The notes beneath the pieces are model-generated. The model was not told the DNA's origin, searched no databases, and saw nothing but the letters and a program-made list of their open reading frames with translations. This document shows, one piece after another, positions 1 to 34,896 of a stretch of DNA of 34,896 nt. The stretch comes from an uncultured Bryobacteraceae bacterium (GTDB lineage Bacteria > Acidobacteriota > Terriglobia > Bryobacterales > Bryobacteraceae), in assembly GCA_955652915.1 (NCBI GenBank), contig CATPCJ010000003.1, positions 1-34,896 of the forward strand. Reading direction: 5' to 3'. Position 1 is the first letter of the stretch. Each line of letters starts with the position of its first letter. The position numbers and the translations under genes were made by a program.

Positions 1-2
1 AA

Positions 3-713
3 TTGGATGTGGATGAAGACGAGTGGCGGCTCCGGTTGGAGGAGGAATGTCGGCGGCATCATATTGGGGTGGCGCGCTCAGTCGTTGTCTACCACTGTTG
101 GAAGCGGGCCGCGGAGGACGGTCTGTTGCGCTGGCCGCCGCGATTGAACCTCATTGCAGCATGTGAAATAAAGGCCAGCTGGTTCGACGCGGAGAGGAAA
201 ACATGGCACGCTACTCATGTTCGCGAAGGGCCCCGTGTGAAAGGCCAGCTTGAGCTGCTACTCCGCTTGGGACTCGATCGTGTGGGCTTTCTTCATCTCG
301 GTGCCACAAAGCCGAGAGCGGTCGAATCAATCAATCCCTGGTTCCTGGCCGGCCATGATGCTGCGATCGCCCGCAAGACAATGCCTTTCGTCTTTGCTCC
401 AAACGAAATGCCCCAATGCGGCTACTTTCAGGCAGTCGTAGGTAGTGTACCTTTCGCCTGCGAGGATCTCTCGGGTGCCGGAGGGGGGCTCACGGTCCAT
501 CAAGAAAGCCCGGCACTCGCCTCTCCAGCTCAAGACTGGAGGGGAGGACTCTTCCAGAGGCTGGCAGAATTGCCCAAGCCCCGTTCGCTCAGAGCATTCA
601 TACGCGCGTGTCCACATTGTGGCCAATGGCAGTTGGCCACGATTTCCGGAACGACCACTTGCCTCGCATGCCAGAAGGATTTGGATGTCAACGAAGAGCA
701 GCCGGTCTGTTGA
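3..713 (+). CDS. Hypothetical protein, 5'-truncated, possible nuclease-like core plus C-terminal zinc ribbon
   Basis: The frame is open from the first bases of the window and the earliest start is a TTG at 3, so the gene very likely begins upstream and 236 residues are visible. I do not recognise the family. Around residues 50-57 a hydrophobic strand leads into C-E-I-K-A, an E-x-K arrangement. It is followed by a K-G-Q-L-E-L-L-L helix and a second strand, R-V-G-F-L-H-L-G. That order resembles the core of PD-(D/E)xK nuclease-fold proteins, but no clear upstream acidic residue can be assigned, so this is only an inference. The C-terminus has two CxxC pairs (CPHC and CLAC, about residues 205-225), typical of a zinc ribbon. 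It lies upstream of, and on the same strand as, a toxin-antitoxin pair, but 259 bp away, so it is probably a separate unit. A nuclease role is plausible but unproven. Confidence 0.55.
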   Translation: MDVDEDEWRLRLEEECRRHHIGVARSVVVYHCWKRAAEDGLLRWPPRLNLIAACEIKASWFDAERKTWHATHVREGPRVKGQLELLLRLGLDRVGFLHLGATKPRAVESINPWFLAGHDAAIARKTMPFVFAPNEMPQCGYFQAVVGSVPFACEDLSGAGGGLTVHQESPALASPAQDWRGGLFQRLAELPKPRSLRAFIRACPHCGQWQLATISGTTTCLACQKDLDVNEEQPVC

Positions 714-944
714 ATGGGCCAGCCAAGAGCTTCTATCCAGAGTCTTGTACGCGGAACGCCCGAATAGAGATAAGCTAACTTTTCTGACCGAGCCCCAGAC
801 CTCGGGGGACACGTGAAAAGCGGCCCCAGATAGGGATTTTACTGAATGGTCTGTCCCGGCGAATCCTGATGTCTGAAAGACCTTTGTTATCTTCCTCGAT
901 AGCAATTGCTACGAGCGCCTCGGCTAATTGTTAGCTCTGAATAC

Positions 945-972
945 GTCAGAAAGATGTTATCATATTTCTGAC
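945..972 (+). promoter_or_regulatory. Perfect inverted repeat at the AbiEi start, likely autoregulatory operator
   Basis: GTCAGAAA (945-952) and TTTCTGAC (965-972) are exact reverse complements separated by 12 bases, and the second arm ends at the base before the ATG at 973. The spacer contains TTATCAT, which could serve as a -10 element; if so, the transcript would have almost no leader. Further half-site-like copies lie upstream: TTTCTGAC at 781-788 and GTCTGAAA at 871-878 (one mismatch). AbiEi antitoxins are known to repress their own operon by binding inverted repeats, so an operator is the natural reading. Confidence 0.6.
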
Positions 973-1569
973 ATGGGAGATCTCACTCTGAAGGTTTTGA
1001 AGCGCGCAAAAGCGGTGGGTCCGGGATCAGCACTCACCCCTAGGGCGTTCGATGACTTGGGCAATCGCGCTGCGGTTGATCAAGCACTGAGCCGATTGAC
1101 CAAAGCTGGCAAGATCAGACGAATCTCTCGAGGTGTCTACGATGTCCCCAAGGACCATCCCACGCTCGGTCCGCTCTCGCCCGACCCTGATGCCGTGGCG
1201 AGGGCTATCGCGGATCAGTCAGGATATCGCCTGCAACCGACGCCGGCGCGCGCGGCGAACGCGCTCGGTCTCTCCTCCCAGGTTCCCGCGCAGATCGTAT
1301 ATTTGATCGACGGCAGTTCGCGGAAGATCAAAGTCGGAAACCAGCTCATCCATTTTAAGCACGCGGGCCCAAGGGCCTTGTTGGGAGCGGGTACTCCCGA
1401 GGGTGTTGCTCTGCAGGCGATTCGTGCGTTTGGGCCGCACCACCTTAGCGCCGCCGTCATCCAGCAGCTCCGGCAAAACCTGCCATCAGCTGCAAAGACC
1501 GGACTGAAGAAGCTTGCGCATCATGCGCCCCGGTGGATGGCTTCTGCAATAGACGCGGTTACGGCTTAA
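973..1569 (+). CDS. AbiEi-type antitoxin, DUF6088-like winged-helix repressor (type IV TA)
   Basis: This 198-residue protein is the likely antitoxin and transcriptional repressor of a type IV toxin-antitoxin pair. Residues 1-60 form a winged-helix-type DNA-binding region. It has an alternation of helices (A-V-D-Q-A-L-S-R-L-T-K-A-G-K-I) and ends in R-I-S-R-G-V-Y-D-V-P-K, the wing signature seen in AbiEi/DUF6088 proteins. The rest resembles the AbiEi C-terminal domain. I chose the ATG at 973 over a TTG at 928 because the winged helix starts there and a perfect inverted repeat (945-972) would otherwise lie inside the coding region. A nucleotidyltransferase toxin gene follows after 19 bp, the classic antitoxin-then-toxin order. 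In this family the antitoxin neutralises the toxin without forming a stable complex and also represses the operon. The family call is firm; activity is inferred. Confidence 0.85.
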   Translation: MGDLTLKVLKRAKAVGPGSALTPRAFDDLGNRAAVDQALSRLTKAGKIRRISRGVYDVPKDHPTLGPLSPDPDAVARAIADQSGYRLQPTPARAANALGLSSQVPAQIVYLIDGSSRKIKVGNQLIHFKHAGPRALLGAGTPEGVALQAIRAFGPHHLSAAVIQQLRQNLPSAAKTGLKKLAHHAPRWMASAIDAVTA

Positions 1570-1588
1570 TATTAGGGCGAGTCCACAG

Positions 1589-2605
1589 ATGGATCAGTTT
1601 GCCCTACTCCCCGCCGCCGAACGCGCAACCGTTTTCCGCGAGGCCGCGGCCCGCTCGCGGCTGGGTTCTGCCACGATCCTTGAAAAAGATTTCTGGGTCT
1701 GCTGGGCGCTTCAGCGAATCTTCTCGAGTTCCACGTTGCCGGGGCCTCTCTTCAAAGGTGGAACCTCGCTGTCGAAGGCCTACAAGGTCATCGAGCGTTT
1801 TTCTGAAGACGTTGACATCGTCCTCGACCGCCATGCCCTCGGATTCATCGGAGAGCAGGACCCTACCAACATCGCGGGCACTAACAAACGCAACCGGAAA
1901 CTGGATGAATTGGCAGGCAAGTGTTCTGAGACTGTTCAGGGCAGCATCCGCGACGAGCTTCAAAACTCCTTTCGCTCGGTCCTCGGGGAGGCGGATTGGA
2001 AGATCAGCGAGGATCCGGCCGACGCCGATCAGCAGAGCCTCTTGTTCGCTTATCCGCTCGGCTTAGAAGCGGACCGGTACGGCTTGGGTACCTACATTCG
2101 TCCAGTTGTTCGACTGGAGTTCGGATGCCGGGGGGATGTGTGGCCCTCTGAGCGCCAATCGATCCAGCCGTACATTGCGGACGTGCTCCCCGACATATTG
2201 GCTCAGCCGACCGCAGAAGTCCATGTTCTTCGCCCTGAACGCACCTTTTGGGAAAAGGCCACGTTGCTCCATGCGGTCTTCCATTCGGGCAAGATGCCGC
2301 CCCGCCTCTCGCGGCACCACTACGACTTGGCTCGTTTATATCGGCAGGAGTACGGGCAGCTTGCGATGAAAGATTTCGGCCTGCTAGCAAGCGTAGTTGA
2401 GCACAAGAAGATTTTCTTCCGAGAAGCCGGGGCGCGGTACGATCTGGCCAAGCCCGGGAGCCTTCGAGTATGCCCTCCGGAATCCAGCGTTGCGCAGATT
2501 CGAAGCGACTACCGGGACATGCGGGAGATGTTCTTTACTGAAGCTCCACCGTTCGATACCGTGATGGCCGATCTGAGAGAGCTCGAAGACCGGGTCAATC
2601 GGTGA
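1589..2605 (+). CDS. AbiEii-type nucleotidyltransferase toxin (type IV TA)
   Basis: The 338-residue product carries the nucleotidyltransferase signature of AbiEii toxins. F-K-G-G-T-S-L-S-K at about residues 51-59 is followed after a short helix by F-S-E-D-V-D-I, the paired acidic metal-binding residues. Further conserved blocks are R-T-F-W-E-K-A-T-L-L-H (about 213-223) and R-H-H-Y-D-L-A-R-L-Y (about 236-245), matching the later motifs of the family. Family members transfer nucleotides to RNA, in characterised cases tRNA acceptor ends, and cause reversible growth arrest that can abort phage infection. All signature residues are present and the reading frame is unbroken, so the toxin may be functional. 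It is probably co-transcribed with the antitoxin 19 bp upstream and repressed through the palindrome at 945-972. The segment ends near a truncated tRNA gene, which fits a horizontally acquired defence island. Confidence 0.88.
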   Translation: MDQFALLPAAERATVFREAAARSRLGSATILEKDFWVCWALQRIFSSSTLPGPLFKGGTSLSKAYKVIERFSEDVDIVLDRHALGFIGEQDPTNIAGTNKRNRKLDELAGKCSETVQGSIRDELQNSFRSVLGEADWKISEDPADADQQSLLFAYPLGLEADRYGLGTYIRPVVRLEFGCRGDVWPSERQSIQPYIADVLPDILAQPTAEVHVLRPERTFWEKATLLHAVFHSGKMPPRLSRHHYDLARLYRQEYGQLAMKDFGLLASVVEHKKIFFREAGARYDLAKPGSLRVCPPESSVAQIRSDYRDMREMFFTEAPPFDTVMADLRELEDRVNR

Positions 2606-2773
2606 ACACATACGGGGCGTAATCGTTCGGGCCCGATCGCACCGTGGCAAAACCGTGTCAAAACTCTTTGTATTGGAGCCGCTGGGGTTAGCTTTGAGCG
2701 AAAAGCAGATTCCCCAAATTGTTGAAACCATTAGAAGCGTGGAGAATTCAAAGAAGCTTTGGAGGCCGTCGCG
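2606..2773. other. Non-coding junction between toxin gene and tRNA fragment
   Basis: No convincing gene is visible. One forward frame stays open from about 2604 to a stop that falls inside the tRNA fragment (near 2780). It would encode a short peptide including E-P-L-G-L-A-L-S-E-K-Q-I-P-Q, but it lacks a good start codon and ribosome binding site. It may be the decayed end of a former element gene; I cannot assign it. Confidence 0.3.
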
Positions 2774-2816
2774 CTGCGTGTGAAGCAGGCGCTCTAACCA
2801 ACTGAGCTACGCGCCC
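2774..2816 (-). tRNA. Truncated tRNA-Val(CAC), 5' part only
   Basis: Read leftward from 2816, the sequence gives a textbook tRNA start: seven-base acceptor strand GGGCGCG, T-A at positions 8-9, D-arm GCTC..GAGC with loop AGTTGGTTA, then anticodon stem CCTGC, loop TTCACAC and GCAG. The loop gives anticodon CAC (2780-2782), which reads the valine codon GTG. Homology stops after GCAG. The next base (C) breaks the anticodon stem, and there is no variable loop, T-arm or matching acceptor 3' strand within 150 bases downstream. The gene therefore cannot yield a normal tRNA. It marks the junction between the AbiE segment and the conserved chromosome. It may be a relic of tRNA-targeted integration or of a deletion. 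Confidence 0.8.
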
Positions 2817-2845
2817 CAAACTTGCAAACTGCCTTTCATTTTACC

Positions 2846-4039
2846 TTAGCGCGCATTCTTGTACACGTGACCGGCCTTCATCACGAACACCACCTTGCGC
2901 ACCGCCGTGATATCTTCTAGCGGATTCCCGGCGACGGCGACGATGTCCGCCTCCATCCCCTCCGCAATCGCGCCGATTTTATCCTGCAGGCCCAGGGATT
3001 CCGCGGCCAGCGAGGTCCCGCTCACAATCGCATCCATGGTCCCCTGTCCCCCGTCCTTCACGCGATAAATGAATTCTTCCGCATTACGGCCGTGCGAGCC
3101 CGCGACGGCATCGGTGCCGAGTACGATCTTCACATGATGCGCCATCGCCTTCTTCAGCACATCGGCCATCATCGGAATGCCCTTCTCCATGTACGTGAAG
3201 CCTTCTTCCGTATAATTGCCGATGCCCAGAAACTTCTGCTTGTTCTCCAGATAGTTGTGGAGCACCAGAAAATTCGGATCGAAGTACGTGCCGTGCTCCG
3301 CCATCGCTTGCAGGGTCGCATCATCCAGGAACGCGCCGTGCTCCATCGACGTGCAGCCCGCCTTCACCGCCGCCATCGCGCCACCCGGAGCGTGCGCGTG
3401 AACTACGGAGCGCAAGCCTAGCGCCTTCGCTTCGCCGCAAGCAGCTTGCACTTGTTCATCGGTCATGGTCTGCTTCCCGCCGTCGCGGATACTCGCGGTC
3501 GCGAACAACTTGATGACGTCCGCGCCATCGTCCTTCATTTTTCGGACGTAGGCACGGATTTTTTCCGGATCGCCCGTGTTCTCATTCACGGAACGTAGCG
3601 ACGTGATAATCCGCGGGCCGGGAATTACGCCGCGTACTATGAGGTCGCGAACATCGCCATCGATCGCCGACCCCAAACTCTGCACGGTGGTGAAGCCGCC
3701 AATCAACGTCGCGTACGCATTGCCCTCGGCATACAACGCGGATTGCTGCGGCGTCTCTTTGCTGCCGCGTCCGCCATCATCCAGCCGATTATCCTTATTG
3801 AAATGCCATCCAAGATGCACATGCGTATCGATCCATCCAGGCATGACGGTCAGGCCGGTCAAATCGTGGGTCGCGCTCCCGCGGGCATTGACGATGCTCA
3901 CGATCCGGCTTCCATTGAGCACGATCGTTTTGTCTTTGAGGATGTGACCCTTTCCATCCAGAATCGTGGACGTCTTAATAGAGATAGTCTGCGCCCATGC
4001 CGCGCCAAATAACAGGAATACGATGCCCGTAACTTTCAT
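2846..4039 (-). CDS. Exported metal-dependent amidohydrolase (imidazolonepropionase/prolidase-like)
   Basis: This 397-residue enzyme has an N-terminal signal peptide (hydrophobic residues 5-15, cleavage near A-W-A-Q) and an amidohydrolase barrel. The metal ligands are all visible: H-V-H (73, 75) after strand 1, K177 in V-I-K-L-F as the usual carboxylated lysine, H-A-H (214, 216), E-H-G (H234) and G-T-D (D310). A short composite beta-sandwich domain occupies both ends (T-I-L-D-G-K-G-H near residue 25 and A-D-I-V-A-V-A-G-N-P-L near the end). This pattern matches exported amidohydrolases related to Xaa-Pro dipeptidases and imidazolonepropionase; the substrate cannot be read from sequence. The gene is divergent from the DUF2934 gene across a 67-bp gap. 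It looks intact and chromosomal in style, and lies just beyond the tRNA fragment. Confidence 0.88.
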   Translation of the reverse strand: MKVTGIVFLLFGAAWAQTISIKTSTILDGKGHILKDKTIVLNGSRIVSIVNARGSATHDLTGLTVMPGWIDTHVHLGWHFNKDNRLDDGGRGSKETPQQSALYAEGNAYATLIGGFTTVQSLGSAIDGDVRDLIVRGVIPGPRIITSLRSVNENTGDPEKIRAYVRKMKDDGADVIKLFATASIRDGGKQTMTDEQVQAACGEAKALGLRSVVHAHAPGGAMAAVKAGCTSMEHGAFLDDATLQAMAEHGTYFDPNFLVLHNYLENKQKFLGIGNYTEEGFTYMEKGIPMMADVLKKAMAHHVKIVLGTDAVAGSHGRNAEEFIYRVKDGGQGTMDAIVSGTSLAAESLGLQDKIGAIAEGMEADIVAVAGNPLEDITAVRKVVFVMKAGHVYKNAR

Positions 4040-4106
4040 AGTGTTAGGTAGTTTACCGCAAGAAACATTTCCGAACCTTTCGGCATATCGGTTCGTCTAA
4101 TAAGGC

Positions 4107-4493
4107 ATGAGTTTGGCCGAGATTGGATCTCCAACAAAAAGAGAGGCTAGGCGGGCCTACCAACAGGCATTTCATTATTTTTCAGAGTGCGTGCGGCATC
4201 TGCAATCTGTGATTCACGATCCACATCCCGACCTGGCGGCGATCGAAGCCGCTTTGCTAGAGGTCGAGAAAGCGCGCGTGGCTTACGATAGGCGCAGGGA
4301 TGCGCTTGCGCGTCAATTACTTCCTTTGAAGTCCGGCGTTTTTCCCAGCACCGATTCCCAGGCAGCGGTCTCCGAACATGTCAAAGACATTGCGGAAATT
4401 CTGTGGGAGGCGGCCGGAAAACCCGATGGCACCGCCGCCGACGACTGGCGGAAAGCCGAAGAGATTGTAAAGCGCGCGGTAGCAGCCGCTTAG
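4107..4493 (+). CDS. DUF2934-like protein
   Basis: A 128-residue soluble protein without signal peptide or membrane segment. The N-terminal two thirds are mostly helical and charged (E-A-R-R-A-Y-Q-Q-A-F-H-Y-F at 13-25; a long helix around 50-80). The C-terminal 35 residues (I-A-E-I-L-W-E-A-A-G-K-P-D-G and D-D-W-R-K-A-E-E-I-V) resemble DUF2934, a short helical motif common in Acidobacteria and Proteobacteria whose function is unknown. Homologues typically carry D-W-x-x-A-E in this place, as here. The ATG at 4107 is the first start after the divergent promoter gap; only AAGG very close to the ATG resembles a Shine-Dalgarno sequence. It converges on the DUF1501 gene with 16 bp between stops. No function can be assigned. 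Confidence 0.65.
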   Translation: MSLAEIGSPTKREARRAYQQAFHYFSECVRHLQSVIHDPHPDLAAIEAALLEVEKARVAYDRRRDALARQLLPLKSGVFPSTDSQAAVSEHVKDIAEILWEAAGKPDGTAADDWRKAEEIVKRAVAAA

Positions 4494-4509
4494 ATTACTT
4501 CACCGGATC

Positions 4510-5880
4510 CTACGACCAAAGTTCGTTGATGGGCCCGTACAAATCCTGGTCGGAAAATGGAACGTATTCGAAACCGCGCTTAAAGGGATCGTCCCGGCGT
4601 ACCGTGGTCCAATCGATACCCAACGCGGAATAGATGGTGGCCTCGATGTCCTCGGCTTTCACTTCACGGCCTCTGGACCAACCCGGATCTTTGATCGACG
4701 CTCCGGTGGAATCGGTGGCGCCGATGGCTCGCATGCCTCGAACCTTCGCTCCCGCAAAAAACGCTGTTTGCTGCAGGTGATGATCCCGGCCGCCATTCAG
4801 ATTCAACGGCCCCACTGTCCGACCGAACTCACCCATTGCAACGATCAAGGTCTGATCCAGAGTGCCGTCCGCCTTCAAGTCGGCAATGAGCGTTCCGAGA
4901 CCCGAATCGAATTGTCTGGCCATGGATTGTAAGTTCGAGTTCGGCGCATAGATGTTCACGTGATGGTCCCAGCTTCCAAACGAGATCTGGATAAACCGGG
5001 TGCCCAGGTTCGACCGCAGCAAGTTGCGCGCGGTTATGCAGGCATTTCCGAAACTCGAATTACCATACGCGTTACGAGTGGTCTGGTCGAAGTTGAACAC
5101 CTGCGTCACGGCGTTGTTGTACATCATTCGCCGCGCCGAGAGACTCATGTTAAAGACATCCGAGGTGGCCGGCCCGAGTTGCGGATCGGCTTCCAGCTCA
5201 GTATCGATATCCAGCTTCATCCCGAAGCGCCGGTCTAGGACATCCGGGCCGGACGGGTTTGTCGAATTCGTAATTCCCGCGCCGTTCGGGCTGACATAGA
5301 ATGGGGCGTCGTCCGCCGGAAAATAGCCGGCGCCCGGACCATCCGAGGCATTGAGCGAAATGAATGGAGGAAGGGTGCGATTCTCCGGCTTCGCTCCCAG
5401 TTCCATTGCGACGACCGATCCAATGTGCGGAGCGATCTTCGATAATCCCGAGACTGGATTCCTTCCGATCTGTACCCATGTTTGCGCGATGCCGTGCGCG
5501 GTTGCCCAGGCGCGGCTCGAGCGCACCAGCGCGATCGAATCCAGTTGATTCGCCAGGTTGGGCATCAGGCCCTGCGGGAAACGCAGATCGCCATACGTGG
5601 TTGGATTGAAATACGACGGCGTCCAGGAGCCTTCCTTCAAGTCGAATGTGTCGATGTGGCTGGGCGCGCCGGTCAGCAGTACGAAGATGCAATTCTTCGC
5701 CGTCCCGATCGGTGTAACCGCGGCTTTCGCGATATTTTCCATTGGCCGCGTAGGCAGCAGATAATATCCACCGACCGCTGTCGCCAGGTGCCGGAAAAAG
5801 GTGCGGCGTCCCACGTGCGGCGCCCGCCAGAACTGCGTGCCTTTGATCTTGCTCCAGTCGAATCCAAATCTATCTTTCAT
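4510..5880 (-). CDS. DUF1501 protein, Tat-exported
   Basis: A 456-residue DUF1501 protein, a member of the alkaline phosphatase/sulfatase-like superfamily common in Planctomycetes and Acidobacteria. A twin-arginine signal is visible (G-R-R-T-F-F-R-H-L-A, arginines at 25-26, followed by a hydrophobic stretch). Family landmarks include I-F-V-L-L-T-G-A-P-S-H-I-D-T-F-D near residue 70, the S-W-D-H-H block and a late G-E-F-G-R-T segment followed by G-R-D-H-H. The frame is open further upstream to 6006, but I chose the ATG at 5880: it has GGAG about 10 bases upstream and follows the stop of the DUF1549 gene by 16 bp, while the longer version would overlap that gene. DUF1501 genes nearly always travel with DUF1549/DUF1553 genes, as here, so the two products probably act together outside the cytoplasm. 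The biochemical role is unknown. Confidence 0.9.
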   Translation of the reverse strand: MKDRFGFDWSKIKGTQFWRAPHVGRRTFFRHLATAVGGYYLLPTRPMENIAKAAVTPIGTAKNCIFVLLTGAPSHIDTFDLKEGSWTPSYFNPTTYGDLRFPQGLMPNLANQLDSIALVRSSRAWATAHGIAQTWVQIGRNPVSGLSKIAPHIGSVVAMELGAKPENRTLPPFISLNASDGPGAGYFPADDAPFYVSPNGAGITNSTNPSGPDVLDRRFGMKLDIDTELEADPQLGPATSDVFNMSLSARRMMYNNAVTQVFNFDQTTRNAYGNSSFGNACITARNLLRSNLGTRFIQISFGSWDHHVNIYAPNSNLQSMARQFDSGLGTLIADLKADGTLDQTLIVAMGEFGRTVGPLNLNGGRDHHLQQTAFFAGAKVRGMRAIGATDSTGASIKDPGWSRGREVKAEDIEATIYSALGIDWTTVRRDDPFKRGFEYVPFSDQDLYGPINELWS

Positions 5881-5896
5881 GGCTGTTTCTCCGGCC

Positions 5897-7807
5897 TCAA
5901 TAACTAAACAGAAAATCCAACTTGTTGATGGATACCCAGGCCAGGTCCTCCAGAACGGTGTTCCGCGCTGTGGCCGAAGTTGCCTTCTGCAAGTAGGGAA
6001 GCGCATGCGCGCGCTCGTAGTCGGTAGGTTTGCGCGACAGGAACGTCAGGAACAACTGGTCGAGCATGGCGCTGTTGTCGGCGATCTTGGAAATTGCGGT
6101 CAGTGTGGGGGATGCGGAAACCTTCGCGCGGCTCATGACAAAGTTGTCGTTCATCAAATTGAGTTGTTGCAGGATGGAACTGGACTGGCTGCGCTGCGTT
6201 GTGTCGCGATTTCCACGCAGAAACGAATTCAAAAAGTTCGCAACCGCGCCGTTATTTCGAGGCTCGGATGTGTCCGGAAATTGCATGGCGTACTGCACCG
6301 TCCCCATGTTTTGAATCGTGTATTTGTTCAGGACGCCAGTGGCGACGGAGATCGCGTCGTGAATCTCTTCCGCGTCCAGCCGCCGGGGATAATGCCTGGC
6401 AAACAACGGAACGTACTCCAAATTCCAATCACCGTCATAACGTGAACTCAGTTGGTACGCGGACGATTGCGCGATCAAACGCAAGAACCCTCGCAGATCG
6501 AAGTCGCTATTCGCCAGAGCCTGCGCGAGTTTCTCGAGCAACTGGGGATGTGTGGCTTGAAAATCCCAGGGCGCCGGTGGAGGATTGCTGGGATCCAATC
6601 TGGCGGGATCGAGTTGATCCACCGGATCCACCAAACCGAGGTTGAACATTGCTTTCCAAAGTCGATTGGCGAAGTTGCGCGCGAACATCGGATCTGTCGT
6701 GACGGCTTGCGCAAAAGCAAATCGCCAATTTCCGTCGGTGGGCGTGGCGCCGGTAGCCTGATACACCGGCGTCAGGGTTTTCGTGGCGCCGAAAGCAACT
6801 CGATTCGGCCGATTCCCATAATTCGTGTTCAGATCGTAGCTGACGTTGGTGTACGTGTCGGAGACGATAGTGCTGTTGAGGTACGGATCGGTCGAAACCT
6901 GGCCCGGAGGCGGAGTCGCGGCAGGGTACCGGGTTAGACGCGTGCGGGAAAAAAAGGCCGCCATGCGTTCGGCGTCGGCTCGCGTAGTCTGCTTCCCCCA
7001 CAAACTTAGTTGATCCAAGTGCCCGTTGCCATTGTGGCAAAGCAGGCAGTCGTAGTGCCCTTCGCCCAACAGCGACGTGGCGCTGCGGACCAGCATCCCG
7101 TCGTAAGTATCTTGCGCGGGACCTCCCGTGATACTTCCACCAATGATGAAATTTGACGCGCCGCTGGCAAAGTCATAATTGTTCCCAATCATCACGATGG
7201 AATCCCAGGCAATAGAACGAAGCGGCGTCCAGCCGGCTACAGACCAATAGAGGTATTTGTAAAACTGATTGCGTCCATCGATCTGACGATTCGTCGCCGC
7301 GGTTACTTGCGCGACGTTGTTCACCAGCACATCACCCAGCCACATGGCCCACTTGTCGTTGAACTCGGGTGAATACAGAAGCTTCTCGATCACCGCATCG
7401 CGCTTGCCCGGATCGGTGTTCGCCACAAAGTCCTGCACGTCGCTGGCCGCCGGGATTCGCCCGGTCAGGTCAAGGCTGATGCGGCGGAAGAATTCTTCGT
7501 CGGTGGTGAGACGCGCTGGCTGTACGTTCATATTCGCCAGCTTGTCGAAGATCTCATCATCGATCAAGTTGCGACGTTCCAAAGGACTGGCGATGGCGGC
7601 GCTTTTTCCCGCTGCCATGGCGGACTTTTGGAATTGCTGCGCGCGCTGATGAACGGATAGCCGTGCGCGAGCCTCGGCAGCGAGAAATTTATCGGGAGCG
7701 GCTTGAAAGCTGCAGTTGTAGCCGGAGACACCGGAAGAGTCGTCGTCCTGTCCCCATAAGCCAACCACCCCAAATACGAAGAGGAACCCCAAGAAACAAT
7801 GCTTCAT
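5897..7807 (-). CDS. DUF1549/DUF1553 exported protein with a CxxCH haem-type motif
   Basis: A 636-residue protein with an N-terminal signal peptide (hydrophobic residues 4-18, cleavage near W-G-Q). The DUF1549 region spans about 80-260 and includes F-F-R-R-I-S-L-D-L-T-G-R-I-P, a hallmark of the family. A CLLCH motif lies at 254-258 (C254, C257, H258), a c-type haem attachment sequence. The C-terminal half contains the DUF1553 region with R-D-T-T-Q-R and L-L-N-D-x-F-like blocks (here L-N-L-M-N-D-N-F-V). A strong ribosome binding site, GGGGA, precedes the ATG. Many relatives carry an extra N-terminal cytochrome (PSCyt) domain; here that domain is absent and a single CxxCH sits inside the DUF1549 segment. 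It is the first gene of the pair with DUF1501, 16 bp downstream. Redox activity is possible but not established. Confidence 0.9.
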   Translation of the reverse strand: MKHCFLGFLFVFGVVGLWGQDDDSSGVSGYNCSFQAAPDKFLAAEARARLSVHQRAQQFQKSAMAAGKSAAIASPLERRNLIDDEIFDKLANMNVQPARLTTDEEFFRRISLDLTGRIPAASDVQDFVANTDPGKRDAVIEKLLYSPEFNDKWAMWLGDVLVNNVAQVTAATNRQIDGRNQFYKYLYWSVAGWTPLRSIAWDSIVMIGNNYDFASGASNFIIGGSITGGPAQDTYDGMLVRSATSLLGEGHYDCLLCHNGNGHLDQLSLWGKQTTRADAERMAAFFSRTRLTRYPAATPPPGQVSTDPYLNSTIVSDTYTNVSYDLNTNYGNRPNRVAFGATKTLTPVYQATGATPTDGNWRFAFAQAVTTDPMFARNFANRLWKAMFNLGLVDPVDQLDPARLDPSNPPPAPWDFQATHPQLLEKLAQALANSDFDLRGFLRLIAQSSAYQLSSRYDGDWNLEYVPLFARHYPRRLDAEEIHDAISVATGVLNKYTIQNMGTVQYAMQFPDTSEPRNNGAVANFLNSFLRGNRDTTQRSQSSSILQQLNLMNDNFVMSRAKVSASPTLTAISKIADNSAMLDQLFLTFLSRKPTDYERAHALPYLQKATSATARNTVLEDLAWVSINKLDFLFSY

Positions 7808-7828
7808 ACACCATCCCCAAAACTCACC

Positions 7829-8419
7829 CTATCGCGTCCAGTATATACAAATCGGAGCCGCGCGCGTAAGCAAGCGATTTCCCCGCCGGGCAGCCATTTC
7901 ACGTCCAGCGGCGATCCGCTCGGCATCAGGCAGCACCCTCTTTGCAGCCGGAAAAAGCTGGTTGTCTTCGAGATCGATGTGCCGCGCGTACATTTGGGTG
8001 AGGCCTTTCAGCAGCTCCGCTAATCGCGCGGCTTGCTCGCCACCCCATTGACCGCCCGTGAGCCATTGAACACCCAATCGGTCGACCTCCGCATGCATCG
8101 CTTCGGCAGTCCGATGATCCCTTTCCATCCCGGTGACCAAATCGAGAGCTTCGCGCAGATCCGCCGCGTCGATCCTGCGGAGCCGGGGAAACAGCGACTC
8201 CTCTTCATCGGCCGTATGCTTCGGCGCCGCATCGCGGAAGTATCGCAGCGCGTTTTCGAAAACACTTCGCCGAGGCCCGGTCAAGGCACCCGCCCCCGCC
8301 TGTTCGGAAACCCTCACTAACACACTCAGGAACCGCTCAATGCGCCGGTGACAATCGCTGAGCCAGCCAATCGGATCGTCGGGTCCACTCTCTGGTTTAG
8401 CGCCAATTTGTACTGGCAT
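7829..8419 (-). CDS. Hemerythrin HHE cation-binding domain protein
   Basis: A 196-residue cytoplasmic protein with a four-helix hemerythrin fold. Likely di-iron ligands are H28 or its neighbours in D-C-H-R-R-I-E, the histidine and glutamates of K-H-T-A-D-E-E-E-S-L-F-P (about 87-98), H in M-E-R-D-H-R-T, and the H-x-x-x-E/D set in Y-A-R-H-I-D-L-E-D-N-Q-L-F-P. Such proteins bind oxygen, nitric oxide or iron, or help repair iron-sulfur centres. The C-terminal 15-20 residues, after a run of arginines, do not look like part of the domain. They are read from sequence resembling an interspersed repeat also found near 29330-29350, so the tail may be repeat-derived. The start ATG at 8419 lies 18 bp after the flavoprotein stop and a perfect palindrome, AGGACGTCCT (8424-8433), separates them. 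Confidence 0.88.
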   Translation of the reverse strand: MPVQIGAKPESGPDDPIGWLSDCHRRIERFLSVLVRVSEQAGAGALTGPRRSVFENALRYFRDAAPKHTADEEESLFPRLRRIDAADLREALDLVTGMERDHRTAEAMHAEVDRLGVQWLTGGQWGGEQAARLAELLKGLTQMYARHIDLEDNQLFPAAKRVLPDAERIAAGREMAARRGNRLLTRAAPICIYWTR

Positions 8420-8437
8420 AGTTAGGACGTCCTTATC

Positions 8438-9592
8438 TTATAGCGCCTGTCCCGCGGTGAATCCCGACGACCAAGCCCACTGAAAATTGAAGCCGCCCAA
8501 CTGCCCCGTCACATCCACCACTTCCCCGATGAAAAATAGCCCGGGCACTTTGCGGCTTTCCATGGTCTTCGCGGAGAGTTCGTCCGTATCGACTCCACCC
8601 GCGGTCACTTCGGCTTTGCCGTAGCCTTCGGTGCCGGAGGGCAGCACTTCCCACCGGTGCAAACGGCGATCGTAATCCAGTAGAGCCTCTTGACTCCAGC
8701 CTTGCGGCGGGTGCAAATCCAGCCACCTGTCCGCCAGGCGCTGCGGCAAGTGCGCCCTCAACGCGGATCGCATTGAATTCAAATCGTGCCGCTTGATTCC
8801 GTTCGTCAAATCCCCCTCCGGCAGAAGATCGACGAGGATAGGATCGGGCCGATTCCAATACGATGAGATTTGCAGAATTGCCGGACCGCTTAAGCCATGA
8901 TGCGTGATCAGCATCTTTTCACGAAATTGCTGCTTGCCGGCGGAGGCCACCACTTCAGCCGAAACACCCGCCAGATCGCAATATTGCCGCCGATCTTCTG
9001 TCGAAAGTGTGAACGGCACCAAGGCTGGACGGCATTCGCGGATAGCCAAGCCGAACTGTCGCGCTACATCATAGCCGAAGGAGGTCGCGCCCATTTTCGG
9101 AATGGAGAGGCCGCCCGTTGCGATCGCTACCGCTGGGGCTTGAAACTCCTGGCCGGCGGTCCGGATCAGAAATGCGGTAGTCCTGACGAGTTCCTGAATG
9201 CGCGTACCGAGAAAAATCTTGACACCCGCCCAGCGGCATTCCAGTTCCAACATGGCAATAATGTCCTGCGCGGAGCGATCGCAGAACAGTTGTCCTAACT
9301 TCTTTTCGTGGTAGGGAATATTGTGCCGCTCCACCATCTTGATAAAATCGGCGGGCCGATAGCGCGCCAACGCCGACTTGGCAAAATGCGGATTGGCGGA
9401 CAGGAAATTCTCCGGCCGGCAGTACAGGTTAGTAAAGTTAGCCCGTCCGCCGCCGGAAATAAGAATCTTCTTGCCCACGCGCTCCGAATGCTCGATGACC
9501 GCCACGCGCCGGCCGCGTTTGCCGGCTTCGATGGCACACAACAATCCCGCGGCGCCCCCACCAACCACGATCGCGTCAAAAGCTAGACCCAC
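8438..9592 (-). CDS. BaiN/RdsA-type NAD(P)/FAD-dependent oxidoreductase (HI0933/YhiN-like flavoprotein)
   Basis: A flavoprotein of about 384 residues. The N-terminal Rossmann motif reads F-D-A-I-V-V-G-G-G-A-A-G, with E-x-x-x-R-x-G-K-K-I-L-I-S-G-G-G-R-A-N-F-T-N shortly after, the diagnostic block of this family. The second FAD-contact region near the C-terminus contains T-A-G-G-V-D-T-D-E-L and G-L-F-F-I-G-E-V-V-D-V-T-G-Q-L-G-G-F-N-F-Q-W-A. Members include bile-acid-induced BaiN and uncharacterised YhiN proteins; the physiological substrate is unknown. The frame is open to a GTG at 9631, but that start lies inside the terminal repeat of a palindromic element (9619-9723) and adds residues with no family resemblance. 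I therefore prefer GTG at 9592, with 9601 as an alternative; neither has a strong Shine-Dalgarno sequence. It is probably co-transcribed with the hemerythrin gene. Confidence 0.88.
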   Translation of the reverse strand: MGLAFDAIVVGGGAAGLLCAIEAGKRGRRVAVIEHSERVGKKILISGGGRANFTNLYCRPENFLSANPHFAKSALARYRPADFIKMVERHNIPYHEKKLGQLFCDRSAQDIIAMLELECRWAGVKIFLGTRIQELVRTTAFLIRTAGQEFQAPAVAIATGGLSIPKMGATSFGYDVARQFGLAIRECRPALVPFTLSTEDRRQYCDLAGVSAEVVASAGKQQFREKMLITHHGLSGPAILQISSYWNRPDPILVDLLPEGDLTNGIKRHDLNSMRSALRAHLPQRLADRWLDLHPPQGWSQEALLDYDRRLHRWEVLPSGTEGYGKAEVTAGGVDTDELSAKTMESRKVPGLFFIGEVVDVTGQLGGFNFQWAWSSGFTAGQAL

Positions 9593-9618
9593 GTCCCACA
9601 CACCGATGGCTGACGCTC

Positions 9619-9723
9619 GTGGCGCGGACACCCGTGTCTACGGCCTCGAGACTCGTCTCGAGGCTCTTTCCCACGCCGAGCATCGAGATGAGTCTCGATG
9701 CGGCAGACTGAAGTCCGCGCCAC
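9619..9723. repeat. 105-bp palindromic element with three nested hairpins (REPIN/MITE-like)
   Basis: The element is bounded by a perfect 11-bp inverted repeat, GTGGCGCGGAC (9619-9629) and GTCCGCGCCAC (9713-9723). Inside are two perfect hairpins with 9-bp arms and 4-base loops. One is 9643-9651/9656-9664 (loop CTCG); the other is 9680-9688/9693-9701 (loop TGAG). The two arms share CGAGA/TCTCG, so they look like diverged copies of one unit. A weaker hairpin (GACAC..GTGTC) sits by the left end. It lies between the flavoprotein start and the response-regulator stop and could fold in DNA or in RNA. Confidence 0.85.
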
Positions 9724-9773
9724 GTCAAACCTGTGATGACATCTCAATTTCTTGTCCGCTGCAGCGGCTGCCT

Positions 9774-11123
9774 CTACGATTCAATCCCCATCTGCGACAG
9801 CCGGTACCGTAGCGCATTCCGCGTCAACCCCAGCATCCGCGCTGCCTGGCTCTTGTTCCCGTTCGCCCGATGCAGCGCCTCCTTAATGATCGACTGCTCG
9901 TACTCATCCAGCGTCGTGCCCTCCGGCAGGAAATTATCCGCGGTGCCAGGTCGAGTCCTCGGCGCCGTGTCGGTCTTGATGTCTCCCACTTCCAGAATCG
10001 GTCCGCTGGCCAGGACCATGCTTCGCTCCAGAACATTCTCGAGCTCGCGCACGTTGCCCGGCCAGTGATATTCCAGCAGCTTTTGAACCGCGGCGTCGGA
10101 GATCGATTCCACCGGACTATTGAGATCCTTGCTCAATTTCTTGACGAAGTAGCCGGCCAGATACGGAATGTCTTCCTTGCGCTCGCGCAGCGGCGGAATG
10201 TTGATGGGCAGCACGTTGAGGCGATAATAAAGGTCCTCGCGAAAAGTCCCTTGCTCCAGTGCCGCGCGCAAATCCACGTTGGTGGCCGCCAATACCCGGA
10301 CGTCGATATGCTTCGTCTTGTTGCTTCCCAGACGCTCGAACTCACGCTCCTGCAGGATACGCAGAAGTTTCACCTGGATGTTGGCCGGCACGTCGCCGAT
10401 CTCGTCCAGAAAGACCGTGCCGGTATCGGCCTGTTCGAACTTCCCGGGCTTGGATGTGTTGGCGCCAGTGAAGGCGCCCTTTTCATAGCCGAACAGTTCG
10501 CTCTCCATGAGATTTTCCGGGAGCGCGGTGCAATTGATTTTCACGAACGGCCGATCTGCCCGTGGCGAATGATGATGAATGGCGCGCGCGATCAGATCCT
10601 TGCCGACGCCGCTCTCCCCGCAGAGCAACACTGTGGCGCGGGTGGGGGCGACGCGCGTGATGGTGGCGAAAACCTCCTGCATCTCAGGACTGTGCCCCAC
10701 CATGTTGTCGAATTTGTAGCGCTGGCCAAGTTGTTCGCGTAGATCGCGATTTTCGTCGCGCAGCGTCCGCAGCTCCAGCGCCTTGTTCACCACCGTCATC
10801 AAATGATCGAGTGAAAACGGCTTGGGCAGAAAGTCCACCGCGCCCGCCTTCATGGCTTCCACCGCCGTTTCGATGCTTCCGAAGGCGGTCATCACGATCA
10901 CGGGCGTGTGCGAATCCTGGTTGCGAAGATTGGCCAGCAACTCCAGGCCGCTGCTGCCCGGAAGACGCAAATCCGTGAGGATCACATCCGCGCGATCGGT
11001 GAGTTTCATCGCTTCTTCGGCGCTGCCGGCTTGCTCCACTTCGAACCCGGCGGCTTTCAACTGCAGCTCCACCACACGCCGGAGTTTCTCTTCGTCTTCC
11101 ACAACCAGAACTGTCGCCTTCAT
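9774..11123 (-). CDS. NtrC-family sigma-54-dependent response regulator
   Basis: A 449-residue activator with three domains in order. The receiver domain (1-120) has phospho-acceptor D51 in I-L-T-D-L-R-L-P-G and conserved K101 in L-P-K-P-F. The central AAA+ domain (about 143-380) has Walker A G-E-S-G-V-G-K-D (169-176), the sigma-54-contacting loop G-A-F-T-G-A (216-221) and Walker B V-F-L-D-E-I (237-242). A Fis-type helix-turn-helix closes the protein (about 405-449, N-G-N-K-S-Q-A-A-R-M-L-G-L-T-R-N-A-L). It should use ATP to open sigma-54 promoters when phosphorylated by the kinase encoded immediately upstream, whose gene it overlaps by 4 bp (ATGA). All key residues are present. Targets are unknown; a sigma-54-like site ahead of flgF in this window is one candidate. 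Confidence 0.95.
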   Translation of the reverse strand: MKATVLVVEDEEKLRRVVELQLKAAGFEVEQAGSAEEAMKLTDRADVILTDLRLPGSSGLELLANLRNQDSHTPVIVMTAFGSIETAVEAMKAGAVDFLPKPFSLDHLMTVVNKALELRTLRDENRDLREQLGQRYKFDNMVGHSPEMQEVFATITRVAPTRATVLLCGESGVGKDLIARAIHHHSPRADRPFVKINCTALPENLMESELFGYEKGAFTGANTSKPGKFEQADTGTVFLDEIGDVPANIQVKLLRILQEREFERLGSNKTKHIDVRVLAATNVDLRAALEQGTFREDLYYRLNVLPINIPPLRERKEDIPYLAGYFVKKLSKDLNSPVESISDAAVQKLLEYHWPGNVRELENVLERSMVLASGPILEVGDIKTDTAPRTRPGTADNFLPEGTTLDEYEQSIIKEALHRANGNKSQAARMLGLTRNALRYRLSQMGIES

Positions 11124-12364
11124 GCACGGTCCTCTCTGAATGGCACATAGACTCGAAATACGCTGCCGCCGCCCGCCTCGCTCTTCACCGAAATTGAACC
11201 GCCATGCTCGTCGACGATCTTCGAAACGATCGCCAAGCCAAGGCCGACGCCGCTCGATTTGGTGGTAAAGAACGGATTGAAAATGCTTTCCATATGTTTC
11301 GGGTCGATGCCGGGCCCGCGATCGATCACCGCGATTTCCACCATCTCCCCCACCTGGCGTGTCTTCACTGTAATGCTGCCCCGCGGCGGACTCACCTGCG
11401 CCGCGTTCAGCAGCAAATTGTAAAAGACCCGCTCCATCAATTGACCGTCCAGCAAAAAGGGCGGGATCTCCGGCGAGTAGTTTTTGTAGATTGCCACGTC
11501 CAACGGCGGCGAGTGTTTTTCAATGTCGGATACCGCTTGATCGATCACTTGCGCGAGGTCGGTTTTCTCCAGCCGGATCGCCAGGGGGCGCGCGAAATCC
11601 AGGAAGCGAGTGACCAGCGAATTGGTCCGGTCGACTTCGCTCGAAATAAAGCCGGCCATTTCCAACGCGACAGCATTACCGGCTTCCACGCTTTTCATCA
11701 ACATCTCGGCGGAAGTTTTCATGGTGCCCAGCGGATTGCGGAGCTCATGCGCAAGTCCCGCGGAAAGCTGGCCCAATGCCGCCAGCCGCTCGGATCGGCG
11801 GACCGCTGCTTCGGCTTCCTGTAGATGTTTGTTCGCTTCAGCGAGTTGTTCGGCGGCGGTCTGGTACTTGCGCGCGGCAATGCGGTTGGCCTCGAGCAAT
11901 TGATAGGTGAGAAACCCCGCGATCGGAAAAGTCGCCAGCCGCATAATCAATTCAGGCAGTTGATCGGCCGGGATGTATTGCCCGGGTTTGAGATAGATGA
12001 CGAACGACAGATACGCGCTGCAAGCAAGCACGGTGGCCGCGACGGCGCCGATCAAACCCATGGAGGTCGCCGCGGACATCACCGGCAGCAACATGATCCA
12101 GTAGTAGCTGCTCTTGATTCCGTCCGTCCAGCCCACCAGAACATACCAGAGCGCCAACTTGATCAGAAAAGAAACAATGCTGCCGCGCCGGGTGCGAAAG
12201 AAGGCGATTCGCGGTTCGGCAACTTGCATGATTGCAAGCCCGCACAAAGTGCACGCGGTAACGGGGGTTGGGTCCGGCCCAAAGAAGCCCAGCACCCCAA
12301 ACAGGAGCATCCAGACAATGTCCTGCGGGCGCACCACATGCCAGAAGCCACCGCGAAGCTCCAC
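11120..12364 (-). CDS. Membrane sensor histidine kinase (NtrB/ZraS-like)
   Basis: A 414-residue sensor kinase. Roughly residues 15-155 hold several membrane segments (around 16-29, 36-48, 62-79, 87-124 and 140-155), with no large extracytoplasmic domain. This suggests sensing within or near the membrane. A coiled coil (160-195) leads into the dimerisation/phosphotransfer domain with H206 in G-L-A-H-E-L-R-N-P-L-G. The ATPase domain has an N-box region, D-R-G-P-G-I-D, F-F-T-T-K and G-V-G-L-G-L-A. The start is a GTG at 12364. A 15-base palindrome sits 24 bp upstream (12388-12402). The gene overlaps its response regulator by 4 bp, so they form an operon and a cognate pair. The signal is unknown. 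Confidence 0.93.
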   Translation of the reverse strand: MELRGGFWHVVRPQDIVWMLLFGVLGFFGPDPTPVTACTLCGLAIMQVAEPRIAFFRTRRGSIVSFLIKLALWYVLVGWTDGIKSSYYWIMLLPVMSAATSMGLIGAVAATVLACSAYLSFVIYLKPGQYIPADQLPELIMRLATFPIAGFLTYQLLEANRIAARKYQTAAEQLAEANKHLQEAEAAVRRSERLAALGQLSAGLAHELRNPLGTMKTSAEMLMKSVEAGNAVALEMAGFISSEVDRTNSLVTRFLDFARPLAIRLEKTDLAQVIDQAVSDIEKHSPPLDVAIYKNYSPEIPPFLLDGQLMERVFYNLLLNAAQVSPPRGSITVKTRQVGEMVEIAVIDRGPGIDPKHMESIFNPFFTTKSSGVGLGLAIVSKIVDEHGGSISVKSEAGGGSVFRVYVPFREDRA

Positions 12365-12387
12365 GCTGTAATCTTATCTCGCCGGTC

Positions 12388-12402
12388 GTTGTAACTTACA
12401 AC
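12388..12402. promoter_or_regulatory. Perfect palindrome upstream of the sensor kinase
   Basis: GTTGTAA-C-TTACAAC has 7-bp arms around a single base and ends 24 bp before the kinase GTG. Between the two, on the minus strand, TAAGAT could be a -10 element. Position and symmetry suggest a repressor or activator site, but no binding protein can be named. Confidence 0.4.
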
Positions 12403-12665
12403 GCTATCCTTTCCGCAGGCGCATCGACATGGCGACAGGGAACCACCGGTTCCAGCCGGACCATTCTAATTCGATATCCGCCGGCCACCTCCACTGAACT
12501 GGATCGGCAACACCGCGGCGTTATCTGCGGGTAATCCGGCTTGACTTACCAGATGTGGGCTACTGGTCCAACTTCCGCTTCCCCCGTCACTTGACGACAC
12601 CGGCGAAAATCACGAGGCTATGCAAAGCGGAAGTCGGCGCCTAAGCCATACTCCACGATCAACCT
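12403..12665. other. Intergenic region with a widely spaced inverted repeat
   Basis: No gene is visible between the SLOG-TM stop and the kinase promoter region. A perfect 10-bp inverted repeat, ACTTCCGCTT (12571-12580) and AAGCGGAAGT (12625-12634), is separated by 44 bases. It has no following T-run, so it is not a standard terminator. It may be the relic of a small mobile element. Confidence 0.4.
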
Positions 12666-13769
12666 TCATCCGGATGATCCGGGTTCCTCTGATTTTGGGA
12701 GCTTCTTGCCCGCGAACTTCAACTCTACCGGTACTTCAGCCTTAATGAGCTTCGGGAACACCTTGTCCAAAGTCAGTCCGGTCAACAGACCGACTGTAAT
12801 TGCCGAGCCGAGTAACTTTCCGCCGTGCGCCAGATCCAATCCTCCGAGGATCCAGACCTGGGACAGTAAGAACAATGCGCCCGTGACGCCACTTGCCCAG
12901 AGCCCCAATGCAACAGTCATAGTGATCGGACGCACCTGAAGCGGGATCGCGCGTTGCGCCCAGTTGTCCCACAGCACACGTATGGCGGCGCCGGATGCGC
13001 CGGCGATCGCGGGAGCACCGAACAGACGCCACAGAAAGACTCGCGACAGTTCTTGCGACACCCATGATTCCACCAGTGCCAGCAAGACGACTACGAACAA
13101 TCCACACCCGATCAGTGCAAGCAAAGTGAGCACGTGTCTGCGATGCTCTTCGGACTCGCCCAGGGCCGCTCGCCGTTCAAGCTCCTGCTTTCGTTCCCGC
13201 TGGGCGAGCAGTGCCTCCACAAACCGGGCGGCGGAGTTTTCGCTCCAGCCCCGGTTAGCCATCAGATTCAACTCATCGTCGGTTGCCGCGTTGTTTCTGT
13301 CACCCTTCAGATAATTCCAGACCTTGTAGGCGCTTCCACCCATTCCACCCAAAGCGACCATGGGGGTCTTCGATCCAAGTGCAAGCAAGCCGGCGATTTT
13401 CGTCGTATTCGCCCCACCGATCAGGATAAGCCCATCAATGTTGGCAAACGACGGATAGATGGAAGCCTCCCAGTCGCCTCCTTGTGGGGCTCTGACAAAG
13501 AGCGGATCGTCTTGCATCTCGCCCGGAAACTTTCCATCGAGTTCCGGAGGATAGCGAACCTCGATAGACTTCGGCGCCTTTTTCGCTTTGCTCTTTAGAT
13601 AGCCCTGAACAGCCTCCCATTCGACGAAGGCAGAGCTCGACGAGAAGACCAACAGTCTACAAGCTCTGCGCGCCAACTCGGCTCCCAGGTCTTCGGCGGC
13701 TTTCCTTGCGAGGTCCGGATTCTCGCTTTGATCGGCGTTTCCGATGAGTGCAATGAGTGGACGTTCCAT
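12666..13769 (-). CDS. SLOG-like nucleotide-sensor domain fused to four transmembrane segments
   Basis: A 367-residue protein. Residues 1-155 look like a SLOG/LOG-type Rossmann domain. They begin with strand L-I-A-L-I-G-N and a helix, continue with L-L-V-F-S-S-S, and contain I-D-G-L-I-L-I-G-G-A-N-T-T-K (112-125) and P-M-V-A-L-G-G-M-G-G-S-A (136-147). The last two sit where SLOG proteins bind nucleotide-derived ligands. A charged linker (185-210) is followed by about four membrane helices (212-234, 245-265, 281-303, 317-335). SLOG domains coupled to membrane effectors are described in predicted nucleotide-signalling conflict systems, in which membrane disruption is the proposed outcome. The gene begins 5 bp after the remnant stop of a broken nSTAND1-like gene, so the two once formed an operon. 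This frame is intact. The exact subfamily and any activity are inferred. Confidence 0.65.
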   Translation of the reverse strand: MERPLIALIGNADQSENPDLARKAAEDLGAELARRACRLLVFSSSSAFVEWEAVQGYLKSKAKKAPKSIEVRYPPELDGKFPGEMQDDPLFVRAPQGGDWEASIYPSFANIDGLILIGGANTTKIAGLLALGSKTPMVALGGMGGSAYKVWNYLKGDRNNAATDDELNLMANRGWSENSAARFVEALLAQRERKQELERRAALGESEEHRRHVLTLLALIGCGLFVVVLLALVESWVSQELSRVFLWRLFGAPAIAGASGAAIRVLWDNWAQRAIPLQVRPITMTVALGLWASGVTGALFLLSQVWILGGLDLAHGGKLLGSAITVGLLTGLTLDKVFPKLIKAEVPVELKFAGKKLPKSEEPGSSG

Positions 13770-13774
13770 CAGAA

Positions 13775-15302
13775 TTATTTCGGTGTCGAAGTGAGCACCT
13801 TCAAATCTGACATGGGTTGCCCGACGATCATAGGCCTGATTTGCTCGACAACGCAGTGATTTCCCTGAGACTTATTGATAAATGCCAACATCCTCTGACT
13901 CGTGTTGGGGCGTAACACAATCTAGTTCCTTCCATAATACAACGCCTGTGCTGCGTGTCGGCTGTCCAGCGCAGCTATTATTCGCTCGTCCACTGGCGCC
14001 AATTCGCAGGAACCGGACTTATCCTTAAAATTAGCTATTTGTACCAAGAACGGCGAGGTCGAATTATTTCCGGAATGATATCGTAGCCATAGTAGTCTCT
14101 GGCAACGTTAGATCTGAAATCAGCTTTAACGTCCGCGTCCGGCAAGCGGCGTCGAGATCGCTCATAGTTTTTTGTAGCACATCGTTTTGCGCCGCCAGCC
14201 TCCAACTCAGCTCGCTAGAGCGGGCACTTTCCGCAGCGGCCGCGCGCAAGAGATCGCTGACCTGTGTCGAAAGACTGCCGACCTTCTCATCTTTTCCGGC
14301 CGAGAGCAGGCGCAGAGTGTCGTCCAGTGGCTTCGGAAGGGACTTCTGATCGGCCTTGGCTTGGCCCAGGTCACGCACGTAATTCATGACAATCGTCTCT
14401 GTTAGGGATTTCTCAGTCAAGCTCTTACATCTCCAAGCGAACACCGCCCCCAGCACTGCGGCGATCCCAACCAGCAGCAGTACTGCGCGCAAAATCCAGG
14501 TGTTCCGCGCCTCGCGTGTTTCCCTTCGCAACTTCAGCACCCGTATCCACGGCACTAGAAATTCGCTGATGATTTCGTAAGTTGTCGTTCCCCGGTTATA
14601 GTCTCGCCTTATCAATCTCGTGCCAACCACCAGCTTTTCGAATAGTGGCTTCTGCCTTTTTCGTTGGAACCCGCCGCGCTGTCGCTTCTTCGATAAGTCG
14701 CTCTCCGCGATCACCCGGCGAGTGCCTTGCCGGGTGATCATCAGCGACAGCAAGGTTTCAGCGACACCCTGATCTTTTGGGAACTGAGCCAACTGATCGC
14801 GGAGGTAATCGTTGACGAGCCCATCCACGCCGCGCCGGACCAGAATCCCGGCCGGATCATCCGAACGCGACAATTGGAGCGCTACAATCTGAACCTGTGA
14901 CAGATTCATCCAGCACCATTCAGGAATCTCCTTCGACTCGAACGGACCTCGAATTACCCGGTGTACAGGCGTCGGCCAGAGGGGACGTCAACCGAAGAAA
15001 CTGATCGGGAAGTTCCAGACACTAGTAGAACAGGCGATCGAATTTCGCCCGATAGTCCTCCCGAAAGACAAAGAGTAACCGGATGTGACTGATTGTTTTG
15101 TCCTGTTGCAGGCCAACGATAGCATTCAGGATACGCTTCTGGCTTTCGATTGAGTCCTTCGCCTTAGCACCGTTCGATGTGAGCGTCAACAACTCCTCGA
15201 ATTGATCGAAAATAAGAACTAACTTCGATGCCTGAGGACGCCGGATGCGCCCAGACCGAAAATCCAGGTCCCGTTGTGACACAATGGAATACACGCAGTC
15301 CT
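13775..15302 (-). pseudogene. Decayed nSTAND1-like NTPase gene: 5'-truncated, with stops and frameshifts
   Basis: Leftward from about 15302 the sequence encodes parts of a STAND NTPase. K-L-V-L-I-F-D-Q-F-E-E-L-L is the Walker B/DQFEE block, and L-L-F-V-F-R-E-D-Y-R-A-K-F-D-R-L-F-Y ends at an in-frame TAG (15022-15024). The same frame continues as L-E-L-P-D-Q-F-L-R-L-T-S-P-L, then homology resumes in a second frame (I-R-G-P-F-E from 14957). That frame leads into the open segment 14909-14064, which has a membrane helix near 14450-14500. Near 14120 and 14065 coding-like sequence switches frame again (V-A-R-D-Y-Y-G-Y-D-I-I-P-E, then N-F-K-D-K-S-G-S). It meets another TAG just before 13920 and finally ends with TAA at 13775. 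The Walker A half is missing, because the 5' end stops at the rpsA start codon. The gene is clearly non-functional as an NTPase. Confidence 0.8.
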
Positions 15303-15303
15303 C

Positions 15304-16986
15304 ATGGAAAATCTGACCTCCCCAGCACCTCATCCGGATGAAAACTCGTTTGCGGAAATGCTCTCCGAGTTCGAACAACAACATCATGGGCCCGCCCGCG
15401 GCCAAGCCATGCCGGGCACCGTAGTGTCGATCACATCCGACTCCGTCTTCGTCGACATAGGCCGAAAAATCGACGGCGTTCTTCCACTGGATCTCTTTCG
15501 CGATGCGAAGGGCGAACCCACCGTGCGCCGGGGCGACAAGCTGTTAGTCAACATCACCGGCAGCGATGGCGAAGGTTCCTACACGCTTTCCACCATCAAG
15601 GTCGAGCGGCCCAAGGATTGGAGCGCGCTCGAGCGTGCATTCGCCGAACAGACCCCCATCGGCGGCGTCGTCACGGAATTGGTGAAGGGCGGAATGCGCG
15701 TGGATGTGGGCTCCCCCGCATTTCTGCCCGCTTCGCGAAGCGGCGCCAAGGACCAGGCCGAAATGGAGAAGCTGGTCGGCCAGGAAATCCAATGCAGGAT
15801 CATCAAGCTGGATACCGCGAATGAAGATATCGTCGTCGACCGCCGCGTGATTCTCGAGGCCCAAGAAAAAGCCGCGCGCGAAAAACGTTTTTCCGAACTC
15901 ACCGAAGGCGCGGTGGTGCGCGGTACCGTCCGCAGCCTCACGGACTTCGGCGCATTCGTCGATCTAGGCGGCCTGGATGGATTGCTGCACGTCACCGACA
16001 TGGCTTGGAATCGTGTGGCCAAGCCGGCCGATGTGGTTTCACCCGGCGATTCCGTGGAAGTGAAGATTCTCAAAATCCAACCGGAGAGCCGCCGCATTTC
16101 GCTGGGGATGAAGCAATTACTGCCGGACCCCTGGACGCAGGCGCTAGGCCGGTTTCAGGTCGGCGAGCGCGTGCGAGGTAAAGTTTCACGACTCGCCGAT
16201 TTCGGAGCTTTCATCGAACTTTCCCCCGGCGTGGATGGACTGATTCACGTGTCGGAAATGTCCTGGTCGAAAAAGATCAAGATGCCCAGCGACGTTCTCA
16301 AGCCCGGTGAAATGGTGGAAGCCGTGATTCTTGGGATCAATGCGGCGGAGCACCGAATTTCTCTGGGGCTCAAGCAAACTCTTGGCGATCCGTGGGAAGA
16401 AGCGTCTCAGAAATATACTATCGGCACGGTGGCCGAAGGACCGGTTACCAGCCTCACCAACTTCGGATGTTTCGTCGACCTCGGCAACGGCGTCGAGGGC
16501 ATGATTCACATTTCGGACATCACCAATGAGAAGCGCCTGAATCATCCCAGCGAAGCGATCAAGGCTGGACAAACCGTGCGCGCCATAGTGCTCGAACTCG
16601 ACCGCGAACGCCGGCGCATCAAGTTGGGGATGAAGCAGCTCCAGCCCACCACGATCGACGAGTACATCGCTGAACATCAGCAAGGCGAAACCGTAACAGG
16701 CCGGATCGTGGATACCGGCGATGGCAAGGCGAAAGTGGAGCTGGGTGAAGGCGTATTTGCACAGTGCAGTTTTCCCGATGAAACCAACGCCCGTGAACCC
16801 GCGCCCGAACCGTCGCCGGCCGCCGACCTTTCTTCGCTGACAGCCATGCTGTCCGCCAAGTGGAAACAGGGGGGCTCGTCCTCAAAATCTACCCGGCCGG
16901 AACCCGCCCGCGCCGGCCAAATCCGCACCTTCCGCATCGTTAAGTTAGACCAGGCAAACAAGAAAATCGAAGTCGAACTAGTGTAG
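15304..16986 (+). CDS. rpsA: 30S ribosomal protein S1 or S1 paralogue, six S1 domains
   Basis: A 560-residue protein made of S1 RNA-binding domains at about 36-100, 118-183, 203-271, 288-357, 373-444 and a divergent sixth after 461. Domains 3 to 5 are the most canonical (each with x-D-F-G-A-F-x-x-L or N-F-G-C-F-V-D-L, then G-L-x-H-V-S/T, and ending in R-R-I-S-L-G-x-K-Q). The sixth is interrupted by a low-complexity, proline- and serine-rich stretch (about 495-540). Six domains match the layout of S1, which brings mRNA to the 30S subunit; a paralogue or S1-like RNA-binding protein is the alternative. The ATG at 15304 has no clear Shine-Dalgarno sequence. The sequence immediately upstream is the broken nSTAND1-like gene in antisense, so the promoter must lie within that remnant or be newly formed. 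Confidence 0.85.
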   Translation: MENLTSPAPHPDENSFAEMLSEFEQQHHGPARGQAMPGTVVSITSDSVFVDIGRKIDGVLPLDLFRDAKGEPTVRRGDKLLVNITGSDGEGSYTLSTIKVERPKDWSALERAFAEQTPIGGVVTELVKGGMRVDVGSPAFLPASRSGAKDQAEMEKLVGQEIQCRIIKLDTANEDIVVDRRVILEAQEKAAREKRFSELTEGAVVRGTVRSLTDFGAFVDLGGLDGLLHVTDMAWNRVAKPADVVSPGDSVEVKILKIQPESRRISLGMKQLLPDPWTQALGRFQVGERVRGKVSRLADFGAFIELSPGVDGLIHVSEMSWSKKIKMPSDVLKPGEMVEAVILGINAAEHRISLGLKQTLGDPWEEASQKYTIGTVAEGPVTSLTNFGCFVDLGNGVEGMIHISDITNEKRLNHPSEAIKAGQTVRAIVLELDRERRRIKLGMKQLQPTTIDEYIAEHQQGETVTGRIVDTGDGKAKVELGEGVFAQCSFPDETNAREPAPEPSPAADLSSLTAMLSAKWKQGGSSSKSTRPEPARAGQIRTFRIVKLDQANKKIEVELV

Positions 16987-17007
16987 GACAGGCCGCGAGT
17001 GCCTGTC
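16987..17007 (+). terminator. Hairpin after the S1 gene, possible terminator
   Basis: GACAGGC (16987-16993) pairs with GCCTGTC (17001-17007) around a 7-base loop, starting directly after the stop codon. The T-run (17024-17028) comes 16 bases later rather than at once, so it may end transcription weakly or protect the 3' end. Confidence 0.45.
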
Positions 17008-17017
17008 TCCGGGCAGC

Positions 17018-17048
17018 GTGACGTTTTTGCTTATACCCCGTCTATCAT
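17018..17048 (+). promoter_or_regulatory. Putative promoter of the ECF sigma operon
   Basis: GTGAC (17018-17022) and CGTCTA (17039-17044) are spaced 16 bases apart, resembling -35/-10 elements read by many ECF sigma factors, whose operons are often self-controlled. TATCAT (17043-17048) could instead be a vegetative -10. Either would put the transcript start roughly 30 bases before the sigma ATG. Confidence 0.3.
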
Positions 17049-17085
17049 AGTGTTGCAGGCGACAGCCGCTCAGGCGGCCCATAGA

Positions 17086-17655
17086 ATGGACGAACCCGAA
17101 CTGATTCGGGCGGCGCAACGAGGCGACCAGCGCGCGTTCGAGCAACTGGTGCGCCTGTACGATCAGAACGTTCTTAGGCTGGCCTTGAACCTGCTTCGGT
17201 CGCCCGAAGACGCCAATGATATTTATCAGGAAGCGTTTCTGCGGGTGTACAAAAACCTGCACAGTTTCCGGTTCGATTGCAGCTTTCATACCTGGTTGTA
17301 TCGGATCGTGACCAATCTGTGCCTGGATGCGTTGCGTAAGCGGAGAGTGCGGCGCGAGGAAAATACGGTGGTGGAAACGAGCGAAGGATTTTTGGATCGC
17401 ATGGACACGGTGGAAGAAGCGCGGGCGGACGGCAATCCGCAGCGCCAATTGATGAGCCGTCAGTTGGGGAAGAAAATTAAGGAAGTGCTGACCGGGTTGA
17501 CCCCGCGTGAGCGCGCGGTGTTTGAAATGAGGCACTACCAGGGACTGCGTCTCCGGACCATCGGGGACATGCTGGGGACCTCCGAAGAGGCTGCGAAGAA
17601 TTGCCTTTTTCGGGCCACGCAAAAGATGCGCGCGGCTCTAGGAGATTTCGTATGA
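17086..17655 (+). CDS. ECF-type RNA polymerase sigma factor (RpoE-like)
   Basis: A 189-residue sigma factor with region 2 at about 5-85 (A-F-E-Q-L-V-R-L-Y and D-A-N-D-I-Y-Q-E-A-F-L-R-V-Y for core binding, then F-H-T-W-L-Y-R-I-V-T-N-L-C-L-D for -10 recognition). Region 4 is at about 130-185 (L-T-P-R-E-R-A-V-F-E-M-R and G-D-M-L-G-T-S-E-E-A-A-K). The frame is open to 16999, but the ATG at 17086 starts exactly at the conserved N-terminus, whereas the upstream stretch overlaps the likely promoter. The stop overlaps the next start by 4 bp (ATGA), and that next gene encodes a zinc-finger anti-sigma protein, so the pair should be translationally coupled. It likely controls an envelope-related regulon including its own operon. 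Confidence 0.93.
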   Translation: MDEPELIRAAQRGDQRAFEQLVRLYDQNVLRLALNLLRSPEDANDIYQEAFLRVYKNLHSFRFDCSFHTWLYRIVTNLCLDALRKRRVRREENTVVETSEGFLDRMDTVEEARADGNPQRQLMSRQLGKKIKEVLTGLTPRERAVFEMRHYQGLRLRTIGDMLGTSEEAAKNCLFRATQKMRAALGDFV

Positions 17656-18575
17656 AATGTGAAGAAGTGAAAAAAACGCTGCCGCTGTTTCTGTATGGCG
17701 AGCTTTCTTTCGACGAAGAGGAACGGCTGGAGGTGCATATCGACGAGTGCGCCTCGTGCCGCGGCGTGCTGGAGCGCGAGCGGGCGATGTTCAAAGCGTT
17801 GGATAGCGCCGAGGTCGCTCCCGCTCAGGATTTTTTGGACCAGTGCCGCGCGGAATTGCGGGGCCGGTTGGCGCGCGCGGCGCCGGAACGCAACAAGTTC
17901 TGGGACAAAATCCTGCGGGGATTCTCGATTCAGTTTCACTTCGCTCCGGGAATCATGCAGCCGCTGGGCGCCGTGGCTATGTTGGCGATCGGTTTTTTTG
18001 CGGCGCGTGTCGCTCCGACTTCGCTGCTGGGCTCGTGGCGCTCCGCGGGCGTTCTGGCCGAGCCGGCTACGTCGCGCGTTCGCTATGTTGAGCCTGCTGG
18101 TCCAGGGCGGGTTCAAATTGTCATCGATGAAACCCGCCAACGGACTTTGTCCGGCAATGTCGACGATCAATCGATCCAGCGGCTGCTACTGACGGCCGCC
18201 AAGGATCCATCCGACGCCGGGCTACGGGTGGAGTCCGTCGATCTGTTGAAGAGCAAGCCGCAGTCGGCCGAGGTGCGGAGCGCTTTGCTTTATGCGCTGC
18301 AGCACGATTCCAATGCGGGTGTCCGGCTGAAGGCGTTGGATGGTCTGAAAGATTTCGCGAACGATCCCCAAACGCGCCAGACCCTCGCGCAGGTTTTGTT
18401 GCGCGACGACAATCCGGGAGTTCGTACGCAGGTGATCGACTTGCTGATCCAGCATCGCTCTGATTCCATGGTTGGAGTTCTGCAGGAATTGATGGTGAAG
18501 GAAGATAACGGCTACATCCGCATGCGCTGCCAGCGGGCGTTACACGATATGAATGCATCGGTGGAGACGTACTAG
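17652..18575 (+). CDS. Zinc-finger anti-sigma factor fused to C-terminal HEAT repeats
   Basis: A 307-residue membrane anti-sigma factor. The N-terminal ZAS domain has H29-x3-C33-x2-C36 (H-I-D-E-C-A-S-C), the motif of zinc-binding anti-sigma domains. One membrane helix follows (about 101-120). The part beyond the membrane includes HEAT-type helical repeats from about 178 to 300 (D-A-G-L-R-V-E-S-V-D-L-L, N-A-G-V-R-L-K-A-L-D-G-L, N-P-G-V-R-T-Q-V-I-D-L-L). The sigma factor is expected to be held at the inner membrane until a signal reaches the HEAT region. Its start overlaps the sigma stop. A 26-bp stretch of its 3' end (18513-18538, encoding Y-I-R-M-R-C-Q-R-A) is repeated exactly at 18593-18618, just after the gene. 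Confidence 0.9.
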   Translation: MKCEEVKKTLPLFLYGELSFDEEERLEVHIDECASCRGVLERERAMFKALDSAEVAPAQDFLDQCRAELRGRLARAAPERNKFWDKILRGFSIQFHFAPGIMQPLGAVAMLAIGFFAARVAPTSLLGSWRSAGVLAEPATSRVRYVEPAGPGRVQIVIDETRQRTLSGNVDDQSIQRLLLTAAKDPSDAGLRVESVDLLKSKPQSAEVRSALLYALQHDSNAGVRLKALDGLKDFANDPQTRQTLAQVLLRDDNPGVRTQVIDLLIQHRSDSMVGVLQELMVKEDNGYIRMRCQRALHDMNASVETY

Positions 18576-18592
18576 CATGCGTGGGCGACGGA

Positions 18593-18618
18593 TACATCCG
18601 CATGCGCTGCCAGCGGGC
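18593..18618 (+). repeat. Second copy of a 26-bp direct repeat of the anti-sigma 3' end
   Basis: This stretch is identical to 18513-18538, exactly 80 bp earlier within the anti-sigma coding sequence. It lies in the untranslated spacer and directly precedes the left end of the 232-bp element. It may reflect a local duplication, or shared sequence captured with the element. Confidence 0.85.
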
Positions 18619-18623
18619 ATTTT

Positions 18624-18855
18624 TCAGAACCGCGACCGTAACGGAGCGCCCATGGGCCTGCGGCCCACCAAAAGTGACCAAGACGCGGCGGGCCCCTTCC
18701 GTGGAATCAATAATTTGCGCCGCGTCTTCAACGGAGCGCACCACATGTCTGGGGTGGGCAACACTCCCCTGGCGAGGGGCACCCGTAAAACCTCCGCTTG
18801 TCAGCGGACAAGGTCGGCCGGGGAGGACGTCTCTTGCCAACGGTCGCGGTTCTGA
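18624..18855. repeat. 232-bp MITE-like element with 16-bp perfect terminal inverted repeats
   Basis: TCAGAACCGCGACCGT (18624-18639) is the exact reverse complement of 18840-18855. The enclosed 232 bp has no plausible gene and contains smaller palindromes (for example GGGCC..GGCCC near 18657). Its right third, from about 18769, is clearly related to 29250-29335 inside fliO, so it belongs to an interspersed repeat family. It separates the anti-sigma gene from the DUF4097 gene and may affect co-transcription. Confidence 0.8.
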
Positions 18856-18886
18856 TGAGGAAGCAGTATTGGAGAAGCATTAGTTA

Positions 18887-20071
18887 ATGAAGCAGTTTTT
18901 TCCCATCTCGCTCATGTTCGCTCTCAGCGCTGGGCCCGCCGTGCGTGCGCAAAACGACTCCCCGATTACTCGGGAAGGCCGTTACTGGGTGCGCACCATC
19001 AATGGCGTCGCGAGTGGCATGCCAATGCAGCGCTTTCGGCTGGACACCATCGGCAATGTTGTGCTGCAGGGCGATAACAGCACCCGCGCAACCTACCAGC
19101 TGAAGGTGCGAGTGCAGGCCCGTAATGCGCGCGAAGCGGGATTGCTGCTTCGCCGGTTCGAGGTGAAAACACGAACTCAGGGCGACTGGATGCGCTTGAC
19201 CGTCATGCCACCGAAGAATATCGCGGAGGCGCCGGAGTTGTCGATATCCGTGCCGCGCGCCCTGCTGCGTATGTGGATCGAAACGCGCGCCGGAAATGTA
19301 CAAGCGTCGGACCTGGACGGTGAATTGGAAGCGCGCTCCGCCGGTGGACAGATAAATGTCGAGGGCATCAAGGGCCGTGCTCAACTGCGAACAGGTGGCG
19401 GCGACATCCAGGTGGGCACCGTCGGCGGCCCAATGAAATGCTATTCGGGCGGCGGTGTGATTCGCGTGCAGAGCGCCGGCGGCGAATCCTGGTTTGAGAC
19501 CGCGGGTGGCGAAATCCTGATCCATCAGGTGCTGGGCGCGGTGCATGCCGCGACGGCCGGCGGCAACATCAAAATTGAGCGTGCGTCCGGTACCGTGTTT
19601 GCCCGGACCGCCGCGGGATTAATCGACGTCCAGCAGGCCGGCGGGGCCGTTACGGCGGAGAGCTCCGGCGGCGCCATTCAGGTGAATGCGGCCAATGGCG
19701 TTCACTGCGATTCGTCGGGCGGTGCAATCCGCTTGCGGAATGTTGGAGGCGCCTTGCGTGCGTCCACTGCCATGGGCAGCATTCTGGCTGAGCTGCTCTC
19801 CGGCAACCGGATTTTAGATTCCACGTTGAGCACCAACTCAGGTGACATAACCGTATTCATTTCGTCAAACCTTCCGTTGACGGTTTTCGCCAGGAATGAA
19901 TCGGCCGGGTCGGTGGGTAGAATTATTTCCGATTTTCCGGAGATTCGTGCCAGGCAAGTCAGCCAAGCGGGGATGAGTCCGGTGGTGGCCGAAGGCGCTC
20001 TAAACGGGGGCGGCCCGGTGTTGCACATCAACGTGATCGGTGGCACAATTTATTTGCGCCGCCAGAAGTAA
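18887..20071 (+). CDS. DUF4097-family exported beta-repeat protein
   Basis: A 394-residue protein with a signal peptide (M-K-Q-F-F-P-I-S-L-M-F-A-L-S, cleavage near V-R-A-Q). From about 125 onward it is a regular series of short glycine-rich beta repeats of roughly 18-20 residues (G-N-V-Q-A-S-D-L-D-G, G-G-Q-I-N-V-E-G, G-G-D-I-Q-V-G-T-V-G-G and so on). This is the parallel beta-helix-like pattern of DUF4097, often called a putative adhesin. In Acidobacteria and related phyla such genes often follow ECF sigma/anti-sigma pairs, as here. It probably sits in the periplasm or on the outer membrane; its role is unknown. The ATG at 18887 has no strong Shine-Dalgarno sequence, and the repeat element just upstream may have replaced part of the leader. 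Confidence 0.85.
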   Translation: MKQFFPISLMFALSAGPAVRAQNDSPITREGRYWVRTINGVASGMPMQRFRLDTIGNVVLQGDNSTRATYQLKVRVQARNAREAGLLLRRFEVKTRTQGDWMRLTVMPPKNIAEAPELSISVPRALLRMWIETRAGNVQASDLDGELEARSAGGQINVEGIKGRAQLRTGGGDIQVGTVGGPMKCYSGGGVIRVQSAGGESWFETAGGEILIHQVLGAVHAATAGGNIKIERASGTVFARTAAGLIDVQQAGGAVTAESSGGAIQVNAANGVHCDSSGGAIRLRNVGGALRASTAMGSILAELLSGNRILDSTLSTNSGDITVFISSNLPLTVFARNESAGSVGRIISDFPEIRARQVSQAGMSPVVAEGALNGGGPVLHINVIGGTIYLRRQK

Positions 20072-20087
20072 ATTACGAGGTGATTTT

Positions 20088-20969
20088 ATGAAGAGATTTG
20101 TTTCGTGCGCGGTGGTATTCGCGGCCGGATTGGGCGCGCAGTCCTTCGATCCGTTTCAGACTCCGCAAGGCGTGGAGATTTTCCAGTCGTTTCAATCGCC
20201 GCAAGTTTTCGAATTCAAAGGCGGCACCCTGGTGGGCGGAACCTATCTGGGCGTGAATCTGGCTGAGATCGGGACCGAGCGGGCGAAAGAGTTGAAGCTC
20301 CGGGAGACGACCGGCGTGGAAATCACGCGCGTTGAAGACGGCAGTCCCGCGGAGAAGGCCGGGCTGAAAGCCGAAGACGTGGTTTTGGAGTATAACGGCC
20401 AGCACGTCGAGGGCATGGAGCAATTCGGACGGCTGGTGCGGGAAACTCCGGCAGGGCGCGAGGTGAAATTGACTATCAGCCGCAATGGGTCCATGCAAAC
20501 TATTACGGCTACCGTGGCAACGCGTAAAATCAAGGGCTACAGCGGAAATATGAAAGACATGTTTCCGGGATTCGATATGCCTGAAGTCCATATTCCCGAC
20601 ATGCCGCAAGTCTTCACTACCTGGCGCAGTCCGATGCTGGGCGTTGAGACGGAATCCTTATCGCCGCAACTGGCTACGTACTTTGGCGTGAAGGAAGGCG
20701 TGCTGGTCCGGTCGGTCGTCAAGGATACGGCGGCCGAGCGGGCCGGGATCAAAGCGGGTGACGTGATCACCAAGGTGGACGGATCAAAGGTTACAACACC
20801 AAACGAGCTGGTTAGCGCCATCCGGTCTGCGAGCTCCAAGAAATCGTTTCCGGTGGACCTGAGCCGGGATCGTCATGAGACCAGTGTCACGGTGACTATC
20901 GAGGACAGCCGGTCGGACAAATCGACACCGCCACGCGTTCGGGTGGTTCGCGGCGGCGTCAGGATGTAG
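20088..20969 (+). CDS. Exported protein with two PDZ domains
   Basis: A 293-residue protein with a signal peptide (K-R-F-V-S-C-A-V-V-F-A-A-G, cleavage near G-A-Q). PDZ domains lie at about 52-140 (Y-L-G-V-N-L to L-T-I-S-R-N-G, with G-S-P-A-E-K-A-G-L) and 190-280 (M-L-G-V-E-T, with D-T-A-A-E-R-A-G-I-K-A-G-D-V-I). No serine protease domain is present, unlike DegP/HtrA, so it is a binding or scaffold protein. The ATG at 20088 has GAGG seven bases upstream and is preferred over an in-frame start at 20040, which would overlap the DUF4097 gene. It is the last gene of the ECF cassette and may deliver envelope proteins or signals to the anti-sigma branch. Its stop codon abuts the stop of the convergent flagellar-operon gene. 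Confidence 0.88.
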   Translation: MKRFVSCAVVFAAGLGAQSFDPFQTPQGVEIFQSFQSPQVFEFKGGTLVGGTYLGVNLAEIGTERAKELKLRETTGVEITRVEDGSPAEKAGLKAEDVVLEYNGQHVEGMEQFGRLVRETPAGREVKLTISRNGSMQTITATVATRKIKGYSGNMKDMFPGFDMPEVHIPDMPQVFTTWRSPMLGVETESLSPQLATYFGVKEGVLVRSVVKDTAAERAGIKAGDVITKVDGSKVTTPNELVSAIRSASSKKSFPVDLSRDRHETSVTVTIEDSRSDKSTPPRVRVVRGGVRM

Positions 20970-21368
20970 TCACGAAGAGGTGCTGGCGGCCAGGGCGTTG
21001 ATCTTCAACAGCAGGTCCACTTCTCCGCGCGGCAGACTTAACGACGCCGCGATGTTTTCGGCGCGCTCCCCTCTCCGCGACATGCGAATCACTTGAGATC
21101 TCTTCGTGAGATTGAGGCCGGACTTGGCCGGCTGGGGAGCGACTAGTACGCCCGCGCGCTCCTCGGAATCACGGAGCCTCAGGGTAATTTCCTCGAACCT
21201 GACCTTGAGATTCCAGGCAGCGGCAACTTCGCCCGCTTGCTGCCGGTCCAAGCGCGATTTCAGGCGCCGGAGCTCTTGCTTGAGAGTCAGAAAAACGAAG
21301 AGACACGCGATTGAACCCGCGGCTACCAAAGCGTACGGACCGAGCGATAGTAGATAGTTTTTCAGCAT
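20970..21368 (-). CDS. Small membrane/coiled-coil/HTH protein (DUF2802-like) at the end of the flagellar operon
   Basis: A 132-residue protein with one N-terminal membrane helix (about 7-27), a coiled coil (28-75, L-K-Q-E-L-R-R-L-K-S-R-L-D-R) and a C-terminal helix-turn-helix-like segment (R-S-Q-V-I-R-M-S-R-R-G-E-R-A-E-N-I-A-A). That last part resembles DUF2802 proteins, which are often found in flagellar operons and may be membrane-anchored regulators. It starts 3 bp after the FliN-like gene and is the last gene of the leftward flagellar operon. Its stop touches that of the PDZ gene, leaving no room for a terminator between the two convergent units. No function is established. Confidence 0.65.
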   Translation of the reverse strand: MLKNYLLSLGPYALVAAGSIACLFVFLTLKQELRRLKSRLDRQQAGEVAAAWNLKVRFEEITLRLRDSEERAGVLVAPQPAKSGLNLTKRSQVIRMSRRGERAENIAASLSLPRGEVDLLLKINALAASTSS

Positions 21369-21371
21369 AAC

Positions 21372-22214
21372 TTAGTACAACGTCCTGAGCCGCTCCTGCC
21401 GGCTGATTACCTGCTTTATCCTGATTCCGAAGTTTCCCTCCACCACCACCACTTCGCCCCGGGCGATTACACAGTTATTGACGATCACGTCCACGGGCTC
21501 GGACACGGCGCGGCTTAGCTCAACGATGGAGCCGCTGGTTAGCTTGACGACGTCCTTCAATGGAAGATGAGCCCGGCCGAACGAAACGCTTACGGGCAGC
21601 TCGACATCCAGCAGAAGCTCCATCGAACCGGACTTTCCTCCGGGAAGACCGTCGGGAATCGCGGGAGCTCCGCTCGCTCTTGATTCGGCGACAGCCTGAG
21701 CCGGAATGTCTCCCTGGACGCTCACCAGCGGCTGGCTGAAGAACACGAGGATAGGAAGAGCCAGATCCCCGGCCTTGATTTCGAAAGCAAAGCGGCACGC
21801 GTCACTGGATGCCGGTGGCGAATTCTCGCTTCCTTCCAAGCAGGCGGCTACGCGCCCCGATCTTGCCGATAGGATTCCAAGCGTCCCCGACAACGCTTGC
21901 CGTATGGTTTCGAGATAAGTGCTCCGGATATCTTCGGGATCGCTGTCGTCAACGCCCGCGCTTCGCATAACGCGATTCCCGATCTCCTGCCAACTCCGTC
22001 CTTCGGCCCCCACCCAGATCGGAGCGCCAGGAGCGACATTGAAGCTCTGTTCCCACCAGAGCATTTCATTCTGAGTGGTGTCTTCCCGGATCTCCCGCGC
22101 GGCGTACGAAACCGAAAACACCTCGCCCGTCATGGCCTCCAGGACTTGCGCAAGTTGCCCGGCGCATTCCCCGGCCAACCAAATGGCCGGCTGACAAGCG
22201 TTGTTTCCCGGCAC
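21372..22214 (-). CDS. FliN-like protein with SpoA (C-ring) domain and long N-terminal region
   Basis: A 280-residue protein. The last ~80 residues form a SpoA/FliN domain (L-L-L-D-V-E-L-P-V-S-V-S-F-G-R, L-K-D-V-V-K-L-T-S-G-S-I-V-E-L, then P-V-D-V-I-V-N-N-C-V-I-A-R-G-E-V-V-V-V-E-G-N-F-G-I-R-I), the switch-complex fold. The first ~190 residues are unlike short FliN. They may be a FliY- or CheC-type domain, but I do not see the CheC phosphatase motif. It starts at GTG 22214, with GAGAGGGG upstream and 2 bp after the fliA stop. A second, short FliN is encoded in the same operon (29632-29880). It probably contributes to the C-ring or switch regulation. Confidence 0.78.
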   Translation of the reverse strand: MPGNNACQPAIWLAGECAGQLAQVLEAMTGEVFSVSYAAREIREDTTQNEMLWWEQSFNVAPGAPIWVGAEGRSWQEIGNRVMRSAGVDDSDPEDIRSTYLETIRQALSGTLGILSARSGRVAACLEGSENSPPASSDACRFAFEIKAGDLALPILVFFSQPLVSVQGDIPAQAVAESRASGAPAIPDGLPGGKSGSMELLLDVELPVSVSFGRAHLPLKDVVKLTSGSIVELSRAVSEPVDVIVNNCVIARGEVVVVEGNFGIRIKQVISRQERLRTLY

Positions 22215-22216
22215 CG

Positions 22217-23002
22217 CTAAACGCCCCTCTCCGTTGGCCAGCGCTTCTCCATGTACGAGCGAAGCCGCAGGATCGCCTGAGACTTCAGTTGCGAAACCCG
22301 GGACTCGTGCAGATTTACGATCTTCGATATTTCCCGCAGCGTCAGCTCCTCGTGATAGTAGAGGCTGATGACCGTCCGTTCAGTGCGCGGCATCTTGTCG
22401 ATGGCATCCGCGAGCAATCTTTGCAACTCCGCTCTTTCCAACAGTCGCGTAGGCCAGTTCTCTTCGTCGTCAGAGACGTACTCCAACAGATTGCGGCCTT
22501 CATCTTCGGGCGTCGCCACTTCCAGACTGCCCAGGTTTACGCCGCGAATATCCACCAGCCATTCGTGATACTCCACTAGCGTTACGTTCAGTTGCAATGC
22601 GATCTCGTCTTCCGATGGGGCGCGATGCAGGCGTTGCTCGGCCACGGAGATCGCGGCTTCGATCTGCTTCGCGCGTTTACGTTGTTGGCGCGGCGCCCAA
22701 TCCAATCCCCGCAAACTATCCAGAATCGCGCCCCGAATCTTGTACTCCGCGTAAGTTTTCAACTTCACGTTATGACTGGAGTCGAAGCGATCTATGGCTG
22801 CGATCAACCCCAGCGTTCCCGTGGAAACCAGGTCATCCAGATTCACGCTCTCCGGCAGTCTTTCATGAATTCGCCGGGCAATCAGCCGCACCTGAGGCAG
22901 ATGTTCGAGAATCAGGCGCTCGCGCTCATCGGCCGCGTTGTCTTGCGTTTGATAATTCCTCAGTGCTTTGGGAGATTCCTTCGCTAGCGCTGGTGCTCTC
23001 AT
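22217..23002 (-). CDS. fliA: Flagellar sigma factor FliA (sigma-28)
   Basis: A 261-residue sigma-28 family protein. Region 2 (about 33-100) includes L-P-E-S-V-N-L-D-D-L-V-S-T-G-T-L-G-L-I-A-A and Y-A-E-Y-K-I-R-G-A-I-L-D-S-L-R, the FliA/WhiG hallmark. Region 3 is around 105-170, and region 4 (about 205-255) contains M-P-R-T-E-R-T-V-I-S-L-Y-Y and L-T-L-R-E-I-S-K-I-V-N-L-H-E-S-R-V-S-Q-L. It directs late flagellar gene transcription and is normally held by FlgM until the hook is finished; no flgM is in this window. Its start overlaps the flhF stop by 4 bp (ATGA), so it belongs to the same operon. Confidence 0.95.
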   Translation of the reverse strand: MRAPALAKESPKALRNYQTQDNAADERERLILEHLPQVRLIARRIHERLPESVNLDDLVSTGTLGLIAAIDRFDSSHNVKLKTYAEYKIRGAILDSLRGLDWAPRQQRKRAKQIEAAISVAEQRLHRAPSEDEIALQLNVTLVEYHEWLVDIRGVNLGSLEVATPEDEGRNLLEYVSDDEENWPTRLLERAELQRLLADAIDKMPRTERTVISLYYHEELTLREISKIVNLHESRVSQLKSQAILRLRSYMEKRWPTERGV

Positions 23003-24111
23003 GCCGCCGCCGTTCCAAAATGCCGCTCTGAGAGTAGCTCCGGCTTCAGAACCAGATCGAGGATCAAATCCTTGGCCGCTTCTTCCAGGTCCTCGGGAAT
23101 TCGCTGGCCTCGGGTCAAAAAGGACATCGGCTTTCCCGACCGGATGCTCTGGCTCAAGATCGGACCGAACGTTTCGGTCTCGTCGAGCCTGGTAAAGAGC
23201 AATTTGACGGGCTTGAAAATCTCATATTGTCCGGCCACTCGCTTCAAATCGCTGGTGCGCATGGAGGCAGGAAGCACCAGGTGCGTATCTACTCCGGGAT
23301 ACGTGGACAGGAAATCGCCCAGGTCCTCGAACCCTTCCAAGTCGTTCGCGGACAGGCCGGGCGTATCGATTAGAATCAGATCTTTTTGATGATGGTCGTC
23401 TAGGGCTCGCGCCAGCGCCGTGGTTGTTTCGAGGACCTGGAAACCGACTCCGAGGATGGCCGCGTACGACCGCAGTTGATCGGATGCCCCGACACGCAAC
23501 GTGTCCACCGTTAAAATTTGACAGGCTTTTCGTGATGCAATGCCGTATTGCACCGCCATCTTAACCAGGGTTGCAGTCTTTCCCGAGCCGGGCGGTCCAA
23601 CCAGCGCTACTGTACGCGGCTGCGATCCGGCTTGGCCAATCTCGCAGTTTACCGTCAGCAGCCGGCCCAATTCAGCTCTGAGTGCTTCCGGTCGAAACGG
23701 CGATCCGAGTTTACCGATCAGGTCGTAGGCGAGATCGGCATCCAGTTCCGCCGCGGCCAGAGTGGCAAAAGCGTTTGCAAGTTCGGGATCGGAGGCCATC
23801 CCAACCATACCTGTACTCGAGCGCGCGAGCGTTAAAGCCAGACGTTCCATCTGATGCTTTATTTCCGACACGTCTTGCGAGAGTCTGTCCAAGGGCGCTG
23901 GGGGGGTCGAACCAAACAGGCCTTTCGCCTTGTCTCGCTCTGCAATCCGCGGTTCCATCTCGGAGGCGCAAACAACCTCGTAAGCTCCCAGATGCCGCGC
24001 CTCGGCGTTACTGCGCTTGGAATTGACCAGCATCGCATCCGGCCCCATCTCGCGCCGCGCCAAGCTGATGGCTTCCTCGACTGTGTCCGCGAAGTACGAT
24101 TTCAATTTCAT
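22999..24111 (-). CDS. flhF: Flagellar biosynthesis GTPase FlhF
   Basis: A 370-residue SRP-family GTPase that positions flagella. The N-terminal B domain (about 1-90) begins with M-K-L-K-S-Y-F-A-D-T-V-E-E-A. The G domain has P-loop V-G-P-P-G-S-G-K-T (171-179), D-T-L-R-V-G-A (203-209) in place of the usual D-T-Y-R, D-T-P-G (249-252), and T-R-L-D-E (307-311) in place of T-K-L-D. The lysine-to-arginine change in the guanine-specificity motif and the missing tyrosine are unusual and could alter nucleotide affinity. It lies between flhA and fliA, the common flhA-flhF order, but no flhG/fleN gene is seen next to it. Confidence 0.93.
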   Translation of the reverse strand: MKLKSYFADTVEEAISLARREMGPDAMLVNSKRSNAEARHLGAYEVVCASEMEPRIAERDKAKGLFGSTPPAPLDRLSQDVSEIKHQMERLALTLARSSTGMVGMASDPELANAFATLAAAELDADLAYDLIGKLGSPFRPEALRAELGRLLTVNCEIGQAGSQPRTVALVGPPGSGKTATLVKMAVQYGIASRKACQILTVDTLRVGASDQLRSYAAILGVGFQVLETTTALARALDDHHQKDLILIDTPGLSANDLEGFEDLGDFLSTYPGVDTHLVLPASMRTSDLKRVAGQYEIFKPVKLLFTRLDETETFGPILSQSIRSGKPMSFLTRGQRIPEDLEEAAKDLILDLVLKPELLSERHFGTAAA

Positions 24112-24121
24112 GGCTATTCCT

Positions 24122-26239
24122 CTATGTCACCGTGCCCAGGGATACGATTCTGTTGCCCGGCGGCATTTCGTTATGCGAGAGAACGGTCAAGTTCGGTGAG
24201 GTGCTTTCGGTCATTTGCCGCACAAAATACCGCGACCCGGAACTGGTGAGCATCACCGCTTGCGAGTCCGGAGTTCCGCAACACTTTTTGATTCGCTCTT
24301 GGATATCCCGGACGCGCTGCGGCGATAGATTCAAGTGGCTGGAATTCTCGGTATGCTCCACGGCCGATTCGATAGCCTGCTCCAGCGCTGGATCCAGGAA
24401 GTGCGCCATCAAATCGCCGGTTTGATCGAGCAGCGGTTTCACCACCTGGCGCCGAATCGCTTGCCGGACATATTCGGTAAGCAGAATCGTATTCTTCGTG
24501 ATCGGCGCGGCTTCGCCCAGGGCCTCGAGAATGCTCGCCGCATCCCGGATCGATACTCGTTCCCGCAACAGATTTTGAAGAACTTTTTGCACTACCGCTA
24601 ATGGAAGCAATTTAGGCGCCAAATCCTCCACAAGCTTCGGATTTTCTTCAGCAACTCGATCGAGCAGTTTCTTGGCGTCCTGTCGCGAGAACAATTCGTG
24701 CGCATATCGCCGGACTATTTCCGCTAGATGCGTGCCGAGAATGCTGACTGTATCGACGATCGTATAACCAGCTCTGCGAGCGCTGTCAACGTTTTCCGGC
24801 GCAACCCACAAAGCGGGAATACCGAATGCCGGCTCGTGAGCCGGAATTCCGTCGATAGCTTCCGCCTTCTCGTCGGCACGAATAGCGAGCTCACATCCAT
24901 GTACCAGTTCAAAGCGCGTCAGCTCGACGCCTTTGATCGAAATCACATATTCACGGGCCTTCAGCGTCAAATTGTCGGTAACGCGCACCGGCGGGAGGAT
25001 GTACCCCAGCTCACCGGCTAACTGCCGTCGAATGCTTGCGATCCTGCGGAGCAACTGCGAATTCTGGCCGCCTTCGACGAGTTGTACCAGCCCCAATCCA
25101 ACCTCCACAGCCAGCGGCTCTATTTTCAGAAGCCCCTCGAGATTCTCGCGGGCCGGTGTCGCAACCGGCGGCTTCGTTTTTTCGGCAGTGACACTTTGTT
25201 GCCGCACGCGCCACGCAACGAACCCGACTCCGCCGCCTAACACGACGAACGGAATCTTGGGCAAACCCGGAAAAGCAGCCATGGCGATCAAGACGCCGGA
25301 CGCCAGCATCAGCGGCTGCCAGTTGCTGAACACCTGTTTTTGAAAGTCGATTCCCAGTTTGGTATCCGAGCTGGCACGCGTGACGATCAAACCACCCGAA
25401 ATGGAAATCATCAGCGCGGGAATAACCGTCACCAGGCCGTCTCCGATGGTGAGCACGGTGTAGGTTTCGAGCGCCCGCTTGAGATCCATTCCATGCTGCA
25501 GCACACCGATCAGGAACCCGGCGAGAATGTTGATCGCCGTAATGATGATCGAGGCCACCGCGTCGCGCTGGGTGAAACGCGAAGCACCGTCCATGGCCCC
25601 GTAGAATTCCGCTTCACCCGACAGCATCTTGCGCCGGGCGCGCGCTTCGTTATCGTCAATCAGGCCGGAATTGAGATCGGCGTCCACCGACATCTGCTTA
25701 CCCGGCATGGCATCCAGGGTGAAACGCGCGGTCACCTCCGAGATACGGACGGCGCCGTGGTTGATGACCACGTACTGAATCGCGATCAACACCAGGAAAA
25801 TGACCACACCGATGACGTAGTTGCCCCCCACCACGAAAGCGCCAAAGGCCTGGATGACTTCTCCAGCAGCCGAAGTCCCGGTGTTTCCGTTCAGAAGAAT
25901 GAGGCGCGCCGAGGAAATATTCAGGGCCAGCCGGAAGAGCGTCATCAACAGCAGCGTGGTGGGAAAAACGCTGAACTCGACCGGCTTCGTAATGTAGAGC
26001 GAAACCAGCAGCACGATCACCGACAGCGTGATATTGGCGCTGATCAGAATGTCCAGGAGAAACGTCGGCAGCGGCGTGATCATCGCCAGCACGATACCTA
26101 GAACCGCGATCGGGACTGCGTACTCAGCCCAATTCGCTGCGAGACCGGCAGGGACGGAAAAACCCTGGCCGGGCATTTTCGGTGCAATTCCACTGGCGGG
26201 TATCAGCGAGCGCTCGGTCTTCGGCGGCACTGCTACCAC
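24122..26239 (-). CDS. flhA: Flagellar export gate protein FlhA
   Basis: About 705 residues. The N-terminal half has eight or so membrane helices with the family's cytoplasmic loop (M-P-G-K-Q-M-S-V-D-A-D-L-N-S-G, then A-R-R-K-M-L-S-G-E-A-E-F-Y-G-A-M-D-G-A-S). The C-terminal cytoplasmic domain (from about 350) binds export substrates and chaperones. FlhA is the central component of the flagellar type III export gate. The frame is open to a TTG at 26269, but that start lies in a hairpin repeat. I prefer the GTG at 26239, which has AGGA upstream at good spacing. A 93-bp repeat-like spacer separates it from flhB. Confidence 0.94.
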   Translation of the reverse strand: MVAVPPKTERSLIPASGIAPKMPGQGFSVPAGLAANWAEYAVPIAVLGIVLAMITPLPTFLLDILISANITLSVIVLLVSLYITKPVEFSVFPTTLLLMTLFRLALNISSARLILLNGNTGTSAAGEVIQAFGAFVVGGNYVIGVVIFLVLIAIQYVVINHGAVRISEVTARFTLDAMPGKQMSVDADLNSGLIDDNEARARRKMLSGEAEFYGAMDGASRFTQRDAVASIIITAINILAGFLIGVLQHGMDLKRALETYTVLTIGDGLVTVIPALMISISGGLIVTRASSDTKLGIDFQKQVFSNWQPLMLASGVLIAMAAFPGLPKIPFVVLGGGVGFVAWRVRQQSVTAEKTKPPVATPARENLEGLLKIEPLAVEVGLGLVQLVEGGQNSQLLRRIASIRRQLAGELGYILPPVRVTDNLTLKAREYVISIKGVELTRFELVHGCELAIRADEKAEAIDGIPAHEPAFGIPALWVAPENVDSARRAGYTIVDTVSILGTHLAEIVRRYAHELFSRQDAKKLLDRVAEENPKLVEDLAPKLLPLAVVQKVLQNLLRERVSIRDAASILEALGEAAPITKNTILLTEYVRQAIRRQVVKPLLDQTGDLMAHFLDPALEQAIESAVEHTENSSHLNLSPQRVRDIQERIKKCCGTPDSQAVMLTSSGSRYFVRQMTESTSPNLTVLSHNEMPPGNRIVSLGTVT

Positions 26240-26254
26240 TTGGCTTCCTGTCCC

Positions 26255-26332
26255 GTGTGGGGCGGGCAATCCTGCCCGCTGCCCGCTTTCGGCCGGCGAG
26301 ACCCGCTGCCGGGAATTAGCTGGTACCCCACG
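26255..26332. repeat. Hairpin repeat between flhB and flhA
   Basis: GTGGGG (26257-26262) and CCCCAC (26325-26330) form outer arms. Inside, GCGGGCA and TGCCCGC (26262-26268/26273-26279) form a tight hairpin with a 4-base loop, and further GC-rich palindromic pieces follow. This is the only large spacer in the export-gate genes. It could slow ribosomes or RNA polymerase, or be an inserted repeat. Confidence 0.6.
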
Positions 26333-27394
26333 CTAGTGTTTCCTCGGGTTCATGAGTTTGTAGATGTACGCCAGCACTTCGGCCACCGCCCGGTAAAGAT
26401 GTGGAGGGATTTCCTGCCCGACGTCCGCGGACGCATAGAGCGCCTGGGCCAGCGGCTGGTTCTCAATAATCGGGATCTGCTGTTCGATGGCGATTTCCTT
26501 AATGCGGCGAGCAAGATAATTCTTGCCCTTCGCCAACACGCGCGGGGCCGCCATGCTATCCAGCTCATAGCGGATGGCTACCGAGTAGTGCGTGGGGTTC
26601 ACGACGACGGCAGTGGCTTTGGACACTTCCTTCATCATGTTGCGGCGAGCCAGATCGCGTTGGATTTTGCGTATCCGGCCCTTGATCTGCGGATTTCCTT
26701 CGGTCTCCTTCGCCTCGTCGCGAACTTCCTGCTTGCTCATCTTTAGCGACTTCGCATGCCGGCGATAGGCTCTAAAATAATCAAGCGCGCCGATAGCGAG
26801 GAAGAGATAGGCCGCTTTCCACAGCAGGTCTTTGAGCGATCCGGCAACGACACCGAGCGCTGGAAGGAGACCCTGGCGCGTCAAACTCGCATAGGCGGAC
26901 AGGTTTTTCGACGCTATTGTATACACGGCCAAGCCGAGCAGCGGTAGAAATAAGAGAGCTTGAAAAAACGAGCCGAAGTTCTGGGACGGTATACTCTTTA
27001 TCTTTTGCAGCGGGCTCAGGCGTTTAAGGTCTGGCGCCAATTTCTCAAATGCGAATCCCAGGCGCGTGCTTCCCAATTGGCCTGCCAGGGCAACCGTTGT
27101 GAGACATCCGCCCAGCCACAGAAGCGGCATGAAGACGTGGCCCACCGATTCGCGGTAAATGACCGGCATGCCATGACCGGTCAATTGGATATGGAAGGCC
27201 GTGGTGAGAAAATATCGCGCCATCTCGCGCATCCGTTCCAGGAATGGCGACCATCCCACGGCCAGCAAAATTACGAACGTAAAGAACTGGAGCGATGCCA
27301 ATAGCTGCTTACTGGCCGGGAATTGCCCTTTGCTTCTGGCCTTGTCCAGCTTTCGCTTAGTCGGTTTTTCCGAGCGCTGTCCCGAGTCGGCCAT
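26333..27394 (-). CDS. flhB: Flagellar export switch protein FlhB
   Basis: A 353-residue protein. The N-terminus has the typical basic start (E-K-P-T-K-R-K-L-D-K-A-R-S-K-G-Q). Four membrane helices follow (about 32-50, 88-110, 142-162, 175-205). The cytoplasmic domain carries the self-cleavage motif N-P-T-H (266-269). Cleavage between N and P switches export from rod/hook to filament proteins, together with FliK, which is also in this operon. It starts 1 bp before the fliR stop region ends, so it is tightly coupled to fliR. All key residues are present. Confidence 0.96.
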   Translation of the reverse strand: MADSGQRSEKPTKRKLDKARSKGQFPASKQLLASLQFFTFVILLAVGWSPFLERMREMARYFLTTAFHIQLTGHGMPVIYRESVGHVFMPLLWLGGCLTTVALAGQLGSTRLGFAFEKLAPDLKRLSPLQKIKSIPSQNFGSFFQALLFLPLLGLAVYTIASKNLSAYASLTRQGLLPALGVVAGSLKDLLWKAAYLFLAIGALDYFRAYRRHAKSLKMSKQEVRDEAKETEGNPQIKGRIRKIQRDLARRNMMKEVSKATAVVVNPTHYSVAIRYELDSMAAPRVLAKGKNYLARRIKEIAIEQQIPIIENQPLAQALYASADVGQEIPPHLYRAVAEVLAYIYKLMNPRKH

Positions 27395-27395
27395 G

Positions 27396-28166
27396 TCAGT
27401 TCAGCAGCCGCATCAACGCGGTGAACGTGACCCTTCCCACTTTTTCGAAAACCGCCGGATAAAACGAGAGCACCCCGCCTAGGAAAGCGACTGCGGCAAG
27501 CGTCTTGACGCTGAAGGAGAGAGACAGCACTTGGAGTTGTGTTTGTAGGCGGCCGAGCACCGCGAACGCGATGTCCAGCAGCAGCAAAAGGGCGAGGACC
27601 GGAATTGCCAACTGTAGTCCCGTCGAAAAGACCGCCGATCCGAGATGTGTGACCGCTTCCACGATTGGGCCGCTGAACGAATAGGTTCCACTGGGAACCG
27701 ATTCCAGGCTCCGCGCGAGGATGTGAACTACCTGGCGATCGAATCCGAACGCGAAGAACAGACTACCCGCGAAGAGTTGGGCCATCATTTGAAGCGTGGT
27801 GGTGTCGGCCTGCGTGGAGGGATCTACGGTGGATGCGAAGGAGTAACCGGCCTGTAGCCCGATCATCTGCGCCGCCATTTGCAACCCTTCCAGCAGGAAC
27901 GAAACGGCCAATCCAATGGTGAGACCAAACGCCGCCTCCGTGCCAACCCAGCCAAGGAGCCTGCCGAGCAGAGCGCCAGACAGTATGGGCGCCGGCCACA
28001 CCGGGAGTAGCGAGATCGTCAATGCCAACGCCAGGATTACGCGGCTGACTTCGGGACCGGCCGAGAGTCCAGGAATGGGAACAAACGCAATTACTCCCGA
28101 CACACGAGCCAGCACCAGCAGGAACCCGTACAGGGTCGAGAGGTTGAAGGTTAGCTCAGTGTGCAT
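27396..28166 (-). CDS. fliR: Flagellar export gate protein FliR
   Basis: About 256 residues with several membrane helices (L-Y-G-F-L-L-V-L-A-R-V-S-G-V, then V-S-R-V-I-L-A-L-A-L-T-I and so on), as in FliR/SpaR family members. It forms the export-gate core with FliP and FliQ. The ATG at 28166 overlaps the fliQ stop by 11 bp; an in-frame GTG at 28181 is an alternative, and neither has a strong ribosome binding site. Confidence 0.93.
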   Translation of the reverse strand: MHTELTFNLSTLYGFLLVLARVSGVIAFVPIPGLSAGPEVSRVILALALTISLLPVWPAPILSGALLGRLLGWVGTEAAFGLTIGLAVSFLLEGLQMAAQMIGLQAGYSFASTVDPSTQADTTTLQMMAQLFAGSLFFAFGFDRQVVHILARSLESVPSGTYSFSGPIVEAVTHLGSAVFSTGLQLAIPVLALLLLLDIAFAVLGRLQTQLQVLSLSFSVKTLAAVAFLGGVLSFYPAVFEKVGRVTFTALMRLLN

Positions 28167-28425
28167 ACCGGCCAAAATCACCGAGTAATAGCGTCGTGTA
28201 GGTAAGCAGGTTCGTGGTCATCCACGGCAGCATCAGCAGCAAACCGAACAGGAACGCGAGCAGCTTCGGAACGGCGCTGAAGCTGGTGTCCTGAATGGAA
28301 GTCAATACCTGCACCAGACTGACCGCGATTCCAACCACGAACCCGATCGCGAGAACCGGCATGGCCAACCAAAACACCTCGAGCAATGCATGACGGAAGA
28401 TTTGAACCGCGAGTTCGGGTGTCAT
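28156..28425 (-). CDS. fliQ: Flagellar export gate protein FliQ
   Basis: Exactly 89 residues, the family's usual size, with two membrane helices (about 16-38 and 54-76) and the typical V-L-T-S-I-Q-D-T-S-F segment between them. It begins at the ATG 28423-28425, which overlaps the fliP stop (ATGA). A much longer open frame exists on this strand, but only this C-terminal part is real. It is an export-gate core subunit. Confidence 0.95.
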   Translation of the reverse strand: MTPELAVQIFRHALLEVFWLAMPVLAIGFVVGIAVSLVQVLTSIQDTSFSAVPKLLAFLFGLLLMLPWMTTNLLTYTTLLLGDFGRYAH

Positions 28426-29168
28426 GTTGGATAGAAGCTCCTGAGAAGCGATCCAACCACCAGATTCCAGCCATCCACCAGCACAAAGAGCAGAATCTTG
28501 AATGGTGCCGATAACATGACGGGCGGCAGTTGCACCATCCCGATGGAGAGCGTCACGGAAGCGACCACCAGATCGATCACCAGAAACGGAAGAAACAGCA
28601 CGGCGCCAATCTGAAAACCGGTTTTCAATTCCGAGAGCACGTAGGAGGGCACCAGCACCATGAGACCGAGGTCGGATGGACGCGCGGGTGCGGCAGTATG
28701 TGAGACGTCCAGGAAAAGTTTCACATCCTTCTCGCGAACGTACTTCACCAGGAAAGCTTTCAAGGGCTGCGAGCCGTCTTCGAAGCCTTTTTGCCAAATC
28801 ACCTGCCCGCTCTCGACCGGTTCCCAACCCTTGTGGTAAATTTCGGTCACCACCGGCTGCATAATGAGGAACGTCAAGAACATCGACAGGCCGATGAGTA
28901 CCTGATTGGATGGGGTGCCCTGTGTGCCCAACGCTTGACGCAGAAAGTGCAGCACCACCGTGATCCGCAGAAAAGGAGTAACGGACATGATGATGGCCGG
29001 TAGGACGCTCAGCACGGTGAGCATCACCACGATTTGCATGGGCACACTCAACGTCGCCGACCCCTTGGTTTGCACCAGCGAGATGCCGGAAAGCGGACCC
29101 TGTCCCTGCGCCAGCAAGATGCCGGGTCCGGCTAATGCGAGGATGGCGCGGAGCAACGATGACTTCAT
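28422..29168 (-). CDS. fliP: Flagellar export gate protein FliP
   Basis: A 248-residue protein with a cleavable signal peptide (residues 1-20, L-L-A-Q), typical for FliP. Helix-rich conserved blocks follow: M-L-T-V-L-S-V-L-P-A-I-I-M-S-V-T-P-F, R-I-T-V-V-L-H-F-L-R-Q-A-L-G-T-Q and P-S-N-Q-V-L-I-G-L-S-M-F-L-T, then D-L-V-V-A-S-V-T-L-S-I-G-M near the end. It is the central FliP ring of the export gate. Its start overlaps the fliO stop by 4 bp. Confidence 0.96.
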   Translation of the reverse strand: MKSSLLRAILALAGPGILLAQGQGPLSGISLVQTKGSATLSVPMQIVVMLTVLSVLPAIIMSVTPFLRITVVLHFLRQALGTQGTPSNQVLIGLSMFLTFLIMQPVVTEIYHKGWEPVESGQVIWQKGFEDGSQPLKAFLVKYVREKDVKLFLDVSHTAAPARPSDLGLMVLVPSYVLSELKTGFQIGAVLFLPFLVIDLVVASVTLSIGMVQLPPVMLSAPFKILLFVLVDGWNLVVGSLLRSFYPT

Positions 29169-29617
29169 ACGATTCCAGGACCAACTGCGTCTGTCGGATA
29201 GGATGGTCGGCCAAAGTTTTGTCCCGCACTAGGCTTGACAACCGCGTGCTTGGCGAGGGGCTGCCGTGAAGCCTTAGTTTGTCCGAGGACAAGGCCGCCC
29301 GGAGAGGAAGCCTCTTGCCGATGAATCGACGCTTCCGAACCACGCGCGTTAGCAAGCGGTATGCGCGACGGTCCACGAAGCAGAGTGACACCAGCGGGAT
29401 GCACCGCCACCACCATATCCTGCTCGCCGAATCTAACGACGTGAATGGAATGCTGCGGGCCGAGAGCAAGCTTCCCGCGCGACTCCAGGACACCGTGCGC
29501 CGCGTGAGCCCTCGGGAAACCGATGCGGACGTTCCCCCGCTTCCGAAGAAACCACAGCGCGGCCCATAGGAGCGCGAAAACGAACGTGATGGCGAGCGAT
29601 TGTTTTACGATGTCCAT
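29165..29617 (-). CDS. fliO: Flagellar protein FliO with a repeat-derived tail
   Basis: A 150-residue protein. One membrane helix (about 8-24) is followed by a small FliO domain (R-G-K-L-A-L-G-P-Q-H-S-I-H-V-V-R-F-G-E-Q-D-M-V-V-A-V, about 45-75). FliO assists FliP assembly. From about residue 85 (P-L-A-N-A-R-G-S-E and onward) the coding sequence runs through an interspersed repeat related to 18769-18855. The last third is therefore probably not native FliO sequence. The frame stays open to overlap fliP by ATGA, so the insertion or read-through preserved coupling. Whether the extra tail is tolerated or functional is unknown. Confidence 0.85.
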   Translation of the reverse strand: MDIVKQSLAITFVFALLWAALWFLRKRGNVRIGFPRAHAAHGVLESRGKLALGPQHSIHVVRFGEQDMVVAVHPAGVTLLRGPSRIPLANARGSEASIHRQEASSPGGLVLGQTKASRQPLAKHAVVKPSAGQNFGRPSYPTDAVGPGIV

Positions 29618-29631
29618 GCTGATGCTAGCGT

Positions 29632-29880
29632 CTATTCCTCGGGGCTGAAGTCCGTGATGCGCACACCCACCGCATCCTCGATGATTACGATCTCTCCGTA
29701 CCCGATGAGCGTTCCGCCCACCAAAATGTCCATGTGATCCCCGGCCGAGCGCGCCATGCGAATCACGCTATCCTGCCCCAATTGGAGAATCTGAGCGATA
29801 GTCAAGATCTTCTGACCCAACTGGACTTCGATCTCAATGGGCACGTCGGTCAAATCGGCGATTTCCTCCATGGGCGTCAT
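29632..29880 (-). CDS. fliN: Flagellar motor switch protein FliN
   Basis: An 82-residue FliN with a complete SpoA fold: T-D-V-P-I-E-I-E-V-Q-L-G-Q-K-I-L-T-I, then I-L-Q-L-G-Q-D-S-V-I-R-M, D-I-L-V-G-G-T-L-I-G-Y-G-E-I-V-I-I-E-D-A-V-G-V-R-I-T. It builds the lower C-ring and the docking site for the export ATPase complex. The ATG at 29880 has GAGGA at suitable spacing and is preferred over a TTG at 29895. A second SpoA protein is encoded at 21372-22214. Confidence 0.94.
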   Translation of the reverse strand: MTPMEEIADLTDVPIEIEVQLGQKILTIAQILQLGQDSVIRMARSAGDHMDILVGGTLIGYGEIVIIEDAVGVRITDFSPEE

Positions 29881-29895
29881 GTGTGCGTTCCTCAA

Positions 29896-31137
29896 TTACT
29901 TCTTCAGGTTGATGGTGACCTGGCTTAGTTCGTCGACCGCCGTGATGATTTTCGAATTGGCCTCGAAGCCGCGCTGAAGAACAATCAGGTTGGTGAATTC
30001 CTGGGCAATATCGACGTTGGAAGACTCGAGCGCTCCACCGATCGCGGAGCCCCGCCCGCCCGTGTTCGGAAGGCCCACGGCGGGAACGGCCGTTCGGAAG
30101 CTGAGCTGATAGCTGTTGTTGCCAACGGAAATCAGGGACTCGGGATTTCGGACCAGAGCCATGGCGAGTTGACCAACCACGAGTTGCTGTCCGTTCGAAT
30201 ACTGCGCGACCACCGCCCCTTCCTTGCCCAGGGCAATGCTCGTTAGTTGCGCGGAGGGTTTGCCATCCTGGCCGACCGCCGAGGTAGCCGAGGCTTGAGC
30301 GTACTGGCTCATACGCGGTGTTGTTCCGTTAAACAGACTCCAGTCGACGTTCATGTCCGCGGCGCCATCTTTCAGGCCCGTGATCTGCAATTGAGGCGCC
30401 GGGTCGGTCGCCGCTGGTGTTAACAACTTTCCGTTGGCGTCGAAGGTAATGCTGCCCGTCAGCGCTGTCGCGGGTGGGTTTTGGACGTCTGCATCCGGGA
30501 TATTAATGCTATAGTCCCATTGGCCGGCCGTGGCGTTCTTCGTGAACCGAGCTTCCACCACATGCGAAGTGCCCAGAGAATCAAAGATCGTAACCGACGT
30601 TGAGAACGTACCGTCCGGTGTTCCCACGGCGGCAGCGGCATTCAGGTTGATGTCAAAAGAGAACGATTTGGTCTTGACCGGGGCTTCCACCGTCCCCACC
30701 GGTAGGACAATGGTGCCCACCGCAAGGTTCGTGTCGAGAACCCCATTCGTCCGCGTCCAGCCTTGCACCGATTCGCCGGTCGTCGTCATCAGCTGCCCAT
30801 CTTTGTCTACCTGAAGGTTGCCCCCGCGGGTGTACTGAATGGCGCCATTCGGCGCCTGCACCAGAAAGAATCCGTCACCTTGAATCGCCGCATCGAGCGG
30901 TCCGCTCGTGACCTGAATGGAGCCTTGGGTGAAGTGCCGCAAAGTTGCCGGCCGGCCTACGCCGAACCCCACTTGGGCCTCGCCTGAGCCAAGAGATTGG
31001 CTCACCAGATCGTGAAAGGAAACGACGCTGCCCTTGAAGCCTGTTGTATTCAAATTCGCGAGGTTATTCCCGACGACGTCGATGGCTGTCGCCTGTGCTT
31101 TCAGCGCGGAAAGGGCTGTTGAGAATGATGTGAACAT
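29896..31137 (-). CDS. flgE: Flagellar hook protein FlgE
   Basis: A 413-residue hook protein. The N-terminal rod/hook signature includes I-D-V-V-G-N-N-L-A-N-L-N-T-T-G-F-K-G, and the C-terminus ends with the D0 helix (N-V-D-I-A-Q-E-F-T-N-L-I-V-L-Q-R-G-F-E-A-N-S-K). The D1/D2 region between contains G-D-G-F-F-L-V-Q. An excellent ribosome binding site, AAGGAG, lies 8 bp after the flgD stop. It polymerises under the FlgD cap; its length is set by FliK. Confidence 0.96.
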   Translation of the reverse strand: MFTSFSTALSALKAQATAIDVVGNNLANLNTTGFKGSVVSFHDLVSQSLGSGEAQVGFGVGRPATLRHFTQGSIQVTSGPLDAAIQGDGFFLVQAPNGAIQYTRGGNLQVDKDGQLMTTTGESVQGWTRTNGVLDTNLAVGTIVLPVGTVEAPVKTKSFSFDINLNAAAAVGTPDGTFSTSVTIFDSLGTSHVVEARFTKNATAGQWDYSINIPDADVQNPPATALTGSITFDANGKLLTPAATDPAPQLQITGLKDGAADMNVDWSLFNGTTPRMSQYAQASATSAVGQDGKPSAQLTSIALGKEGAVVAQYSNGQQLVVGQLAMALVRNPESLISVGNNSYQLSFRTAVPAVGLPNTGGRGSAIGGALESSNVDIAQEFTNLIVLQRGFEANSKIITAVDELSQVTINLKK

Positions 31138-31145
31138 GATGCTCC

Positions 31146-31439
31146 TTAGGCCTGGGGTGTCTGTGCGGCGCTGGTTGTCGGCTTGAGGCTTAGACCCTTC
31201 AGCGCATCCAGATCCTGCCGCATCTGAACTTGTTGCTCGAGCGAGCTGAACTGCGCCAACTGAGCGATGAATTGAGTCCCGTCTTGGGGCTGCAGCGGAT
31301 TCTGATGCTTGAGTTGGGCGACAAACAGTTTCAAAAAGGTCTGCTCGTTGGCGAGTCCGTCGACAGGCGGCGATGCTTTTTGTGCAGCCGCGGTTTGTTC
31401 GGGAATGGTGCTGGGTGCGTTGACAGCGTTGATCGTCAT
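31146..31439 (-). CDS. flgD: Short flagellar hook-cap protein FlgD
   Basis: A 97-residue FlgD. The conserved N-terminal region is clear (T-F-L-K-L-F-V-A-Q-L-K-H-Q-N-P-L-Q-P-Q-D-G-T-Q-F-I-A-Q-L-A-Q-F-S-S-L-E-Q pattern across 33-70), and the protein then ends. Classical FlgD (about 220 residues) has extra C-terminal Ig/tudor-like domains that are absent here; short forms are known in some phyla. The frame is open further upstream, but the ATG at 31439 overlaps the fliK stop (ATGA) and fits the family start. Confidence 0.9.
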   Translation of the reverse strand: MTINAVNAPSTIPEQTAAAQKASPPVDGLANEQTFLKLFVAQLKHQNPLQPQDGTQFIAQLAQFSSLEQQVQMRQDLDALKGLSLKPTTSAAQTPQA

Positions 31440-32830
31440 ATGTTTTTCGTCCTTGTTTGTTCTACTAAAGATGTTTCGTCCAATTGCGCCTTCCAAGCGG
31501 CTTGTTGCCGTTGATTCGATTGGTTCTGACCTTGCCGTTGCTGTTGGCTCGAGCCGCCGGACTGCTGCTGGTTTTGTTGATAGCTCTGCCGATTGCCCTG
31601 GCTGGAAGGCTCGAGCGCAACGGCCCCCTCTCCATGACGGCCCGACGTGGGAATCCAAGCTTCCGCCTTGAACCCCTTATTCTCTAGACGCCCGACCAAT
31701 TCGGTCAGGTCGGTTTGCATCGACTTGGCCAGAGCATGATCGCCCGTCCGAACCGCAATTTGCATTTTTCCCGCCCGGTCCGTCAACAAAAGATCTACCT
31801 TGGTGGAATCGGGACCAGTTAACTTCAACGAGATCTGTCTAGCTGGTTGTGGCTGAGGCGCGGGATTAATTTCAGGGCCGGAGGCGACTTTCCTTGAATC
31901 GTTCGGGTGTGTTTCGGCTCGACTGGCCTGTGGCTCGGCAGTCCGGGAGCTCTCGAATTGCCTTGTGGACATTTCACCGGTACCTGAATTTGCCGGCAAG
32001 GGGCCGTCGTTGCGGGCCACCGTCGCCCGGTTCTGCTTCGGAGCGGGGGGTTGAGCTGAATCCCTTTGTTCTTTCTCGTCACTGCCCGAACTATTCCCGC
32101 CAGTGCCATGTGGCTGTGCCGTCGGAGGTGTCGCCTTTTCCAAGGGCCGCGCGGTGAAGGCTTCCGTGCGGATCGGCTGCGGCAAATCTCGCTGGATGGT
32201 GCCGTTGCCGGCCGTAGGAATCTCGGCTATTTCCTGTTGTGGCGACGTAGAGGGAGAGGCCACGCCACCAGAACTGAGCTCCGGAGCCGACTGAGTAATA
32301 TGCAAGGCGTCTGCTGCCGGAGACGGATCGGCCGGGAGCGGGTCGGAAGCCACCCGTCCGCCATCTTCGGTTGGCGGCTGGTTTTTCGTCAGATGAAGGC
32401 CAAACGCAATGTCAGGCGTAAGAGCACGTGGGCCACTCGTTCCTTGATAAGGCATGCCACGCGGCGCGGTTGTCTTGCTTTCGTCCGGCGCAGGACCGGA
32501 TCGCTTGTCCTCGTTGGTTCGGTCCCCCAAGTCATTACTCTGTGCAGCGATTGGCGTGAATCGCGGCGTCTCGAGAATAATTGCTTGACCGGCAGGTGCA
32601 GTAGATTGTTTCTCGCTCTTGGCTTCCCTGCTCCTGTTGTTGATCACCAGCGGTGCGAATGGAAGTGGGGCCGGATTCTTATGAATGAATGCACTCAGCA
32701 GCGATCGGAAGCCGTGGAGTTCGCCACCAGCGAAAGGGGAGACCGGTGTTGACGTTGAAACGGCAAGCCTCACCGGAAGTTTGATAGGCGGCTGGGTTGT
32801 CTGAGGGACCGCAAGGCCAGTGACGTTCAC
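31436..32830 (-). CDS. fliK: Flagellar hook-length control protein FliK
   Basis: A 464-residue protein, the first gene of the leftward operon. The N-terminal three quarters are proline-, serine- and threonine-rich and of low complexity, as in FliK rulers. The C-terminal substrate-switching domain spans about 325-400 (I-S-L-K-L-T-G-P-D-S-T-K-V-D-L-L-L, then M-Q-I-A-V-R-T-G-D-H-A-L-A and L-E-N-K-G-F-K-A-E-A-W). A glutamine-rich tail follows. It measures hook length and triggers FlhB. The start appears to be a GTG at 32830 without a clear Shine-Dalgarno sequence, so the exact N-terminus is uncertain. Confidence 0.85.
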   Translation of the reverse strand: MNVTGLAVPQTTQPPIKLPVRLAVSTSTPVSPFAGGELHGFRSLLSAFIHKNPAPLPFAPLVINNRSREAKSEKQSTAPAGQAIILETPRFTPIAAQSNDLGDRTNEDKRSGPAPDESKTTAPRGMPYQGTSGPRALTPDIAFGLHLTKNQPPTEDGGRVASDPLPADPSPAADALHITQSAPELSSGGVASPSTSPQQEIAEIPTAGNGTIQRDLPQPIRTEAFTARPLEKATPPTAQPHGTGGNSSGSDEKEQRDSAQPPAPKQNRATVARNDGPLPANSGTGEMSTRQFESSRTAEPQASRAETHPNDSRKVASGPEINPAPQPQPARQISLKLTGPDSTKVDLLLTDRAGKMQIAVRTGDHALAKSMQTDLTELVGRLENKGFKAEAWIPTSGRHGEGAVALEPSSQGNRQSYQQNQQQSGGSSQQQRQGQNQSNQRQQAAWKAQLDETSLVEQTRTKNI

Positions 32831-32910
32831 GCAGACAGCTAAGGCATGTGACGGGCCGTTACGGGCCTGCTGATTCTCATGCGGTTATCGATTTCACCGG
32901 CGATATAAAA

Positions 32911-32927
32911 TTGGCACGAATCCCGTT
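32911..32927 (+). promoter_or_regulatory. Sigma-54-like promoter upstream of flgF
   Basis: TTGGCACGAATCCCGTT fits the -24/-12 sigma-54 pattern (GG, then ten bases, then GT where GC is usual). It lies in the 222-bp divergent spacer and points toward flgF, about 125 bases ahead. With one key base off consensus it is only a candidate. An NtrC-type activator is encoded in this window. Confidence 0.35.
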
Positions 32928-33052
32928 CTGACACTTTTTTGTCGCGGTAGATTCGTCCCACAATGAACTTATCGGTCGATTCCCTATCACTACGTGAGCA
33001 TTCGCGCGCGGCCACCGAATTGCATTGAACTCCCGCGATAGCGACATATCTT

Positions 33053-33796
33053 ATGGACGCACTCACAACTTCAGCGGCAAGCGGAATGCGGTCGCGAATG
33101 GAAAGCTTGGACCTGTTGGCGAACAACATCGCCAACTCCTCGGCGCCGGGCTTCAAGGCCGATCGCGAATTTTTTGGCTTATATCTTTCCCAGGAGGCCG
33201 CCGAATCGCCTGCGGGCACTAATCCTCCCACGCTGCCGGTGATCGAACGGAACTGGACTGATTTCGCGCAAGGGTCAATGACTCCGACAGGCGGCCCCCT
33301 TGATCTCGCCCTGAACGGCAAAGGATTCTTCATTGCCAATTCGCCCTCAGGTCCTCTCTTTACTAGAGACGGCAGCTTTAGATTCTCCAAAGATGGCCAA
33401 CTCGAAACGCTCGACGGTTATTCGATCCAAGGCACTGACGGAAATCCGATCGCTCTGGATAGCTCGAAGTCGGTCGAGATCGGCCCCGACGGCATGGTTC
33501 GGCAGGGCGGGCAGGATGCCGGGCAGATTGCGATTGTCGATTTTCAAGATCCCACGGCGCTGACCAAGCGTGGAAATAACTATTTTCGCTTGGATGTCTC
33601 CGGCGTTAAGCCTACGCCCGCGACGAACGCACAAATTCAGCAAGGCAAGTTGGAGGCAGCCAATTTTCAGCCGGCCGAGTCAGCGGCGCGATTGGTGAAT
33701 GTGATGCGCCAGTTCGAAACCTTGCAGAAGGCCATGTCCATTGGCATTGAAATGAATAAGCGGGCAATGGATGAAGTCGCCCGGGTAACGCAATGA
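33053..33796 (+). CDS. flgF: Flagellar proximal rod protein FlgF
   Basis: A 247-residue rod protein. The N-terminus has M-E-S-L-D-L-L-A-N-N-I-A-N-S-S-A-P-G-F-K-A, the rod/hook family motif. The middle contains G-K-G-F-F-I-A-N-S and F-T-R-D-G-S-F-R-F, and the C-terminus ends with a D0 helix (A-A-R-L-V-N-V-M-R-Q-F-E-T-L-Q-K-A-M). It starts at ATG 33053 without a clear ribosome binding site and is divergent from fliK. flgG follows after 16 bp. Confidence 0.93.
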   Translation: MDALTTSAASGMRSRMESLDLLANNIANSSAPGFKADREFFGLYLSQEAAESPAGTNPPTLPVIERNWTDFAQGSMTPTGGPLDLALNGKGFFIANSPSGPLFTRDGSFRFSKDGQLETLDGYSIQGTDGNPIALDSSKSVEIGPDGMVRQGGQDAGQIAIVDFQDPTALTKRGNNYFRLDVSGVKPTPATNAQIQQGKLEAANFQPAESAARLVNVMRQFETLQKAMSIGIEMNKRAMDEVARVTQ

Positions 33797-33812
33797 TTCT
33801 TGGGAGCACCAA

Positions 33813-34604
33813 ATGATCCGAGCTCTTTATAGCGCTGCCAGCGGCATGAGCGCGCAGCAAATGAACATCGACACCATCGCGCATAACCTGGCCAACGCGA
33901 ATACCAACGGTTTCAAAATGCGGCGGACGCAGTTCCAGGATCTGCTGTATCAGAGTTTCATTCAGCCCGGAGCAGCCGCTGGATCGCAAACCGTTGTGCC
34001 GAGCGGATTGCAAATCGGTCTCGGAACGCGTCCGGCATCCAACGAAATCATATTTACACAGGGCAACTTCCAGCAGACCGGCAATCCGCTCGACATTGTC
34101 ATTCAGGGCAAAGGTTTCTTCCAGGTGCGTCGCCCCACGGGCGAATTGGCCTACACGCGCGACGGCGGCTTCCAACTCGACCGCGACGGCAATGTCGTGA
34201 CGGCGAATGGCGATCCCATAGAACCGCAGATTACGATTCCCGCTCAATCGCAGAGCGTCACCATCGCCGGCGATGGCACTGTCAGCTATACCCAACCGGG
34301 TCAGTCGGCGGGGCAAGTGGCGGGACAAATCCAATTGGCGAACTTTGCGAATCCAGCCGGATTGAACAGCATCGGACAAAACCTCTTTACTCAAACGGAC
34401 GCTTCCGGCGATCCCACCGTGGGCAATCCGGGCGGGCAGGAAGGACTCGGAGCGCTGATGCAAGGTTATGTCGAGGGTTCCAACGTGAGCATCGTGGAAG
34501 AGTTTATCAACATGATCGTCAGCCAGCGCGCCTATGAGGCGAGCTCGAAAGTTGTGAAGGCCGCCGACGAAATGTACCAGCAAGCAAATAACTTAAAACA
34601 ATGA
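33813..34604 (+). CDS. flgG: Flagellar distal rod protein FlgG
   Basis: A 263-residue distal rod protein with Y-S-A-A-S-G-M-S-A-Q-Q-M-N-I-D-T-I-A-H-N-L-A-N-A and T-N-G-F-K at the N-terminus, G-K-G-F-F-Q-V and Y-T-R-D-G-G-F in the middle and a canonical end (N-V-S-I-V-E-E-F-I-N-M-I-V-S-Q-R-A-Y-E). GGGAG precedes the ATG. The length is that of typical FlgG. The stop overlaps the flgA start (ATGA). Confidence 0.97.
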   Translation: MIRALYSAASGMSAQQMNIDTIAHNLANANTNGFKMRRTQFQDLLYQSFIQPGAAAGSQTVVPSGLQIGLGTRPASNEIIFTQGNFQQTGNPLDIVIQGKGFFQVRRPTGELAYTRDGGFQLDRDGNVVTANGDPIEPQITIPAQSQSVTIAGDGTVSYTQPGQSAGQVAGQIQLANFANPAGLNSIGQNLFTQTDASGDPTVGNPGGQEGLGALMQGYVEGSNVSIVEEFINMIVSQRAYEASSKVVKAADEMYQQANNLKQ

Positions 34605-34896
34605 GAACACTTTTGGCTCTCCTATTCGCGACTCTGGCCGCGCGCGCCACTTGTATCTCCGTACCTTCAGACCGGATTGTGGTACGCGACCTCGCCGGCG
34701 CCGTCCCTATCTTTCAAGGACTCGATCCTGAAACGCAGGTTGGTTTCGCTCCCATGCAGGGGACACAAAGAATTCTGGCGGGCCGCGAGCTCATTCTTCT
34801 CGCGCAGCGGCACGGTGCCGTGATGAGCCCCGGCTCAGTCCTTCCAGACGTGTGTGTCCAACGGGAAGCCCACGTCATTTCGAGAGATGAGCTGAA
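34601..34896 (+). CDS. flgA: FlgA, P-ring assembly chaperone (3'-truncated by the window)
   Basis: The first 98 residues are visible, running off the window end. A signal peptide (M-R-T-L-L-A-L-L-F-A-T-L-A-A-R-A) is followed by a FlgA/SAF-like segment (V-P-S-D-R-I-V-V-R-D-L-A-G, then R-I-L-A-G-R-E-L-I-L-L-A-Q-R-H-G). FlgA helps FlgI form the P ring in the periplasm, which fits a diderm organism. It overlaps flgG by 4 bp, the common flgF-flgG-flgA order. Confidence 0.8.
   Translation, partial: MRTLLALLFATLAARATCISVPSDRIVVRDLAGAVPIFQGLDPETQVGFAPMQGTQRILAGRELILLAQRHGAVMSPGSVLPDVCVQREAHVISRDEL

Follow-up and report, generated by a model that had tools for sequence, protein, structure and literature searches.

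A species-restricted palindromic repeat in the C-terminal extension of FliO from an uncultured Bryobacteraceae bacterium

Mobile repeats that add peptide segments to proteins were reported for Rickettsia (Ogata 2000, cited in PMC2229807). The RPE sequences of Rickettsia, as described in PMC2229807, are palindromic, 105-146 bp long and dispersed, lying between genes and also fused in frame in conserved genes (19 reading frames); the RPE-carrying gmk product, when tested, was still active (PMC2229807). The enterobacterial repeats RU-1, RU-2 and RU-3, presented in 2007 as small and MITE-like, have open frames and occur in genes, to which they are fused in frame; it was proposed that new proteins could arise from them (PMC2759123). 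REPs have also been described inside genes, some of them at gene ends, with clusters that encode 43-82 residues (PMC3733652), and genes for REP-associated tyrosine transposases are reported to lie between inverted REPs (PMC2817692). Candidatus Solibacter is reported to have many short repeats (PMC3174227); among the open-licence papers listed for REPs in Acidobacteria or Solibacter, no title or abstract opening described the family reported below in Bryobacterales.

The locus studied here lies in a stretch of 34,896 nucleotides (the window, contig CATPCJ010000003.1) from the draft genome of an uncultured Bryobacteraceae bacterium, which comprises 7.09 Mb in 506 contigs and was searched in full. 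The features of the window that bear on the fliO gene and its repeats are as follows.

28422-29168, minus strand: fliP, whose start overlaps the fliO stop by 4 nt (29165-29168)
29165-29617, minus strand: fliO, 150 codons, residues 1-80 being the conserved core (transmembrane helix plus small beta domain)
29168-29239, minus strand: last 24 fliO codons (residues 127-150), single-copy DNA with no second match in the genome
29240-29337, plus strand (fliO reads the opposite strand): copy of the palindromic element, 83.1 bits and E 1.2e-19 with covariance model R1
29336-29358, plus strand: REPb unit abutting the element copy in fliO, 2 of 23 positions mismatched to the working consensus; encodes LANARGSE of FliO
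18759-18854, plus strand: second copy of the element, 105.9 bits with R1, intergenic between coding frames 17526-18572 and 18884-20068
18627-18648, plus strand: REPa unit, 1 mismatch

FliO was identified by its PF04347 core (residues 22-81, E 3.8e-8, 33.7 bits against a cut-off of 22) and by the adjacent fliP. A structure model, based on the window's own FliO aligned with 39 of 89 distinct relatives, has a helix at residues 3-26 and strands within 44-81; beyond these the tail has no modelled secondary structure (pLDDT 53-65) and is predicted to be unstructured. Residues 81-85 read RGPSR, and the REPb unit and the element together encode residues 86-126. The initial annotation had assigned the C-terminal third of FliO, from the peptide PLANARGSE onward, to a repeat, and for residues 86-126 the mapping bears this out. 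The mapping also places PLANARGSE in the short REP unit at 29336-29358, outside the repeat that had been aligned, and leaves about 24 residues at the end (127-150) that are not repeat, so the extension is largely rather than wholly repeat-derived. The reading frame and the overlap with fliP are kept, as had been proposed. The stretch just ahead of fliP was considered as a further repeat and rejected, the genome search returning only the stretch itself; it would be either the old, fast-evolving FliO end or a former spacer.

No direct repeat pair in the window is longer than that of 29251-29319 with 18770-18838 (80% identity over 69 nt, ungapped), in agreement with the originally reported match between the strand opposite fliO and a second site. 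A BLAST search of the genome with 29240-29345 returned 41 matches at E ≤ 1, namely the query itself, 39 others with E no higher than 8.5e-9 and a single short match (19 nt, E 0.35); the repeat unit proved to span 29240-29337 and not 29250-29335. With the covariance model R1, built from an alignment of 33 element copies, there were 90 matches at E ≤ 0.001 in this genome (135 first-look candidates scored per genome), at least two of which are opposite-strand readings of another match, and the copy number is taken as about 90. The same model and threshold, again with 135 first-look candidates per genome, gave no match in 30 related genomes, four congeners included; the element is thus restricted to this genome among the 31 examined.

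The consensus element is about 96 nt long and palindromic overall, with ends AACCGC...GCGGTT and inner arms TTGGCGAGGGGC...GCCTCTTGCCAA, and its two strands fold at -44.3 and -40.3 kcal/mol. A known RNA family was rejected as the identity of the repeat, there being no Rfam family at gathering score in the window. In sequence, the element looks like a REPa unit (GAACCGCGACCGTAAGGGAGCG) carrying a palindromic insert at its centre. The second short unit, REPb (GGAACCGCGCGCGTTAGCAAGCG), has CGTC beside it in some copies, as seen by eye. Among 71 element copies, REPb (≤5 mismatches in 23) lies to the right in + orientation in 13, to the right in - orientation in 1 and to the left in 3, in addition to the fliO copy, which it abuts; most copies show no REP partner. 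A pooled 22-nt pattern for the short units, at ≤1 mismatch, matched 201 times in this genome and once in the reversed control, and with palindromic ends read from the sequence these units fit the description of REPs as short palindromic repeats present in more than about 100 copies. At the same threshold the pooled pattern occurred 16-123 times in the four congeners and 41 times in a genome from another family of the order, with no match in one further genome. The short REPs are therefore spread more widely than the long element, for which R1 gave 0 matches in the 30 other genomes.

Other repeats were also seen in the window. On the plus strand, 7854-7876 is a REPb-like unit with 2 mismatches, just upstream of a minus-strand coding frame. 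A large palindrome at 9636-9708, between two minus-strand genes, has arms of 31 nt that are 84% complementary and 11 nt apart. A 34-nt direct repeat occupies 18508-18541 and 18588-18621 (94% identical, 80 nt apart), its first copy lying at the 3' end of a coding frame.

In order to compare the tail with that of related proteins, fliO was sought in 110 loci (30 plus 80) and found in 106, this genome included; none was found in L203, L206, L207 or L239. The 105 FliO sequences from relatives reduced to 89 after identical proteins were merged. These 89 distinct proteins end 5-54 residues past the core (median 16, quartiles 14 and 20.5), and in the three congeners nearest to this genome the end comes 11, 13 and 15 residues past it; the present protein continues for 70. 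The expectation that FliO in relatives would end near residue 85 is therefore borne out, their ends coming soon after residue 80. In one locus, L189 (upstream of fliP), the 54-residue tail is built from ADLGN and PMPQ units repeated in tandem, another route to a longer FliO. A tblastn search for FliO-like proteins on plasmids gave no match. The tail could in principle be an old native FliO end that resembles the repeat by chance or through composition bias, since even away from genes the element often has several open frames. Set against this are the E value of 1.2e-19 for the fliO copy with R1 and the finding that the repeat peptide motifs tested occur in 0 of the 89 distinct relatives, distant FliO proteins with the same tail being what the initial annotation had said would speak against a repeat origin. 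A native ending was rejected on the second of these grounds, and we regard it as exceedingly improbable.

The length of FliO before the insertion was approached by joining the flanks. An insert length divisible by three (range tested, 114-123 nt) would give an ancestral protein of 109-112 residues whose stop overlapped fliP as it does now; with a remainder of two, it would have had 88-91 residues and a stop about 60 nt before fliP; with a remainder of one, the frame runs past the fliP start. The first of these is preferred because it keeps the fliP overlap, which was also seen by eye in two congeners, so that an ancestor of 109-112 residues appears the better choice, though not a settled one. 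FliO proteins range from 80 to more than 500 residues across phyla, according to PMC12403147, and the C-terminal 30 residues of Salmonella FliO are described as dispensable (PMC2947984).

The initial annotation had asked how often the repeat occurs in the genome and how often it is in frame within genes. Besides the count of about 90, a coding census was made of 74 of the 90 R1 matches, the 16 weakest being left out, in which codon usage (trained on the long frames of the window) was scored on both sides in each open frame. Eight of the 74 copies had a coding signal on both sides in one frame, placing them in frame inside genes; most copies had no such frame. By Pfam, seven of the eight lie in TrpE/GATase, a heparinase, two glycosyltransferases, a glycosyltransferase-methyltransferase, PurM and an MG2/Big_1 protein, the last with a Pfam match below the curated cut-offs. 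The eighth host, L096, had no Pfam match at E ≤ 0.001; it is a 717-residue protein (L096:534-2684), and in congeners several related copies lie side by side.

Four of these inserts are absent from orthologues, which is the pattern that defines RPE-like insertion. PurM has 68 and TrpE 61 extra residues relative to 4 of 4 congeners; the heparinase has about 29 relative to three aligned congeners, a fourth congener also matching both sides of the gap; and the L096 protein has about 44 relative to three aligned homologues. The identity of the repeat, its copy number, its restriction to this genome among 31 and its in-frame position in these four genes, where congeners have no insert, are direct observations. 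The other four internal cases are identified by coding signal and Pfam. PurM chains in the PDB match on both sides of the PurM insert, which falls within a stretch of about 12 residues of 5vk4; a structure model of PurM was set aside as poor (mean pLDDT 46.8, 5 sequences). For two glycosyltransferases, PDB matches were found on one side of the element only, or not at all around it. Besides FliO, three copies lie near the C-terminal end of a protein with an upstream Pfam domain: DUF2103, a glycosyltransferase and DUF72 (L121). Weak C-terminal candidates with no Pfam match (L117, L122, L128 and L139) were not counted as confirmed and were kept among the 59 other copies used for comparison below.

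A draft of 506 contigs with about 90 copies of a repeat invites the suspicion that reads from another copy were joined into fliO during assembly. The fliO core and fliP are in operon order with the insert between them, however, and the insert ends in single-copy DNA that is in frame with fliO; moreover, four other genes have the repeat in frame between the two halves of a single orthologue. We therefore consider an assembly artefact very unlikely.

The initial annotation had suggested that a mobile repeat that stays open when inserted could be a source of protein tails. Occurrence in frame in other genes agrees with this, but openness is not a special property of the element: over the 70 copies with a length of 90 nt or more, the six frames had a mean open fraction of 0.448, whereas dinucleotide shuffles gave 0.499 (sd 0.016). 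Selection of the element for openness was accordingly rejected, and since it is no more open than shuffled sequence, the in-frame copies reflect what selection tolerates.

The choice of frames is less simple. Between them, the eight internal copies use just two of the six frames (one for each orientation), and the fliO copy is read in one of these. Use of two or fewer frames has P about 0.018, allowing for post hoc choice and taking the open frames of each copy as equally likely, and the same pair named in advance would have P 0.0026. A purely neutral picture does not predict this, but the numbers are small and the result is suggestive only. In addition, one frame that usually contains a stop is free of it in 5 of the 8 internal copies, compared with 8 of the other 59 (Fisher P 0.005). 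Both observations would fit a history in which the FliO tail and the other inserts were kept by selection for a peptide role, such as a linker, an interaction or regulation of fliP. The stop-free bias is, however, expected from the survival of open insertions; the hosts are unrelated proteins with the element at unrelated sites; the FliO tail is predicted to be disordered; and the C-terminal copy in L121 uses a third frame. On balance we find such a selected role quite unlikely. A broader proposal, that the element is a protein-coding mobile module whose one or two frames give peptides that are tolerated or used, and which has recently placed a tag-like segment in PurM, TrpE, FliO and several glycosyltransferases, also seems unlikely.

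The genome contains six matches to Y1 transposases, one of which, on contig 149, scores 22.4 bits against a Pfam cut-off of 23. This gene has the following position.

L081:1357-1886: HUH transposase-like gene, a candidate REP-transposase unit flanked by inverted REPa at 1357 (plus strand) and 1865 (minus strand), about 500 nt apart

Its open frame encodes THVHVVV and a later tyrosine, which we take to be the HUH and catalytic tyrosine motifs. It scores 23.8 bits (E 4.1e-5) against a cut-off of 55 with the NCBIfam IS200 model, and 18.2 bits (E 0.0018) against a cut-off of 80 with that for the REP-associated transposase. Because these scores, like the Pfam score, fall under the cut-offs, the gene is a candidate mover only, and mobilisation of the element by an HUH transposase of the REP-associated type may be supposed.

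Together, these results make it highly probable that a non-autonomous mobile element of the REP/REPIN type inserted in the variable C-terminal end of fliO and was tolerated there, most likely as a neutral change. The mobile element would have consisted of the long palindrome and the adjoining short REP, about 120 nt in all. It would have entered the variable C-terminal end of the gene with the open frame kept and with neither the conserved core of FliO nor the start of fliP affected, and these circumstances would explain why the insertion was tolerated. The outcome would be a longer, unstructured cytoplasmic tail on FliO, presumably translated and most likely neutral, and the same element family would lie in frame in at least eight other genes. 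Besides the use of only two frames and the transposase scores below the cut-offs, it counts against this explanation that, as RNA, the insert folds only mildly better than shuffles (z -1.94) and that target-site duplications are unreadable because the congeners are too diverged at the insertion sites.

The in-frame insertions form a natural set in housekeeping enzymes of a large-genome Bryobacterales lineage, for which the congeners serve as insert-free controls, and the setting lies outside the obligate intracellular bacteria in which the idea began. They make it testable what load of foreign peptide PurM, TrpE and FliO bear, and whether repeats feed protein evolution. In the annotation of these genomes, segments like LANARGSE are to be expected as repeat-derived.

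The described systems resemble this one to different degrees. The intragenic GTAG/CGTC REPs differ from the element described here, which is about 96 nt long with an inner palindrome and for which a candidate tag, CGTC, was seen only by eye beside REPb in some copies. RU-1, RU-2 and RU-3, compared by description, are likewise small repeats with open frames inside genes, but they belong to another host group and measure 103-168 bp. The likeness to REPIN/RAYT systems would lie in short REPs in inverted pairs and in the one HUH gene flanked by inverted REPs; the candidate transposase scores below the family cut-offs. To RPE, compared by description, the likeness is in being palindromic and dispersed, both between genes and in frame within them; the differences are that this host belongs to another phylum, that short REP units underlie the element and that the genome has a REP-flanked HUH gene. 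The FliO extension is real and largely repeat-derived, the work of a species-restricted family by a kind of in-frame insertion already known elsewhere.
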